DNA of 64,000 nucleotides, from NCBI GenBank assembly GCA_004292515.1, contig RDXB01000030.1, positions 1 to 64,000 of the forward strand. The letters are read 5' to 3'. The number at the start of each line of letters is the position of its first letter. Within the stretch, counting starts at the first letter, position 1. Positions 1-64,000 of the stretch are shown here, in pieces. Source of the DNA: Oscillatoriales cyanobacterium. GTDB taxonomy: Bacteria > Cyanobacteriota > Cyanobacteriia > CACIAM-69d. Under the pieces are notes generated by a model. It did not search any database, was not told the DNA's origin, and saw only the letters and a program-made list of their open reading frames with translations. A program made the translations under genes and the position numbers.

Positions 1-1559
1 GGCACATCCCCAAACCGCCGAAAATGCCATTGCAAATAGCCAATCCACACCACCAAATCCGCGATCGCCGCCGCCCTCGGATTAATTTCAATCCCTAAAA
101 ACTGGCTCGGATTAATTTGCTCAAAATCCAACCGCAACTGATCTCGCCCCGACACCTCCGCCAGCCGCGCCAACACCTCCGACTCCAACTCCTTCATCAA
201 ATCCATCGTCACATACAAAAAATTTCCCGTCCCACAAGCCGGATCGAGAATCGTAATTTCTCGCAGTTCCTTCAGGAAATTTTCTAACTCCAAAACCGCC
301 CGATCGCGCTGAATTTTTGTTGGTTCGATCGCCCCGATCGCCCCGATCGCCTCGGCAGCAAGGGGCTTAAGCCCCTTGTCTAATCGACTATTTTCGCCCC
401 TGCTAGGTTGGGGTTCTTCGCCCATCCCCAACACCCCATCCACCGCAATTTGTACCAGCCGCCACCGCTCCCGCAACGGCTCCAACACCACCGGCCGCAC
501 CAACCGTTCCACATAGGCACGCGGCGTATAATGCGCCCCCAACTTGCTGCGTTCCTTTGTATCTAATGCCCGTTCCAACAACGTCCCAAAAATCGCCGGT
601 TCAACTTTTTGCCAATCCCGTTTCGCCGCCCGCAACAACGTCGCCAACTGCTCCCCACTCAACGCGATCGCCGACGAATCCTCAAACAAACCCCCATTGA
701 ATTGCAGCAACTTGCCATAATCCCAAAAGGGTTTCCCCTCATTCATCGCCGCCCACAGCGCCTCAATTCCCGCTTGGAACTTGTGCGGGCTTGGTTGCCA
801 CCGTTCCTCCAGGTTCTCCGTAAAAATCGGCTCTTTTTGTAACAGCCCCACATCCTCCGCAAACATCGTGAAAATGCAGCGCATCAGGAAATCCGCCACC
901 AACTTTGGATCGCGACCCTCCGCCTCCAACGACTTCGCCAAATCCGCCAAATCCGCCGCCACTTCCCGCGTCACCTGCGCCGCAATTTTCTCCGGGTTGC
1001 GCTTTTGTGGATCGGTGAAAATATCCACAAATAATTCAAAAATCTCCGGCTTGGCTAAATCCCCAAACGGAATTTCCTGGCGCGCATCATAGCTGCCATA
1101 ATCCAACTCCGAAGCCGCCCCAAAATCTGACCAAATTTGGAAGCTCTCGCCAATGTCGCAAGTAATCAGAAACGGCGGGCGATTTTTGAACGTTCGGGCA
1201 TAGGAAACCGCTTGGTTAAAGGCTCCCCGCATTGCTTTGCGATAGGTTTCCGTGCCGCGCTTGGCCGTGCCCACTTTGCCGCCACTCACGCCGCCCTGTT
1301 TCGCTTCCAAAATGAAGCAATTTTCTTTATACAGATCAATAAATCCCGCGCTCTTTTTGCCGCTGGGGTGATAGATCGTCACATCCCGATCAAAACAATA
1401 GGGATCACCCGCGATCGCCCCCTTCGGATCGGGCCGCGCCACCCCCAACACCTCGCACCATTCACTCAAAAAAAGCTGATAATTGCCCCGCTCATTGCCG
1501 CTCGATGCTTGCCACCGCTGAATGAAACGTGCGATCGGGCTAGAAGCTGGCTCAGACAT
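1..1559 (-). CDS. MmeI-like restriction-modification protein (partial, 5' part)
   Basis: The reading frame is open from ATG at 1559 to the left window edge (about 519 codons), so the C-terminus is missing. Residues 75-87 show D-x9-E-x-K (D75, E85, K87), the PD-(D/E)xK nuclease arrangement of MmeI-type enzymes that join endonuclease and N6-adenine methyltransferase in one chain. A helical linker follows, then GAHYTP near 341 and the SAM-binding motif I LDPACGTGNF near 437. The catalytic NPPY motif and the target-recognition domain would lie outside the window. The likely role is a single-protein restriction-modification enzyme or a methyltransferase with a defence role. Oddity: a 20-base palindrome repeat is embedded in frame around residues 394-401 and translates as DKGLKPLA. 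It lies in a stretch between the HYTP and motif I blocks. The function is firm at family level; the target sequence is unknown. Confidence 0.88.
   Translation of the reverse strand, partial: MSEPASSPIARFIQRWQASSGNERGNYQLFLSEWCEVLGVARPDPKGAIAGDPYCFDRDVTIYHPSGKKSAGFIDLYKENCFILEAKQGGVSGGKVGTAKRGTETYRKAMRGAFNQAVSYARTFKNRPPFLITCDIGESFQIWSDFGAASELDYGSYDARQEIPFGDLAKPEIFELFVDIFTDPQKRNPEKIAAQVTREVAADLADLAKSLEAEGRDPKLVADFLMRCIFTMFAEDVGLLQKEPIFTENLEERWQPSPHKFQAGIEALWAAMNEGKPFWDYGKLLQFNGGLFEDSSAIALSGEQLATLLRAAKRDWQKVEPAIFGTLLERALDTKERSKLGAHYTPRAYVERLVRPVVLEPLRERWRLVQIAVDGVLGMGEEPQPSRGENSRLDKGLKPLAAEAIGAIGAIEPTKIQRDRAVLELENFLKELREITILDPACGTGNFLYVTMDLMKELESEVLARLAEVSGRDQLRLDFEQINPSQFLGIEINPRAAAIADLVVWIGYLQWHFRRFGDV
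359..378. repeat. Palindrome repeat copy inside coding sequence
   Basis: A perfect copy of CAAGGGGCTTAAGCCCCTTG, the core of the interspersed element family described below. Here it lies inside the MmeI-like gene and keeps the frame open. The flanks show only weak resemblance to full elements, so this is a short or decayed copy. Confidence 0.9.
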
Positions 1560-1943
1560 AGCGCAATCGTACAGCAAGATACATGATTGTAGTACTGTAA
1601 CTAGTCTATTTTGATTGATTACACTATTGATCGTTAGGGAGCAAGGGGCTTAAGCCCCTTGTCTGTCACGACGGACTTCCTAGCATTAACCTAATGCTTT
1701 AGTAGCTAGTAGGGTGGGCATTGCCCACCAAAACTGCCGTCACACCCAAAATTGAGAACAACGCCCTAAAAACTACTTTCACCTTTGAGCTAGTAGGGTG
1801 GGCATTGCCCACCAAAACTGCCGTCACACCCAAAATCGAGAACAACGCCCTAAAAACTACTTTCACCTTTGAGAAACTTTGGGGGACAACTTTGGAGAAT
1901 AGTGGTGGGCAGTGCCCACCCTACCCAGACTTTATGAAAGGCA
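1560..1943. repeat. Intergenic repeats: palindrome copy and an 84-bp tandem duplication
   Basis: No gene is supported here. A perfect family A palindrome lies at 1642-1661. From 1707 an 84-bp unit is present twice (1707-1790 and 1791-1873, nearly identical). Each unit starts with TAGGGTGGGCATTGCCCACC, a self-complementary hairpin sequence. A reverse-oriented partner (GGTGGGCAGTGCCCACCCTA) closes the block at about 1905-1924. The block therefore looks like a duplicated hairpin element bounded by inverted ends. A weaker relative of this hairpin is at about 35806-35822. Confidence 0.8.
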
Positions 1944-2453
1944 TTAACGGCAACCGTCTACTGATACCACGTAAACTTTGCCGATCGAACCCGTGTTGCC
2001 CACCTTCACATTCACCTGAAAAGGCTGAATATTTCGACCCTGTTGACGACGCGGATAGGCAGCCACCGGAAACAGCTCGTTTTCTTCGGTGACAATTCGC
2101 TCGTCATAGAAGCGATCGTTGCTGTTGTTGCCATACTTCAAAAACATTTCAGCCTGATAATTGCCCGAGTCTTTGAAAAACAAATTCACCCGAAAACTGG
2201 CGAAACTTTGATTACTCGGAACCACAAAATCCGTGTTCCAGTTGTTGCGCGTCAACAACAGACCGGGCGCTGAAACCCGCTTCACCACTTCGGGATCAGT
2301 TCCCCCCACAGGCATCAATGGAACAGCCCGTCGGCATTCAACCTGCGGAGCTGTTCGATCTTGGGCTTGGGCGGTGATAGTTTGGAGTCCCGCCAAGCCC
2401 AAACCGAGACTGGTGAGGGCAGCGATCGCAAGCGGCCGGTTCATAGCGCGCAA
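1944..2453 (-). CDS. Secreted protein of unknown function
   Basis: 169 residues. The N-terminus has a charged start followed by a hydrophobic stretch (LAIAALTSLGLGLAGLQTI) and ends in AQAQ, a typical signal peptide with cleavage near residue 31. The internal ATG at 2444 (MNRPLAI) would make a tidier signal peptide and is an alternative start. The mature part has no motif I recognise. It is rich in aromatic and Asn residues and ends in VVSVDGCR, with Cys residues near the start (VECRR) and end that could form a disulfide. It is probably a periplasmic or extracellular beta-rich protein. The adjacent divergent gene codes for a TPR protein and gives no functional clue. Confidence 0.7.
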   Translation of the reverse strand: MRAMNRPLAIAALTSLGLGLAGLQTITAQAQDRTAPQVECRRAVPLMPVGGTDPEVVKRVSAPGLLLTRNNWNTDFVVPSNQSFASFRVNLFFKDSGNYQAEMFLKYGNNSNDRFYDERIVTEENELFPVAAYPRRQQGRNIQPFQVNVKVGNTGSIGKVYVVSVDGCR

Positions 2454-2549
2454 AGAGTTCCTAAAAATGCCCCTTAAGATTAACCCAAGGCCTTGCGGCT
2501 GCGTAAAGGGCTAGAACGTTAATTTCAGCATTCCAGACGAGGCGATCTC

Positions 2550-3155
2550 GTGACCAGCAATCCCCAATCGACCGAATTTGACTCCCCATCGATCGCCTCA
2601 GCCCCGGATGCAAAACCGGTGACGGACTTTGAGGTAATGTCACACGATCGGGCCCAGGAGCTATACCAACAGGGGCGATCGCTCTTTGAAGCGGGTCGCT
2701 ATCGAGAGGCGATCGAGGCCTTGGAATCGGCGGTGTCGCTGTTGGCGGCGGCCAGTGCCCTGGGCGGCGAGATGCAAGTGTGGCTAGTGACGGCCTACGA
2801 GGCGGCGGGGCTACAGGACTTGGCAGTGCAGCTTTGTCGGCAACTGAGCAAGCACCCCAGCCTAGAAACGCGATCGCAGGCGCGGCGGCTGTTGGCCATT
2901 TTGGAAGCGCCGATTTTGAGCAAGCGGCCCGAGTGGCTGACCGAAATTCCCGATTTGTCAAATTTGGATGAGGCGGGCAACTCCGGCGGCCGGGCCACGG
3001 CAACGGTCGCGCCAGCCCAGCGATCGCGCCCCCGCCCCACCCCGGAACCAGAGCCGATCGATCCCGCCTCGATCGTTCACGAAAACCGCTTTTTGGGTTT
3101 TAGCCTCGTGGTGGTGGGTCTCTTAATCGGTGGCTGGTGGATCTGGAGTCGTTAA
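2550..3155 (+). CDS. TPR-containing membrane-anchored protein
   Basis: 201 residues from GTG at 2550. Residues about 28-120 contain tetratricopeptide-like helices (AQELYQQGRSLFEAGRYREAIEALESAV, then a pair ending ETRSQARRLLAIL). A Pro/Arg-rich linker follows, then a C-terminal hydrophobic segment LGFSLVVVGLLIGGWWIWSR, a single membrane anchor with the TPR part facing the cytoplasm. It probably acts as a protein-protein scaffold; no partner is indicated by neighbours. A GC-rich hairpin lies 32 bases after the stop. Confidence 0.8.
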   Translation: MTSNPQSTEFDSPSIASAPDAKPVTDFEVMSHDRAQELYQQGRSLFEAGRYREAIEALESAVSLLAAASALGGEMQVWLVTAYEAAGLQDLAVQLCRQLSKHPSLETRSQARRLLAILEAPILSKRPEWLTEIPDLSNLDEAGNSGGRATATVAPAQRSRPRPTPEPEPIDPASIVHENRFLGFSLVVVGLLIGGWWIWSR

Positions 3156-3186
3156 ATACGCCCAAAATGCGCCAAAGCACGCCAAA

Positions 3187-3220
3187 GGCCGATGGAGAAC
3201 ATCCATCGGCCCCGTTGTTT
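3187..3220 (+). terminator. Probable terminator hairpin after the TPR gene
   Basis: GGCCGATGG (3187-3195) pairs perfectly with CCATCGGCC (3203-3211) over a 7-base loop and is followed by a short T-containing run (CCGTTGTTT). The T tract is weak, so it could be a plain hairpin. Confidence 0.5.
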
Positions 3221-3302
3221 GGATGGCTAGATTATTCAGGACTCACGCAAGCCCTCAATTGCCCTCATCCCCTAACCCCTTCTCCCAGGTCGGGGGAGGG
3301 GC

Positions 3303-3606
3303 TAGGGCGTGTCATCAATTAGCCTGAAATCCTGGTGCTGCCGTTAGCGAATCGTGGGGAGCAAGGGGCTTAAGCCCCTTGTTACGACAACTGAGGCATG
3401 GAAAACCGACGATATGCTGCCGTTAGCAAATCGTGGGGAGCAAGGGGCTTCAGCCCCTTGTTACGACAACTGAGGTATGGAAAACCGACGATATGCTGCC
3501 GTTAGCAAATCGTGGGGAGCAAGGGGCTTCAGCCCCTTGTTACGACAACTGAGGCATGGAAAACCGACGATTTCAGACTCATTCCAGCAAATGATGACAC
3601 CCACTA
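3303..3606. mobile_element. Family A MITE-like element with a triplicated 79-bp core
   Basis: The ends read TAGGGCGTGTCATCA (3303) and, reversed, TAGTGGGTGTCATCA (3606): imperfect terminal inverted repeats with TA at each border. Inside, the central palindrome occurs three times at 3362, 3441 and 3520, exactly 79 bases apart, within near-identical 79-bp units. The second and third copies carry CTTCAG instead of CTTAAG at the centre. The element therefore seems to have expanded by internal tandem duplication. It lies between the TPR gene and the 3' end of sat. Confidence 0.85.
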
Positions 3607-3715
3607 GGGTCTTCGCAAATCCTGCATCGATCCTGACCAGACTGACCCGACCAGACTGACCCGACCAGACTGACCCGACCAGACTGATTGCGCTAACCTG
3701 ACTAGACTGCTTGCG

Positions 3716-4900
3716 CTAAATCGAATAGGACTCGGGGATCTGCATGGCGCGGGCCAGCTCGGCCGCCACCAAGGGGCGCGAGAATTCCGGCGGCGGCAAC
3801 TCACCGCGACGCAACATTTCCCGCACCTTCGTCCCCGACAGGTGCACCCGCTCATCGGGTTCGCTGGGGCTGGTTTTGGAGGTGGCCATGCCCTGAGTGC
3901 GCTTGCAGTAGAAGGCGTGCTCAAACTTCAGGGGCATGATGCCCAACTCTGCCGGGGTGAACTCATCAAAGATGTATTGCGCGTCGTAGGTGCCGTAGTA
4001 GTCACCCACCCCGGCATGGTCGCGGCCAACAATGAAGTGGGTGCAGCCATAGTTCTTGCGGATCAAGGCGTGGAAAATTGCCTCGCGGGGGCCGGCATAG
4101 CGCATGGCGCAGGGGTTAATCGCCAAAATCACGCGGCCGCGCGGGAAGTAGTTTTCCAGCATGATTTCATAGCAGCGCATTCGCACATCGGCGGCGATGT
4201 CGTCACTCTTGGTTACGCCGACCAACGGGTGCAAGAACAGCCCATCGGTGATTTCTAGGGCGCACTTGATGATGTATTCGTGGGCGCGGTGGATCGGGTT
4301 GCGGGTTTGGAAGGCGACGATCGATTTCCAGCCCTTTTCGCGGAAGGCGTGGCGCGAGTCGATCGGGTCGATTTGGTAGAGGGGGAAGCGGGAGTCGGGT
4401 TCGCGCTCCAACAGCCACACGGGGCCGGCTAGGTAAGTGCCGCCTTGGTTGTAAACCACGGCCACGCCGGGGTGCTTCTCTTCGTTGGTGCGATAGACGT
4501 TGATCGCTTCGTGGGCTTTGTCGTAACGATATTTTTCAGTGAGTTCCAATACCCCAATGAAGCGGCCTGTGGGGTCATCGAGGCGCACCAGTTGACCCAC
4601 TTGCAGGGTGTTGGCTACGTCGTCGCTAGCGGGCAAGGTGACGGGAATTGACCAGGGCAGCCCGTTGGCCAGCCGCATATCGGTGACGACGGTGTTGTAG
4701 TCGGCCTGGCCCATGAAGCCGTTGATCGGGCTGAAGGCTCCGATCGCGATCGCGATCAAGTCACAAACGGCGCGATCGTCCAGGGCGATCCGGGGCAAAT
4801 GGTCGGCCTTGCTGAGAAATTCGGCCTTTTGCTCGGGGCTGGCAATGCGGTTAACGAGTGTGCCGCCATGGGGGGCGATCGCGTCGGCTGTACGGGTCAT
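3716..4900 (-). CDS. sat: Sulfate adenylyltransferase (ATP sulfurylase)
   Basis: 394 residues, the usual length of the homomeric cyanobacterial and plastid-type ATP sulfurylase. It makes adenosine 5'-phosphosulfate from ATP and sulfate, the first step of assimilatory sulfate reduction in the cytoplasm. Visible motifs are [12 protein letters not shown] near residue 198 (ATP/sulfate site with the HxxH-like nucleotide-binding signature) and [12 protein letters not shown] near 291. The N-terminus starts [18 protein letters not shown], as in family members. No other sulfur-assimilation gene is adjacent. The 3' end is separated from an insertion element by about 110 bases holding short tandem CTGACCCGACCAGA repeats (3636-3690). 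Confidence 0.96.
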
Positions 4901-5136
4901 GGAGGTCGAGTGAGGTTGCTTGAAGGGAATAATCAGTAAAAATTCAACACTAAAACGGCCGCCTTGTGGCGGTTACTTCGATCGCAGCAAGGCGGTTCAT
5001 GATTGCACCCTGAACCACCAGAGACCTACTCGATCGGCAATTCAGTTGCCTATAATCAGTGGGGTTGCAGTGTGGAATTTAATCCATCTCAACTATTAGA
5101 AATCATGGCAGATTTTGTGTTTTTGGGAGGACTTTT

Positions 5137-5643
5137 ATGGCTCGCAATGAATTGAAAAATCAGCGCCCAGGTTGGCAATTTATCAGTTGCTTGGGTGTGC
5201 TGGGTCTAGGCTTGGGATCGGTGATGACCGTTGCTGCCGTGGCCCAAGAGACTGGGGCGATCGTCCAAGCTACCGCCCCGAAACAGGCCCCCAGTAACCT
5301 CGACCAAATTTTGACGGGTTTGCCCCGGCCCCAAGGATCACCGCGTAATTTGGCCACAATGTTTGGTGCAAATGCCTATGGGCAAAAAATGCTGAACTTT
5401 CAAGTGAAGCTCAAGCCCGAGCAAGCGGCCCAGTTTTATAAGACTGAACTGACCAAAAAAGGCTATGTGGAGCGACCGATCAACACCCAAGTTGCTCAGT
5501 GGGGAATCAACCTGGTGTTTGATCCACCGGCCACGATGAGTTTGCGACCAACATCACCAGCCAAAAAAGTGGCCTTGGTGGTGCAAGGAACCATGCTTGG
5601 CCCCGACACAATTAACATCAATGTGCGGTTTGAAGAACTGTAG
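5137..5643 (+). CDS. Secreted or membrane-anchored protein of unknown function
   Basis: 168 residues from ATG at 5137, with a good ribosome site (GGGAGGA) just upstream. The N-terminus is basic then hydrophobic (FISCLGVLGLGLGSVMTVAAVA) and ends AVAQE, a signal peptide. The mature part begins with a Pro/Leu-rich motif (LTGLPRPQGS) and ends in a beta-rich half. I do not recognise a family. Confidence 0.72.
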   Translation: MARNELKNQRPGWQFISCLGVLGLGLGSVMTVAAVAQETGAIVQATAPKQAPSNLDQILTGLPRPQGSPRNLATMFGANAYGQKMLNFQVKLKPEQAAQFYKTELTKKGYVERPINTQVAQWGINLVFDPPATMSLRPTSPAKKVALVVQGTMLGPDTININVRFEEL

Positions 5644-5715
5644 ATTCCATGCTCTTTTTGAGCAGATCTAAAAGGCATCTTCAGTCATCTACAACACAGC
5701 AATAGTTGTGGGAAA

Positions 5716-5735
5716 CAAGGGGCTTAAGCTCCTTG
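5716..5735. repeat. Decayed palindrome copy
   Basis: CAAGGGGCTTAAGCTCCTTG differs by one base from the core palindrome. Just downstream (about 5755-5815) lies a short AT-rich stretch of imperfect roughly 12-base repeats resembling AATACTCATACC. Confidence 0.7.
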
Positions 5736-5961
5736 TTTGACTGTATGAAAAGCCAATACTCATATCATTGCTCATGCCAATATACATACTAATACTCATA
5801 CCAATGCTCATAGTAGATGAAACCAAATTAGCCCCCAAAACTGAGTAGGCCACGGCCAGAGGGGCGATCACCTTGCCCACCGAGATGTGTCGATCGGGGA
5901 AGTCTTGCTTTAGGATGATGGGTTGGCAGGAACATAATCTAATTTCTTGGAGGTAGCGATC

Positions 5962-6921
5962 GTGTCAGAACGTGCAGGCCGATTCCCCGACTTTTTGACC
6001 GAGGCGGTTGCGGATTTGACCGAGGCGGAGTCGATCGACTTTGTGCAGCAAATTCAGCGCCAAACGATTAATGTGCCGTTGCCCTACGCCCACAGCTTGC
6101 TCCCGATCGCCACCAGTTTTGTCAGGGCGCAACCTGCGATCGAAACGGCGACTGACAGGAATAGTGCACCTATTTTGGCAATCCACGGCTTTGATAGTTC
6201 ATTGTTGGAATATCGGCGATTGTTGCCAAAGTTAGCTGAACAATGTGCGACCTGGGCGATCGATCTATTGGGGTTTGGTTTTACCGATCGCCCCGAAAAA
6301 TTAGACTTTACGGCTGAAGCAATACGCACCCATCTCTACGCTTTTTGGCAGCAGATGATTGGGCAACCCGTCATTTTAATCGGGGCATCGATGGGCGGGT
6401 CTGTGGCTATGGACTTTGCCCTCACCTATCCCGAAGCGGTGCAAAAGTTGGTGTTGCTTGATAGTGCCGGATTTGTGGGTAAGCCGATCGCCAGCCGGTT
6501 TTTGATTCCACCCTTGGGGCAACTGGCGACACAGTTTCTATCTACAAAAGGGGTGCGATCGGGCATTGGCCGCAAAGCCTACGCCGACCCCGATCGCTGC
6601 GCCACCGAGGAAGCCTATCGCTGTGGGGCACTGCATTTGGGGATGCCCCGTTGGAGTGAAGCACTGATTTCCTTCACACGCAACGGGGGCTACACTATTT
6701 CGGGCGATCGCATTGCCCAAATTCCGCAAGAAACCCTAATTTTGTGGGGCGATCGCGACCAGATTTTGGGTACTCAAAACGCCACGCGATTGCAAGCCAC
6801 GATTCCCAAGAATCAATTGGTTTGGATTGATCATTGCGGTCATGTTCCCCATCTTGAACAGCCCGATCACACCGCCGATGCCATTTGGCAATTTATAGAT
6901 CGGACTGAGGCTCAATCATGA
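5962..6921 (+). CDS. Alpha/beta hydrolase
   Basis: The GTG at 5962 is chosen because GGAGG at 5949-5953 sits 8 bases upstream; an in-frame TTG at 5947 would overlap that site. The product is about 319 residues and has the alpha/beta-hydrolase fold. The oxyanion segment is IHGFDSSL, the nucleophile elbow is GASMGG (Ser), the acid follows in LWGDRDQILG, and the catalytic His is in CGHVPHLEQPD. The family covers esterases, dehalogenases and C-C hydrolases. Cyanobacteria carry several such paralogues and the substrate cannot be read from the sequence. No signal peptide is visible. Confidence 0.88.
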   Translation: MSERAGRFPDFLTEAVADLTEAESIDFVQQIQRQTINVPLPYAHSLLPIATSFVRAQPAIETATDRNSAPILAIHGFDSSLLEYRRLLPKLAEQCATWAIDLLGFGFTDRPEKLDFTAEAIRTHLYAFWQQMIGQPVILIGASMGGSVAMDFALTYPEAVQKLVLLDSAGFVGKPIASRFLIPPLGQLATQFLSTKGVRSGIGRKAYADPDRCATEEAYRCGALHLGMPRWSEALISFTRNGGYTISGDRIAQIPQETLILWGDRDQILGTQNATRLQATIPKNQLVWIDHCGHVPHLEQPDHTADAIWQFIDRTEAQS

Positions 6922-7105
6922 GTCAGTAATAGTCAGCAATAGTCAGTAATACAGTCACGTTCAGGTAGAGACTATTCCATTCCATCAACAATCTTTAACC
7001 AGTCGCTCTCAATTGGCTGCGGCACAAGTAGTCATACCAAACTAGACCGTTTTGAAATCTTGAGTGGCAGCTTTCACCAATTCCGAAAAGTCTGCCCCAT
7101 CGTTT

Positions 7106-7666
7106 CTATAGTCGATAGGTTGGTGTTGAGCGTACGAGTGCCGAAGACAATTCAGTGAAAATTTGATCAACATTATCCCCACTTCTTGCAGAAGTCCAAT
7201 ACAGCGGACATTGTTCAGACGAGATCAAGGGTTCCAAGCAATTTGCGATTTTTTCTAGCTCCCTTGGTTCAATCAAATCGACTTTGTTCAAAGCCAAAAT
7301 AACTGACCCGGCTGGTGAAATCGTTCGCACTAGATTAACGTGGTCGCGTATGTGATCTAGGGTTTCGGGGCGGGTGACATCAGCCACAATGATCGACCCC
7401 GAAGAGCCTTGCAAATAGCTGGGGGCAATCCGTTGGAATTTGGTCTGACCTTCCACATCCCAAATCAGAAGCTGCACAGCCGTTGGTTGGGTTAAGTCTT
7501 CATACTGATCATTTTCAGGGAGAGGCACTAATTTGCGCGAGATTTTGACACCAATGGTTGATAGATAGCGATCGCTGAATTGCCGATCAACAAACCGTCG
7601 CACGAGACTGGTTTTCCCAACAGCGTAATCACCCACTAAACAAATTTTCTTTGCAAGAGTTTGCAT
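7106..7666 (-). CDS. Rab/Ras-like small GTPase
   Basis: The start is placed at the internal ATG at 7666 (MQTLAKKICLVG), typical for bacterial Rab-like proteins; 7681 is an alternative. The product is about 186 residues. All GTPase boxes are visible: G1 GDYAVGKTS, G2 Thr in STIGVKI, G3 DVEGQ (Gln present as in hydrolysis-competent Ras), G4 NKVD and G5 TSA. There is no C-terminal lipidation Cys, so membrane recruitment would need a partner. Downstream of the envelope protein gene at 8107-11031 on the same strand, after about 440 bases, it likely works with that protein's longin/roadblock-like domain (inference). Function of the pair is unknown. Confidence 0.9.
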   Translation of the reverse strand: MQTLAKKICLVGDYAVGKTSLVRRFVDRQFSDRYLSTIGVKISRKLVPLPENDQYEDLTQPTAVQLLIWDVEGQTKFQRIAPSYLQGSSGSIIVADVTRPETLDHIRDHVNLVRTISPAGSVILALNKVDLIEPRELEKIANCLEPLISSEQCPLYWTSARSGDNVDQIFTELSSALVRSTPTYRL

Positions 7667-7802
7667 TACTTCACAGATCATTAACAGGAATTAGACTGGG
7701 TTTGATCATCTCGATCATGGCTGTAGATCACGAATTTAGATTATAGAGATCATCGTCAGATCATGGATTAATCAAATCATGGCTCACTCAATTGATGAAT
7801 CT

Positions 7803-7874
7803 ATTGACGGGTCGATTGACGGGTCGATTGACGGGTCAATCAATGGGTCAATCAATGGGTCAATCAATGATCAA
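7803..7874. repeat. 12-bp tandem repeat between the GTPase and envelope genes
   Basis: Six units of 12 bases, starting ATTGACGGGTCG and drifting to ATCAATGGGTCA. The block lies in the 440-base gap between the GTPase gene and the OmpA-like gene. An open frame covers it on the plus strand, but the predicted peptide is just the repeat (SIDG, SING) and is not credible as a gene. The remaining gap shows nothing recognisable. Confidence 0.85.
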
Positions 7875-8106
7875 GTAATCAAATGGTCGTGCCGTCATTC
7901 GGTAATGATGGACGGGTCAGATCCTTACCACATCAGCGATGAGCAATGTTTGACCCAAAGGCATCACCTCACGGGCACTACCCGATCCCGCTTCATGGAC
8001 TGTCCATCGGCCTTGGGTTTGATGATTCGAGAGCCGCCACTCTTCTCGGACGCGGCCCATCCGGTTCGGCTGATCTCCGCTGATCTCCTTGGGCGCTAAC
8101 CACCTG

Positions 8107-11031
8107 CTAGGGTGCTGCGATCGCCTCAAAACGCACACAGCGCCCCATCCAATCGGGATCATCCCGGGTCACATCGGGTGGCGGCCCCGTCTGGGAACCA
8201 ATGGTCAGTCGCTGGGCCTGAATGCCGCGACTCACGAGGGCCGACCGCACAGATTGGGCCCGCAAGAGCGCCAAACCAGCCCCGTTGGGTTCGGTGGTCA
8301 AACTATGACCAACCACCCGCAGGTTCAGGTCGGGATAGCGCTGGAGAAATTCGCGAATTGGCTCGATTTTGCCGGCTAAGTCAACATCGACAAAGCGATC
8401 GGCTCCTAACTCAAAGTACAACCGCACTGTCAAACTCGGAATGACGATTTGCAACGAGTTGACCACGCGCGCAATGCCCGGAATTTGGGAAAAAGCCGAT
8501 GCGATCGCACTAGATTCAGCACGGCTGCGCACAGATCCAGCAATTGTCGCGGTTCCTCCCGCTTGGGAGTCAATGCTGTAGCTGGCACCGACGCGATTGC
8601 CATTGCGGTTGAGGGTTTCGGAGACGCGGGCCACCTCTGCCGCTGCCAACACGGGATCGTTGGGCAATTGGACAGCAATGATTTGATTGTTGGGTGGGGG
8701 CGCTTGCTGGAACCGGCTGGGATCGGTGGCGCGATAGGTTTGCATGGCGGTGCGCTCGGCCTGGAACCGCAACCAGGGATAGGGCACTTTGCCTTGCAGA
8801 GATAGACGATCGCCCGTCAACTGCACCGAGAGATCGTACACCGCCAGTTGAGGGGAGGTGCTCAAGGCCGTTTCGATCGCCGTCATCAGGGTGCGATCGC
8901 GCTGGGCTTGGTACCGAAACCAAGTCCAAGGCAAGGCGATCGCCAACACAAGCCCCGTGATCAATCCTGCCAAGGCCCAGGGAAATCCAGCAGGTCGAGC
9001 TTGCTGCTGTTGGGGGCCGATCGTTTGGCGCACCAGGGCCGCCACGGCCAGGTGGATCGCCTGGGGTAAGGCGCTCGGATCGCCATCAAAGCTCTGAATC
9101 GGGCGATCGTAGCGCTCGACCAACCGCACCAGGGTCGAGCGCAAATGTCGATAAAGGGCCTTGGACGGCTCTCCCTGCACAATCACCGCCAAGTAGCAAT
9201 AGCCAGCCACTTCCATGGCAATTTGCGAGTCGTTGTACTGAATTTCGTGCAGCTCCGACACACTCTCGCTCTGGACAATGCAGTCGCTCACGAAGCTGCG
9301 AATGGCCGTCAGCATACCCGCCAGCATGTCGCCTTCGAGGGGTTCCTGTTCGGAAAACTGTGCCTCAGACATGACCAATCCCGAGGCTTTGTGGATCAAA
9401 AACACGGCCCGTACCCGGTAGGGCATGGCTTCCCGTAGGATTAGCTCCGCCTCCGACACCCCCTGCATTCGTGCTCGCAGCTTGCGACTAACCCCTTCAA
9501 CACTGAGGGTGTTTTGCACCTTTTCATTGATCGACTCGATCGCATCCTTCATGTACTTGGCGATCGTGTTGCCAATCACCGGGTACAGCGCATCGACCAT
9601 CGCATCACGCTCAACCACAATCTGCTGCTTGATCGACGCGCCCATCATCGGCCCGAGCGCTTCCACCATCGACATCGAATCCAGGCGATATTGCTCGCGC
9701 ATGGCGGCAGCCGTCTCAGGGGCCACAGCCCGAGAAATAGCCTGGGCCAGGGCTTCGGGTTGCTCTTGCATTCGGCTGATGATCGCCGCATCCAGCACAG
9801 GGGCGATCGCCTCAGCCATGGCTTGGCGATCCTGAAGCGATCGCTCCAAAATAATCCGGTCGATCGTTGGGAGCAGCGCCTGGCAAATTTCCTCACGCGC
9901 TTCCACCACTCGCCGCTCAATCAACCGCGCAATCAGCGGTGACAACAGCTCCACCAGCGAATCCGCATCATGCAGCAAGTAATGTATCTGCTGAACTTGA
10001 TGCTGCAAGGTCGAAAAGCGCGCTAGAAAATCCGATCGCAGCATCTCCACCGCTGGCGACACAACCGATGTAATTTCCCGCTCCACATCCTCAACCCGTT
10101 TCTGGGTCGTCGAAACGATCGCCGGCGACAGCAGCTCCACCAACATATCTGGATCGCGCAGCATCACCTGCACATAGTCAATCTGCCGTTGCAGAATATT
10201 GACCCCATCACCGGCTCCTTGATCGGCAGACTGAAGCAAATCATCGGTAAAAGACTCCAATCGATGGGCCAGGGACGGAGCCAGCACCCGAGTCAGCTCA
10301 TCCGGCTCATGGAGGATCTTGCGCATTTGGTCGATGTGCTTTCTGAGCTGCACATCCTCACCGGGCAAGGCCTGCGCCAAGACAGTTTCCAGGGACTCCA
10401 CAATTTCTTGTTCGGCCCCTCGCACTTGCCGTTCAATTTCTTGGCTGAGTACCGGTGATAAAAAATTCACCAAGGTTTCCGGGCTTTGCAGCAGGCGATC
10501 GAGCGGCTCCACCTGTTCCTGCAAACAAGTCACCTCGGAGCGCAGCCGATCCACACGGGTCTCAAGCTGGCTGGCCACATCCCCCACTAGCAAGTTTTGG
10601 AGCTGATCCCATGCGTCATTTGCAGTCGATGGGGGGTCAGGGGCTGTGCGGTTGGTGCGACGGCGCGATCGAGCAGCGGGCGTAGATGCTACGGAAGCCA
10701 CCACAGCCGAGTCTGTTGATATTGGCTGGCTTAATTCTGGCTGGCTTAATTCTGGCTGGCTTGATGTTGATAAGGGATCGATCGCCAATAGCGGTGGCTC
10801 GGATGTGGCAACGGCCACCGCTGGGGAGGCCGGAGCTGGGGGCAACTCCGGCACGGGCAACTCCACCGTCGATCGGTCTGCCACGACCGGCACAGCCGCA
10901 GACTCGGGAGCCGGCTGGGAGGCAGACTCCGCCGCAGACTGACCGGGAACCAGCAGCATGTCACCGATGAGGGATAGCCAATCTAGCCCGTCATCGGCAG
11001 CGCCAGAATTTGAGGCTGAAGGGTCGGCCAT
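8107..11031 (-). CDS. Envelope-spanning protein: helical repeats, longin/roadblock-like, TM, BON-like, OmpA-like
   Basis: 974 residues. Residues 1-140 are Pro/Ala/Ser-rich and disordered. Residues about 178-382 hold four copies of a motif resembling LLxDPDxLVELLSPxI (near 178, 236, 287, 349), followed by related shorter repeats to about 510. Residues 540-640 show the strand-strand-helix-three-strands-helix order of longin/roadblock domains (AVFLIHKASGLVMSE; then EVAGYCYLAVIVQGE). One membrane segment lies at 683-705. The periplasmic part has two BON-like segments (711-770, 795-863) and an OmpA-like domain (868-950) with VVGHS and the conserved Arg of LLRAQSV. The usual TD after GH is replaced by SLTT, so peptidoglycan binding may be altered. 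It probably links a cytoplasmic switch to the cell wall. The coiled-coil gene lies 34 bases upstream. Confidence 0.82.
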   Translation of the reverse strand: MADPSASNSGAADDGLDWLSLIGDMLLVPGQSAAESASQPAPESAAVPVVADRSTVELPVPELPPAPASPAVAVATSEPPLLAIDPLSTSSQPELSQPELSQPISTDSAVVASVASTPAARSRRRTNRTAPDPPSTANDAWDQLQNLLVGDVASQLETRVDRLRSEVTCLQEQVEPLDRLLQSPETLVNFLSPVLSQEIERQVRGAEQEIVESLETVLAQALPGEDVQLRKHIDQMRKILHEPDELTRVLAPSLAHRLESFTDDLLQSADQGAGDGVNILQRQIDYVQVMLRDPDMLVELLSPAIVSTTQKRVEDVEREITSVVSPAVEMLRSDFLARFSTLQHQVQQIHYLLHDADSLVELLSPLIARLIERRVVEAREEICQALLPTIDRIILERSLQDRQAMAEAIAPVLDAAIISRMQEQPEALAQAISRAVAPETAAAMREQYRLDSMSMVEALGPMMGASIKQQIVVERDAMVDALYPVIGNTIAKYMKDAIESINEKVQNTLSVEGVSRKLRARMQGVSEAELILREAMPYRVRAVFLIHKASGLVMSEAQFSEQEPLEGDMLAGMLTAIRSFVSDCIVQSESVSELHEIQYNDSQIAMEVAGYCYLAVIVQGEPSKALYRHLRSTLVRLVERYDRPIQSFDGDPSALPQAIHLAVAALVRQTIGPQQQQARPAGFPWALAGLITGLVLAIALPWTWFRYQAQRDRTLMTAIETALSTSPQLAVYDLSVQLTGDRLSLQGKVPYPWLRFQAERTAMQTYRATDPSRFQQAPPPNNQIIAVQLPNDPVLAAAEVARVSETLNRNGNRVGASYSIDSQAGGTATIAGSVRSRAESSAIASAFSQIPGIARVVNSLQIVIPSLTVRLYFELGADRFVDVDLAGKIEPIREFLQRYPDLNLRVVGHSLTTEPNGAGLALLRAQSVRSALVSRGIQAQRLTIGSQTGPPPDVTRDDPDWMGRCVRFEAIAAP

Positions 11032-11065
11032 AGATAGTGCCCGGAAACGCTAACAAACTCGTGGA

Positions 11066-11659
11066 TTACCCTTCCGGTGCAATCAACTCCACCGACAGCG
11101 CACTGGGCGGATCGATCGCCGCTTGCAACGCCGGAACCACATCCTGACCCTTCAGGCGCATTCCCAGCTCAAACAACAATTCGGCCATGCTTTCGCGCTC
11201 CAATTTGTTATCGCGCAGGGCGTTAATTCGTCCTTCCAGTTCTTCAAAAACTTGCGATCGCAGGGTGCGAATATCCTCTTGCAACTTGTCACGACTTTCA
11301 TTTAAGCGCCCATCGATCGCACTGGTTTTATCTTCAAAAGCACGATCCAGCTCCTCAAACGTACTTTGCAACCGGCGACCCAAGCGATCATTTTGTTGCT
11401 GAAGATCCGTTGTCTCTTCCTGCATTTTCATCGTGAACGCCTTCAATCGCTTGTCAAGGGCTTCGAGAGATGCTTGCAGTTGTGACGACAAGGACGACTT
11501 CACTTCCTCGATTCGATCCTCTAGATCTTGATGCAACAGGTTTAATTCCGATTCAATTTGAGCGAACCGATTTTCATAGTCGCGCAGTTGCGAACCTACG
11601 AGAATGTCGCGGATTTGATCGATATTACCCAGGCGCTCCCGAACATCTTGGCGATCCAT
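11066..11659 (-). CDS. Coiled-coil protein of unknown function
   Basis: The start is set at the ATG at 11659 (MDRQDVRERLGNIDQIRDIL); upstream in-frame sequence to 11851 is low-complexity Arg/Pro-rich and looks non-coding. About 197 residues. Residues about 20-150 are a long charged heptad pattern (ENRFAQIESELNLLHQDLEDR and onward), with no membrane segment, so a cytoplasmic dimeric coiled coil is expected. The gene ends 34 bases before the start of the envelope-spanning protein on the same strand and is probably co-transcribed with it. A partner role for that protein is an inference from position. Confidence 0.78.
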   Translation of the reverse strand: MDRQDVRERLGNIDQIRDILVGSQLRDYENRFAQIESELNLLHQDLEDRIEEVKSSLSSQLQASLEALDKRLKAFTMKMQEETTDLQQQNDRLGRRLQSTFEELDRAFEDKTSAIDGRLNESRDKLQEDIRTLRSQVFEELEGRINALRDNKLERESMAELLFELGMRLKGQDVVPALQAAIDPPSALSVELIAPEG

Positions 11660-11859
11660 AAAATCTCGATTCCTGCTGCGGATGGACTGGCGTTTTGACG
11701 GTTTGATTGTATCCCGACCGCCTCCGATACGATGCAAACCCCTGATTTCGGTTTTGGATGAGCGAGAGGGCCGACCGCAAGGCTGGGGCCATGATGGAAC
11801 CAGTGATGGGCGATCGCCACTGCCATCGACGAGGGCGATCGCTCCCAGCATCCCAACTC

Positions 11860-12069
11860 CTAGACGCTTAACTTGAGGGCCGCCACCGGCACATCATCCC
11901 AGGAGTCCACCGTGCGCATGGTCACCACCCAGCCTTCTGCCCGTTGGTGGTCGGTCAGATTTTCTTGAAACGACTCATAGCAAGCCTTTGCATGTTCTTC
12001 CGTTTGTGACGCAATGCAAGCATAGGTAATGCCCGCAGGGTCAATTTGCTCGTTCACCCAAATCGTCAT
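11860..12069 (-). CDS. Small conserved-looking protein, unknown function
   Basis: 69 residues, starting MTIWVNEQIDPAGITYACIA and ending PVAALKLSV. The composition is normal for a soluble protein (charged, with Trp and Cys), and no signal peptide or motif is seen. It is short and could be spurious, but its coding-like composition and isolated open frame support it. Confidence 0.62.
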   Translation of the reverse strand: MTIWVNEQIDPAGITYACIASQTEEHAKACYESFQENLTDHQRAEGWVVTMRTVDSWDDVPVAALKLSV

Positions 12070-12181
12070 TGGGGCAGCTCCGAAGTTCCAACGTTTAAAA
12101 GTGGTCTAGCCGCGATCGTCCATCGGGGTAGATATCTCCAGTTTAACGACTCTCCCAGGGTGAGGGCTTGTGCAGGGGGAC

Positions 12182-12213
12182 TTGATTAATAACGAACGTT
12201 CGATTAAAATCAA
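12182..12213. promoter_or_regulatory. Candidate TetR-type operator
   Basis: An imperfect 32-base inverted repeat: outer arms TTGATT and AATCAA, perfect central palindrome CGAACGTTCG. It lies 165 bases before the tetR start and 113 bases after the start of the divergent small gene, in the only spacer upstream of the exporter operon. TetR dimers bind such dyads and often control their own operon. The rest of the 12070-12378 spacer shows nothing distinctive. Confidence 0.45.
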
Positions 12214-12378
12214 ATCCATCGACCGTAGCAGTCCACTGTCTTCCCAAAATCCATCCAGTTACTTAGGGCGATCGCCAATTTGAGGAATGTTTTGGATGTT
12301 TTGAGTCATGTTTGCTTGCACGGCAATGCAGTAGTTCCGACCTAACATATGCTTTGCCGCCTCTCCGCGTGTTAATCC

Positions 12379-13014
12379 ATGCCCAAAATTGTTGACCACC
12401 ACCAATATCGCCAACAGTTACTGAGCCAGTGCTTTACCCTCTTTGCCAAACAGGGCTATGGCTCCATTACGATGCGCGCGATCGCCCAAGGGTTGGGGGT
12501 TTCCACCGGCACGCTCTATCACTACTTCGACAGCAAGGAGCAGTTATTTGAGCAGTTGATCGACTATTTGAGTTTGCAGGACACCAACGAATGCGCCTTG
12601 GCTGAGTTGAGCCATCCACCGGCTTTGGCCGATCGCATCCGGGTGGCCATGGAGTATGTGGCTTGTCATGAGGAATATTTTCGGCAACAGGATTTGCTGC
12701 TAGCGGAGTTTTATCGCCAGCAAACGCCGGAAGTCGCTCGCCAAAACGCGGTGACGATGGCCGCAGATGAGCGGTATGTGCAGGCGTTGGCGCAGTTTTT
12801 GGGCATTGATGATCGATCGGTATTGGACTTTTTTTTGGCTTGGGTGAGTGGGCTGCTGCACCGTCGAATGCTGATGGGGGATCAGATTTCGATGGCGGAG
12901 CAAACGGAACTAATCGCAGCAATGGTATCGGCTTACTGGGAGCGAACGGATCGTGACAGCAAAAGCTTGGAATGGACGGGTGCTGGTGGTGGCGGGCGGG
13001 GCAGCGATCGCTAG
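12379..13014 (+). CDS. TetR-family transcriptional regulator
   Basis: 211 residues. The N-terminal helix-turn-helix (residues about 10-55) is clear: LFAKQGYGSITMRAIAQGLG then VSTGTLYHYFDSKEQLFEQL. The C-terminal ligand/dimerisation domain (about 70-200) is variable, as is usual, and has no visible ligand signature. The gene heads an operon: the following devB-like gene starts at GTG 12953, inside this gene and 62 bases before its stop, which suggests translational coupling. The usual role is repression of the exporter until a substrate is bound. Confidence 0.93.
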   Translation: MPKIVDHHQYRQQLLSQCFTLFAKQGYGSITMRAIAQGLGVSTGTLYHYFDSKEQLFEQLIDYLSLQDTNECALAELSHPPALADRIRVAMEYVACHEEYFRQQDLLLAEFYRQQTPEVARQNAVTMAADERYVQALAQFLGIDDRSVLDFFLAWVSGLLHRRMLMGDQISMAEQTELIAAMVSAYWERTDRDSKSLEWTGAGGGGRGSDR

Positions 13015-14239
13015 TGTGGCCCTGGGGGCGATCGGGTTGGCCCAATGGAATCGGGCCCAAGCCGACCCAACCCAACCCTCCGCAGCCATTACACCCGCAG
13101 GCCCGCAGGCCGTCACCGCCTTGGGACGACTGGAACCCGAGGGCGAAGTGGTGAAGCTGGCGGCCCCGCTGGCGTTGGATGGCGATCGGGTGGGGGAGTT
13201 GCGGGTTAAAGAAGGCGATCGGGTGGCGACGGGCCAGGTGCTGGCGGTGCTGGCGGCCCGGGACGTGCTGGCGGCGGAACTGCAAGAGGCCCAGCAGCAG
13301 GTGACGGTGGCCGAATCACGTCTGAAGCAAGTGCTGGCGGGGGCCAAAACCGGCGACATCAACAGCCAGCGGGCCACGGTCAGCCGGGCCCAAGCGGAAT
13401 GGCAGGGCAACCGCGACGCACAGGCGGCCCAACTGCGGCGGTTGCAAGCCCAATGGCAGGGAGATTTTGCTCAACAACAGGCGGCGGTGCGACGGCTGGA
13501 GGCCGAGTTGGCCAACGCCCAGGCGGAATATCGGCGCTACGAGTTGCTGTACCGCGAAGGGGCAGAGTCGGCCTCGCGCTACGACACCCAAAAATTAGCG
13601 GTGGAAACTCTGTTCCGCCAACTGCAAGAGGGGCGGGCCGAGCTGCAACGACTCGATCGCACCGGTCGCCAAAATGTCCAAGAGGCATCGGCCACTCTGG
13701 CTCGGCTCGATCGCACCGGTCGCCAACAGGTGCAGGAGGCGCGATCGACCCTCAGCAGCGTGGCCGAAGTTCGATCGGTGGATGTGCAAACGGCGCGGGC
13801 GGAAGTGGCAGCGGCTCGGGCCACGCGCGATCGGGCCGCCGCCGCCCTCGATCGGGCCTACCTGCGCGCCCCCAGCGATGGCCAAGTGCTGAAAGTCCAT
13901 GCGCGAGCTGGGGAAAAAATCGGCGATGACGGGCTGCTGGATTTGGCCCAAACCGATCGAATGGTGGCGGTGGCGGAGGTCTACCAAAGCGATGTGGGGC
14001 GGGTGCGCGTGGGCCAGCCGGTGGCGATTCGGGGCCAGGCGATCAACGGCTCCCTGCGCGGCACGGTGTCCCAAGTGGGGCTGCAAATTCTGCAACAAAA
14101 CGTCTTTAGCAATCGCCCCGGTGAAAACCTCGATCGCCGCGTGGTAGAGGTGCGAATTCTGTTAGATCCGGCCAGCGCGGCCCAGGTGAGATCGCTCACC
14201 AATTTGCAAGTGGAAACGATCATTGGGGCGATGAATTAG
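12953..14239 (+). CDS. devB: DevB-type membrane fusion protein of an ABC exporter
   Basis: 428 residues from GTG at 12953. A single N-terminal membrane anchor (VLVVAGGAAIASVALGAIGLAQW) is followed by a lipoyl-like beta segment (ALGRLEPEGEVVKLAAPLAL), a long alpha-helical hairpin (about 110-290) and a C-terminal barrel with DGQVLKVHARAGEKIG. This is the HlyD/DevB adaptor layout that links an inner-membrane ABC pump to an outer-membrane channel. Inside the helical hairpin the segment LDRTGRQ(N/Q)VQEA is repeated twice in a row. Together with devC and devA below it forms a DevBCA-type efflux pump. In heterocyst formers DevBCA exports envelope glycolipids; here the substrate is unknown. Confidence 0.88.
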   Translation: MTAKAWNGRVLVVAGGAAIASVALGAIGLAQWNRAQADPTQPSAAITPAGPQAVTALGRLEPEGEVVKLAAPLALDGDRVGELRVKEGDRVATGQVLAVLAARDVLAAELQEAQQQVTVAESRLKQVLAGAKTGDINSQRATVSRAQAEWQGNRDAQAAQLRRLQAQWQGDFAQQQAAVRRLEAELANAQAEYRRYELLYREGAESASRYDTQKLAVETLFRQLQEGRAELQRLDRTGRQNVQEASATLARLDRTGRQQVQEARSTLSSVAEVRSVDVQTARAEVAAARATRDRAAAALDRAYLRAPSDGQVLKVHARAGEKIGDDGLLDLAQTDRMVAVAEVYQSDVGRVRVGQPVAIRGQAINGSLRGTVSQVGLQILQQNVFSNRPGENLDRRVVEVRILLDPASAAQVRSLTNLQVETIIGAMN

Positions 14240-14254
14240 CACCAGTTTTTGGTT

Positions 14255-14425
14255 CTCAAAACCTGGATGCTGCCATGGCGCGATCGTGGGGCAGCAAAAT
14301 ACTTCGGTCTGGTCGTCCAATTGCCCAAAACCCTGATCCCACCGTTACGAGATCGTGGGGCAGCAAGGGGCTTAAGCCCCTTGTTACGACGATTGGGGCA
14401 CGAAAAATCAACCGCTTCAGCATCT
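14255..14425. mobile_element. Decayed family A element between devB and devC
   Basis: Contains one perfect core palindrome (14364-14383) with its usual flanks: upstream CCTGATCCCACCGTTACGAG and downstream GTTACGACGATTGGGGCACG. An imperfect second left arm (ATGGCGCGATCGTGGGGCAG) precedes it. The terminal repeats are lost. It separates devB (stop 14239) from devC (start 14466) and its hairpin may lower readthrough within the operon. Confidence 0.75.
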
Positions 14426-14465
14426 GTAATCTGCGCGCTACTTTACCCCTTTGCAGGCTCGCATC

Positions 14466-15623
14466 ATGCCTAAAAAAACACCGCTTCCGTGGCTGATCTT
14501 GGTGCGCCAAAAATCGCGATTGATTGTGGCGATCGCGGGCATTGCTTTTGCCGATATGTTGATGTTTTTGCAGTTGGGCTTTCAAGGGGCGCTGTTTGAT
14601 GCAGCAATTAAGCCCCACCGCAGTTTGGATGCAGACTTAGTGCTGATTAATCCGCAATTTCGCACCCTATTTTCTGTCAAGAGCTTCAGTCGCGAACGGC
14701 TTTACCAAACATTGGGCTTTTCCGGGGTCGATCGCGTCAGTTCTGTTTATATCAGCACGGGGCAATGGCGCAATCCCAAAACCCGTGAAAGTCGCGCCAT
14801 TTTGGTCTGGGGGATTGAACCGGGCAAGCCCAGTTTTCAAATTCCCGAATTAACCAACCAGCTCGATCGCCTCTCGCAATTTCGCACCGTTTTGTTTGAC
14901 ACGGCTGGCCGTCCAGAATATGGCGACATTGGCAGTTGGTTGTGGGAATCGGGCAACCCAATGGATGTGGAAATGAGCGATCGGCTGCTCAACGTCAATG
15001 GACTATTTTCCATGGGGGCATCCTTTGCGGCCGATGGCAACACGATCGTCAGTGATTCCACCTTTTTACACCTGTTTCCCGATCGCAGCGCCGACCAGAT
15101 CGAAGTGGGTTTAGTACAGCTCGATCCAGGCGTTGATCCCATCAAAATGCAAAAGGTTTTGACCACTCATTTACCCACCGATGTGCGCGTCTTGACCGTC
15201 GCAGAATTCGCCAATGTCGAAAAACAATATTGGGCGGAAGGCACTGGCATCGGGTTTATTTTTGGCTTGGGCGCAATCATGGGCTTCATTGTTGGGATCG
15301 TGATCGTTTACCAAATTCTCTATTCCGATGTGTCCGATCACCTGTCGGAATTTGCCACCATGAAAGCCATGGGCTACAGCAATGGATTTTTGGTGCGGGT
15401 GCTGCTCACGGAGTCTTTGATTTTGGCGGCGGTCGGTTTTTTACCCAGTTTGGCCTTGGCGATCGGGCTATATCAAGTCACCTATTCCGCCACGTTGTTA
15501 CCCATTTTCATGACCACCGATCGAGCGATTACCGTGTTGGTGTTAACGGTGGCGATGTGTGGCGCATCCGGCGTAATTGCCATGCAAAAACTCTACCAAG
15601 CTGACCCCGCTGATATTTTCTAG
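14466..15623 (+). CDS. devC: DevC-type ABC exporter permease
   Basis: The start is at ATG 14466 (MPKKTPLPWLILVRQKSR), rather than the TTG at 14451. About 385 residues. One membrane helix near the N-terminus (about 18-40), a large periplasmic domain (about 45-260), then three helices in the C-terminal third (GIGFIFGLGAIMGFIVGIVIVY and two more), the FtsX/MacB-like permease layout of DevC. A cytoplasmic EFATMKAMGYSNGFL segment after helix 2 is typical of DevC. It is the membrane pore subunit working with DevA and DevB. Confidence 0.92.
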   Translation: MPKKTPLPWLILVRQKSRLIVAIAGIAFADMLMFLQLGFQGALFDAAIKPHRSLDADLVLINPQFRTLFSVKSFSRERLYQTLGFSGVDRVSSVYISTGQWRNPKTRESRAILVWGIEPGKPSFQIPELTNQLDRLSQFRTVLFDTAGRPEYGDIGSWLWESGNPMDVEMSDRLLNVNGLFSMGASFAADGNTIVSDSTFLHLFPDRSADQIEVGLVQLDPGVDPIKMQKVLTTHLPTDVRVLTVAEFANVEKQYWAEGTGIGFIFGLGAIMGFIVGIVIVYQILYSDVSDHLSEFATMKAMGYSNGFLVRVLLTESLILAAVGFLPSLALAIGLYQVTYSATLLPIFMTTDRAITVLVLTVAMCGASGVIAMQKLYQADPADIF

Positions 15624-15648
15624 GGTTGTTATATTTTCTAGGGTTGTT
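15613..15648. repeat. 18-bp perfect tandem duplication at the devC/devA junction
   Basis: The unit ATATTTTCTAGGGTTGTT occurs twice without a gap. The first copy holds the devC stop codon (15621-15623); the second ends right before the devA ATG at 15649. The duplication lengthened the junction by 18 bases and supplies AGGG near the devA start. Confidence 0.9.
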
Positions 15649-16392
15649 ATGCAAAACCTCCCAGCACAGTCCACCGGGCCGAGCACCGGATCAACGGTTT
15701 CCCTAGTTAATAGTGCGATTGAAATTCACGAGTTGAATCACTATTTCGGCCATGGCAACTTGAAAAAACAGGTGCTCTACAGCATCAACCTATCGATTCA
15801 AGCGGGGGAAATTGTGTTGCTGACGGGGCCATCGGGTTCCGGCAAAACCACCCTGCTGACTCTGCTGGGCGGCCTGCGATCGGCCCAAGAAGGCAGCCTG
15901 AAACTGCTGGGGCGAGAAATGCGGGGAGCCAACACCAAAGAGCTACTCAAAATTCGCTGCAATATTGGCTATATTTTCCAAGCCCATAACCTGTTGAGCT
16001 TTTTGACGGCGCGCCAAAATGTGCGGCTGTCGCTGGAGTTGCACGATCGCTACACCGATGCGGAGTGCGATCGGCTGGTCGATGAAATGTTGGTGGCGGT
16101 GGGCTTGGGCGATCGTTTGAACTATTACCCCGAGGAGCTGTCGGGCGGGCAAAAACAACGGGTGGCGATCGCCCGGGCCCTGGTCAGCTCGCCCCAAATC
16201 ATCTTGGCGGACGAACCGACTGCCGCCCTCGACAAAAAATCCGGGCGGGACGTGGTGGAAATTATTCAGCAGCTAGCCAAAGAGCGCCACTGCACCATCT
16301 TGCTCGTCACCCACGACAACCGAATTTTGGACATTGCCGATCGGCTGCTGTACATGGAAGACGGGCGCTTGGTGAGCGATCGCTCCGAGTAG
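15649..16392 (+). CDS. devA: DevA-type ABC exporter ATP-binding protein
   Basis: The ATG at 15649 is preferred; upstream in-frame codons overlap devC. About 247 residues. Visible motifs: Walker A GPSGSGKTT, Q-loop in IFQAHNL, signature LSGGQKQR, Walker B ILADEPT, and switch His in LLVTHD. This is the MacB/LolD/DevA class, with the typical EIHELNHYFGHGNLKKQVL N-terminus. It drives the DevBC pump. It is the last gene of the tetR-devBCA operon; the next gene is on the opposite strand, 10 bases after its stop. Confidence 0.95.
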   Translation: MQNLPAQSTGPSTGSTVSLVNSAIEIHELNHYFGHGNLKKQVLYSINLSIQAGEIVLLTGPSGSGKTTLLTLLGGLRSAQEGSLKLLGREMRGANTKELLKIRCNIGYIFQAHNLLSFLTARQNVRLSLELHDRYTDAECDRLVDEMLVAVGLGDRLNYYPEELSGGQKQRVAIARALVSSPQIILADEPTAALDKKSGRDVVEIIQQLAKERHCTILLVTHDNRILDIADRLLYMEDGRLVSDRSE

Positions 16393-16402
16393 TCCACCCG
16401 AT

Positions 16403-17077
16403 CTAGCGAGGACTAGCCGGGGCCGCGCTGGGGCTGCCACCGGGCTGAATTTGGGGCTGAACAGGTTGGAATTGCTCTTGCTTGTTCGACAAAATCGGCC
16501 GCACCAGCGCAAAGCTAATGCCAAAAGCCGTAGCCGCAATCAGGGCGATCGCCACGATCGGCCACAAACCCGAGCTTGATTCACCCGCAGGCGATCGCCC
16601 AAAGTTGCTAAACCCGCCGAGGGGGGTTGCGCCCGGCCCATCTGGCCCACCATAGAGTTGATCCACCGGCTCCAAATCTGGTAGCGAATTCCAGCCCTGG
16701 GCCGCTTGGAAGGGATCGCCCGCGATCGGGGTGGCGGCTGGGGCCGGAGGGTACAGGGCCGTCAGGGGCGGCGGGGCGGCGGGCGTGACCGGGGGCGGAG
16801 TCACGGGCAGGGGGCTGGGATCGATCGGGCGGGGCGCATCCTGGGGTGTGGCATTGGCCCGCAGGGTGGCGACGGCTTCCGCCAGTGCGTCGAGATCCGA
16901 TCGCAGGCGATCGCGCTGTTGGGTTAGTTGGGCATTGTGTTTTTGCACCGCTTCCAACATCGCCCGCGTCGCCTGCAACTCCGATGCCAACTGGCGATAG
17001 ACCGACACCGGAATCGTGCCTTGGGAACTGCTCAAGCTGGGCGATGCAGCCGATCGTGGGGAAACGTTGCTATCCAT
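16403..17077 (-). CDS. Membrane-anchored protein with coiled coil and Pro-rich linker, unknown function
   Basis: 224 residues. Residues about 25-75 form a short coiled coil (YRQLASELQATRAMLEAVQK), then a long Pro/Ala-rich stretch (75-125), then a single membrane helix near 175-195 (LWPIVAIALIAATAFGISFALV) and a short Pro/Gln tail. No domain is recognised. It converges on the devBCA operon. Confidence 0.72.
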   Translation of the reverse strand: MDSNVSPRSAASPSLSSSQGTIPVSVYRQLASELQATRAMLEAVQKHNAQLTQQRDRLRSDLDALAEAVATLRANATPQDAPRPIDPSPLPVTPPPVTPAAPPPLTALYPPAPAATPIAGDPFQAAQGWNSLPDLEPVDQLYGGPDGPGATPLGGFSNFGRSPAGESSSGLWPIVAIALIAATAFGISFALVRPILSNKQEQFQPVQPQIQPGGSPSAAPASPR

Positions 17078-17226
17078 GGCCCACCAAATTCAACCCATTG
17101 ATGTAGAAACTTCCCGCCATTATCAACGATTCCCCCCAAAATCCGCCCCTGTCCCTGCTGGAATCGCATCCCCCGATCGCTATAAAGTTTTGTGAAGGAT
17201 CGCCACTAGCACCAACCAACGCCACT

Positions 17227-17640
17227 ATGAGCCAAGTCACCGCTAACCCCACTGCCAGTTCCGAACCCGTGAAGTATGGTGAGCGGGAAATTACTGAAGG
17301 CGAGTTGATCACGTTTCCCAACCCGCGCCCCGGTCGCCGCTATACCGTGCAAATCGTCCTGCCGGAATTTACCTGCAAGTGCCCGTTTTCCGGCTATCCC
17401 GACTTTGCCAAGATTTCGATTAACTACGTGCCCGACCAAAAGGTGGTGGAGCTGAAAGCAATCAAGCTTTACATCAACGGCTATCGCGATCGCTACATTT
17501 CCCACGAGGAGTCGATTAACCAAATCCTCGATGATTTTGTGGCGGCGGCCGACCCGTTGGAGGTGACGATCATCGGTGACTTCAACCCGCGCGGCAATGT
17601 CCACACGGTCGTGGAAGTCCACCACAAACAGGGCGAATAA
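17227..17640 (+). CDS. queF: NADPH-dependent 7-cyano-7-deazaguanine reductase (preQ0 reductase)
   Basis: 137 residues, the size of the short (type I) QueF enzymes. It reduces the nitrile of preQ0 to the amine preQ1 in queuosine biosynthesis. The catalytic Cys lies in FTCKCPFSGYPDF and the family motif ELKAIKLY provides the Glu and Lys-rich strand for preQ0 and NADPH. No other queuosine gene is adjacent, and no preQ1 riboswitch could be recognised in the 150 bases upstream. Confidence 0.95.
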   Translation: MSQVTANPTASSEPVKYGEREITEGELITFPNPRPGRRYTVQIVLPEFTCKCPFSGYPDFAKISINYVPDQKVVELKAIKLYINGYRDRYISHEESINQILDDFVAAADPLEVTIIGDFNPRGNVHTVVEVHHKQGE

Positions 17641-17652
17641 CTCAGATCCGGG

Positions 17653-17791
17653 TAGGGGCGATCATCATTGCCTGGAAACTGGAATGGTTGACTTTCCATT
17701 CCCCAACCCCGGTAGACAAGGGGCTTAAGCCCCTTGCCCCCCGATCAACCAACGGTGGAATCAGGGTTTCGAGTGCAACCGATCGCCCCTA
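17653..17791. mobile_element. Family A MITE-like element ending in the GNAT stop codon
   Basis: 139 bases with perfect 11-base ends (TAGGGGCGATC at the left, the same sequence reversed at the right) and a perfect core palindrome at 17717-17736. TA borders both sides. The right-hand TA (17790-17791) plus the first G of the element forms the TAG stop codon of the minus-strand GNAT gene. Confidence 0.88.
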
Positions 17792-18256
17792 ATCCAAGCG
17801 CTTTGTCCAAAAGTCCCGATCGAGATCCTGAAACCCTAGGGATTGATAGAGCGATCGGGCCACCACATTGGTTTTGCCCACTTCCAACCGCAGGGCCACC
17901 AGCCCCCGATCGCGACAAAACTGCTCGATCGCCCCCATGGTTCTGCGCCCCAGCCCTTGGCCGCGCCAATCGTCGCTAATCCACAGCTCATCGAGCAGGG
18001 CCACCATCCCGCCAAACTCCAGACTGTAGAGATAGGCCAAGACGGCATAACCGGCGATCGCGGGGCGATCGTCCGTGGTGTCACCGGCCGGCTGAATCAA
18101 CAGGATGCTGCCCCAATCTGGTTGGACTAGGAGCCGATCGAGCGCTGACCCGACTCGATCGGCCGCAAACTCAATCTCCTCATGCGCGTAGAGCTGCCGA
18201 ACTAACGACAGCACCAAATCCCGATCGGTTGCCTGGGCCGGAACAAGCCGCATCAT
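17789..18256 (-). CDS. GNAT-family N-acetyltransferase
   Basis: 155 residues with the GNAT fold. The acetyl-CoA motif A is ELWISDDWRGQGLGRRTMGAI and a motif B segment VARSLYQSLGFQ follows. The substrate is not readable. The start ATG at 18256 directly abuts the TAA of the upstream gene at 18257 (TAAATG), so the two genes are probably co-translated. The stop codon TAG is made from the border of a family A element, so the original C-terminus may have been slightly different. Confidence 0.9.
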   Translation of the reverse strand: MMRLVPAQATDRDLVLSLVRQLYAHEEIEFAADRVGSALDRLLVQPDWGSILLIQPAGDTTDDRPAIAGYAVLAYLYSLEFGGMVALLDELWISDDWRGQGLGRRTMGAIEQFCRDRGLVALRLEVGKTNVVARSLYQSLGFQDLDRDFWTKRLD

Positions 18257-19372
18257 TTAGCGCCGATCGTCCCGCACAGCCCAGCTCGATCGCGGCAAAT
18301 TCACCGGCATGGGCCGTCGCGACGACCCACCCGATCGCCCCGAGGATTCGCCATCCGCGCCCACCGGTTCCAACAGCGCCAAGGTGTCCCAAGCCGCTTC
18401 CCGTACGGGGCGATCGCAGCCTTGGGCCAACAGCAACCGCACACAGTCGGCCGCCGTGCGCTGTTGTTTATGGTTTAAGTGACCTCGATCGGCTAAATGC
18501 TCCAGTTGCCGGGTGGCGGCCAGTTGCGCCAAGGGATCGCGATCGCTCAGACGGTCGATCGCCCGGTGAAACAGCCGGTCATGGTCGATCGCCGGTTGGC
18601 CCAGCCAGTGACGCACCAACAGGGCGATCGCCCCCAACGTGCCCAGGCCTTGCAACACCGTCGCCGCCCCCAGCCAGCCAGTGGACTCGCCCAGCACCGC
18701 CGCCGCCACATAGGCCGACAACATAGCTACGCCACCGCCGGCCACCGCGATCGCTAGTTTGCCGTTTTCGCCTCGGTTCAATGCCCGAAACCAGCCTTGC
18801 AGTTGCCGATCGATTGCTTGCCAATGGCGCGGTTCACTGCGGTAGACCAGCCAGACCACAGCCCCACCGGCCGCAGCGGCCGACCCAAGCTGCCAGTCGG
18901 ACAGTAGCAACAGACTGCCCCCGGCCACCCAGGGAATCCAACGCCGCGTGACTAAACCCGATCGCCCCCAACGTTGGCGCACCAGTCGTTGCACCGTTTT
19001 GGCAGATTTGACCGTACGGGTTTGGGGGGCGCGGCGGGGGCGATCGCGCGGGGGCGACTCGGCATCCTGATCCCGGTAGTGATCGGGATCGTCGGCCCAA
19101 GGATCATCGGCCACATCCCGCTGCACGAGGGTCGGTTGGGGTGGGCGATCGACCCGTTGCAGGGCGATCCGGCGGCGCTGGGATGTGGATCGAGAACTGA
19201 CCACCAAGGGGCGGGCCAATGGGGAGGAAGATGCTCGGGGCGATCGATGACGCGCCGAATACATCACCTCTTCCACCAGTCGTGCCAGCGACATCCAAGC
19301 AGACGAAGTTGCAGCCACAGCCCAGCCCTTGCCCAACAATTTCAAACTTCTAAAAACCATCAGCACCCCCAA
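18257..19372 (-). CDS. ARM-repeat-like membrane protein, unknown function
   Basis: 371 residues. Residues 1-130 are basic and low-complexity (Arg/Ser/Pro-rich). Two hydrophobic hairpins follow: about 145-172 (WIPWVAGGSLLLLSDWQLGS, AAAAGGAVVWLVY) and about 205-255. The C-terminal third (about 265-345) looks like short helical pairs of the armadillo/HEAT type (LAQLAATRQLEHLADRG, AADCVRLLLAQG, VREAAWDTLALLE). It abuts the GNAT gene without a gap. It may be a membrane scaffold; no assigned function. Confidence 0.72.
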   Translation of the reverse strand: MGVLMVFRSLKLLGKGWAVAATSSAWMSLARLVEEVMYSARHRSPRASSSPLARPLVVSSRSTSQRRRIALQRVDRPPQPTLVQRDVADDPWADDPDHYRDQDAESPPRDRPRRAPQTRTVKSAKTVQRLVRQRWGRSGLVTRRWIPWVAGGSLLLLSDWQLGSAAAAGGAVVWLVYRSEPRHWQAIDRQLQGWFRALNRGENGKLAIAVAGGGVAMLSAYVAAAVLGESTGWLGAATVLQGLGTLGAIALLVRHWLGQPAIDHDRLFHRAIDRLSDRDPLAQLAATRQLEHLADRGHLNHKQQRTAADCVRLLLAQGCDRPVREAAWDTLALLEPVGADGESSGRSGGSSRRPMPVNLPRSSWAVRDDRR

Positions 19373-19442
19373 TAGCGGGGCTGATCTTGCTGTCTATGGT
19401 ATCAGCCGTCACTACTTCACTAACAATTGCTGCGATTCGCTA

Positions 19443-19510
19443 AGAGGCTGTTTGAAAAGTCCAATTGGAGACTCTACTTGCCCCAGTGTATTGACGAAGA
19501 TAAGGGGCTT
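19443..19510. mobile_element. Left half of a family B element, interrupted by a family A element
   Basis: Starts TAAGAGGCTGTTTGAAAAG, matching the complete family B copy at 44015-44150 (TAGAGGATGTCTGAAAAG), and continues through TGCCCCAGTG to AAGGGGCTTA. There a family A element begins exactly at the central TA. The right half of family B is not found after it. Confidence 0.7.
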
Positions 19511-19659
19511 AGGCGCTGTCGTCATGTCTTGGGTGCAAGCCAAAACGATCGATTTTCCGTGCCCCAGCCGTCGCAACAAGGGGCTTAAGCCCCTTGCTGC
19601 CCCATGATCCGCTAGCAGTGGAATCAGGGTTTTGGGCGATTTGATGACAGGCTCTCCTA
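19510..19659. mobile_element. Family A element, nested in family B and ending in the Uma2 stop codon
   Basis: Left end TAGGCGCTGTCGTCA, right end reversed TAGGAGAGCCTGTCATCA, with the perfect core palindrome at 19577-19596. The right-hand TA (19658-19659) and the following element G form the TAG stop of the minus-strand Uma2 gene at 19657. Confidence 0.85.
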
Positions 19660-20409
19660 TGGATCGAGACCCAACTCCCGTAACCGGGCTGCGAGTTGAT
19701 CGGCGCGTTCCCGTTCCTGTTCGGCGCGTTCCCGTTCTTGCTCGGCGCGTTCCCGTTCTTGCTCGGCGCGCTCCTGTGCTTGATCGGCGCGCTCCCGTTC
19801 CTGATCGGCGCGTTCCCGTTCTTCCAACAGGGTGGAAAAGGGCTGACCGTCGGGCCGCAACAGCGTCAAGGTTTCGTCATCCCACTGGAACCGAATCCCC
19901 AGCCGAGGACTGACCCAATCTCGCGGATCATCCACAGGAATCAAATCACCCTCGGCGTTGCGGATCAACACTTCCAACTGGTTGCGATCGGGATCGTAGA
20001 TGTAATATTCCTCCACGCCATAGCGGTGATAGAACATCTGCTTTTTCAGCATTTCCCCCACGCGGTTTCCCGGCGAGAGGATTTCAAACACCACCTGGGG
20101 CGCAATGTTGGCTTCTCGCCATTGCATATAGGAACCCCGATCGCCCTTGGGTGCACCAAAGGCCACCATCACATCGGGTGCTTGGCGAATCGTGTTGCTG
20201 CCTTCGACGGGATACCAAAGCAAGTCACCGGCCACAAACACTTGTGGGTCTTGGGCAAAGAGGGCGGCCAGGTTGCTTTGGATCGTTTGAATCCATTGAA
20301 ATTGCTTGGTGTTGTCTGCCATCGGTTGGCCATCGCTGTCGGGATAGTCGATCGGCTTGGTCGGGGCGATCGCCGGGTCGATCGAGGTGGCGGGCGTTTG
20401 GGCAATCAT
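19657..20409 (-). CDS. Uma2-family (DUF820) putative endonuclease with coiled-coil tail
   Basis: 250 residues. The Uma2 PD-(D/E)xK core is seen in QAPDVMVAFG (Asp) and APQVVFEILSPGNR (Glu), followed by FYHRYGVEEYYIYDPD. Such genes are abundant in cyanobacteria and their biological role is not settled. Residues about 197-240 are a run of seven-residue units of the type ERERAEQ, encoded by about seven 21-base repeats (19695-19830), and form a coiled coil. The stop codon is supplied by the border of a family A element. Confidence 0.88.
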   Translation of the reverse strand: MIAQTPATSIDPAIAPTKPIDYPDSDGQPMADNTKQFQWIQTIQSNLAALFAQDPQVFVAGDLLWYPVEGSNTIRQAPDVMVAFGAPKGDRGSYMQWREANIAPQVVFEILSPGNRVGEMLKKQMFYHRYGVEEYYIYDPDRNQLEVLIRNAEGDLIPVDDPRDWVSPRLGIRFQWDDETLTLLRPDGQPFSTLLEERERADQERERADQAQERAEQERERAEQERERAEQERERADQLAARLRELGLDP

Positions 20410-20538
20410 TGGTAAGTCCTCAGTCAGTCCTCATGATCGCGATTGGTCTCATTATGGCAATGGGCGATCGGTCGAGGCCGAGCGATCGCAGGGTCTATGG
20501 CAAAATGAAAGGCGGCCTGCTATCCCAGCGAGCCAGGT

Positions 20539-20684
20539 TAGGGCGTGTCGTCATTGCCTGGGCGCAAGCTGAAACGGCTGATTTTCCGTGCCCCAATGGT
20601 CGTAACAAGGGGCTTAAGCCCCTTGCTGCCTACGATTTCGTTGCGGTGGAATCAGGGTTTCATGCGATTTGACAATAGGCCCTA
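20539..20684. mobile_element. Family A element directly upstream of chlI
   Basis: Left end TAGGGCGTGTCGTCATTGCC and right end reversed TAGGGCCTATTGTCAAATCGC, with the core palindrome at 20606-20625 and TA at both borders. It ends 39 bases before the chosen chlI start and so probably lies in the chlI leader or promoter. Confidence 0.87.
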
Positions 20685-20722
20685 AGATCCAACCCTTTAG
20701 ATTCGACATTCAGCAAAAGCCC

Positions 20723-21799
20723 GTGACCGCAACCCTTGTCAGTTCCCAAACCCGCAGCCGCCCCGTTTTTCCCTTCACGGCGATCGTCGGGCAAGCCGAA
20801 ATGAAACTGGCGTTGATGCTCAACGTCATTGACCCCAAAATTGGTGGCGTGTTGATCGTGGGCGATCGCGGCACGGGCAAATCCACCACGATCCGCGCCC
20901 TGGCCGATCTGCTGCCGGAAATTGATGTGGTCGATGGCGACCCCTTCAACAGCGACCCCCGCGACCCGGAATTGATGAGCGACGAGGTGCGCGATCGGGT
21001 GTTGGCGGGTCAGTCCGTGCCCGTGGCCCAACGCAAGGTGCAAATGGTTGACCTGCCCTTGGGAGCCACCGAAGACCGCGTGTGCGGCACAATCGACATC
21101 GAAAAAGCCCTTTCCGAAGGGGTGAAGGCCTTTGAACCGGGTCTGCTGGCCAAGGCCAATCGCGGCATTCTCTATGTGGATGAAGTCAACCTGCTCGACG
21201 ACCACTTGGTGGATGTGCTGCTAGACTCGGCGGCTTCCGGCTGGAACACGGTGGAGCGTGAAGGGATTTCGATTCGCCACCCGGCCCGGTTTGTGTTGGT
21301 CGGTTCTGGCAACCCGGAAGAAGGAGAACTGCGGCCCCAACTGCTCGATCGCTTCGGGATGCACGCGGAAATTCGCACCGTGAAGGAGCCGAACTTGCGG
21401 GTGCAAATCGTGGAAGAGCGATCGGGCTTTGACAGCAACCCGCAGTCCTATCTCGATCGCTGCCAAACGGAACAACAAGCCCTGCAAGCCAAGCTGGTGA
21501 CTGCGCGTAACCTGCTGCCCTCGGTGGAGCTGGACTACGACATGCGGGTGCAAATTTCCCAGGTTTGCTCGGAGCTGGATGTGGACGGCCTGCGGGGCGA
21601 CATCGTGACCAACCGAGCGGCCAAGGCGATCGCCGCCCTCGAAGGTCGCACCCAAGTGACGGTCGATGACATTCGCCGGGTAATTGTGCTCTGCCTGCGC
21701 CACCGCCTGCGGAAAGACCCCCTGGAAACGATCGACTCGGGCTACAAGGTCGAGAAAACCTTCTGCTCGGTCTTTGGCTTGCCCTTCGAGCAAAATTAG
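20723..21799 (+). CDS. chlI: Magnesium chelatase ATPase subunit I
   Basis: The GTG at 20723 (VTATLVSS) is chosen because it gives the usual length (358 residues). The longer in-frame TTG at 20669 lies inside an insertion element. ChlI is the AAA+ motor that, with ChlD and ChlH, inserts magnesium into protoporphyrin IX, the committed step of chlorophyll synthesis. Visible features: GQAEMKLAL near 21, Walker [10 protein letters not shown] near 49, Walker B-like [10 protein letters not shown], sensor 1 [21 protein letters not shown], and the C-terminal lid with sensor 2. ChlD and ChlH are not in the window. Confidence 0.96.
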
Positions 21800-21818
21800 G
21801 ATCCAGGTAGATCCGGTT

Positions 21819-21988
21819 AGGGGCGTACGGCCGTAGGGCCTGTCATCAAATGGGATTGATTGGGGTTGAAATGATTGATTTTCCTGGCCCAACCACCCTA
21901 AACAAGGGGCTTAAGCCCCTTGCTCCTCACGATCAAGCAACCCAAGAATCAAGGTTGCAGAGATTAGATGACACCCCCTACGCCCCTA
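21819..21988. mobile_element. Family A element between chlI and glk
   Basis: The element proper runs about 21834-21980 (left TAGGGCCTGTCATCA, right reversed TAGGGGGTGTCATCT) with the core palindrome at 21903-21922. A further pair of arms, TAGGGGCGTA at 21819 and TACGCCCCTA at 21979-21988, encloses it, so the insertion seems to have hit or carried a second inverted repeat. Its orientation is reversed relative to the copies at 27724 and 31735. Confidence 0.8.
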
Positions 21989-22054
21989 CTAACTTTTTGC
22001 AACTAACTTTTTGCAACTAACTTCTTGCAACATCCTCGACGGGGAGGCGAAACC

Positions 22055-23113
22055 GTGGCGCTGCTGTTGGCCGGTGATGTGGGTGGAACCAAGACAATTT
22101 TGCGGTTGGCAAAAACAACCAACCCCAATCCCCAGGCGGTGGACTTACAGCCACTGTATGAGGCCCAATACGCCAGCCGGGATTTCACGGACTTGGTGCC
22201 GATGGTCGAGGCCTTTTTGGCCAGCTCAGGGCTGGATCGCCGGCCCGATCGCGCCTGTTTTGGGATTGCTGGGCCCGTCGCTAACAACGGCACCTCGCAC
22301 CTGACCAACCTGGGCTGGTTTTTGGAAATCGATCGGCTGATCCAAGCCCTGGACATCCCCAACATCGCCCTAATTAACGACTTCGCCGCCGTGGGCTACG
22401 GCGTGCCGGTACTGGAAGCCAAGGATTTGCACTGGCTGCAAACCGTGACCGCTGACCCCGCTGCCCCGATCGCCGTGATTGGTGCGGGCACGGGCTTGGG
22501 CGAGGGCTTCTTGATCCCTACGGGCCAGCCGGGCCATTACCGCGCCTTCAGCACCGAGGGCGGCCACACGGACTTTGCGGCCCGATCGGCCCTGGAATGG
22601 GAACTGCATAACTATTTACAAGACAAGTACCAGATCGATCGCGTCTCTGTGGAGCGGGTGGTGTCGGGCCAGGGGGTGGTGGGCATCTATCAGTTTTTGC
22701 GCGATCGCCAGCCCGGCCATGACCACAGCGCCGTGGCCCAAGCAATTCGCACCTGGGAGCAGGAAGCCGGCCGCAGCGAAAAGAGCATTGACCCCGGCGC
22801 AGTGATTGCCCAGGCGGCCCTCGAGTCGAGCGATGAACTCTGCGAACAGGCGATGAACCTGTTTGTGGCGGCCTATGGGGCCGAGGCGGGCAACTTGGCC
22901 CTGAAGCTGTTGCCCTATGGGGGCCTGTATGTGGCGGGGGGGATTGCCGCTAAGATTTTGCCCCTGCTCGATCGCGGCCAGTTTCTCTACCACTTTGGCC
23001 ACAAGGGACGGGTCAGCGGCCTGCTGGAAAATGTGCCCGTGGCGGTGGTGCTGAACCCGCAGGTGGGCTTGCTCGGGGCGGCGGTTTGCGCGGCTCAGTT
23101 GAGCATTGACTAG
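22055..23113 (+). CDS. glk: Glucokinase
   Basis: The GTG at 22055 (VALLLAGDVGG) is chosen: GGGGAGG lies about 8 bases upstream, and the TTG at 22025 would add a Pro/Arg-rich tail. About 352 residues. ATP-dependent phosphorylation of glucose to glucose 6-phosphate in the cytoplasm. The ATP phosphate motif GDVGGTKT is at the N-terminus, the sugar-binding block has CFGIAGPVANN, the catalytic Asp is in ALINDFAAVGYG, and GAGTGLGEGF is a second nucleotide motif. The C-terminal part GGLYVAGGIAAKIL is typical of the bacterial glucokinase family. Confidence 0.95.
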   Translation: MALLLAGDVGGTKTILRLAKTTNPNPQAVDLQPLYEAQYASRDFTDLVPMVEAFLASSGLDRRPDRACFGIAGPVANNGTSHLTNLGWFLEIDRLIQALDIPNIALINDFAAVGYGVPVLEAKDLHWLQTVTADPAAPIAVIGAGTGLGEGFLIPTGQPGHYRAFSTEGGHTDFAARSALEWELHNYLQDKYQIDRVSVERVVSGQGVVGIYQFLRDRQPGHDHSAVAQAIRTWEQEAGRSEKSIDPGAVIAQAALESSDELCEQAMNLFVAAYGAEAGNLALKLLPYGGLYVAGGIAAKILPLLDRGQFLYHFGHKGRVSGLLENVPVAVVLNPQVGLLGAAVCAAQLSID

Positions 23114-23140
23114 GCGATCGGCGATCGACCAACGGTGTGT

Positions 23141-26100
23141 TCAAACCCATTCGTCGTCTATTTCCCAGTCCTCGGGATGGGCTAAGTCAGCAATTTTCTC
23201 TAGTTGAAACTCGCTGACCCAATGTTCGATCGCCTCGCGGAGGGGCCGCCATTCAGGAGCCAACTCAGCTAACAGCCGGTGAATCGCTTCCTCATCAGCA
23301 CTGCGTGCTGCCCGTTCCAGAGCCAATCGCCAAACCAGGGATTGGCTGGCCAACTGCGACTGTAGCAGGGTGGAGAGCGCATCGCCCTCCACCCGCAAAT
23401 GATGGGTGGTTGTTGGGAACAACGGACAGACGGGCGCTGGCTCCAACAAACCGTAAGCCGCATCAACCAAAACTGGACCGATCGGTAAAGGATTCTTGAG
23501 CAAAGTACAGTCCAATGCTTGCCAGTCTTGCTGTTGTCCAGCTTGGGCAAACATGACTAGTACCTTGCAAGGTGGACGCGATTTTTTGCGTTCGATCGCC
23601 CGAATCCGGCGCAGGGTTGCCAACCCCTCATCGCCCGCTAGGGGCAAGTGAAACCACACCAAGCTCGGCTGCCAAGTGGCATATTGACGCAGGGCATCTC
23701 GGCCGGTGGCCACACTACGCACCGCAAACCCCTGACCGGCCAAGTAGTGGTGAGCATCTTGGGCGCGATCGGGCAGCGCATCCACCAGCAAAATTTTGGA
23801 GCCGATCGGGTCTGGGTAGTCGTGGGCGGTTCCTGCTCCTGCCAGAGGGGTGAGACACTGCGGATCGGTCGCGATCGACAGGGGCTTGGCCGCCACAGCA
23901 TCCAGCGATCGCCCCGCAACCGTTCCCCAGGGACTGGCTCCCATGCAGGGCACCAACGACACCCACAACCGGAAGGTGGTGAGCTGGCCGGGTTGGCTTT
24001 CGGCCGTGAGCCGACCGCCCATCAACTGGGCCAAATTGTGGCAAATGGCCAAGCCCAACCCCGTGCCCTGGCCAGAGTTGCGACCGGCGTTGGCCTGCAC
24101 AAAGGGTTCAAAAATTGTGGTCAGCTCATTCGGCTGAATCCCCTCCCCCGTGTTGCTAACTGCAAATTGCCAATCCCCAGGATTGGGCCCCGACAACACC
24201 ACCAAGCTCACCTCGCCTAGGCTGTCAGAAAATTTAAAAGCGTTGTCGAGCAGGTTGGTCAAAATTTGCCGCAACCGTCGCCCATCACTGCGCACCGATG
24301 CTGGCAAATGGGAATCGATTCCCATTTGCCAGCGAACGCCCACACTGCGCGATCGCATTTCAAAAATGTCGAACAGATCGTTCAACAGGGCCCGCAAATC
24401 CACATCTCCAATTTCTAACGACAACTGCTCCGCTTCCATGTGCGAAATCGAGAGCAGATCATCAATCAGTTGCAGTAGGTAGGCTCCGTTGCGGGCGATC
24501 GCATCCAAATAGCTGGTGGTTGAATGGACTGGTTGCGGATGTGTGACCGCCGAGGCCAACGCCGCCCGCAACAGTTGCCCAAAACCCAAAATGGCGTGCA
24601 AGGGTGTGCGCAACTCATGGGTGACATTGGCCAAAAATACGGTTTTGGCTCGATTGGCCTGCTCGGCAGCATCCCGGGCCGAAGCCAAGTTGTGGTTGGC
24701 AATTTCGAGGGCTGCCGTGCGCTCCATCACCTGCTGTTCCAGGGTTTGGTTATAGCTCACCAACAGTTCTTCGGCGATTTTGCGATCGGTAATGTCCTGC
24801 AACACCACAATCGCCCCCATCACCTGGCCCAGATTGTCAAACAGCGGCACGGCCCGCACCTCAAGGGGAATCCGCCGTTCGTCATGTTGCAAATCTAACT
24901 GGACGGCTCCCGACGCTTGGCCACCCAGGGCAAGGCAACCGGGTAATTGGCTGCGGAGAAAGGGGCGATCGGACCCGGCACAGAAGATCAGATCGTGGAT
25001 GTCATCGTAAGTCACCTGATTCGGTTGGCGACCCGTGGGCAGCTCAAACAGATAGGCGGCCACCGAGTTGGCATAATGCACAAACCCTTCCGCACTCAAG
25101 GCCAATAGTCCGATCGGCAAACTTTCGAGCACTTGGGATAGGCGCGCTTCGTTTTCTTGGAGAGCATCGAAGGTGGTGCGCAGGGTGGCCGCCATGGCGT
25201 TGAAGGTATCTGCCAGGGCATCAAACTCGACTACACCGCTGCGATCGGACACCGACTGAAACTGGATGCGGGCTGCGGCCCCAGCCGCTCGATTCAACTG
25301 CTGTAGGGGACGCAGCACCTGCTGCACCATCCACCAGGCGCTGGCCAGGGCCAGCAACAGGGCAGCACCCGCCAAGAGGGTGAGGGTACTGGCAGTGTTT
25401 TGGGTTTCGCTCAAAAAGTTGGTCTCGGGCGCAACCACCCCAATCCACAGCCCCGGTGCGATCGCACTTTGACAGCGCGACAAGTGCATCAGATAGCGCT
25501 GACCATCAAAGGAATAGAGCTGAGTGCTTTGGGGCGGAAAATGGTGAAAACCATCAAAGCGATCGCGCAAATAGGAGTTGGCGCTGCGGAGGATGAGATC
25601 AGCCGTTTCGGAGAGATGTTCTGGGGGGCGAATAGCAATCTCGCCAACACGCCGATGGCTAGAGGAGGCAATCAGCCAGCCCTCATCCGTAAACACAAAG
25701 GCCCGGGCTCGATCATCCAGTTCGATCGTTTGCAAAATGCGATCAATCTCCAGCAGTCGCAAATCCGCACTCATCACCCCCAGCAGCTTTCCAGTCTGAG
25801 GCTGTCGTAGCACCCAGGAATATTTCAAAAAGGCTTCGTTTGGTAGCAACCCAGACTGTAGCTGTTGATCCAAGTCGCTTCCCAAGCCGCTCCAGACGGG
25901 GCGATCGCTCTGGACTGCCTTGGTGAACCATGGCAGCAACTGGGCTTGTGTGATCTCGTAGGGGCGGGGAGCCGCCATCGGACGACCCAGGCGATCGAGT
26001 GGTTGTTGCTGCCCCAGGGATGCGTTGCCACGACTCGACAAACGCCGCCAGCCTTGCACCCGCGAAATACCTTGGAGATTACCCTTTGGGTCAACGAAGA

Positions 26101-26473
26101 TGAGGCGATCGATCGTTGGCAGCACTTGCATCCATTCCCACAGATCACCCCCCACGTGGTCGAGCTGCCGGTTGGTCAGCAAAGTGGGCCAATGACCGTT
26201 GGCCACGTCATGCTCGGTGAGGCGTACGATCGCGTCATAGGCATCGAAGGTGCGCTGGAGGTGGGCATTAATGTGGCGACCCACGGCAGCCAGCAAGGCT
26301 TGGGTTTTGTCGGTGGCGATCGTACGACTGCTGTGCAAGCCGATGTAACTGGTAATGGCCAGCACCACCAGGCATTGGGTGGCAAACGGCACCACAATCA
26401 GCCAACTCAAGGGCAAGCGCCGCTCCGATCGCTCAGGACGCGCACCACCCCCTGAGGTCGGAGTTTTGGCCAT
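23141..26473 (-). CDS. Hybrid sensor histidine kinase with degenerate receiver
   Basis: The ATG at 26473 (MAKTPTSGGG) is preferred; upstream frame to 26713 overlaps fmt and lacks family-like sequence. About 1110 residues. Two membrane helices (about 22-45 and 362-383) bracket a large periplasmic Cache-type sensor (about 46-355). HAMP (384-435), a PAS domain (about 450-570, with LESLPIGLLALSAEGFV), then HisKA with HELRTP (phospho-His near 620) and HATPase_c with NLLDNAFKFS, NTGEGI and GTGLGLAI. A C-terminal receiver-like domain starts KILLVDALPDRA, but the phospho-acceptor position reads WFHLPLAG (His instead of Asp) while a Lys is kept in LLKNP. It may bind without being phosphorylated. The ligand is unknown. 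Confidence 0.88.
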   Translation of the reverse strand: MAKTPTSGGGARPERSERRLPLSWLIVVPFATQCLVVLAITSYIGLHSSRTIATDKTQALLAAVGRHINAHLQRTFDAYDAIVRLTEHDVANGHWPTLLTNRQLDHVGGDLWEWMQVLPTIDRLIFVDPKGNLQGISRVQGWRRLSSRGNASLGQQQPLDRLGRPMAAPRPYEITQAQLLPWFTKAVQSDRPVWSGLGSDLDQQLQSGLLPNEAFLKYSWVLRQPQTGKLLGVMSADLRLLEIDRILQTIELDDRARAFVFTDEGWLIASSSHRRVGEIAIRPPEHLSETADLILRSANSYLRDRFDGFHHFPPQSTQLYSFDGQRYLMHLSRCQSAIAPGLWIGVVAPETNFLSETQNTASTLTLLAGAALLLALASAWWMVQQVLRPLQQLNRAAGAAARIQFQSVSDRSGVVEFDALADTFNAMAATLRTTFDALQENEARLSQVLESLPIGLLALSAEGFVHYANSVAAYLFELPTGRQPNQVTYDDIHDLIFCAGSDRPFLRSQLPGCLALGGQASGAVQLDLQHDERRIPLEVRAVPLFDNLGQVMGAIVVLQDITDRKIAEELLVSYNQTLEQQVMERTAALEIANHNLASARDAAEQANRAKTVFLANVTHELRTPLHAILGFGQLLRAALASAVTHPQPVHSTTSYLDAIARNGAYLLQLIDDLLSISHMEAEQLSLEIGDVDLRALLNDLFDIFEMRSRSVGVRWQMGIDSHLPASVRSDGRRLRQILTNLLDNAFKFSDSLGEVSLVVLSGPNPGDWQFAVSNTGEGIQPNELTTIFEPFVQANAGRNSGQGTGLGLAICHNLAQLMGGRLTAESQPGQLTTFRLWVSLVPCMGASPWGTVAGRSLDAVAAKPLSIATDPQCLTPLAGAGTAHDYPDPIGSKILLVDALPDRAQDAHHYLAGQGFAVRSVATGRDALRQYATWQPSLVWFHLPLAGDEGLATLRRIRAIERKKSRPPCKVLVMFAQAGQQQDWQALDCTLLKNPLPIGPVLVDAAYGLLEPAPVCPLFPTTTHHLRVEGDALSTLLQSQLASQSLVWRLALERAARSADEEAIHRLLAELAPEWRPLREAIEHWVSEFQLEKIADLAHPEDWEIDDEWV

Positions 26474-26652
26474 CGGGATCTCAACAATTTTGGCGGAGGA
26501 TTTCACGGCCGGCCTCCCAAAATGGGGCAACGGAGCTGTGGGAGCAACAGACAAATACCCAAAGCAACTGGCCACGGGAGCCGAGCTGGATGGCTGCGAC
26601 CCGACCAACAGGCGATGGGTGGCAGAGAACTCAACAAATTGCCAACAACCCC

Positions 26653-27666
26653 CTAGGTCGGCAGGGCCAAGCATTCGCCCGGTTGCAACCGCAGACCATT
26701 GGCAAAGTCCCAACCCGATTGGGAGCGCTTGCCCGCAGGAATCACTTGGTGCAGCAGCAAATAGCCCTCACCCGTGCGCACCACAGGCCCCCAGCCCTTG
26801 AGGGTGGTGACGATCGCCCCTGGGCCTCCCGCAACAGCGGCCCAATCGACCGTGAGCGCATCCCAGCGATCGCGCAGTTCTGGTGGGTAGGCCGGTAGCC
26901 GCTCAATATAGGCCGGCTCTAGGGGCAGGGTTTCCAGCACTTTTAGGGGGCTGTTGCGAAGGCTGCTATGGCAGTTGGGCCAGAGGCCGCGCACTTGGTT
27001 GTGAATGGCGATCGCCGGGGCAGACCAGTCGATCGCCCATTCGGGCTTCTGGATTGGGGGGGCATGGGTGGCTCCGGTGGGTTGGGGTTGGGGGTCGATC
27101 AAGCCGTTGGCCAAACCTAGCAGGGTGGGGGGCAGCAAATCTGCCGCTAGGGTTGCCAGACGATCAGCCAGGGTGTGGGCATTGTCCGTGAGGGCGATCG
27201 GGGTTTCGGCCCGCAGTAACATTGGGCCCGTGTCCATGCCCTCGTCCATCAGCATGGTGACAATGCCGGTGTGATCGTCCCCGGCCTGCAAGCAGCGCTG
27301 GATTGGGGCGGCCCCGCGATAGGCCGGCAACAGGGAGCCGTGGGCATTCACACAGCCCAAGCGCGGCATGGCCAGCATTTCCGCCGACAGCAATTGCCCA
27401 TAGGCCACCACCACAAAGCAATCGGCGGCCGTGGCCCGCAACCGATCGAGGGTTTCGGGATCTTTTTTGACCCGATCGGGCTGCCAAACCGGCAAGCCAG
27501 CGGCCAGGGCCAGTTGCTTCACGGGCGAGGGAATCAACTCGCTGCCCCGGCCCCGGCGGCGATCAGGCTGGGTGACCACAGCCACCACCTCAAACTCCGG
27601 GCGATCGAGCAGGCGTTGCAAACAGGGAACCGCAAAATCAGGCGTACCAAAGAAAACGAGCCGCAT
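26653..27666 (-). CDS. fmt: Methionyl-tRNA formyltransferase
   Basis: The ATG at 27666 ([13 protein letters not shown]) matches the family N-terminus; 27720 would add 18 hydrophobic residues. About 337 residues. Formylates initiator Met-tRNA with 10-formyl-THF. The catalytic triad is visible: Asn and His in [16 protein letters not shown], Asp in [10 protein letters not shown]. The C-terminal tRNA-binding domain is present (about 205-320). The kinase gene follows downstream on the same strand, about 180 bases away. Confidence 0.95.
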
Positions 27667-27723
27667 GGATTCAACACACAACAACAGGATGAGAATTCGG
27701 GAGCGATTCAGGAGATGCAAGCT

Positions 27724-27911
27724 TAGGGGGTGTCGTCAAATCGCCTGAAACCCTGATTCCACACCGACGAGATCGGGGGGGACAAGGGCGAGATCGGGGG
27801 GGACAAGGGCGAGATCGGGGGGGACAAGGGGCTTAAGCCCCTTGTTACGACCACTGGGGCACGGAAAATCAACCGTTTCAGCTTCAATCTAGGCAATGAC
27901 AACAACCCCTA
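27724..27911. mobile_element. Family A element with locally repeated left flank, ending in the OmpA stop codon
   Basis: 188 bases: left TAGGGGGTGTCGTCA, right reversed TAGGGGTTGTTGTCA. The core palindrome is at 27825-27844. Left of the core, a 23-base unit (GAGATCGGGGGGGACAAGGG-) is repeated three times, making this copy longer than most. The right TA (27910-27911) forms TAG, the stop codon of the OmpA-like gene on the minus strand. Confidence 0.88.
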
Positions 27912-28859
27912 GGGTGCGATTGGGGGTTCAATCACGATTTCGATCCGGCGATTGCGCTGGTGGCTGGCTGGGTCATCCCCAGGGGCGATCGGGCGGCTGG
28001 CCCCAAACCCGGCCGCCACCCAGCGGTAGGGCCCTTCCAGGCGATCGGCCAGGTATTGGGCCACGGCGCGGGCCCGGCGCAGGGACAGCTCGCGGTTCGC
28101 CGCCAGATCGCCGATCGCATCGCTGTGGCCCGCCACCCGCACCACGGCTCCCGGATAGGCCCGCAGGTCGGCGGCAATGCTGTCGAGGATTTCGCCCGCT
28201 TCCGGTCGCAAATTGCTGTGGTTGTCTTGGAACAACAAATCGGCGGGCAAACCAATCGCCAGGCGACCACTGGCCACCCCCTGGGGCGTGGGTCGAGGGG
28301 GAACACCGTTGGGAGTGCCATTGAGCGATCGGGCGATCGACTGCACCCGCTGTTCGATCGGCTCGGCCGGGGAGCGCGCACCCAACTCCGCCTCGATCGC
28401 CCCGGCTTCCCCAATCAGGGCGTTTAGATCGGCTTCTAGGGCCTGGAGTTGTTTTTGCAAAGCTTTGCGGCGATCGGGCGTGAGGGATACCAGCGGCGAC
28501 GGAACCGTGGAGCGCAAGGGCGAAGGACTGGCCGCCACTGTGGGCTGGGCCGGCACAATTGGCACGGTTCCCAGCCGCCCCCAACGACTGAGTTGGCGAT
28601 CGAGTTCGCGCAAGCCCAACTCAACCGGCGGTTGGCCCGTAACCGTGCCAGGAAACCAGCGGGCAACCGCCACCCCGCCCAGCAGCCCCACCACGGACAG
28701 CCCGCCCAACAGGCCCAACCGGAACAGCCACGCGATCGCCCCCCACGGGCCACCCCCTCGGGCAGGCGGCTTGGGTGGACGGCGCGATCGACCGCGCGAC
28801 GGCTCGGGCGATGACGGCGGTGGAGGCGGTGGGGGCGGTAGCTCAAACGGCGATTGCAA
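27909..28859 (-). CDS. OmpA-family envelope protein
   Basis: 316 residues. A Pro-rich cytoplasmic N-terminus (about 1-38) precedes one membrane helix (FRLGLLGGLSVVGLLGGVAVA), then a periplasmic linker with a coiled coil around 130-165, then an OmpA-like peptidoglycan-binding domain (about 205-310): LLFQDNHSNLRPEAGEIL, RVAGHSDAIGDLAANRELSLRRA and RNRRIEIVI. Asp and Arg that bind diaminopimelate are both kept, unlike in the OmpA-like gene at 8107. The gene probably tethers the inner membrane to peptidoglycan. Its TAG stop is formed with the border of a family A element. Confidence 0.86.
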   Translation of the reverse strand: MQSPFELPPPPPPPPSSPEPSRGRSRRPPKPPARGGGPWGAIAWLFRLGLLGGLSVVGLLGGVAVARWFPGTVTGQPPVELGLRELDRQLSRWGRLGTVPIVPAQPTVAASPSPLRSTVPSPLVSLTPDRRKALQKQLQALEADLNALIGEAGAIEAELGARSPAEPIEQRVQSIARSLNGTPNGVPPRPTPQGVASGRLAIGLPADLLFQDNHSNLRPEAGEILDSIAADLRAYPGAVVRVAGHSDAIGDLAANRELSLRRARAVAQYLADRLEGPYRWVAAGFGASRPIAPGDDPASHQRNRRIEIVIEPPIAP

Positions 28860-29119
28860 AACTCAGGGAACCCCAATCGATAGCTGGTGAGATCACTAGT
28901 CGTCCAACAAGTCAAACATGCAAGTTGACAGGTGCTGAGTCGGTCGTCATAACAAGGGGCTTAAGCCCCTTGCTGCCTCACGATCTCGTAAAAGCAACAG
29001 TCATGATCTGGCTGTGTTTGCTAGTGCAAGAACGGGTACAACATCTGATCGGCACAGCCTAGCCGTCCCGATCGTTGGCTCTATTCTAGGCTCAGGGTCA
29101 ACCCCTCGCGACGGAGCAT
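28860..29119. repeat. Intergenic region with a palindrome fragment
   Basis: Between the OmpA-like gene and the pentapeptide-repeat gene. A perfect core palindrome at 28953-28972 is flanked by short family A remnants (GTCGTCATAA and CTGCCTCACGATCTCG). No gene is supported. Confidence 0.7.
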
Positions 29120-30316
29120 CTAGCGACCCAGCTTGTTTTCAATGCCCTCGCAGCCGCCGGGAATCGTGCCCCGGGTGCGATCGCCACCCCACATGCAGCA
29201 ATAGACGCGATCGCTCTCGGCCAACGCTTCCACATCGGTCAGATCAGCCCCTTCCACCACCGCCCCGGTGCCCTCACCCGTTTGGTAGTTGGACTCGTCG
29301 CTGTCACGCAATCGGGGTGTGGCCGTGGCCGCCTCACCATAGAACAGCCGAATGCCCTTCATGTCCGCACCCCGCAAGTTGGCTTCAAACAGCACCGTGC
29401 GGCTGAAGTTAGCCCGCGTCAGGTTGCAGCCACTCAGGTTGGCCCGCACTAGGTTCGTGTCGGCCAAGTCCACCCAGCGCAAATCCGTGTCCTGCAAGTC
29501 CGCACCGGCCAGCATCACCCCCAAATCGATTACCCGCACGCCATGGGCCCGATCTTCCTCGTAGCCCCCGGAGCCATCGAGAATTGGGCGACCCAGCAGT
29601 CGATCGCGCTTCAGGGGCGAAAGCAACTTGGCCTGGGACAAAAACCGCACAATCTTAGCTTTTCCTTCCGCATCGACACTGCCCAAAATCGCGGCGGTGC
29701 GGCCCTCGGCGATCGCCCGTTCTTGGGGCCAATCTTCCAAAAAACCCTGCTCATCCAAAGCCAAGTCCGACACCCCTTGGAAATAGGCATCGATCGTTTG
29801 CTGTTGGGTGATCCGGTTTTGTTGAATCGTCAAATCCCGCGACAACACGTACTGTTGCCAAGCCACGTAGACCGCTAACACGGCGATCGCAATTTGCCCC
29901 AAAGCGCCCAGGGCTTCGCTGATTGCGCCGACCGCATCCCAGTTGATGCTAAGGCGCGTGCCCTGTTCATCCTGCGATCGCTCCGTGCCCCACAGCAGCA
30001 GCAAGCCAAACACCCCAACAATCGACCCCAGGGCCCCGGCGATCGGCACGCGCCAGGACACCGGAATCAGTTGCGTCCACAGCTCACTACGAAAGGGCGT
30101 GAGCAACCACAGACCCGTGCCCAAGGCCGACAGCCCCCCCAGCAGTCCTAGCCACAGATTGCCAGACACCAGCCCCATGGCCAGCATGGCAATGGCCCCT
30201 GGCACTACCCCATTGGTCAACAACCGGGATAGGGGAGATGGAATTCGATCTCCCCCCGGCGATCGCAGCCCGATCGATCCAAGCAATCCCTCGGCCTTGT
30301 CTGGCAACAAACTCAT
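29120..30316 (-). CDS. Pentapeptide-repeat membrane protein
   Basis: The ATG at 30316 (MSLLPDKAEGLLGS) is preferred over the distant 30424. About 398 residues. The N-terminal half is membrane-embedded: four hydrophobic helices (about 30-55, 57-70, 88-110, and 145-165 with GQIAIAVLAVYVAWQ). The C-terminal part (about 270-325) is a short run of pentapeptide repeats (A-D/N-L-x-x: ADLQDTDLRWVDLADTNLVR, ANLSGCNLTRANF), which folds as a right-handed helix. The role is unknown; such proteins are common in cyanobacteria. Confidence 0.85.
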   Translation of the reverse strand: MSLLPDKAEGLLGSIGLRSPGGDRIPSPLSRLLTNGVVPGAIAMLAMGLVSGNLWLGLLGGLSALGTGLWLLTPFRSELWTQLIPVSWRVPIAGALGSIVGVFGLLLLWGTERSQDEQGTRLSINWDAVGAISEALGALGQIAIAVLAVYVAWQQYVLSRDLTIQQNRITQQQTIDAYFQGVSDLALDEQGFLEDWPQERAIAEGRTAAILGSVDAEGKAKIVRFLSQAKLLSPLKRDRLLGRPILDGSGGYEEDRAHGVRVIDLGVMLAGADLQDTDLRWVDLADTNLVRANLSGCNLTRANFSRTVLFEANLRGADMKGIRLFYGEAATATPRLRDSDESNYQTGEGTGAVVEGADLTDVEALAESDRVYCCMWGGDRTRGTIPGGCEGIENKLGR

Positions 30317-30514
30317 AGTGCAACCACTCCTCGCACGGTTCTTCAGGGTCTTCTGAAAACGGTAGCAATTGATTTTGACGGGAACCGCATTTCCCTGAGA
30401 GACTAGACCATTAACGCCAGTCACCGGCTTGTCATGCTGTTTTTGCAGATCTTGCAGACAGCTTCAACAACCTCTGATTTGGTTCATCCTCTCTGATGTG
30501 AACTTTTCAGCAAC

Positions 30515-31678
30515 ATGAAACTAGCGGCGCGGGTCGGACAAGTCACCCCCTCCATCACGCTCGCCATCACTGCCAAAGCCAAGGCGATGAAGGCCAGCGG
30601 GATGGATGTCTGTAGCTTCAGCGCCGGGGAACCCGATTTCCCGACTCCGCCCCATGTGGTGGCTGCGGCCCAACGCGCCATGGACGAAGGCAAAACCCGC
30701 TATGGCCCGGCGGCGGGCGAACCGGCCCTGCGCGAGGCGATCGCCCACAAGCTACAACGAGATAACGGCATCACCTACGCACCCCAACAGACGATCGTCA
30801 CCAATGGCGGTAAACATGCGCTTTATGGGTTGATGATGGCGCTGATTGAGGCGGGGGATGAGGTGATTATTCCTGCCCCCTACTGGTTGAGCTATCCCGA
30901 GATGGTGATCTTAGCCGGTGGCCAGCCGGTGATTGTGCCCACCACGGAGGAGAGCGGCTACAAAATCACCCCGGAGCAGTTGCGATCGGTGATTACGCCG
31001 CGCACCAAGCTGTTGGTGATGAACTCGCCGTCGAATCCCACGGGCAAGGTCTATACGCCGGATGAAATTCGAGCGATCGCCCAGGTGGCGATCGAAACGG
31101 ATTTGGTGGTGGTGTCTGATGAAATCTACGAAAAAATTCTCTACGACGGGGCCGAGCACCTGAGCATCGCAGCGGTCGAGGGGATGTATGAGCGATCGCT
31201 GGTTTGTAATGGGTTTGCCAAGGCCTATTCGATGACGGGCTGGCGTGTGGGCTACTTGGCGGGGCCCGAAGCAATCATCAGCGCCGTGGCTACAATCCAA
31301 GGCCACTGCACCTCGAATGTCTGCACCTTTGCCCAATACGGGGCGATCGCAGCCTTGAATGAATCTCAAGATTGCGTGGCCGAAATGCTAGCGGCCTTTA
31401 CCCAACGGCGATCGGTAATGTTGGAGCGGATTCGATCGATGCCGGGAATCACCTGCCCGGAACCGGAAGGTGCGTTCTACCTGTTCCCGAATATTTCCCG
31501 GCTGGGGCTGACTTCCGTGGAGTTTTGCCAGCGCCTGCTCGAAGAATTCCAAGTGGCGACGATTCCCGGCTTGCCCTTTGGGTCTGATGCGAATTTCCGC
31601 CTATCCTACGCCACCGACCTGGACACGATTTTGCGAGGGATGGATCGCCTGGATAAGTTCGTCAGCAGTTTGCAATAG
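30515..31678 (+). CDS. Class I/II aminotransferase (aspartate aminotransferase type)
   Basis: 387 residues, PLP-dependent fold type I. Visible: [16 protein letters not shown] near 33, the PLP Asn/Pro block [22 protein letters not shown] with the Asp that pairs with the PLP ring nitrogen, and the Schiff-base Lys in [15 protein letters not shown]. It resembles the broad aspartate/aromatic aminotransferases of group I gamma; substrate is uncertain. It is preceded by the divergent pentapeptide-repeat gene. Confidence 0.94.
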
Positions 31679-31734
31679 GGCGATCGCGCCCCCACATCCA
31701 CGGCACAACCCCAGGGATGATCATTGGGGCTTGT

Positions 31735-31871
31735 CGTCAAATCACTTGAAACCTTGATTCCACCGTGAGCGGCTCGTGGGGGAGCAAGGGGCTTAAGCCC
31801 CTTGTTACGATGATTGGGGCAAGGGAAATCAACTGTTTCAGCGGCCCTACTGCCAATGACGACGGGCCTTA
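31735..31871. mobile_element. Family A element downstream of the aminotransferase
   Basis: Left end GGGGCTTGTCGTCAAATC, right end reversed TAAGGCCCGTCGTCATTGGC, core palindrome at 31785-31804. The left border lacks a clean TA, so one end has decayed. It lies between the aminotransferase stop and the next gene. Confidence 0.8.
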
Positions 31872-31931
31872 GACCTAAGGTGTTGATAACCGTTCTTTTG
31901 AATCCTGCGATCGCCCCCATGAATCGCCCCC

Positions 31932-32216
31932 ATGAATCGCCCGCGTAATGCCCCCCATAACGCTTTTTTGACGATTTGGCAGTCTGCTACTCCCTCAGAA
32001 CGCCGCGCCTGTGTAACGGGTGGCCTCTGGGCGATCGGGCTGGGGCTGCTGCTGGGCTGGGTTTCAGCAAATGCTTACATTGGCCTGCTCACGGCCATGC
32101 TGTTGATCGTGGTGCATCGGAATGAGCTGATTGCGTCGGTGCTGTGGCGTGAACTGGAAACCCTCAAAGGGCGATCGACCCAAGCATCCCCCCAGGACTT
32201 GCCCCCGGAGGATTGA
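31932..32216 (+). CDS. Small membrane protein, unknown function
   Basis: 94 residues with one or two membrane helices (VTGGLWAIGLGLLLGWVSA, IGLLTAMLLIVVH) and a charged C-terminus. It starts within a short repeated CATGAATCGCCCC sequence, so the start is uncertain. Transcribed toward another small membrane-protein gene. Confidence 0.65.
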   Translation: MNRPRNAPHNAFLTIWQSATPSERRACVTGGLWAIGLGLLLGWVSANAYIGLLTAMLLIVVHRNELIASVLWRELETLKGRSTQASPQDLPPED

Positions 32217-32282
32217 GCGCGCGGGCCTCACCGACGGCGGGTGATGATGGCGCGCCTGTAGCAGCTAGCATGGCGCTGGATA

Positions 32283-32729
32283 ATGGCGCTTGGTATTGCG
32301 TTGGAGGCGATCGATCGCATGAGTCAACCCTGGAAACAACTGACCCAACAGCCTTGGAGCGAAATGGCCGGCACGGCGGCCATGGCCCTCGCGTTGGCCT
32401 TGGCGATCGACTATGGGCTGGTGTTGGCGGCCGGAGCCTGGCCCGTCGTTGCCAGCGCCCTGATGGCCCTGGCGCAGGTGGGCGTGTTTATGTTGTTTGG
32501 GGTGGGTCTGGGGCTGGGGGCCTTGGCGGTTTACTGTGGCGAGCGGCTGTTTCCGCAAATCTGCCTCAACACGGGCAGTCTGTGGACGTTGGTGGCCTGC
32601 TTGGGATTGGAGTTGGGGGTGCTGGGGTTGTTGCCGCTGCCGATTTTGTTGGTGAAGTTTGATCAGTTGGTGGTGATGGGGGCGATCGTTGGCATCTTTT
32701 GGAAAGGTCGCCGCTATTGGCGCTATTAG
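32283..32729 (+). CDS. Membrane protein, unknown function
   Basis: 148 residues with about four hydrophobic helices (MALALALAIDYGLVLAAGAW, VASALMALAQVGVFMLFGVG, LVACLGLELGVLGLLPLPIL and a last short one). An internal ATG at 32319 is an alternative start. It follows the previous small membrane gene by 66 bases and may be co-transcribed with it. Confidence 0.68.
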   Translation: MALGIALEAIDRMSQPWKQLTQQPWSEMAGTAAMALALALAIDYGLVLAAGAWPVVASALMALAQVGVFMLFGVGLGLGALAVYCGERLFPQICLNTGSLWTLVACLGLELGVLGLLPLPILLVKFDQLVVMGAIVGIFWKGRRYWRY

Positions 32730-32777
32730 CAACTGCGCTAATCACTGCGCTAATCACTGCGCTAATCACTGCGGGAG

Positions 32778-33617
32778 CTAGCCTTTTACGCCGCTGCCCG
32801 ATTCGCTGGGGACGATGTAATTTTGCATCACCAAAAAGACGGCCAAAATGGGGGCGATCGAAATGACTGATCCCGCCGCAATCAGTCGCCAATCTAGCGA
32901 AAATGTGCCCGAGAGTCGCGCCACACCCAGGGGCAGCGTGTAGGTGTTTGGATCATCCAAAATCAACAGCGGCCACAGAAAATCACTCCAAGCCCCAATA
33001 AACACAAAAATCGCCAGGGTGATTAGGGCCGGTCGCACTGCTGGGATCATCACATGCCACCAGATTCCTAGTTCGGAGCAACCATCAATTCGGGCCGCTT
33101 CTTCAAGATCTTTGGGCACACCCATAAAGGCTTGGCGCATCAAAAAAATGCCAAAGGCTGAGGCGATCGCCGGGAAAATTAGCCCCACAAAACTATTGCG
33201 TAATCCCAAATTCACCGCCAACACATAGAGCGGGATCATCACGATTTGGAATGGGATCGCAATTGTGGCAACAATCGCACTAAAAATTAGCTCCCGACCC
33301 TTAAACGACAGCCGTGCCAGGGGATAGGCCGCCAAGGAGCAAATCAATAGATTCAGCGCCACGGTCAGCCCCGCCACCAGGGTGCTGTTCCACAAATATT
33401 GACCAAAGGGGGCGCTTGTCCAGGCTTTGGCGAAGTTTTCGAGGGTGGGCGATCGGGGAATCAACTGGGGTGGAAAGGCGAAAATATCTTCCGTGGGGGC
33501 CTTGAGCGATGTGCCCAACAACCACAGCAGCGGCAACAACATCACCAGGGCGATCGCCCCCAATAGGATATAGTTAGCCGCCAGTTTCCAGGGAGATGAA
33601 GGAGTGGTTTGGGTCAT
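32778..33617 (-). CDS. Sugar-type (MalG-like) ABC importer permease
   Basis: 279 residues, six membrane helices. The EAA loop is clear (EEAARIDGCSELGIWWHVMIPAVRP), and the C-terminus is as in CUT1 carbohydrate permeases. These normally work with a second permease (MalF), a binding protein and a MalK-type ATPase. None of those is seen here. The start overlaps the stop of the ATPase gene upstream by four bases (ATGA), which suggests translational coupling with a non-cognate ATPase class. Confidence 0.92.
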   Translation of the reverse strand: MTQTTPSSPWKLAANYILLGAIALVMLLPLLWLLGTSLKAPTEDIFAFPPQLIPRSPTLENFAKAWTSAPFGQYLWNSTLVAGLTVALNLLICSLAAYPLARLSFKGRELIFSAIVATIAIPFQIVMIPLYVLAVNLGLRNSFVGLIFPAIASAFGIFLMRQAFMGVPKDLEEAARIDGCSELGIWWHVMIPAVRPALITLAIFVFIGAWSDFLWPLLILDDPNTYTLPLGVARLSGTFSLDWRLIAAGSVISIAPILAVFLVMQNYIVPSESGSGVKG

Positions 33618-34594
33618 AGCCAGTTCGTTCCCGATCGAAACACTCGACCAATAATGTCTTCGACGGGTGGCTCGGTGATCCCCAAATCTTGAATCTCGAA
33701 GCGATCGAGCAGTTGTGCAATGATTTGGGTCAGCTCCGCCCGCCGCACCAAAAGTTGAGCCGATCGCCCCTCGATCGCCGCCACTGTGCCAAAGGGCTGC
33801 AACTGGTCGGCAGTGATGGGGTGAGCCAGCTCCAGCCGCACTTCCCGGTAAGGAGCAAAGCGATCGACCAGGCCGGTCAAGCTGCCGTCATAAATCGATG
33901 ATCCTTCGTGGATCAACAACACGCGATCGCACAGAGCCGTAATATCGCCCATGTAGTGAGAAGTCAGCAGCACCGTTGCCCCATAGCGCTGGTTATAGTC
34001 CCGCAAAAATTCCCGCAAATTCGCTTGGGCATTCACATCCAGCCCCAAGGTGGGTTCATCCAAAAACAACACCTGTGGCCGATGCAACAGCGCCGCCATC
34101 AACTCCGCCTTCATCCGTTCGCCCAAGGAAAGCTTGCGCACGGGCTGGGTTAGCTTCGATTGCAGCTCCAGCAGCTCGCTCAGTTCGCCCACCCGCTGAT
34201 CCAACTCGCGATCGCTCAGGCCATACACCGCGCCATTGATCCGCAACGAATCTAGGGCTGGTAAATCCCAAATCAACTGCTGCTTTTGGCCCATCACCAA
34301 CGCAATCTTGTGCAAAAAGGCCGGCTCCCGCGCAAAGGGTTCGTGGCCCGCCACTTGTAACCGGCCGCCCGAGGGATAGATCAGCCCTGCCAGCATTTTC
34401 AGGGTGGTGGTTTTGCCCGCGCCGTTCGCCCCCAAAAAGCCAACGATTTCGCCCGGAGCGATCGCAAAGGACACGGACTTCACCGCCTCAATCGTTCGAT
34501 AGCGGCGCTGGAAAAAATGGGCGATCGTCCCTTGCAGCCCCGGAGTCTTCAGGGCCACCCGATAGGACTTGTGTAAGTTTTCGGCAACCAACAT
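33614..34594 (-). CDS. ABC transporter ATP-binding protein (ABC-2/exporter type)
   Basis: 326 residues. Walker A GANGAGKTT, Q-loop in ALVMGQKQQL, signature LSLGERMKAELMAALL, Walker B LFLDEPTLGLD, switch His in LLTSHYMGD. The N-terminal part with IEAVKSVSFAIAPGEIVGFLG and a C-terminal extension after about residue 240 resemble the ATPases of ABC-2-type exporters and antibiotic or polysaccharide pumps, not MalK. It overlaps by four bases with a MalG-like permease gene, an odd pair. Confidence 0.9.
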   Translation of the reverse strand: MLVAENLHKSYRVALKTPGLQGTIAHFFQRRYRTIEAVKSVSFAIAPGEIVGFLGANGAGKTTTLKMLAGLIYPSGGRLQVAGHEPFAREPAFLHKIALVMGQKQQLIWDLPALDSLRINGAVYGLSDRELDQRVGELSELLELQSKLTQPVRKLSLGERMKAELMAALLHRPQVLFLDEPTLGLDVNAQANLREFLRDYNQRYGATVLLTSHYMGDITALCDRVLLIHEGSSIYDGSLTGLVDRFAPYREVRLELAHPITADQLQPFGTVAAIEGRSAQLLVRRAELTQIIAQLLDRFEIQDLGITEPPVEDIIGRVFRSGTNWL

Positions 34595-34695
34595 AATGGC
34601 TCGATCAGCTCCCTGTGGCCTCTACCACCCAACACCACACATCATCCTGCACCCAGGCGATCGTTCAATAGACCCGTTAATGAATAACTGTTGAT

Positions 34696-34903
34696 TAGCC
34701 TCTGGCGCAAAAGACCTCTGGCGCGAAAGACCTCTGGCGCGAACCGGCTAACAGGCCCTCATTCCCCAGCCATTGCTCCCAAGCTGGGCGAAGGGGAGCC
34801 AGAAATCAGGGGGTTCCAGCGATTACATTGCGGGTTTGCAAGTTCCTCTCCCGACTTGGAAGAGGGATTTAGGGTGAGGGTCGGGATTGGCGCAAGAGAT
34901 CTA
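34696..34903. mobile_element. Family C MITE-like element
   Basis: Ends are related inverted repeats (AGACCTCTGGCGCGAA at the left, repeated three times with small changes; ATTGGCGCAAGAGATCT at the right) and the interior contains CTCTCCCGACTTGGAAGAGG-type sequence. A second copy lies at 44189-44364 in the other orientation (TAGACCTCTTGCATCA to GTAAGAGGTCTA). The left end here carries a local triplication of a 16-base unit. Confidence 0.75.
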
Positions 34904-35368
34904 TCGACCGGTACACAACAGGGGAGCATTGTCCAGAGTCCAGAGGCCGCTCATAAATAGTGGTATAGCGAAAATTGATAAAAAACTTCAGAAACATTAT
35001 GAATATTCTTAATGAACTTAGCGATAAACTAGCAACTAACCCTAAGAATGATCAATAGAGACACTAACATTGCTGCTGGGTTGCACTATCTTCCTGTCAA
35101 AAGTTTATATTTCGTGACTTAAGTTCTGAAATATACGCTTCAGGATTCAAGAAGTCAAACTGCTTCCTATCAGCACTTGTAGATCCAGCCTAAATACCGC
35201 AGCCGGATCGGTCAGTGTATCTTTACCGGTCAGACCGTGATTGACGAAACTTGTTGAGTCAAAAATTCCAATTACCAATTTTATTCTTGACTGTTCGTAT
35301 ACACCTAATTGACTGTCAAATCCCGGTTGCTAGGTTCTGTCTGACCCAGCTATCACAAGACCCGCGAG
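34904..35368. other. Gene-poor AT-rich stretch
   Basis: No gene is supported. The sequence is visibly poorer in G+C than its surroundings and lacks HIP1 octamers. Nothing recognisable is present. Confidence 0.5.
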
Positions 35369-35554
35369 ATGCATTTTATGAGTGGTTTTGGTATCGATCT
35401 CGTCGCGATGATTCACTACCTAGAGTCGCAACCATTGACCAATGAAGAGCTTTTGTGGTTGCGCGATCGCAACATTCAACAAATCGTGGAACTGGCCTCC
35501 CATAAGGGCTATCACTTCAACAATCCGACTGTCATAACGCATCAGTCACGCTAG
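35369..35554 (+). CDS. Possible short Nif11-like peptide (uncertain)
   Basis: 61 residues, MHFMSGFGIDLVAMIHYLES and onward. The segment IQQIVELASHKGYHF has some resemblance to the C-terminus of Nif11-type leader peptides (IVALAKEKGYDF), but the typical N-terminus and Gly-Gly cleavage site are absent. No modification enzyme lies nearby. It may be a chance frame or a remnant. Confidence 0.3.
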   Translation: MHFMSGFGIDLVAMIHYLESQPLTNEELLWLRDRNIQQIVELASHKGYHFNNPTVITHQSR

Positions 35555-35925
35555 GTTACAAACCTGCTAAAACCTAACCCATCTTTCGTTCCTGAGTGAT
35601 CATTACTTAACCTGAGTTTGGGATGAGCAAATATCCCAAGTCTGCCTAATTCCCCATTCTCTGTTCGCTTGATGCGGTCGTCCCTGGAATTGGCTTTACC
35701 CAAACTCAGGCTAATTCAGCCTTTACCTACAGCCTTTACAGACAGCCTTTATCTCAAACGATTGGTGCGTCCGATCGCAGATGGGTATAAAGCTGTTAGT
35801 CGATGGGCATTGCCCACCCTACAGACTGCTGTACTCAGGCTAATTCAGCCTTTACACATCATTAGCTTTTACACAATTAGCCTTGACACATCAAAGGACT
35901 TGACCAAAGGACTTGAGAGGCGGCT
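35555..35925. repeat. Intergenic short repeats
   Basis: Contains three occurrences of AGGCTAATTCAGCCTTTAC (near 35708, 35835 and a shorter one), and a fragment of the GGGTGGGCATTGCCCACC hairpin family near 35807 (GATGGGCATTGCCCACCCTA). No gene is supported. Confidence 0.6.
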
Positions 35926-36675
35926 CTAGGCCTTGGCTGCTTCATAACGCTGGTTAATTACGGGCCAATTCACGACATTCCACCACTGCTTGAGATATTC
36001 ATCGCGTCGGTTGCGATAGTTCAAGTAGTAGGCGTGCTCCCAAACATCGTTGCCTAGGAGGGGCGTTTGGCCGTCCATCCGGGGGCTGTCTTGGTTGGCG
36101 GTGCTGGTGACGGCGAGTTTGCCTTGGCGATCGAGCACTAGCCAGGCCCAGCCACTGCCAAAGCGCTTGGCCCCGGCTTGGTTAAAGGCCGTTTGCAGGG
36201 CTTCAAAGCTGCCGAAGGTGTCGGTAATGGCGCGGCCGATCGCCCCGGTGGGTTGGCCGCCCGCATTGGGGCCCATGCCTGCCCAAAAGAGGCTGTGATT
36301 GTCGTGGCCGCCGCCATTGTTGCGAACGGCGGTGCGAATGTCGGCGGGCAGTGCATCAAGATTGCTGATCAACTCTTCGATCGACTTTTGGTGCAGGTCG
36401 GGGTAGGGGGCGATCGCGGTGTTCAGGTTTTTGACGTAGGCGGCATGGTGTTTGTCGTGGTGAAACTCCATGGTTTCGCGGTCGATCGTCGGTTGCAGTG
36501 CGTCGTAGGCGTAGGGCAAAGGCGGGACTTTAAAAATCTCGGGGACGCTGGGGGTGGTTTGGGCGATCGCAGTGCCGATCGCACCATCCTGGCCCAGCCA
36601 CAACCAATCCGCCACGGTCAAACCGGCAGCGGCAACCAGGGAGCGGCCAATAAATGCACGACGGGATAAAGCCAT
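35926..36675 (-). CDS. sodA: Mn-type superoxide dismutase with Tat signal
   Basis: The ATG at 36675 ([13 protein letters not shown]) is chosen; it gives a twin-arginine signal (SRRAFIG, then a hydrophobic stretch to about 30). About 249 residues. Metal ligands: His in [13 protein letters not shown], His in [11 protein letters not shown], Asp and His in [10 protein letters not shown]. The pattern [11 protein letters not shown] with Gly at the second position, and Gln in STANQDSP, fits MnSOD rather than FeSOD. It converts superoxide to hydrogen peroxide, outside the cytoplasm (periplasm or thylakoid lumen/membrane). Confidence 0.94.
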
Positions 36676-36945
36676 AACGCAAGCACTCAGATAGTCAGGA
36701 GCGATCGCCCGAGCAAAACGGGCCCACAATGCGGGTGCGATCTGCTTTGAGCATAGACCTTGGCTGTGGGTTGCGTCGATGATGCTACAACCAAGACAGA
36801 TGGGCAGGCTAGGCTCCCGATTGGGCTAGAAAGACTGGCTGGCAAAAGACTGGCTGGCAAAAGGCTGGCTCACTGCTGAATTGGTATCTGCTGAATTGGT
36901 ATCTGCTGAATTTCTATCTGCGTGGGATCTGATCGGGGACTCAGG

Positions 36946-38127
36946 ATGCAAGCTCGACTCGTGGCTCGATTGATGCAGGGTTTTCGTCATCGTTGGCAAG
37001 CCTGGGTCACGTCCTGGGAAACGCGGGCGGTGGGTCTGTCGTTTTCCGGGGCGCTGTTGGGAACGATCGCCCTGTTTTTTTTCGGGGCGGCCACTAATGC
37101 GATGGCCGGTTGGCTCTACGTAATGAGTGGGGTGTTGCTGGCCCTGATGGCGGTGGCGGCGGTGTTGACGGCCCGATCGCTCGGGGGGTTGACCGTGACG
37201 CGATCGACCGTTGCGCCCATTAGTGTCGATGATGTGGCGGTGGTGGATTGCCAAATTCACAATCCTTCGGGACAAGCCAGGGCGCTGTTGCAATGGGTCG
37301 ATCGCCCGCCGGCCCCGCTGTCGCCCGCTGAGGGGTCGATCGCACTGATTCCCGCCCAGGGCAGCGCGACCCTACAGGCTCGGTTCCGCGCCGATCGCCG
37401 AGGTATTTATCGGTGGCCCGAGTTGACCTTGCGATCGGGTGCGCCCTTTGGTTTGTTTTGGAAGCGACAGGCGATCGCCGCCCCGGCCAAGGTGGTGGTC
37501 TATCCGCGTGTGTGGCCCCTGAGCCAATGTCCGATCGTCGATTGGATGGGCGAAGGCGATGCCCAAAATACGGCGGGCGATCGCGCTTTGCGGTTGGGTA
37601 TGGAAGGCTTGACCCGTTCCCTGCGCCCCTACCGCTGGGGCGACTCTACCCGGCTGATCCATTGGCGCAGCAGTGCCCGGTTTGGGGAGTTGCAAATTCG
37701 GGAACTGGAAACGGCCGCCACGGGCCCGGACTTGATTGTGGCGCTGGATAGTGCGATCGCCTGGAATCCCGAGGACTTTGAGCAGGCTGTGGAAGCGGCG
37801 GCTTCGATCTATGTCTATGCCAGCCGTTGCTATCTCGACCCGTTTTTGTGGACGGCGGCAACTGGGCTGGTGCGGGGGCGACAGGTGGTGCTGGAAACCC
37901 TGGCGGGGACACAGGCGGGGGAGTTGACCCAACAGGAACCGCCCACCCGAGCGGTGTTGTGGTTAACGACGGCGGTTGACCGAGTGGCGAGTCTACCCGA
38001 TCGCAGTCGCTGGTTGCTGTGGCTGGCTCCGGGCACTGGGCTGGCTGGCGCTGGGCTGGGGCAATCGGGCCGGGGGCTGACCATCACGCGCGATCGGCCG
38101 ATCGCCGAGCAACTGCAAGCCTTTTAG
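36946..38127 (+). CDS. DUF58-domain protein
   Basis: The ATG at 36946 (MQARLVARL) has a GGGGACTCAGG ribosome site; 36922 is an alternative. About 393 residues. Two N-terminal membrane helices (about 28-48 and 52-75), a beta-rich region, and the DUF58 core near residues 220-240 (LRPYRWGDSTRLIHWRSSAR). DUF58 genes usually sit next to a MoxR AAA+ ATPase and a transglutaminase-like gene; neither is here. The function is not established; it is usually linked with envelope or cofactor maturation. Confidence 0.85.
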   Translation: MQARLVARLMQGFRHRWQAWVTSWETRAVGLSFSGALLGTIALFFFGAATNAMAGWLYVMSGVLLALMAVAAVLTARSLGGLTVTRSTVAPISVDDVAVVDCQIHNPSGQARALLQWVDRPPAPLSPAEGSIALIPAQGSATLQARFRADRRGIYRWPELTLRSGAPFGLFWKRQAIAAPAKVVVYPRVWPLSQCPIVDWMGEGDAQNTAGDRALRLGMEGLTRSLRPYRWGDSTRLIHWRSSARFGELQIRELETAATGPDLIVALDSAIAWNPEDFEQAVEAAASIYVYASRCYLDPFLWTAATGLVRGRQVVLETLAGTQAGELTQQEPPTRAVLWLTTAVDRVASLPDRSRWLLWLAPGTGLAGAGLGQSGRGLTITRDRPIAEQLQAF

Positions 38128-38142
38128 CCTCACCTCGCAGGC

Positions 38143-38562
38143 CTAGGGTTGTTCTTGTACGGGGCGATCGTCACGAGCAGTGCTGTCGGCAATTTCGATC
38201 GAGAGATGCAGATTGGCAGGCGTGGGATAGCAATCCTCATAGAAATCCGAGTGCGATCGCAGCACTGCAATATCCGCCTGGAGAAACGAATCGGTCATTT
38301 GCACCGAATTTTGCACACTGGCGATCGCCTGCCCCTGAAGTTGCGCTGTCAACAAATACACCAACCGATTCACACAGGCTGCATGGCGCTTCCCAATGGG
38401 CGACATTTCAACAATATTTCCTGCAATCAATATTTCCTGCAATCAATTCTATCCGTCGATCATCCATCAAAATCCCCGTTTCATAGAGGCACTGATAGTC
38501 AGCTACACTAGACCGATAAAAACTGAATAATCCTGAACCTCTAACAACTGGGCTTGAAGCAT
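38143..38562 (-). pseudogene. Broken Uma2-family (DUF820) gene
   Basis: Reading on the minus strand, ADYQCLYETGIL-DDRRIELIAGNIVEMSPIGKRHAACVNRL is recognisable as Uma2 N-terminus, then LQADIAVL and LHLSIEIADSTARDDR. A 16-base tandem duplication (AATATTTCCTGCAATC, at 38413-38444) shifts the frame between IELIAG and NIVEM. A further frame change lies nearer the 5' end, and the C-terminal third is missing. Removal of one 16-base unit restores IELIAGNIVEMS. Confidence 0.82.
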
Positions 38563-38616
38563 TATCTCTAGTCCTCAGCATCACAGCATTTTAAGTTTAT
38601 TTCACTACCATTAATT

Positions 38617-39600
38617 TTATAAGCGTTCTTGCCAGTAGGTAATCGCTACCTGAATTAAGGATTTCAAGGTTTTTCCAGAAGCAATCACTTCTTGATAGCG
38701 ACTATAGGCAATTTGAGCTTCTGCATTTCGTGATTCTGCAATATTCCCAAGCCATTCAACCATTTGCTCGAAAGATAGTCCTCCATTGAAATTCATTGTT
38801 CCTATCCAGTATATGTTCGTAAATTTTGTTCCATCTTCAGAAACAATAAATAGTCTTAGTCGATCCTTAGAAAAGCAGGTATAATCTGGTAATTTTAGAA
38901 GCAATAAGCCTCCAGAACCTCTTTTAGACTTAATGTGTAGCTCGACACATATTCTTGACTTAGTGTTACCATACATCAAGATCCCCCTTTCTTGAATCTC
39001 TTTCATTCTAGGATCAGATGAGAGTAAGAAGTCTCTGATATGAAGCAAGCTTGCAATCTTATTTTCTTGACAATTTTTATTTATCAACCTAATTAATGAC
39101 TGCGAAGGAGGTTCAACAGCTAATTCTTCCTTTTTAGTCCAGGCTACAATCGGAATTTTCTTATTCAATGCTTCCAGATTCCAATAAAAATTCTCATCTT
39201 CTACAAGAACAGAAAATTCGAGTAGCTCAAATTCCAATCTATGATATTTGCAATCTAATTTACTGAATAGGTGAACGCTGGGTAAAATACCAATCAATCG
39301 AACCTTTTTGAACTTTGGGAGTTCAAAAGGTGAATCATTGGAGTTGACAACCAAATCAAAATAGCGAGTCAATTGTTGAACAATATGTCGATCTTCTATA
39401 TTTTTAAGCTCGACAATAGCCAGATTCTGTTCTTCATCCATGGCTAGAATATCAATAAATTGTCCTTCCAAGGAAAATTGTCGCTTGATGGGTGTCAGTC
39501 CTAGGGCTATCTGCAGGTTGTCCCAAACAAAATTTTCCAATTCAGATTCATTGACAAAGCACCACTGACCATTTGCTTGTATAAGTTGATAACGAATCAT
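38617..39600 (-). CDS. NucS-like PD-(D/E)xK nuclease-domain protein
   Basis: 327 residues. The N-terminal domain reads FIDILAMDEEQNLAIVELKN (Asp, then E-x-K), followed by QQLTRYFDLV with Gln/Tyr as in PD-(D/E)xK nucleases of the NucS/DUF91 type. The C-terminal domain (about 150-327) is unfamiliar. It is AT-rich, has no HIP1 octamer and stands out from its neighbours in base composition, so recent transfer is likely. Possible defence or repair function; no partner is adjacent. Confidence 0.76.
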   Translation of the reverse strand: MIRYQLIQANGQWCFVNESELENFVWDNLQIALGLTPIKRQFSLEGQFIDILAMDEEQNLAIVELKNIEDRHIVQQLTRYFDLVVNSNDSPFELPKFKKVRLIGILPSVHLFSKLDCKYHRLEFELLEFSVLVEDENFYWNLEALNKKIPIVAWTKKEELAVEPPSQSLIRLINKNCQENKIASLLHIRDFLLSSDPRMKEIQERGILMYGNTKSRICVELHIKSKRGSGGLLLLKLPDYTCFSKDRLRLFIVSEDGTKFTNIYWIGTMNFNGGLSFEQMVEWLGNIAESRNAEAQIAYSRYQEVIASGKTLKSLIQVAITYWQERL

Positions 39601-39657
39601 TTGCCTGTCGCCAAATAGAAGCCATTTATCCTTGCTGGATTATAAAATTTTTGATCT

Positions 39658-40239
39658 ATGCGATCGCTCTGTTTACAACTGCTGAATCATGACCATCTCG
39701 ATCAATTAGTGGCGATCGACCAACTTGCCCTGGGCGGCCTGTGGAGCGCTGATACCTACGCCCGCGAACTCGACAGCCCCAATAGCGACCTGCTCGGGGC
39801 GATCGATCCGCAGGGACAACTGATTGGATTTGGCTGCGCTTGGGCCATTGTTGACGAGTGCCACATCACGGCGATCGCCCTGCAACCCGAATGCCAAAGG
39901 CAGGGCTTGGGTCAAGCTTTGCTCTGGGGTCTGTTGAGCCTGGCCCGACAGCGGGACATGAAACGCGCCACCCTGGAAGTGCGCCCGAGCAACCAAGCAG
40001 CCCTGTCGCTTTACGAAAAATTTGGCTTCCAAGAGGCCGGCCGTCGCAAACGCTACTACGCCGATGGCGAAGATGCGGCGATCCTGTGGTTAGGCAAGTT
40101 GGACTGGCCCCAGTTTGCCCAACAGCTCGATCGCACCGCTGCCGACCTGAGCGATCGCCTAGCGCAACACCAGTGGCAGTGGAATGGCGCGATCGCCCTC
40201 TCGCCCCCGGAGTCGGCAACCGCCCAGACCATACGCTAG
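39658..40239 (+). CDS. rimI: Ribosomal-protein-alanine N-acetyltransferase (RimI-like)
   Basis: 193 residues. GNAT motif A CQRQGLGQALLWGLLSLAR, then KRATLEVRPSNQAALSLYEKFGFQEAGRRKRYYADGEDAAILWL, matching RimI, which acetylates the N-terminus of ribosomal protein S18. The C-terminal tail (about 155-193) is an extension over the 150-residue norm. Confidence 0.9.
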   Translation: MRSLCLQLLNHDHLDQLVAIDQLALGGLWSADTYARELDSPNSDLLGAIDPQGQLIGFGCAWAIVDECHITAIALQPECQRQGLGQALLWGLLSLARQRDMKRATLEVRPSNQAALSLYEKFGFQEAGRRKRYYADGEDAAILWLGKLDWPQFAQQLDRTAADLSDRLAQHQWQWNGAIALSPPESATAQTIR

Positions 40240-40669
40240 AGTGAAGCCCTAACCGGCCGCTTCCGGGTTCTAACGTCAAACCCACCCCCGAGCTGGCGGA
40301 TGCGCCCCTCGTTCGTTGGGCTGCCTGCCCCCTGGCCCCTGCCATCAGCAGCGCGCTGTACCCAACAGCCGGTTTTTTACCCCAAATGTTCTTTAAAAAA
40401 TTCTAAAAGCGTTCATCAATCCAGCGCTCAATCCAGCCCCCAGGATCGCCCGAAAGGCTTGATCCCCATCTACCCAAATTAGGGGTCAAAACCCCTCCAA
40501 AAGCTAACGGTAAATTCCTGGCTTTTTGAGCTTGTCAAATTCCAGGCGATCGAGTCGGGAAAACCGCCCGATCGCCCCCCAATCGCCGGTCAGGCCAGCC
40601 CCAAACGACCCAAACCGCGCGTGTTAAAATCAAACTTGCCAGCACTTCGCAGGTGATAGGGAACCGCCA
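40240..40669. other. clpC upstream region
   Basis: 430 bases without a gene. The sequence contains TTTTTACCCCAAATGTTCTT-like AT-rich patches (about 40373-40405) that could hold promoter elements of clpC. Nothing is recognised as CIRCE or another known operator. Confidence 0.4.
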
Positions 40670-43159
40670 ATGTTTGAACGCTTCACGGAGAAAGCCATTA
40701 AGGTGATCATGCTCGCCCAAGAAGAGGCCCGCCGCCTGGGCCACAACTTCGTGGGCACTGAGCAAATCCTCCTCGGACTGATCGGCGAAGGCACTGGCGT
40801 AGCCGCCAAAGTCCTGAAATCGATGGGGGTCAACCTCAAAGATGCGCGGATCGAGGTCGAAAAAATCATCGGTCGCGGCTCCGGCTTCGTGGCTGTGGAA
40901 ATTCCCTTCACGCCTCGGGCCAAGCGCGTTCTGGAACTGTCGCTCGAAGAAGCCCGCCAACTGGGCCACAACTACATTGGCACAGAGCACCTGCTGCTGG
41001 GCCTGATCCGCGAAGGCGAGGGGGTCGCGGCCCGAGTGCTGGAAAATCTGGGTGTTGACCTGTCGAAGGTGCGTACCCAAGTGATTCGGATGTTGGGCGA
41101 AACGGCGGAAGTGACCGCTGGCGGCTCCCAAGGCCGCACCAAAACCCCAACCCTGGATGAGTTTGGGGCGAACCTGACCCAACAGGCCGCTGAAGGCAAG
41201 TTGGATCCGGTGGTGGGTCGCCAAAAGGAAATTGAGCGGGTGATTCAGATTTTGGGTCGCCGCACCAAAAACAACCCGGTGTTGATCGGGGAGCCGGGCG
41301 TGGGTAAAACCGCGATCGCGGAGGGCTTGGCCCAACGGATTGCCAATAACGACGTGCCGGACATTTTGGAAGACAAGCGAGTCGTGACGCTGGATATTGG
41401 CCTGTTGGTGGCCGGTACCAAGTATCGCGGGGAGTTTGAAGAGCGGCTGAAGAAGATCATGGACGAGATTCGCCAGGCCGGAAACGTGATCCTGGTGATC
41501 GATGAAGTCCACACCCTGATTGGGGCCGGCGCGGCCGAAGGGGCGATCGATGCTGCCAACATACTGAAGCCAGCCCTCGCACGGGGTGAATTGCAGTGCA
41601 TTGGCGCGACCACGCTGGATGAGTATCGCAAGCACATCGAGCGGGATGCGGCCCTAGAGCGGCGTTTCCAGCCGGTGATGGTGGGCGAGCCGACCGTTGA
41701 TGAAACGATCGAGATCCTGCGCGGCCTGCGGGAACGCTATGAGCAACACCACAAGCTGAAGATCTCCGATGAGGCGGTGGAGGCGGCGGCCAAGCTGTCT
41801 GATCGCTACATCAGCGATCGCTACTTGCCCGACAAGGCGATCGACTTGATCGACGAAGCCGGATCGCGAGTGCGCTTGCTCAACTCCCAACTGCCCCCCG
41901 CAGCCAAGGAGCTGGACAAGGAACTGCGCGAAGTCCTCAAGCAAAAGGACGAAGCCGTGCGATCGCAGGACTTCGATAAGGCCGGCGAGCTGCGCGACAA
42001 GGAAATGGAAATCAAGCAGCAAATCCGCGACATCGCCCAAACCAAGAAGTCGGAAGAGCGCACCGACGACCCCTTGCAGCCGATCGTGGACGAGGAAGAC
42101 ATCGCCCACATCGTCGCCTCTTGGACGGGTGTGCCGGTGAACAAGCTCACCGAGTCCGAATCCGAAAAGCTGCTGCACATGGAAGACGTGTTGCACCAAC
42201 GGCTAATCGGTCAAGACGAAGCGGTGAAGGCCGTGTCCCGCGCCATCCGCCGGGCCCGTGTGGGTCTCAAGAACCCCAACCGCCCGATCGCCAGCTTCAT
42301 CTTCTCCGGCCCCACCGGGGTTGGGAAAACCGAGCTGACCAAGGCCTTGGCAGCCTATTTCTTCGGCTCCGAAGAAGCGATGATCCGCCTCGACATGTCG
42401 GAATACATGGAGCGGCACACGGTCTCGAAGCTGATCGGTTCGCCTCCGGGCTACGTGGGCTACAACGAAGGTGGCCAGCTCACCGAAGCTGTGCGCCGTC
42501 GTCCCTACACCGTGGTGCTGTTCGATGAAATCGAAAAAGCCCACCCCGATGTGTTCAACATGCTGCTGCAAATCTTGGAAGATGGTCGCTTGACCGATGC
42601 CAAGGGCCGCACGGTGGACTTCAAGAACACCTTGATCATCCTCACCTCGAACATCGGTTCCAAGGTGATCGAAAAGGGTGGCGGCGGTCTGGGCTTCGAG
42701 TTTGGTGAAGACCAAGCCGAATCGCAGTACAACCGGATCAAGTCCCTGGTGAACGAGGAGCTGAAGAACTACTTCCGCCCCGAGTTCTTGAACCGCCTCG
42801 ATGAGATCATCGTCTTCCGTCAACTGAGCAAGGACGAGGTGAAGGAAATCGCCGAAATCCTGCTGAAGGAAGTGTTTGCTCGCTTGACCGAGCGCGGCAT
42901 TACCTTGGCGGTGACCGACAAGTTCCGCGAACGGTTGATCGAAGAGGGCTTCAACCCCAGCTATGGGGCGCGGCCGCTGCGTCGGGCAATCATGCGCCTG
43001 CTGGAGGACGTGCTGGCAGAGGAAATCCTCTCGGGCCGGATCAAGGATGGCGACACGGCGACGATCGACCTCGACGAAAACCGCAACGTACAGGTGGATG
43101 TGACGACTGTTGCGCCGCCTGCCGAGACTCGTGAGCTGGTGGGTCAAGGGGCCGAGTAA
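40670..43159 (+). CDS. clpC: ClpC AAA+ unfoldase
   Basis: 829 residues, the usual length for ClpC. Two Clp-N repeats (about 1-140), AAA-1 with GEPGVGKT near 208, a middle region with a UVR-type segment ([20 protein letters not shown] near 426), AAA-2 with GPTGVGKT near 550, and a C-terminal D2 domain. The ClpP-binding loop has GLGF near 680. It unfolds substrates for the ClpP/ClpR protease in the cytoplasm; it is the essential Clp ATPase of cyanobacteria. A hairpin followed by T residues lies 34 bases after the stop. Confidence 0.97.
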
Positions 43160-43192
43160 GCCCCTCGGCTAATCGGTTAATCGGTTAATCGG

Positions 43193-43227
43193 AGCGATCG
43201 CTTGAGCAATCAGGCGATCGCTTTGTT
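43193..43227 (+). terminator. Probable rho-independent terminator after clpC
   Basis: AGCGATCGC (43193-43201) pairs with GCGATCGCT (43214-43222) and is followed by TTGTTTT. The stem is made from two HIP1-like octamers. Confidence 0.7.
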
Positions 43228-43278
43228 TTGGAAGTCAGAACAGTCTGGCCCCACTGCGATCGCGGCATGATTGCCCTA

Positions 43279-43372
43279 ATACCAACTTTGCGAATTAACG
43301 CTACGCAAGATCTAGAGCCAGTAAGGATTCCAGGTCAGCGTTTGTAGCGTTGGCGATCGAAATTGGTATAAC
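43279..43372. mobile_element. Family D MITE-like element
   Basis: Ends ATACCAACTTTGCGAATTAA and, reversed, ATACCAATTTCGATCGCCAA; both arms continue to ACGCTAC. A second copy is at 55414-55512. No coding capacity. Confidence 0.75.
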
Positions 43373-43604
43373 GGTATGGCCAAGTTAAATCATCGGCTTA
43401 AAAGCCAAGATCCAAAATTCACCTCAATAGCATAAAAACAGTATAAAAACCAGACTAATATGCTGGGTCAAGACAACATCACCAACTATATAGGGATCTT
43501 TAATCCGCATTACATCGCAGACTCGCTGATCTCCAAGATCTCGGCGCGGGAAAGTCTGAAACCCACCCCCACGACAACCCATCGGGTCTATCAGTTTCTA
43601 GCCC

Positions 43605-43749
43605 TAGTAGTGCGGCAAGCTGATTTGGATAGGTCAATGCAAATGGCTGATGCCGTCACCAAATCGTTAGGCAGCAAGGGGCTTAAGCCCCTTGTTACGA
43701 CGACTGACTCGCAACTTTGACCCAGCGAATTAAGGCAGCCGCACTACTA
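43605..43749. mobile_element. Family E MITE-like element containing the family A palindrome
   Basis: Perfect ends TAGTAGTGCGGC (43605) and, reversed, TAGTAGTGCGGC (43749). Inside it, the CAAGGGGCTTAAGCCCCTTG core occurs at 43675-43694. The same core with different ends suggests recombination or recent capture between element families. Confidence 0.78.
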
Positions 43750-44002
43750 TAGTAGTTCCGACTGACAATGAGACTACAGGAGCCTTACTCTGTAAAGGTT
43801 GTAGGTCATGATATGTCTCATTCTGGCTTGCAGCTACTATAGTTTGTTTGGATTTCAGATCTTGTGAACCCAGCTTATTAGTCTAGCTTTGCTGGCAGGT
43901 TGGCTTCAGGTGCAAAACCCATCGCTAATCTAAATTCCACCAACAGGAGGGCTGATCGCCCAATCATCTCAAACCTGTTGTTTGCGAAGGAGTTGTAGAG
44001 GG

Positions 44003-44160
44003 ACAAGGGGCGCTTAGAGGATGTCTGAAAAGCCAAAATTGATACTCTGGATGCCCCAGCGATCGACGCAGACAAGGGGCTTGAGCATCTTGCCCTCACG
44101 ACTATTGGTGCTTGGTTCGGGCCGCAAGATACTCCTCAGACATCCTCTTAGGCCCCTTGG
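44003..44160. mobile_element. Family B element inserted in a family A palindrome
   Basis: The complete family B copy (44015-44150) has ends TAGAGGATGTCTGA and, reversed, TAAGAGGATGTCTGAG. It is flanked by ACAAGGGGCGCT at the left and GGCCCCTTGGCTGCC at the right. If it is removed with one TA, an ACAAGGGGCGCTTAGGCCCCTTG palindrome-like sequence is restored. Confidence 0.78.
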
Positions 44161-44188
44161 CTGCCGGGGCTGGGGCAAGGAAGGACAA

Positions 44189-44364
44189 TAGACCTCTTGC
44201 ATCAATCAAGACCCTCACCCTAAATCCCTCTCCCAAGTCGGGCGAGGGACTTATAGATCCGAAACGTGATCGCTGAAAACCTCAAGTTCTGGCTCCCCTT
44301 CGCCCATCTTAGGAGAAGGAGTTGAGGGATGAGGGGCTTCTGGCTGATTCACGTAAGAGGTCTA
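44189..44364. mobile_element. Family C MITE-like element
   Basis: Ends TAGACCTCTTGCATCAATC and, reversed, TAGACCTCTTACGTGAATC, with TA at both borders. The interior has GACCCTCACCCTAAATCCCT-type sequence and its inverted partner. It lies directly next to the B-in-A block. Confidence 0.82.
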
Positions 44365-44381
44365 ATCAGTGCCGACAGGCC

Positions 44382-47300
44382 CTATCCCTTGGTTTCTGGC
44401 AACAGGCACTTATCGGAATCGCAGCCCGCCGGCCCCGCTTCCGCCATTTCGCCTAGGTCATAGCGCCGCAGAGCCTCATGGAAGCTATCAACCCGCCGCC
44501 GCGACAACATGACCGCATGGAGCGTCTGATAGGTTTCCCGCGAAATTGGCTCAAAGGGCAGCCGGGGGAAGGTTTGCAGATCGTCAAATCGGGCCAGCAA
44601 TGCCGCTGAAATGTAGCCTTCATCGTTTTTGATCGCCCGGTGAATCCGTTGGCCCAGGGGTTCGATTTCTGGCTCCCGCAGCTCGATTGTGGCGCTGGTG
44701 TTGTGGGTGGTGTAGTGGGTCTGCACCTGCATATAGAAGTCGAACTGAGCCAGGGCGCTGAAGTTTTCGATCGCGATCGTGTCCGCTCCCGGCAAGTCCG
44801 CCCAAGACACCGCCACCGGAATTTCCACCAGCCACTCGGTACAACGCGGATCAAACGGATCGTTTAGCAAATTGCCGTTTTCGTCCTTGTCCGACTGGGA
44901 CGGCACAATGCTGTAGCCATAGTCCAAACAAGCCCGGGCCACCGGATCGTTTTTGCGGAACGTGATCCGCCGCAGGAACCGGGCCGCCTTGGGCGGATGC
45001 CAACCGGGAGAAGCCCCCGTCAGCAGAGATTTGGTCCCCGCCGGCTGGGTTGTGGTGCAGCGGTTGGGGCGGCGCAGACCGTGGCGATCGCAGTAGTCCC
45101 ACACGGTTTGATGCACGATGTCGCGCCAACGGCTGAGGTATTGCCGTTCTTGGTCTTTAAATTCCAAACCTTGCACCGTGTCCGGGCGGCCCGCTCCCCA
45201 CCAACGCAACCAATCGACCCCAAAAGCTTGCACAAAGAAATCGAACAAGCCGGTGAAGGAAACGCCCACGATCGGGTCAATCGATCGGCTGTATTGATAG
45301 CGCTCTTCTTGGAACCGATGATTCAGCAACCCAGCAACCGATAGCGCTCCCGCCTTGAAGGCATCTTCTTGGGTTTTGTAATCTTTTGGATCAATTTGAT
45401 TCAGGTGAATCTCAGACAAATTGCAGTGAAAATCAGCGCCTAAAATTTCACCGCAGTTGTGGGCTACAAAGCCATTGGCATCAAACCGCGCCGGGCCAGG
45501 AACCGTGCAATCGTAAACTGGCTCGATTCCGTCATGCGTGATTTCAGCGATCGTGACACTGAAGCGATCGCGATTCAGCTTGCGCTTGTAGTTGCTGAGT
45601 AATTCACTGAGCTTGGCTTGTTTTTCAGGTTGCCGGAAACCTACTCGATCACGAAACTCCGTCAGGTTGTCATTAGCGATGACCAATTCATGTTGTGCTT
45701 GGCAGAAGTAAGGAGCCAAGTTGCGGTCAGAATCGGGCATCAGGCGAACACCGGCTGGGCGACGATTTTGATAAATCGTTGAAACAATGCCAACTCGCAG
45801 CAACATCCGCTGAACAGCTTCCAGGGTTGCCAAGTTGCTTTGGGCTAAACGCACGCTAATGCCTTTTTGCTGAGTGCCTTGGACGCTGCCATCAGCATCA
45901 AATAGCCCTCGCAAGAAGCCGCAGTGAAACTCATAGCTCGATCGCTCAATTTCACCCGTAACCCATTTTTCGCGTCGGTGAATCCCAAAGCGATCGGCTA
46001 GGGTTGCCAAACCACTCGAAGCAATTTGGTGCAGGTGGTGATGAGGATGATAAGAACCAGCCAAGTTCGCGCCACAGGCAACCGTTTTCTGGAGAGTCGC
46101 AACAGCGTATTCAGCCATTTCCTGCTGCGACTCACCCCAAAAGCGCAAGATTCCTTGATCGCTCCAGCTAGTTTCTGCTAGGGAACCATCCCCAACAAGG
46201 CTACCGAGCAACCAGCCTTCATCAAAGGTTCCGTTGCCCGACCAAGGTTGAATTTCACGGTGATTATGAATGGAAAGGCGATCGCCCGGTTGCAACGCTT
46301 CAACAGCAGTCCATTCCAAGTATTGCCGTTTTTGAGTTTGGGCACTCACGCGCAAGAGTTGATGATTTGCCGTCAGTCGCAACGACAATCCTTCGCGAGT
46401 TGTGACTTTGAAGACCGGTTTATCACCTGTATAGGAAAAGCCATCTGCCGTGGTGCTAAACAGCTCACCATTGACATAGGTTCCATGCTGTTGACCAATC
46501 AGCTCTTTCACTTGGCGCGGGCCAAACTCTGTATGTACCCAGGTATCGGCTGTGACGCAGGGATTCAAACCATACCGTTGCAGGCGATGGGCAGACTCAC
46601 GGTCATCAATTTCTGGTGATTTTTCTTTCAGCCACTCTGCACCTTTTTGAGCTTGGAAAGCAGTGATGAACGCTTTCTTTTCGTCAATTCCAGAGATCAA
46701 GTCGGCATTACTGCGGGCGATCGCCTCGCCGGCCCATTGGATTGCGCCTTCGCCGGAATAGAACTGTTTGCGAACTGCGTCGATGCACTCAGTTTCCGTG
46801 GGTTTGCGATGGAAAACACGGGTATGATTCGCCATCCGCAGGGAGTCGCGATCGGGATCAATTCGCCAATTGCCTGCCTCATCTTGCTGCCACAAATTAT
46901 CTTTGGCAGTAGCCCCCAGTTCGTCAGTGCTATTGAACTGCCGCATCCCAGCACTGTTGGAAACTAGTAGCCCTTCGCAAACAAACTCGTGAACTGTTGC
47001 CACCTCAATATCAAAGGTCTCAGCAACACGCACACCCAATTCAACATTCGTTACGGCTACCGGAACCAAATCTGTGGATTGAGGCAGGTAGCGCTTGAGA
47101 GTCGGAAGCGTCATTTGTTGCTGCGCATTGCTCCAGTGATACTGATAGGTATTCACCAGGGGACGCACCATAGCTTTGGGAAAGCCATGATCCTTGAAGG
47201 ATTGGGGGCGATCGCGTTTTTGGGCTGCGAATTGCAAGGAATGCGCTGTAAAAGCTGACTCGACTGCCTCAAAGACCTGCTCACCCACCGTGACCAATTC

Positions 47301-48962
47301 ACCTTCCCATTTCCCTGTGCGTTTCCGAACGGAGCTGCACAAGCGAACTGTCACGCCTAGGGAAGCATAGAGTGCTTGAACTTGTTGCAGGAATCGCTGA
47401 TGGACTGATGCAACCAAAACTCCTTGCGAGTGACAGCCATCAGCATCTGCTAAACCTGCCAAATAACCCCACCGAATTTCTGGTGTTCCTAACAGAATTG
47501 CGTCAGGCACAGTCAAAGCCTGGAAAGATTGCTTGAATTGCCCCAGATAACGATTCAGAGCTGAGGAATTGAATTGCAATTCATAAGCTTTAGTACGGCA
47601 TTGTTCGGGCGATCGGAGGGTAAACGTCTTCAACCCAAATTCCCGACCAACAGCTTGTAAACGATCCAAAATCTGTGGGCTGTCTTCGTGCACGCGGAAG
47701 CGCACACGCAAACCATCACTAGCCACAGACCCATCACCTTGCAGATAGCCCAAGAAGTAGGCCACATCAGGCGTAAGGGCGGGTACGGTGATTGCCTTGG
47801 TTTTACCAGTGACCGTCTCGCGGAATTCAGGGAGTTCTGTAGGAGTTCCGGGGATACTTTGCGGTACAAAAATCAGACGATCGCCCGGTTGCAAATCACG
47901 GGCTTTGACCATCCGATAATTTCCCTGAACGTCATCTAAAACAGCCACCTTGTGATCAGCGGTGCAGTCTAATGATCCATCTTGGGTATGAATTCGACAT
48001 AAAGTCTGCTGACCTTGCACAAAGAAGTTGGTGACGGGGTAGAAGCCTTTGCTGGTGAGTACCCGATCGCCCACGCGAACTTTTTGAATGGGTACGAGGC
48101 CGGCAGTCGTATGCACCAGCGCCTCACCTGGTAAGCAGCGGCGAATATTTCCCGCCACAATTGTGACAGCCGCTTCATCAATCAGTAGGCAGCATTCCAC
48201 GGAGGTGAGTTGCCGACCGATCGCCCGGTTCAAAATTCGAGTCACGCGATCGTACAGTTCCGGCAGCTTGATCGGGTTGGCCACGCCGCCGAAGCCCTGG
48301 AGCGTTTCGCCTGCCGGCCGCACGTTGCTGAGATCGATCGCGATGTTGACCTCGCCATCGAAGCGATCGTCACTGCACAGATCCAGCAGGGTTTGGTAAG
48401 ACTTCACCCAGCCCTGGCGACTGTCGCCCACCACCACGCGCACGGCGTTGCCGAGAATATCCACGGTGGTTTCCTGCAAGCGATCGGCCGCGGGCACAGC
48501 GCCAAGCTCGCCAGTCACGGTGACGTTAATCGCATTGCGGACGGCGGGCAACTGGCTAATGTAGTGCGGTTCCAGTACGCCGCCCGTGCCGCAGCCCATC
48601 ATCGCTAGATCCATCATCAGCCCAAAGGCTTTCCAGTCAACCACGTTGGTGCTGGTGCAGTTGTAGGCTCCCGAGAAGTTCTGCGGGTTTTCGAGCCATT
48701 CCGTGCCGCCCACCCAGAGCCAACGGCCCGAGGGCAGGGCAATCACCCGTTTTTGCATCCGATCGATCAGTTGCGCTTCCTCATCGGTGAGCTTGGCCAG
48801 CTTGACCAGGCCGCGCAGGGTTCGATCGGTGGTTTCAGCCCAGGACTCGCGCTCGCCATTCATCCGGCGGCTGTAGGTGCGGTAAAACACCGGGTAGGCC
48901 GTGGGGGCATTGGCGGGAAAGTCGGCGGGCTGCTGCGCGGAACGGCTGAGTTCTTGCACCAT
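44382..48962 (-). CDS. nrdJ: Adenosylcobalamin-dependent ribonucleotide reductase with two inteins
   Basis: 1526 residues in the precursor; 764 after removal of both inteins, a normal size for the class II monomeric ribonucleoside-triphosphate reductase. It makes dNTPs through a cobalamin-derived thiyl radical. Exteins: 1-275, 670-801, 1170-1526. The first redox Cys is in NCTSTN (102), the radical Cys is C1170 in NP/CGEI, the second redox Cys is in FHCNLSE, and the C-terminal reducing pair is CDSDKC. No second RNR is seen in the window. No cobalamin riboswitch was recognised upstream. The intein junctions are in frame, so splicing is expected to give a functional enzyme. Confidence 0.95.
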   Translation of the reverse strand: MVQELSRSAQQPADFPANAPTAYPVFYRTYSRRMNGERESWAETTDRTLRGLVKLAKLTDEEAQLIDRMQKRVIALPSGRWLWVGGTEWLENPQNFSGAYNCTSTNVVDWKAFGLMMDLAMMGCGTGGVLEPHYISQLPAVRNAINVTVTGELGAVPAADRLQETTVDILGNAVRVVVGDSRQGWVKSYQTLLDLCSDDRFDGEVNIAIDLSNVRPAGETLQGFGGVANPIKLPELYDRVTRILNRAIGRQLTSVECCLLIDEAAVTIVAGNIRRCLPGEALVHTTAGLVPIQKVRVGDRVLTSKGFYPVTNFFVQGQQTLCRIHTQDGSLDCTADHKVAVLDDVQGNYRMVKARDLQPGDRLIFVPQSIPGTPTELPEFRETVTGKTKAITVPALTPDVAYFLGYLQGDGSVASDGLRVRFRVHEDSPQILDRLQAVGREFGLKTFTLRSPEQCRTKAYELQFNSSALNRYLGQFKQSFQALTVPDAILLGTPEIRWGYLAGLADADGCHSQGVLVASVHQRFLQQVQALYASLGVTVRLCSSVRKRTGKWEGELVTVGEQVFEAVESAFTAHSLQFAAQKRDRPQSFKDHGFPKAMVRPLVNTYQYHWSNAQQQMTLPTLKRYLPQSTDLVPVAVTNVELGVRVAETFDIEVATVHEFVCEGLLVSNSAGMRQFNSTDELGATAKDNLWQQDEAGNWRIDPDRDSLRMANHTRVFHRKPTETECIDAVRKQFYSGEGAIQWAGEAIARSNADLISGIDEKKAFITAFQAQKGAEWLKEKSPEIDDRESAHRLQRYGLNPCVTADTWVHTEFGPRQVKELIGQQHGTYVNGELFSTTADGFSYTGDKPVFKVTTREGLSLRLTANHQLLRVSAQTQKRQYLEWTAVEALQPGDRLSIHNHREIQPWSGNGTFDEGWLLGSLVGDGSLAETSWSDQGILRFWGESQQEMAEYAVATLQKTVACGANLAGSYHPHHHLHQIASSGLATLADRFGIHRREKWVTGEIERSSYEFHCGFLRGLFDADGSVQGTQQKGISVRLAQSNLATLEAVQRMLLRVGIVSTIYQNRRPAGVRLMPDSDRNLAPYFCQAQHELVIANDNLTEFRDRVGFRQPEKQAKLSELLSNYKRKLNRDRFSVTIAEITHDGIEPVYDCTVPGPARFDANGFVAHNCGEILGADFHCNLSEIHLNQIDPKDYKTQEDAFKAGALSVAGLLNHRFQEERYQYSRSIDPIVGVSFTGLFDFFVQAFGVDWLRWWGAGRPDTVQGLEFKDQERQYLSRWRDIVHQTVWDYCDRHGLRRPNRCTTTQPAGTKSLLTGASPGWHPPKAARFLRRITFRKNDPVARACLDYGYSIVPSQSDKDENGNLLNDPFDPRCTEWLVEIPVAVSWADLPGADTIAIENFSALAQFDFYMQVQTHYTTHNTSATIELREPEIEPLGQRIHRAIKNDEGYISAALLARFDDLQTFPRLPFEPISRETYQTLHAVMLSRRRVDSFHEALRRYDLGEMAEAGPAGCDSDKCLLPETKG
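45456..46559 (-). other. Intein 2 in NrdJ (LAGLIDADG type)
   Basis: Residues 802-1169 (368 aa). It starts at Cys (CVTADTWVHT), ends FVAHN, and the next extein residue is Cys1170. Splicing block B has TANHQLL; the penultimate His and final Asn are present. The homing endonuclease has two LAGLIDADG-like helices: LLGSLVGDGSL and LRGLFDADGSV. It sits between NP and CGEI, so the catalytic radical Cys also serves as the +1 splicing nucleophile. Confidence 0.93.
46956..48137 (-). other. Intein 1 in NrdJ (LAGLIDADG type)
   Basis: Residues 276-669 (394 aa). It starts CLPGEALVHT, ends LLVSN and is followed by extein Ser (SAGMRQF). The penultimate residue is Ser instead of the common His. Block B: TADHKVA. 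Two endonuclease motifs: FLGYLQGDGS and LAGLADADG. The insertion site is in GNIRR/SAGM of the reductase barrel. Confidence 0.92.
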
Positions 48963-49132
48963 TGGGATTGCGAGGGTGACGGATGGTTGGCGATTTTGTA
49001 CAGACCGCCAAGATATAGCGTCTAGGGGCGGTCAATTGCTCAGTGCAACACTAGATTAAGGGTAGTTAACGAATTTTTACAATCAACCGATCGGCAAAAT
49101 TAGAATTTTCTGAGTTTCCCGATCGCCGATCG

Positions 49133-49276
49133 AGAGCCTGTCGTCACTTCGTCTGAAACCCAGATTTCACCATGCTCAAATCGGGGGAGTAAGGGATTGA
49201 AGCCCTTGGTGACAACGATCGAGGCACGGAAAATCAAGCATTTCAGCTTGCTCCCAGGAACTGACGATCCCCCCTA
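49133..49276. mobile_element. Decayed family A element downstream of the alpha/beta hydrolase
   Basis: Left end GAGAGCCTGTCGTCAC, right end reversed TAGGGGGGATCGTCAG. The core palindrome has diverged to GTAAGGGATTGAAGCCCTTG. It fills the spacer between nrdJ and the hydrolase; nothing else is recognised in 48963-49296. Confidence 0.7.
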
Positions 49277-49296
49277 GCAGGGGTCTGGCAACGGGT

Positions 49297-50436
49297 TTAC
49301 TCGCCGTCTTTGTCCCACTCGATCGCCTCGGGCGGATCGATCGCCTGCAAATCTTCCCGGTAAAAGTGGCGAATGCCCTGGCCCCGCTCCACCCGCAAAG
49401 TGACGGCGCGATCGCCCACCTGTTGCACCTGGCCCCGCAATCCATTCCAAATCGGATCGCCATCGGGTCGCACCACCGCGATTGTTACCCAATCCCCGAT
49501 CGCCAAGTCGGGATGCTGTTGTTTCGCACCGGCTTTCCACAAAATCCAATCGCGCAGGATGTAGTTCACCTGCTTAGGTGCTTCGTCTTGGGGACAATGG
49601 CCCACCCCTTCCAGGTTCACGAACTTCTCGACCGCTGGATATTGCTCAAAGGCCAAGCCCCGCTCGATCGGCTCCCAAGGATCGGCCGCCCCCCACAAAA
49701 TCGCCGTCGGACAGGTCAATCGTGGCAACAGATCTTCGGGAAGCGGCCCTTGGGAATAGCGCGTGAAGGCCAAAAACACATCGGCGGCCCCCGGATCGCG
49801 CGCCGGTTCCATCAGAATCTCGATTAGCTCATCGGTGACTGCCGATCGATCCCGATAGGCCTGGTAAAGAATTTTGCGAACCGTGTCGGGCCGGGCGATT
49901 TGCTGAAAAAAGGCCCGGCCCAGCCATTGCCAACTGAGGATTTGTTGCAGATAGCCAGAGCCAACCCGCTTCAACCAAGGCAGCTCGGCCCGGCGGCGAT
50001 CGTGCAGCAACCGCAACGAGCAATTCAGCAACACCACGCCTCGGGCTAGCTCTGGCTGATCCACCGCCGCCTGCATAGCCACCACACAGCCGATCGAGTT
50101 GCCCACCAAAAAGGCCGACTCACCCACCACCTCCCGGCAAAAATCCCTGACCAGTTGCCCCCAAGTCTCGAAGGTATAGGCAATTTCGCGATCGGGCGCG
50201 GGCTTGTCTGACCCACCAAAGCCAATCAAATCGAGGGCAAACACCCGGCACTGTTGCCCCAAAAAGGGAATATTCTTGCGCCAATGCCGCCAGGATGCAC
50301 CGAAGCCATGAATCAGCACCACGGCCGGCCCGGCTTCCCCGGCCGCCTGGTAACAGATCCGGTGGCCTTGCCAAGTCCAGACATGGGGGCAAGCCGTGGG
50401 TAGAGCGGGACTCGGGTGAGCAGCGGTGACAGTCAC
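49297..50436 (-). CDS. Alpha/beta hydrolase with C-terminal KOW/SH3-like domain
   Basis: 379 residues. Hydrolase domain (about 20-305): VVLIHGFGASWRHW, nucleophile Ser in GNSIGC, acid Asp in GAADPWEP, His in GVGHCPQ. The DLIGFGGSDKP block resembles cyanobacterial and plant pheophytinase-like hydrolases, but the substrate is not known. An additional domain (about 315-370) reads IGDWVTIA then GLRGQVQQVGDRAVTLRVE, a small beta-barrel pattern as in KOW/SH3-like domains. I do not know this combination. Confidence 0.85.
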   Translation of the reverse strand: MTVTAAHPSPALPTACPHVWTWQGHRICYQAAGEAGPAVVLIHGFGASWRHWRKNIPFLGQQCRVFALDLIGFGGSDKPAPDREIAYTFETWGQLVRDFCREVVGESAFLVGNSIGCVVAMQAAVDQPELARGVVLLNCSLRLLHDRRRAELPWLKRVGSGYLQQILSWQWLGRAFFQQIARPDTVRKILYQAYRDRSAVTDELIEILMEPARDPGAADVFLAFTRYSQGPLPEDLLPRLTCPTAILWGAADPWEPIERGLAFEQYPAVEKFVNLEGVGHCPQDEAPKQVNYILRDWILWKAGAKQQHPDLAIGDWVTIAVVRPDGDPIWNGLRGQVQQVGDRAVTLRVERGQGIRHFYREDLQAIDPPEAIEWDKDGE

Positions 50437-50629
50437 AGGGATCAGTTTTGGGTTAGGTCACTGGTTATTGTGCCGCAGGTCTGGGGTCTTACGCCGGTTT
50501 GCAAGCTGGGCGATCGGCGGTTATTTCTCCCCTGCTGGATGGGTAAGTTGAACTCAGCTCGCCCACGAACGTTCCTCGCCCACAGACCTGACCCCACCGC
50601 CCCACAACGGTTTTTCTCCCATACTTGAG

Positions 50630-51859
50630 GTGATCATGCCTGGTTTGTCTTCTGATGGTTTTTGGGATTTGACGGCGGAGAACGATCGCTACAGCATCCC
50701 GGCCAACCTGTTAGCCACGGCCCCGCGCGGGGTGCGATCGCTCGAAGGAGCCGACACCGTTGACGGTTCCAGCAGCACCGATCTGGCCTATGGGAACGCG
50801 GGGAGCGATCGGCTCCAGGGCAACGGCGGCAACGACAGCCTGCTCGGTGGGCGCGATCGCGATGACCTCGACGGCGGAACGGGGGACGATTTTCTCGCAG
50901 GCAACCAAGGCGAAGACTGGCTCAAAGGTGGCGACGGTAACGACATCCTGGCCGGGGGCCGCGATGCCGATTTACTGTTGGGCGGCCTGGGTGATGACCA
51001 GCTCACGGGCGATTTGGGGGTCGATATCCTGGTTGGGGGCGATGGGGCCGATCGCTTCAGCCTGCGGGGTGACGCAGCGGGCTTGAATAATTTGGATGTG
51101 ATTTTGGATTTCAATCCCGCGCTCGATCGCCCCCAACTCAACAACCTGGCCGCCAGTGACCTGCGTGTGCAGGCCACCAGTTATTCACTCAGTTTGCTCC
51201 TCAGTTTGTTGCAGGGATCGACGGGCAGCTTGCCACCGAGCTTGACCCTGCCCGCCAACCCCACACCAGCCACCATCCGCCAAGCGATCCAAACCGCCGT
51301 CGGGGTTGATATTGATCCCGACGGTGATGGCACGGTGACGGGTGCTTTAGTGAGTTCCGGGGCCGGAGAGCTGGCCTTTTTTGTGGGGTCAACGGCCAGC
51401 GCGATCGAACAGGCGATCAGGATCAATCGCACGCCTCTAGCCAATGACATACTGACGGCTCACAACCAAGCGCGATCGGCAGTGGGCGTGCCAGCCCTCA
51501 CCTGGTCAGCTTCTTTGGCCAACGATGCCCAAGCTTGGGCCAACCAACTAGCCGCCTCCGGGGCCTTCAGCCATGCCCAAAACACAGGACAGGGTGAAAA
51601 CCTAGCCCGAGGCACGGCCGGCCGATTCTCCGCCAAAGACCTGGTGGGCCTGTGGACAGCGGAAAAGCAATTTTTCAAGATGGGTAATTTTCCCAACGTC
51701 AGCACCACCGGCAACTGGGCCGATGTGGGGCACTACACCCAAATGGTTTGGCGCAACACGACCCAGATCGGTTGCGGCATGGCCACGGGCAACGGCAACG
51801 ATACGCTGGTTTGTCGCTACTCGCCGCCCGGTAACGTCACAGGACAGATGCCTTACTAG
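50630..51859 (+). CDS. RTX calcium-binding repeat protein with CAP (SCP/PR1) domain
   Basis: 409 residues. Residues about 45-140 contain RTX nonapeptides (GGxGxDxLx: GNGGNDSLLGG, GGTGDDFLAGN, GGDGNDILAGG), which bind calcium in the extracellular space. The C-terminal CAP domain (about 275-409) has HNQARSAVGVPALTW, SGAFSHAQNTGQGEN and GHYTQMVWRNTTQIGCG. No N-terminal signal peptide is visible, which fits type I secretion. Gene converges on the metzincin protease at 51866. Confidence 0.9.
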   Translation: MIMPGLSSDGFWDLTAENDRYSIPANLLATAPRGVRSLEGADTVDGSSSTDLAYGNAGSDRLQGNGGNDSLLGGRDRDDLDGGTGDDFLAGNQGEDWLKGGDGNDILAGGRDADLLLGGLGDDQLTGDLGVDILVGGDGADRFSLRGDAAGLNNLDVILDFNPALDRPQLNNLAASDLRVQATSYSLSLLLSLLQGSTGSLPPSLTLPANPTPATIRQAIQTAVGVDIDPDGDGTVTGALVSSGAGELAFFVGSTASAIEQAIRINRTPLANDILTAHNQARSAVGVPALTWSASLANDAQAWANQLAASGAFSHAQNTGQGENLARGTAGRFSAKDLVGLWTAEKQFFKMGNFPNVSTTGNWADVGHYTQMVWRNTTQIGCGMATGNGNDTLVCRYSPPGNVTGQMPY

Positions 51860-51865
51860 AGAGAG

Positions 51866-52726
51866 CTAATCGAGCAACGCGGGGGCGCGACTAGTGGCAT
51901 CCGCAGGGGCGATCGCCCAGCCCAGTCGGGTGGGTTGTTCGTAGACCTTGACTAGGGTGTTTAGATCTCGGATCGAGAGGTGGGCGGGATGGGCCACGGC
52001 CGCTGCATACATCACGTCACGCCGATCGCGGCTGTGGCCCCAAAGGCCCAGGGCGTGGCCCAACTCGTGGCGCGCTGTGCCCAAGAGCTGTGGGGGGGAG
52101 CGATCGGCCCGAAGTTGGATCAGCATTCGATGGGCCAGGCGGGGGCGATCGCCCTTTTGCAGATCCCGCCGATCCCAATAAAACTCATAGGTGGTGCGGG
52201 CATTGGCCGCTCGGGACATCCCGGCTTCGGTACGCAGGGTAGGATTGCCCCACTGGATCATGATGTCTGCTGGCTCGGCGGAACCTACCGGCAACAGTTC
52301 TAGTGGCAGATACGGCGACCAGTCGGCGATCGCCTGCTGCACCGCAGTCAACCAGCGATCGGGCGCAACCGTTGGCGGCACGAGGGCGATCGTCACGGGC
52401 CAGCGCGACCAGACCAGATGCCCTAGGGGTGAGGCCACCATTTGGTCAAAGTAGTGATCATCTTGGGGGTTGACCAGAGCACCGGGCGATCGGGCCTTGG
52501 GTTGATCGCGCCAACGCCGCAGCGCCTCGGGCATCGGGTGGACTTGGGGGGCCGGAAACTGGCTGAAGTCGATCGGCGGTGGGGCTTCTTCGCTCCTACT
52601 CGGGTCGATCGCGCCAAGCACCAGGCAACCAATCACCCCTAGGGCGATCGCCCAAAGACTGATCCTCCGCAGCCGCAGCGGCCGTGGGAGCAGCGATCTT
52701 GGCCGCCAGCGGGGCGATCGACCCAT
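51866..52726 (-). CDS. Metzincin-type (matrixin-like) secreted metalloprotease
   Basis: 286 residues. An N-terminal hydrophobic segment (ISLWAIALGVIGCLVLGAI) after a basic stretch is a signal anchor. The zinc motif HELGHALGLWGH is near residue 221, followed by the Met-turn DVMYAAAV. The zinc-binding and Met-turn spacing is typical of matrixin-like metzincins. Extracellular or membrane-anchored proteolysis is likely. It is convergent with the RTX-CAP gene, with only 6 bases between stops. Confidence 0.88.
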   Translation of the reverse strand: MGRSPRWRPRSLLPRPLRLRRISLWAIALGVIGCLVLGAIDPSRSEEAPPPIDFSQFPAPQVHPMPEALRRWRDQPKARSPGALVNPQDDHYFDQMVASPLGHLVWSRWPVTIALVPPTVAPDRWLTAVQQAIADWSPYLPLELLPVGSAEPADIMIQWGNPTLRTEAGMSRAANARTTYEFYWDRRDLQKGDRPRLAHRMLIQLRADRSPPQLLGTARHELGHALGLWGHSRDRRDVMYAAAVAHPAHLSIRDLNTLVKVYEQPTRLGWAIAPADATSRAPALLD

Positions 52727-52760
52727 GAAATCTCGCCCTTACTTCACCGCTACTTCACCC

Positions 52761-52991
52761 CTACTTCGCCAACCACCCAGCGCTCAACACCACTGCCAAA
52801 CCCATAAACACAACGGCCAGCGTCCAAGTCACTCGGTTCAACGTGGCTTCCGCACTCTTGGTGCTTGAGAACAGTTGTGCTTGGCCGCCAATGCCGCCCA
52901 ATCCATCACCCTTGGGGCTGTGCAACAACACCAGCACCACCAAACCCAAGGCTGACAGGGCCCAAATCGTTTCCAAAATCGGGATCAACAT
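52761..52991 (-). CDS. secG: Preprotein translocase subunit SecG
   Basis: 76 residues with two membrane helices (LETIWALSALGLVVLVLLHS; VTWTLAVVFMGLAVVLSAGWL) around the conserved loop KGDGLGGIGGQAQLFSS. It is the small subunit of the SecYEG channel. It lies 34 bases downstream of the metzincin gene on the same strand. Confidence 0.92.
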   Translation of the reverse strand: MLIPILETIWALSALGLVVLVLLHSPKGDGLGGIGGQAQLFSSTKSAEATLNRVTWTLAVVFMGLAVVLSAGWLAK

Positions 52992-53311
52992 AGCGAAGGA
53001 TGCAGGACTTTACCCAGAAAGAGCCGAAATCCCATTCTAGGGCCAAAGCCCCACCGGGGATGATTGCGATCGGGCATCCAGAGCACCACAACCAAAACGC
53101 GACCCAGGTGGCAGGGCTGCATCACATTTACATCATTTGCTTTGCATTCTAGATAACGTTACCCAATCGCCCAACCCTTGATACTGCTCTGGTGTGATTG
53201 GATGGGTTGAACGAACATTGACTCAACAATGGGTGCTTAACAATGGGTGCTAAATAATGGGTGCTGAATGGCAGGCTATGGCGTTTTCGTAATGATTTTC
53301 GAGCAATTTTG
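52992..53311. other. Porin upstream region
   Basis: About 320 bases without a gene. It contains CAATGGGTGCT repeats (53228, 53242, 53256 with changes) and an AT-rich patch near 53127-53160 that could be a promoter. No known binding site was recognised. Confidence 0.4.
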
Positions 53312-54940
53312 ATGACTCATCTCTCCTATTCGCCGCTGATCCGTGCACGACTGACTCACTCGGGACTGCTCGCACTCTTGACGTTTGCCTTGGGAATTCC
53401 AGTGGGGGCGATCGCCTCGGAGCATCCGCTCTCCACATGGAGCGATCGTCCCGCCCTGGCCACCCCAGCCGCTGCCCTTGAGGAAGATAACCTCACTCAA
53501 GTCACCTCAGTGTCGCAACTGGCAGATGTGCAACCCACCGATTGGGCTTTTCAGGCCTTGCAGTCCCTGGTGGAGCGCTATGGCTGCATTGCGGGTTATC
53601 CCGATGGAACCTTCAAGGGCGATCGCCCCCTCAACCGCTATGAATTTGCGGCTGGGTTGAATGCTTGTCTCGATCACCTCAATGATCTGATCACCTCCGC
53701 AACCGATCCCCTCGCTCGCAAGGCCGATCTCGGGACACTGCAAGCCCTGCAAGAGGCGTTTGCCGCTGAACTGGCCAGTCTGCGAGGTTCTATCGCCGCG
53801 CTCGAATCCCGTACTTCGGAGCTAGCCACCAACCAGTTTTCTCCAGCAACCAAGCTGCAAGCGGAAGCCATGTTTGCCTTGGCCGATGTGTGGGGTGATG
53901 AGCAAGCGGGTGGTAATGATTTAGACGACAACGCTACCTTTGCCTATTGGGTGCGGCTGAACTTCAACACCAGCTTCACGGGCAAGGACGAATTGCGGGT
54001 GCGGTTTCAAAGCAACAACATTGTCCCGATCGATGGCGAGGTGACGGGCACGAGCATGACCCGCCTTGGATTTGACGGCAACAGCAACAACCAACTCCGG
54101 CTTGGGGATTTGTACTATCGGTTTCCTCTGGGCGATCGCACTCGTGCTTGGTTGATTGCCAACGGCCACGGAACCGACGGGATTACCGATCCCCTGAATG
54201 TGTTCCTCCGCAGCGATAGCTCAGGGGCCCTCTCGCGGTTTGGTCGATTCAGCTCCATTTATCGAGGGGTGCGCGGCCCCGGCATGGGCATTCAACACCG
54301 CTTCAATCGCCATTGGTCAGCCGACCTGGCCTATCGTGCCCCCCGAGGTAGCAGCCCAGCCGATGAATCGGGGTTGTTCAATGGCAGCTACGGCATCTTA
54401 GGTCAAATTCTCTATCAACCCAGTGCAACCACCAGCGTCGGCTTCACCTTCACCCACACCTACTTTGACGAGGCGGATGTGAACCTTACGGACAATATTG
54501 GCAGTGCGTTTGCCCAACGTCCGTTCGATCGCGTTGATACCCAGGCCAATTCCTATGGACTGATCGGCAGCGTGCAGTTTAGTCCGCGATTAAACCTGTC
54601 AGGTTGGGTGGCCTATACAGACGCTCAGGCAAAGTCTGGAGGCGATCGGGGCGCTCACGCCGACATTTGGACTTGGGCAGTGACGCTGGCCTTCCCAGAT
54701 CTCTTCAAAGACGGCAACGTGGGCGGCTTGGTGGTGGGTATGCCCCCGAAGGCCACCCACAATGATCTCGACAGCCGCGAAGATCGAGATACATCGCTGC
54801 ATCTGGAAGCCCTCTACCGCCACCGGCTGACGGACAACATCGCAATTACCCCAGGGATCATTGCGATCATCAATCCAGAGCATTACGCGGATAACTCAAC
54901 CCAAGTGGTAGGCGTGATTCGGACTACGTTCGCTTTTTAG
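53312..54940 (+). CDS. SLH-domain porin (OprB/iron-uptake-porin type), copy 1
   Basis: The ATG at 53312 (MTHLSYSP) is chosen; 53261 adds an unlikely tail. About 542 residues. Signal peptide (LLALLTFALGIPVGAIA), one SLH-like segment VTSVSQLADVQPTDWAFQAL to GYPDGTFKGDRPLNRYEFAA, a coiled coil (about 130-175) and an OprB-like beta-barrel (about 190-542). The protein ends with aromatic Phe (TTFAF), typical of outer-membrane barrels. It forms a channel in the outer membrane, with SLH bound to peptidoglycan-linked polymer. It is a close paralogue of the gene at 55920. Confidence 0.93.
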   Translation: MTHLSYSPLIRARLTHSGLLALLTFALGIPVGAIASEHPLSTWSDRPALATPAAALEEDNLTQVTSVSQLADVQPTDWAFQALQSLVERYGCIAGYPDGTFKGDRPLNRYEFAAGLNACLDHLNDLITSATDPLARKADLGTLQALQEAFAAELASLRGSIAALESRTSELATNQFSPATKLQAEAMFALADVWGDEQAGGNDLDDNATFAYWVRLNFNTSFTGKDELRVRFQSNNIVPIDGEVTGTSMTRLGFDGNSNNQLRLGDLYYRFPLGDRTRAWLIANGHGTDGITDPLNVFLRSDSSGALSRFGRFSSIYRGVRGPGMGIQHRFNRHWSADLAYRAPRGSSPADESGLFNGSYGILGQILYQPSATTSVGFTFTHTYFDEADVNLTDNIGSAFAQRPFDRVDTQANSYGLIGSVQFSPRLNLSGWVAYTDAQAKSGGDRGAHADIWTWAVTLAFPDLFKDGNVGGLVVGMPPKATHNDLDSREDRDTSLHLEALYRHRLTDNIAITPGIIAIINPEHYADNSTQVVGVIRTTFAF

Positions 54941-55090
54941 GCGGGACTTCCACAGGACTTGCCAAAACTCTCCCCTACCCTAGTCCCTCTCCCAAACAAG
55001 GCAAGGGGAGGGGAGGTAAATGCTGGCCTCCCTTCGCCCAAGTGGGACGCAGGGGGTGGGAGATGACGGCAATTGAACATCAGTTCGGGC

Positions 55091-55393
55091 TAGGGACTGT
55101 CATCAATTAGCCTGAAACCCTGATTCCACCATTAGCGGATCGGATCATCGGATCGTGGGGGGCAAGGGGATTAGGGCGTGTCATCAAATGAGCTTAATTG
55201 GGATTGGAACGACCAATTTTCCTAGCCCAACCGCCCTAGACAATTGGCTCAAGCCCCTTGCCCCTCACGATCAAGCAACGCAAGAATCAGTAGTTCAGGG
55301 ATTTGATGACAGCCCCTAAGCCCCTTGTTATGACCATTGAGGCGTGGGAAATCGACGATTTCAGACCCAGTTGTGGAAAATGATGATACCCCC
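55091..55393. mobile_element. Family A element interrupted by a second family A element
   Basis: Outer copy: left TAGGGACTGTCATCA at 55091, right reversed TGACGGGGGTATCATCA at about 55393. The inner copy (55172-55318, 147 bases; TAGGGCGTGTCATCA and reversed TAGGGGCTGTCATCA) is inserted at the central TA of the outer palindrome. Outer halves CAAGGGGATTA and TAAGCCCCTTG flank it, so the TA target is duplicated. Confidence 0.88.
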
Positions 55394-55413
55394 GTCATTT
55401 TCTCCAAAACCTC

Positions 55414-55512
55414 ATACCAATTCCGTGAATTGACGCTACGCAAGATTCTTGCCTGACAAAGGTTTCAGCGCAGGATTTGCCGCATTGGTAATCTGGTAAT
55501 CGAGACTGGTAT
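55414..55512. mobile_element. Family D MITE-like element
   Basis: Starts ATACCAATTCCGTGAATTGA and ends GAGACTGGTAT, with ACGCTACGCAAGAT close to the left end, as in the copy at 43279. Downstream a roughly 15-base GAGGTTGATAT unit is repeated (55513-55560). The rest of the spacer to 55919 shows nothing recognised. Confidence 0.75.
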
Positions 55513-55919
55513 GAGGTTGGTTTGGTATGAGGTTGATATGAGGTTGATATGGGGTTGGTATTCGCAACTCGTCACAAATCCATCGTTTCACTCCAGAATC
55601 CTTAGTAAGAATCTTTCTTGACAAGCCCGAATCTGGGCGATAGTCTAATCACGTTACTGCAAAGTAGTCGCAATTAGCAATCGGTCTTTGTTGCAACTTG
55701 ACTAAGCCTCTGGATTCGCCAACTCCCTCAGTAGTTTGCCAAATTAACCATTGAGCCTTTCCAGAACTCCACCGTGGCTGAGTGGTTCAACAAGCACTTG
55801 CGTTTAGCATCAAAGCTTTAAAGATCTGATTGCTAATAGTGCACCTTGCCAGTCCTGGTGATTGGTCTGTGCGATCGCTACCCGATCGCCACCCGATCGC
55901 CATTTGTGAGGAGTGATTC

Positions 55920-57563
55920 ATGAACCGTCGTCCCAGTTTTGCCAGTCTTCGATTAAGCCTCATCCTCTCACTGCTGTCATTTGGCGCAGCGCCCCTCGCT
56001 GCCACAGCGGTTGAGTTGCCCAGCTCCAACGCCAGCGCAACCCCGGACAGTGTCACCAGTGCTGCTCCTAGTATTGAAACTCATTCCTGGGAATCGGCCG
56101 GCCTGACCAACGAAATGGATCAGGTCACTTCCGTTTCCCAGCTCTCGGATGTTCAACCGACTGACTGGGCTTTCCAGGCCTTGCAGTCTCTGGTTGAGCG
56201 CTATGGTTGCATTGCCGGTTATCCTGACGGCACCTTCAAAGGCAATCGCCCCCTGAGCCGCTACGAGTTTGCGGCCGGCTTGAATGCCTGTCTCGATCGG
56301 ATCAATGACCTGATCAAAGCCGCCACCGATCCGCTAGCCACCAAGGAAGATCTGCGGAAACTGCAAAAGCTGCAAGAAGAGTTTGCCGCTGAGTTAGCTG
56401 CTTTGCGTGGTCGAGTCGATGCCCTGGAAGCCCGCACGTCGGAACTCGAAGCCAACCAGTTTTCCACCACCACCAAGCTGCGGGGTGAAGTGATCTTCGG
56501 CTTGGCTGATGTGTTTGGTGACGAAAAAGCAGGTGGCGGCGACCTGGACTACAACACGACCTTCTCCTATCGGGCGCGGCTAAACTTCAACGCCAGCTTT
56601 ACCGGCAAGGATGAGTTGCGCATCCGGCTCCAGAGCAACAACATGGTGCCGATCGATGGTGCGTTGACAGGAACCAGCATGACCCGGCTCGCCTTCGATG
56701 GCAACAGCGAAAACCAGTTCCGGTTGGACGATATGTACTATCGCTTCCCGATCGGGCAAAACTCCCGCATGTGGTTGATCGCCAACGGCCAGGGCACTGA
56801 CGGGATCGCCGACCCGCTCAACAACTTCCTGCGCAGTGACAGTTCCGGTTCCCTGTCCCGGTTCGGGCGCTTTAGCTCGATCTATCGGAGTGTTCGCGGC
56901 CCAGGGATCGCGTTTGAACACAAGTTCAACGATCGCTGGTCAGCCGATTTGGCCTACCGCGCACCTCGGGGCAGCAACCCCGCCGACGAAGCCGGCCTCT
57001 TCAATGGCAGCTACGGCATTTTGGGCCAAATCATGTACCAGCCCAGTAAGACGACGGGCATTGGGTTCACGTTTGCTCACACCTACTTTGATGAAGCGGA
57101 TGTGAACATCACCGATGGCGTGGGGAGTGCATTTGCCCAGCGACCGTTCAACCGGGTAGACACCTTAGCCAATTCCTACGGGCTGATTGGCAGTGTGCAG
57201 TTTAGCCCGCGTTTTAACCTCTCGGGTTGGGTCGGCTACACCGATGCCAAGGCGAAGTCGGGGCCAGACCGGGGCGCAGAGGCGGACATCTGGAACTGGG
57301 CCGTGACGCTGGCTTTCCCTGACCTGTTCAAGGAAGGTAATTTGGGCGGGATCATCGTGGGGATGCCTCCCAAAACCACCAGCAACGATGTGGGCAGCCG
57401 CGAAGATGAGGATACTTCGCTCCATGTGGAAGCCCTGTATCGCTATCAACTCACGGACAACATTGCGATTACGCCGGGGGTGATTGCCATCTTCAATCCT
57501 GAACATGACGACGACAATGAGACCCAAGTGGTCGGCGTTGTGCGCACCACGTTCTCGTTTTAG
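55920..57563 (+). CDS. SLH-domain porin (OprB/iron-uptake-porin type), copy 2
   Basis: 547 residues from ATG at 55920 after a GAGGAG ribosome site. Signal peptide to about residue 30, SLH segment (VTSVSQLSDVQPTDWAFQAL onward), coiled coil, OprB-like barrel and a C-terminal TTFSF. It is highly similar to the copy at 53312 over almost its whole length, so the two arose by duplication. Both may carry nutrients such as iron or solutes; specificity is not readable. Confidence 0.94.
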   Translation: MNRRPSFASLRLSLILSLLSFGAAPLAATAVELPSSNASATPDSVTSAAPSIETHSWESAGLTNEMDQVTSVSQLSDVQPTDWAFQALQSLVERYGCIAGYPDGTFKGNRPLSRYEFAAGLNACLDRINDLIKAATDPLATKEDLRKLQKLQEEFAAELAALRGRVDALEARTSELEANQFSTTTKLRGEVIFGLADVFGDEKAGGGDLDYNTTFSYRARLNFNASFTGKDELRIRLQSNNMVPIDGALTGTSMTRLAFDGNSENQFRLDDMYYRFPIGQNSRMWLIANGQGTDGIADPLNNFLRSDSSGSLSRFGRFSSIYRSVRGPGIAFEHKFNDRWSADLAYRAPRGSNPADEAGLFNGSYGILGQIMYQPSKTTGIGFTFAHTYFDEADVNITDGVGSAFAQRPFNRVDTLANSYGLIGSVQFSPRFNLSGWVGYTDAKAKSGPDRGAEADIWNWAVTLAFPDLFKEGNLGGIIVGMPPKTTSNDVGSREDEDTSLHVEALYRYQLTDNIAITPGVIAIFNPEHDDDNETQVVGVVRTTFSF

Positions 57564-57690
57564 GTCATGGCACAGGCATCCCCCAATCAGCTCGGCCTGT
57601 GACTCAGCGATCGGCTGATTGTGGTTGCCTGGTTTCGCCGCGATTTTGCCAGCAACCCTCTGACTGGGTTGTTTCTCACACCAAAAAGCC

Positions 57691-57725
57691 AATCCCCACC
57701 GGCACAGAGTCTGGTGGGGATTTTT
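57691..57725 (+). terminator. Terminator after porin 2
   Basis: AATCCCCACC (57691-57700) pairs with GGTGGGGAT(T) (57713-57722), then T residues. A strong rho-independent terminator. Confidence 0.85.
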
Positions 57726-57801
57726 GGATGGGGATGGTCTGTGGGTTATGGCCCCCAGGAATCGATCAGCCTGATTGATCAGCGGAATCGACTAACCCGA
57801 T

Positions 57802-59418
57802 TTACACGCCCACGGTGACGGGTGTGCGGTTGCGTTTGGCTTCGTAGACCGCTGGAGCAATGATCGATTTGCCCGTCATTTCCACCGGCTGCGGTAGGCC
57901 CAACAGTTGCAAAATCGTCGGGGCAATGTCGGCAAGGCAACCATCCTCTCGCAATTGCACGTCGCCGCCGTGACCCACCACCTTGCGGCGCTCTCCTTCA
58001 ACCACAATGAAGGGCACGCGGTTGGTGGTGTGGGCTGTCCAGGGATTGCCCTGCTCATCAAACATACATTCGGCGTTGCCGTGGTCGGCGGTGATCAACA
58101 CTGTGCCACCGACTTTGGACGCGGCGGTTAAGACGCGACCCAAACAACGATCGACGACTTCGATCGCTTCGATCGCTGCTGGCATTTGGCCCGTGTGACC
58201 GACCATATCCGGGTTGGCGTAGTTCACCACCACCAGGGAATAGACCTCCTTGTGGATCGCTGAGACCAAGGCATCGGTGACGGCTTCGGCGGACATGGCC
58301 GGCGCGCGATCGTAAGTCGGCACCATCGGACTGGGAATCAGCACCCGATCTTCCCCTTCAAATGGCTCTTCCAAACCGCCATTGAAGAAGTAGGTGACAT
58401 GGGCATATTTTTCGGTTTCCGCTGCTCGGAACTGCAACAGGCGATGGTTAGCCAGCACTTCACCCAAGATGTTTTTGAGATCTTGGGGTTCAAAGGCCAC
58501 CGACACCGGCAGCTCGGGATCGTACTGGGTGAAGGTGACGAAGTGCAGGGGCTGAATCAGGGGGCGATCGAACCCGTCGAAGTTGGGATCAACAAAAGCT
58601 TGGGTGAGCTGCCGCGCCCGATCGGGTCGGAAGTTAAAAAAGATCACCCCATCCTCAGGGGCCAAGGCCCCGGGAGCCACCCGCACCGGCAGAATGAATT
58701 CGTCGAAAACCTGTTGCTCGTAGGAGTCCTTCAGGATTTGCACAGGCGATCGCCCATCCACAGGGCCATCTTGGGCAATCACGTCATAGGCTTTTTGCAC
58801 TCGATCCCAGCGGCGATCGCGATCCATCGCGTAGTAGCGCCCAGAGACCGTGACGATTTGCCCCACGCCCGCCGCATCGATCAGCCCTTGCAGTTGCTCT
58901 AAAAACTCAATCCCGCTGTTGGGCTTGGTGTCGCGCCCATCGGTGATGGCATGGACACAGACTTCCGTAATCCCTTGGGCCTTGGCCAAAGCTAGCAAGC
59001 CTGCCAAGTGATCGAGATGGGAATGCACCCCACCGTCAGAACACAACCCAATCAGATGCAGCTTGCTACCAGCGGCCTTGACCTGTTGGCAACCGGCCAC
59101 CAACACCGCGTTTTGCAAAAGGGAGCCATCCTCCACTGCGTCTGAAATCCGCACTAACTCCTGGGGGACGATCCGGCCAGCACCGATGTTCAGGTGGCCT
59201 ACTTCTGAGTTGCCCATTTGCCCGTCTGGCAGACCCACCGCCTTGCCCGATGTGCGAATCAGGGTGTGGGGATAGGCGGCCCAGAGGCTATCCATAATGG
59301 GTGTTTTGGCTTCGGCGATCGCATTTCCGTTGCGATCTTCACGGTAGCCCCAGCCGTCGAGAACGATCAGCACGACAGGGGAGACAGTTGACTCCACCAT
59401 ACTCTGATTACTCTTCAT
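57802..59418 (-). CDS. gpmI: 2,3-bisphosphoglycerate-independent phosphoglycerate mutase
   Basis: 538 residues from 59418; an ATG at 59400 (MVESTVSP) fits the family equally well. Interconverts 3- and 2-phosphoglycerate in glycolysis with two Mn ions. Alkaline-phosphatase-like core: Asp in VLIVLDGWGY, phospho-Ser in GQMGNSEVGHLN, the insertion domain (about 85-310) with HSHLDHL and GRYYAMDRD, then ITADHGNAE near the C-terminus. Confidence 0.96.
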   Translation of the reverse strand: MKSNQSMVESTVSPVVLIVLDGWGYREDRNGNAIAEAKTPIMDSLWAAYPHTLIRTSGKAVGLPDGQMGNSEVGHLNIGAGRIVPQELVRISDAVEDGSLLQNAVLVAGCQQVKAAGSKLHLIGLCSDGGVHSHLDHLAGLLALAKAQGITEVCVHAITDGRDTKPNSGIEFLEQLQGLIDAAGVGQIVTVSGRYYAMDRDRRWDRVQKAYDVIAQDGPVDGRSPVQILKDSYEQQVFDEFILPVRVAPGALAPEDGVIFFNFRPDRARQLTQAFVDPNFDGFDRPLIQPLHFVTFTQYDPELPVSVAFEPQDLKNILGEVLANHRLLQFRAAETEKYAHVTYFFNGGLEEPFEGEDRVLIPSPMVPTYDRAPAMSAEAVTDALVSAIHKEVYSLVVVNYANPDMVGHTGQMPAAIEAIEVVDRCLGRVLTAASKVGGTVLITADHGNAECMFDEQGNPWTAHTTNRVPFIVVEGERRKVVGHGGDVQLREDGCLADIAPTILQLLGLPQPVEMTGKSIIAPAVYEAKRNRTPVTVGV

Positions 59419-59519
59419 ATTTGCTTAATTTTCCCGCCATCATAGCACCGAGGTTTGACTGAATCAGCGCACAGTTACTAATCGGTTATTAATCGGTAAC
59501 TGTGCAAGATTCCGAGACT

Positions 59520-61250
59520 TTACAAACTGGTGTTCGCTTTTTTGGTGTTCTGTTTTGAGCGCTGTTTTTCGCGATCTTTTTCGCGCTTGGCAGCCGCCTT
59601 AGCCGCTTTATCTGAGGCGATCGCATCGAGCTTGGCCTGGTCTTGCTCTTCCGCAATCTTGTCAAGGTAATAGCGATAGTTACCTTGATAAACACGTAGT
59701 TCGCCATCACGAACTTCCACAATCTTGTTAGCAACCTGCGAAATGAAGTAGCGATCGTGCGACACGATCAACGCAGTGCCATCAAATTGCGTGAGGGCCG
59801 ATTCGAGGGTTTCTTTGGCTGGAATATCGAGGTGGTTAGTCGGCTCATCTAGGATTAGCAGGTTCACCGGCTGCACCAACATTTTGGCTAGGGCCAGGCG
59901 TGCCTTTTCACCCCCGCTGAGGGACTCCACCTTTTTCAGCACCGCATCCCCACTAAACAAAAAGCGTCCTAGGAGGCTGCGAACTTCCTCTTCTTTCCAG
60001 TCCGGCGCTTCGTCGCGCAGGGTATCAATCACGGTTTTACGGAGATCCAGGGCTTCGGCTTGGTTTTGCTCAAAGTAACCGGGGATCACGTTGTGCTGGC
60101 CAATTTGGGCGCTGCCTTCGGTGGGGGTTTCGCGGCCCATGATCAGTTTCAGCAGGGTGGATTTGCCGCAGCCATTGGGGCCCAAAAAGGCAATCCGATC
60201 GCCCCGTTCAACCACTAGATTTGCACCCAAAAACAGGATTTTGTCTGTCCAGGCATGGGTTAATTCTTCAATCTTCACGACTTCCAAACCGCTGCGGGGA
60301 GCAGGTGGAAACCGAAAGCGCAGGGTGCGCACGTCAGCTACTGGAGCTTCAAGCCGTTCAACCTTATCGAGCTGTTTTTCGCGGCTCTTGGCCTGGGTGC
60401 TGCGGGTGGCGCTGGCGCGGAACCGATCAACAAAGGCCTGTTGTTTGTCTAGTTCCTTTTGTTGGCGATCGAAGGCCGCTTGCAGCGCGTTGCGGTTTTC
60501 TTCCTTTTGGGCCAGGTATTGGGAATAGTTGCCCAAGTAGGTGGTGGACACGCCGCGTTCGGTTTCGACCACGCTGGTACAGAGCCGATCGAGGAATTCC
60601 CGGTCATGGGAAATCAAGACCAGCGCTTTGCCCAGTTGCTTCAGGTAGCCTTCTAGCCACTCGATCGATTCGAGATCCAAGTGGTTCGTCGGCTCGTCCA
60701 GCAGCAGCAAATCTGGCTCTTGCAGCATTACTTTGCCCAGGCAGATTCGCATTTGCCAGCCACCACTAAAGGAGCTGACCAGCCGATCGCCATCGTCCGG
60801 CTCAAAGCCCAACTCGGGCAACAGCCGATCGACCCGCGCTTCTAGACCATAGCCATCGAGGGCTTCAAACCGCCGTTGCAGGCGATCGAGATCCCGCAAC
60901 AGGGCTTCGAGGCGATCAGGATCAGCCGCGCCCATCTCGTTTTGAACCTCGTGCATCTCCGCTTGAATGTCACAGGCTTCCGCAAAAGCCGTAAACATTT
61001 CCTCGCGCACCGTGCGACAAGGATCCACATCAAACTCTTGGTTGAGGTAACCAATTCGCAAATCAGCCGGGCGAATTACTTGCCCGGCCGTCGGTTCAAT
61101 CTCGCCCGTAATAATCTTCAACTGGGTTGATTTACCAGCCCCATTCACCCCAACCAAACCGACTCGATCGCCCGGTTTGACTTCCCAACTCACATCCCGC
61201 AGGACTTGGCCCGTTGGATAAATTTTCTGGACGCGTTCTAAACGCAGCAC
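59520..61250 (-). CDS. ABC-F family ATPase
   Basis: 576 residues with two ABC cassettes and no membrane segment. Cassette 1: GVNGAGKST, SSFSGGWQMRI, LLLDEPTNHLD. Cassette 2: GPNGCGKST, ESLSGGEKARLAL, LILDEPTNHLD. Between them (about 240-310) lies the charged linker of ABC-F proteins (AFDRQQKELDKQQAFVDRFR), which enters the ribosome. A Lys/Arg-rich tail follows. A role in translation (ribosome rescue or arrest relief) is the family norm. Confidence 0.93.
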   Translation of the reverse strand: MLRLERVQKIYPTGQVLRDVSWEVKPGDRVGLVGVNGAGKSTQLKIITGEIEPTAGQVIRPADLRIGYLNQEFDVDPCRTVREEMFTAFAEACDIQAEMHEVQNEMGAADPDRLEALLRDLDRLQRRFEALDGYGLEARVDRLLPELGFEPDDGDRLVSSFSGGWQMRICLGKVMLQEPDLLLLDEPTNHLDLESIEWLEGYLKQLGKALVLISHDREFLDRLCTSVVETERGVSTTYLGNYSQYLAQKEENRNALQAAFDRQQKELDKQQAFVDRFRASATRSTQAKSREKQLDKVERLEAPVADVRTLRFRFPPAPRSGLEVVKIEELTHAWTDKILFLGANLVVERGDRIAFLGPNGCGKSTLLKLIMGRETPTEGSAQIGQHNVIPGYFEQNQAEALDLRKTVIDTLRDEAPDWKEEEVRSLLGRFLFSGDAVLKKVESLSGGEKARLALAKMLVQPVNLLILDEPTNHLDIPAKETLESALTQFDGTALIVSHDRYFISQVANKIVEVRDGELRVYQGNYRYYLDKIAEEQDQAKLDAIASDKAAKAAAKREKDREKQRSKQNTKKANTSL

Positions 61251-61754
61251 GCTTGCCTCCCGGTGTCTGGTTTGCTGGTCTGGGTTGCGGACAATCGACG
61301 ATTAGGGGTTGGGGTCACTCGGTTGAGGGATGGTTAGCCCGCTCGCGCTTGAAGACGGCGACGGTGGTTGCCCGGTTATAAAGAAGCCCTCAAGCAATGA
61401 CCTACTGAAGTTTTGGGCCAGCACTTTGTCGAAAAGACAACATCGACAAAGGAATAGCCAGCAAACTGTTGTTTTTGTAACAAAACTTAGGCCGTATGGT
61501 AGCAGGGTCGGACGAAATCGCCTAGCGTTTTTGTCAGGGATTACCAACGAATAACTTGTGGATTCCTTGTCGCTTCCATCAACAATTCCCATCACCCTTC
61601 CCGCATCAGCTTTTCACGGTTGGTACGTTCTGGCAACCCGCGCTCCCCAACTGATCCCGATCGGAAGCCGATCGCTCCAACCCGACCATGGGCGATTGGG
61701 CGATTCAAAACTCAGATTCAACCCAGCCACCGCCCGAAACGATCCAACAAGCCA
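61251..61754. other. Intergenic stretch without recognised gene
   Basis: About 500 bases between the ABC-F gene start and the serA terminator. Several short frames exist, none with coding-like composition. Nothing else is recognised. Confidence 0.5.
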
Positions 61755-61793
61755 ATAAAAAACCTCGGACTGGCCAAGCCAGCAACCGAGGTT
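61755..61793 (-). terminator. Terminator of serA
   Basis: On the minus strand AACCTCGG (read from 61793) pairs with CCGAGGTT (to 61761), enclosing an inner CTGGC/GCCAG stem, and is followed by TTTTTA. It lies about 120 bases after the serA stop. Confidence 0.85.
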
Positions 61794-61914
61794 TCGATCG
61801 GGGTGCATCTACATGGAGCAATGTTCCGAGCAGCCGCCAGCTATTCCGGACAGTTTCAGATCCCGGCTGGCCTCCCCAGGGCCTCCCCAGCGATCGCCCC
61901 GACCTCAGGGAGTC

Positions 61915-63495
61915 TTACAAGACCACCGTGAATGCATCGCGGATGCCCGGTACCTTCACTATTTCTTCGAGCAGACCATCGGGCAACAGGTCGTCAATGC
62001 TCAACACCATCACCGCATCACCGCGCACAATCTTGCGACCCACTTGCATACTGGCGATGTTGACATTGAAGCTGCCCAAGAGCGAGCCGATCTTGCCGAT
62101 GATTCCCGGCATATCCCGGTGCTTGGTCAGCAGCATATAGCGGGTCGGCGTGACATTGATTGGGAAATCGTCGATGCCGGTAATGTGCACTTCGCCATCG
62201 CTCAACAGGGTGGCGGTTGCCGAATGCTCGCCGAGGGAGCCGACCGCCGACAGGTGCAGCGAGCCGGTGTAATCCCGCACGGACGAATCACGGGTTTCAA
62301 TCACCCGAATGCCGCGTTCCTTGGCTTCGATGCTGGCGTTGACGTAGTTCACCCGTTCGCGCAGGGCTTGGGACAGCAACCCCTTGAGGGCGGCGATCGT
62401 GATCGGCTTGCTGTCCTTTTCGGCCAGTTCCCCTTGCAGGCGCACGGTCAAGGATTCGACGCGACCGCCAGCCAGTTGACTAACCAAAGTTCCGAGGGTT
62501 TCCGCCAGGGTCAGATAGGGGCGCAACTGCTCCATCACATCGGGATAGAGACCGGGGATATTCACCGCCGATCGCGCGGGCAACCCAAGCAACACATCGC
62601 GGATCTGTTCTGCCACATCGATCGCCACGTTCACCTGGGCCTCTTCCGTGGAAGCACCCAAGTGCGGGGTCAACACCACCTCTTTGCCCAGGGTCTTCAG
62701 GGGCGATTCACCCAACGGCTCATCCACAAACACATCGAGGGCCGCGCCACCGATTTGCTTATCGCGCAGGGCTTCGTAGAGCGCTTGCTCATCGATGATG
62801 CCGCCGCGCGCGCAGTTAATGATCCGTACCGTGGGCTTCATCTTCGCCAGGGCTTCGGCGTTGATCAGGTTGGCGGTTTCGGGGGTTTTGGGCATGTGCA
62901 GGGTGATGAAGTCTGACTCGCGGAACAGCAAGTCCAGATCCACCAAGCGGCAGCCCAGTTGCTCGGCCCGTTCTTTGGAAATGAAGGGGTCGTAGGCCAG
63001 CAGCTTCATGCCCATTGCTTTGGCACAGGAGGCCACGTGGGAGCCGATTTTGCCTAGGCCCAACACGCCGAGGGTCTTTTTGTAGACTTCAACGCCGGTG
63101 TAGCTTTTGCGATCCCAGTTGCCGGCCTTGGTCGATTCGTTGGCGGCGGGAATGTAGCGCGACATGGACAACATCATCGCCAGGGCGTGTTCGGCGGCAG
63201 CGATCGTGTTGCCTTCGGGGGAGTTGACGACGACGATCCCTTGGCGGGTGGCGGCGGGCACATCGACGTTATCAACGCCCACGCCAGCGCGGCCAATGAT
63301 CTTCAAGCTGGTGCCGGCTTCGATCACCCGGGCGGTGACGCGCGTGCCTGATCGAATCATCAGGGCATCGTAGTCACCAATAATTTGCACTAATTCGTCT
63401 TCGGGCAGGCCCGTGCGGACATCGACTTGGGCCACTTGCGACAAAATATCGAGACCGGCTTTATCGATCGGGTCTGAAACAAGTACCTTCGGCAT
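61915..63495 (-). CDS. serA: D-3-phosphoglycerate dehydrogenase (long form)
   Basis: The ATG at 63495 (MPKVLVSDPIDKAG) gives 526 residues, the usual long form. First step of serine synthesis from 3-phosphoglycerate, with NAD. Visible: GVGVDNVD, the Rossmann signature LGLGKIGSHVA, catalytic Arg in NCARGGIID, Glu in VDEPL and His in LTPHLGAS. An intervening ASB domain (about 320-450) and a C-terminal ACT domain (about 455-526: LLTKHRDMPGIIGKIGSLLG) probably allow serine control. Confidence 0.97.
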   Translation of the reverse strand: MPKVLVSDPIDKAGLDILSQVAQVDVRTGLPEDELVQIIGDYDALMIRSGTRVTARVIEAGTSLKIIGRAGVGVDNVDVPAATRQGIVVVNSPEGNTIAAAEHALAMMLSMSRYIPAANESTKAGNWDRKSYTGVEVYKKTLGVLGLGKIGSHVASCAKAMGMKLLAYDPFISKERAEQLGCRLVDLDLLFRESDFITLHMPKTPETANLINAEALAKMKPTVRIINCARGGIIDEQALYEALRDKQIGGAALDVFVDEPLGESPLKTLGKEVVLTPHLGASTEEAQVNVAIDVAEQIRDVLLGLPARSAVNIPGLYPDVMEQLRPYLTLAETLGTLVSQLAGGRVESLTVRLQGELAEKDSKPITIAALKGLLSQALRERVNYVNASIEAKERGIRVIETRDSSVRDYTGSLHLSAVGSLGEHSATATLLSDGEVHITGIDDFPINVTPTRYMLLTKHRDMPGIIGKIGSLLGSFNVNIASMQVGRKIVRGDAVMVLSIDDLLPDGLLEEIVKVPGIRDAFTVVL

Positions 63496-63706
63496 GGGTT
63501 GCGGGTGTGGTTGGCAGAATGGAGGGTTGAGTTTGCTGCGGTTGTGCGAGGCAAAGCGCTTGTGAGGCAAAGAACCAGCCCAGAACCATCCAGACCCACT
63601 GGCCAAACGGAAACGACGGAAACGGCGCGATCGAACGGCTAGTCGAGGAGCTTGGGCTGACTTGCAGCCTTTTATTCTACAGGTGGCGATCGCCCTCGCG
63701 ATCGCG

Positions 63707-64000
63707 CTAGTCAGTTTCTTTGACTGGGCTGCTTTGGCGGGCGATCGCCTGTTCTGAGGATGACGGGGCCGCTAACTCGATCGGCAAATCCAAGCCAAAG
63801 ACCGTTCCTGCCCCCACCCGAGACTGGCAGTTGAGGCGGCCACAGTGCTTGTCCACCACAATTTCCCGGCTAATGGACATTCCCAGCCCCGTGCCTCGAT
63901 TGAGTCCCTTGGTGGTGAAAAACGGATCGAAAATCCGTGCCTGGGTCGCTTCGTCCATGCCAGGGCCGTTGTCCGAAATCGTAATTAGAACCCGATCGGC
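63707..64000 (-). CDS. Sensor histidine kinase, C-terminal end (partial)
   Basis: 98 codons, open to the right window edge. HATPase_c motifs: ITISDNGPGMD (N/G1 region), IFDPFFTTK and GTGLGMSIS. A short tail PSSSEQAIARQSSPVKETD follows. The N-terminal sensor, HisKA part and gene start lie outside the window. Confidence 0.9.
   Translation of the reverse strand, partial: ADRVLITISDNGPGMDEATQARIFDPFFTTKGLNRGTGLGMSISREIVVDKHCGRLNCQSRVGAGTVFGLDLPIELAAPSSSEQAIARQSSPVKETD

Follow-up and report, generated by a model that had tools for sequence, protein, structure and literature searches.

What would a Rab-like GTPase do in a cyanobacterium, encoded beside a protein that appears to cross the cell envelope? 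The question is raised by three adjacent genes in a window of 64,000 nucleotides (the whole stretch of DNA that was analysed) from an Oscillatoriales cyanobacterium. The original prediction put them forward as a candidate undescribed system, but the module is already published, since Wuichet and Søgaard-Andersen described the same neighbourhood in 2014 as that of the Group 1 Rup GTPases, which lie beside a coiled-coil protein, a 'DUF-TM-OmpA' protein and a signalling output enzyme (PMC4316618). Group 1 was reported in Cyanobacteria, with an output that is a histidine kinase (HK) or a GGDEF/EAL protein with a conserved N-terminal region; its GTPases are without the Gln of G3, and a Gln of the output's N-terminal region was proposed as the substitute (PMC4316618). 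The Rup GTPases were described as very similar to Rab, Ran, Ras and Rho, none was coupled to an MglB-type regulator in that survey and, by 2014, none had been experimentally characterised (PMC4316618). We found no other paper discussing the module in the open-licence literature, nor any in print that gives the longin assignment, the class III cyclase output, the division of the system between two GTPases in this genus or the variability of the G3 residue beyond its loss. The window locus is best explained as a cyanobacterial variant of the Group 1 Rup system, matched to Group 1 by the published description, and the longin domain and the cyclase link reported below appear to be new.

A check of the open reading frames of the window found three consecutive minus-strand genes where they had been claimed, in the order coil gene, central gene and GTPase gene (Table 1). 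The gap upstream of the GTPase gene contains, at 7791-7869, 12-bp tandem repeats of ATTGACGGGTCG and then GGGTCAATCAAT. The corresponding gap measures 325 and 362 bp in two congeneric relatives and mostly less than 100 bp in other families. Such an arrangement is not a product of chance, because the gene order is kept across many cyanobacterial families.

Table 1. Positions of the three genes and of the parts of the central protein in the window
Feature	Positions	Strand	Details
Rab-like small GTPase	7106..7681	-	191 aa; likely true start ~7666; Pfam Ras, Rab structures nearest, G boxes
Gap, central gene to GTPase gene	7682..8106	-	425 bp
Central membrane protein	8107..11031	-	974 aa; helical repeats, longin, TM, two BON, OmpA
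OmpA-like domain	8119..8424	-	Residues ~870-971; Arg924 present, DAP-contact Asp replaced by Leu911
Second BON domain	8446..8631	-	Residues 801-862; Pfam BON E 1.1e-9
First BON-like domain	8674..8829	-	Residues ~735-786; core model, Rv0899/OmpATb match, two Pfam BON stretches
Transmembrane helix	8923..8988	-	Residues ~682-703; hydropathy maximum GFPWALAGLITGLVLAIAL; helix in model
Longin domain (predicted)	9010..9420	-	Residues ~538-674; preceded by invariant SEAEL-containing helix; AF2, Foldseek, VIA-align; Pfam Fuz_longin_1 in L097, L094
Helical repeat array	9532..10629	-	Residues ~135-500; alignment and AF2 helices 2-184 of core model
Coiled-coil cytoplasmic protein	11066..11659	-	197 aa

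A family profile was searched in 390 genomes of the class and the gene neighbourhoods were then read, which revealed two kinds of central-protein locus: type A, encoding window-like proteins of ~700-1260 aa with two BON domains, and type B, encoding proteins of ~490-670 aa. The GTPase gene lies directly downstream of the central gene at 37 of the 50 type A loci and at all 18 type B loci; the gap between the two genes is often -4 to 14 bp. This pairing, for which the original prediction had looked to a neighbourhood survey, is therefore conserved. The coil gene is found upstream of the central gene at 34/50 type A and 18/18 type B loci, and the complete order of coil, central and GTPase genes at 31/50 and 18/18, respectively. 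Specificity for filamentous cyanobacteria, considered from the genus names of the best 80 named loci, was rejected: the module occurs irrespective of the filament marker HetR, being present in genomes such as G027 and G041 that have no HetR. At one locus (L103:3398-5550) the central gene is in two ORFs, by frameshift or sequencing error, with the coil, GTPase and output genes present. At four others (L040, L041, L104 and L105) a gene family of ~650 aa lies upstream of distant relatives of the central protein; in most of these relatives the match is confined to the periplasmic BON/OmpA part, and the loci may be a separate variant.

The GTPase of the window matches Pfam Ras (E 4.6e-28), has Rabs as its nearest PDB sequences and keeps intact, in the family alignment, all of the predicted G boxes (G1 GDYAVGKTS, G2 T, G3 WDVEGQ, G4 NKVD, G5 TSA). 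Its first ATG may sit five codons too early, because its homologues start at residue 6. The criterion for Rup (a single-domain Ras-superfamily protein of 150-240 aa with DxxG in G3) assigns it to Rup and not to MglA, G3 carrying Asp without the Thr of the MglA type. The Gln of G3 is kept here (DVEGQ); in the type A relatives the position varies between S, H, Q, R, N, D and K, and in type B it is always E. The two types of GTPase form separate, supported clades in our tree, and the switch regions are nearly invariant within each, reading YLSTVGVKI and SYLQG in type A and YQTTVGVKI and SYLRG in type B.

What, then, is the unknown domain of the partner protein? A longin/roadblock-like domain had been placed at residues 530-650, with a suggestion that this part be modelled alone; the longin part of that claim stands and the roadblock part does not. 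Residues 505-680, modelled with AlphaFold2 (AF2) on an alignment of 59 relatives, gave a mean pLDDT of 79.9 and the strand/helix order EE-H-EEE-HH, which is the beta-beta-alpha-beta-beta-beta-alpha-alpha order by which we define a longin fold. AP2 sigma, COPI, Sec22b and Mon1 are the top Foldseek matches of this model, and its VIA-align Z scores with Sec22b (13.8), Vamp7 (13.0), Fuzzy bound to Rab23 (12.1), Mon1-Ccz1 with Ypt7 (10.6) and a Lokiarchaeal longin (10.1) are well above the 7-8 that VIA-align treats as background. A roadblock domain was rejected as the alternative: the 50 VIA-align matches listed are all longin-superfamily members (Fuzzy, Mon1 and TRAPP, which are parts of Rab GEFs, are among them), and MglB, with MglA, comes only at Foldseek rank 50.

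The longin sequence of the window itself has no Pfam match, and a longin profile run against PDB sequences returned nothing significant. Fuz_longin_1 (PF19036) is nevertheless matched in relatives, at L097 (E 4.2e-5; 24.2 bits vs a cut-off of 26.1) and L094 (E 0.013), and when PF19036 was run over the 390 cyanobacterial genomes its best match was exactly the L097 longin region (E 1.3e-4), with a score that falls short of the curated cut-off. L097 and L094, the source of the best Fuz_longin_1 matches, encode central proteins of ~1200 aa with many added repeats, and no GTPase gene is nearby. The predicted longin fold is well supported because the AF2 model, the longin matches of Foldseek and VIA-align and the Fuz_longin_1 matches of the relatives all bear on it, and the unknown domain of the Group 1 partner protein is very probably a longin on this modelling. 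Ancestry shared with the longins of MON1 and FUZ is only suggested. Nor is the fold alone proof of GTPase binding, since SNAREs and adaptins contain longins as well.

The remainder of the central protein has the membrane-spanning layout that was foreseen, Pfam, hydropathy and the model together giving repeats and longin, a single transmembrane (TM) segment and then BON-BON-OmpA. A core model of residues 340-974 contains the repeat helices of ~23 residues each, the longin, the TM helix, two BON-like domains and the OmpA domain, in a domain-to-domain arrangement that is unreliable (pTM 0.38); its Foldseek matches include OprF and other OmpA domains, the BON+OmpA protein Rv0899 and the dual-BON DolP. 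The copy number of the repeats differs between species. In the N-terminal linker, a 15-bp perfect tandem repeat (10723-10762, minus strand) codes for SQPEL repeats. The BON match lies above the Pfam cut-off. For OmpA, the cut-off of 27.2 bits is passed in the DNA search (27.6 bits), and the protein search falls short of its cut-off with 24.0 bits. A second OmpA-domain protein, with a MotB/ZorB-like score, is encoded elsewhere in the window (27909-28859, minus strand); its minus-strand neighbours encode a formyltransferase, a hybrid histidine kinase and a pentapeptide-repeat protein, and no MotA/ZorA partner was seen among them. Also in the window, at 44382-48962 (minus strand), lies a gene for a B12-dependent ribonucleotide reductase of 1526 aa with two LAGLIDADG and two intein-splicing stretches (an intein with homing-endonuclease domains).

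Whether the periplasmic part would hold the cell wall may be judged from the residues of OmpA domains that contact diaminopimelate (DAP), which we take to be Asp271 and Arg286 of Acinetobacter OmpA. Binding of peptidoglycan by the window protein is uncertain because the Arg is invariant (69/69 relatives have the equivalent of Arg924), but the Asp is found in only 47/69, with another residue in 22/69 and Leu911 here. We consider it improbable that the central protein is a structural tether that joins membrane and peptidoglycan in the manner of Tol-Pal or OmpATb, with the GTPase modulating assembly. Its TM-BON-BON-OmpA layout does match mycobacterial Rv0899/OmpATb (2l26, E 9e-6) and the invariant Arg would suit such a role, but the variable Asp position argues against it. 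So, too, do those type B relatives in which repeats and longin are retained and the periplasmic part matches much less well, because of which the cytosolic part is the more conserved of the two.

The coiled-coil protein of the trio starts at 11659, in agreement with its homologues, and its orthologues in the genomes G001 and G002 are 87% identical, equal in length and encoded immediately upstream of the central gene. It has coiled-coil matches only, those to apolipoprotein and similar Pfam families being noise far below the cut-offs, and no longin is recognisable in it. A role in anti-phage defence was considered and rejected: the GTPase and central protein are without a PADLOC match, and the coil protein matches only the coiled-coil tail of ZorA.

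Most loci have a fourth component, a signalling enzyme encoded directly downstream of the GTPase, which is a histidine kinase/response regulator, a GGDEF-EAL protein or a PAS-GAF class III cyclase (Guanylate_cyc). The type A outputs share an N-terminal PAS-like domain whose closing helix has a recurring Gln (LxQxANE), and the equivalent of this region in type B sits on a separate protein, which sometimes also matches class III cyclases weakly. The gene for the latter protein was noted between the GTPase and GGDEF-EAL genes at L118:4562-5563, L128:4269-5285 and L039:3525-4700 (all minus strand); it encodes a PAS-like domain followed by an apparent degenerate class III cyclase, which is clear at L128, marginal at L039 and without a Pfam match at L118. 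As judged from these sequences, the output of the module is often a putative class III nucleotide cyclase.

The window locus has no output gene, and the sole protein of this genome with the output's PAS-like N-terminal domain is a PAS-GAF class III cyclase encoded on another contig (C42), beside a paralogous GTPase, GTPase 2. There is one such PAS-like-domain protein per genome in all six genomes of the family and all six are class III cyclases, encoded beside GTPase 2 in G000, G001 and G002 and just upstream of the central gene or its operon in G003, G004 and G005. This single PAS-like-domain cyclase per genome is the strongest functional clue that we have, and it points to a GTPase that feeds a second-messenger enzyme. 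The same facts could be read as decay, the trio being a partial copy whose cyclase moved away with the second GTPase and whose own GTPase no longer serves the longin protein; the missing output gene, the 425-bp gap with its tandem repeats and the paralogous GTPase beside the cyclase would all fit. We regard this as very unlikely, however, for the split is shared by G001 and G002, where the ORFs and G boxes are intact and the central and coil proteins are 74-87% identical to those of the window and the GTPase 65%.

Our favoured reading, which we hold to be probable, is that the central protein is a receptor anchored in the envelope, that its longin domain docks or regulates the GTPase and that the GTPase in turn controls a second-messenger enzyme. 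The central protein would cross the inner membrane, its periplasmic BON-BON-OmpA part sensing or holding the wall or envelope and its cytoplasmic part consisting of the helical repeat array and the longin domain. The longin would dock the GTPase and probably determine which nucleotide it carries, much as Rabs and MglA are controlled by longin and roadblock domains; such domains dock GTPases and serve as GEFs or GAPs, for example in MglA/MglB and TRAPP (PMC10933270). We infer this step from the fold, the pairing of the two genes and the near-invariance of the switch regions. The coil protein might bridge to the repeat array. The switched GTPase would then act on the output enzyme through its N-terminal PAS-like domain, the enzyme in the window genome being the PAS-GAF class III cyclase; alternatively, sensing could fall to the PAS-like domain itself and the GTPase could act at another point. 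The parts, the fold, the gene order, the linkage and the single copy of the adaptor (the PAS-like-domain protein) come from the analysis itself, and the signal sensed, the direction in which nucleotide state flows and the roles of coil and repeats are what we infer around them. Several observations weigh against it: at 13/50 type A loci, a few of which lie at the end of a contig, no GTPase gene adjoins the central gene, the only GTPase of G003 is unlinked, no GTPase was found in G005 (a genome 93% complete), and the window locus has the 425-bp gap before its GTPase as well as no output gene.

The original prediction had the GTP switch control wall attachment, motility, polarity or filament integrity directly, which the data do not support: the module's fourth conserved component is an enzyme of signal transduction, HetR is not tracked and the DAP-contact Asp is Leu. 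A related proposal, a polarity or motility switch like MglA/MglB in which the longin is a GAP or GEF that places the GTPase at poles or septa and OmpA/BON anchors the machinery to the wall, could draw on the GTPase binding of roadblock and longin domains in MglA/MglB and TRAPP (PMC10933270), on the MglA-MglB match at rank 50 and on the envelope-spanning central protein. It seems unlikely to us, because G3 has Asp where MglA has Thr, the partner that is conserved works in second-messenger or phosphorelay signalling, the module occurs independently of HetR and no motility gene recurs alongside it. Cyanobacterial cAMP has been linked to motility, and because of this a role in motility or polarity downstream of the receptor, GTPase and enzyme is possible.

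The longin assignment provides a concrete candidate regulator for the Rup GTPases, and the class III cyclase a concrete candidate output. It is tempting, though doubtful, to go further and see in the longin-Rup pair a true bacterial counterpart of the eukaryotic pairs of Rab and longin GEF (Mon1, Fuzzy, TRAPP), with common ancestry and binding mode; were this so, bacteria would have had the Rab-longin partnership as a means of transmembrane second-messenger signalling, independent of vesicle traffic and of Asgard archaea. A 2024 Asgard study gives the roadblock/longin families an archaeal origin and finds the small GTPase genes of the Asgard isolate MK-D1 generally outside longin-gene operons. 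The bacterial operon shows the pairing of Rab-like GTPase and longin genes directly and so bears on the question of when Rabs and longins became partners.

Among known systems, Mon1-Ccz1, Fuzzy-Inturned and TRAPP likewise combine a longin with a Rab-type GTPase, at a fold Z of 10-12 and with a marginal Fuz_longin_1 sequence match; the present system differs in being bacterial, in its TM/BON/OmpA fusion, in having no second longin partner that we could find and in a GEF role that is putative. A tri-longin chain as in Mon1, Fuz and HPS1 was not seen, the modelled residues 340-974 having one longin. MglA/MglB similarly pairs a Ras-superfamily GTPase with a protein of the roadblock/longin superfamily, but MglA has Thr in place of the G3 Asp (PMC3000849) and a separate roadblock partner, whereas here the domain is a longin fused into an envelope-spanning protein. 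The actinobacterial conservons (CvnA-D) also hold a small GTPase, a roadblock-type protein and a signalling enzyme in one operon, though with an MglA-type GTPase, a free-standing roadblock protein and no OmpA receptor. OmpATb/ArfA (Rv0899, 2l26) has the same succession of BON domains and OmpA-like domain, without the cytoplasmic repeats, longin and GTPase. In YfiBNR, too, an OmpA-like envelope protein controls a second-messenger enzyme, but there no GTPase is involved and the periplasmic YfiR carries the signal (PMC4887326). The closest relation is to Group 1 Rup, from which the window locus departs in keeping the Gln of G3, in having no adjacent output gene and, in this lineage, in an output that is a class III cyclase, absent from a published text that names HK or GGDEF/EAL. 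It shares with Group 1 the Rab-like GTPase, the coiled-coil neighbour and a second neighbour composed of a conserved domain, a TM segment and a C-terminal OmpA domain.
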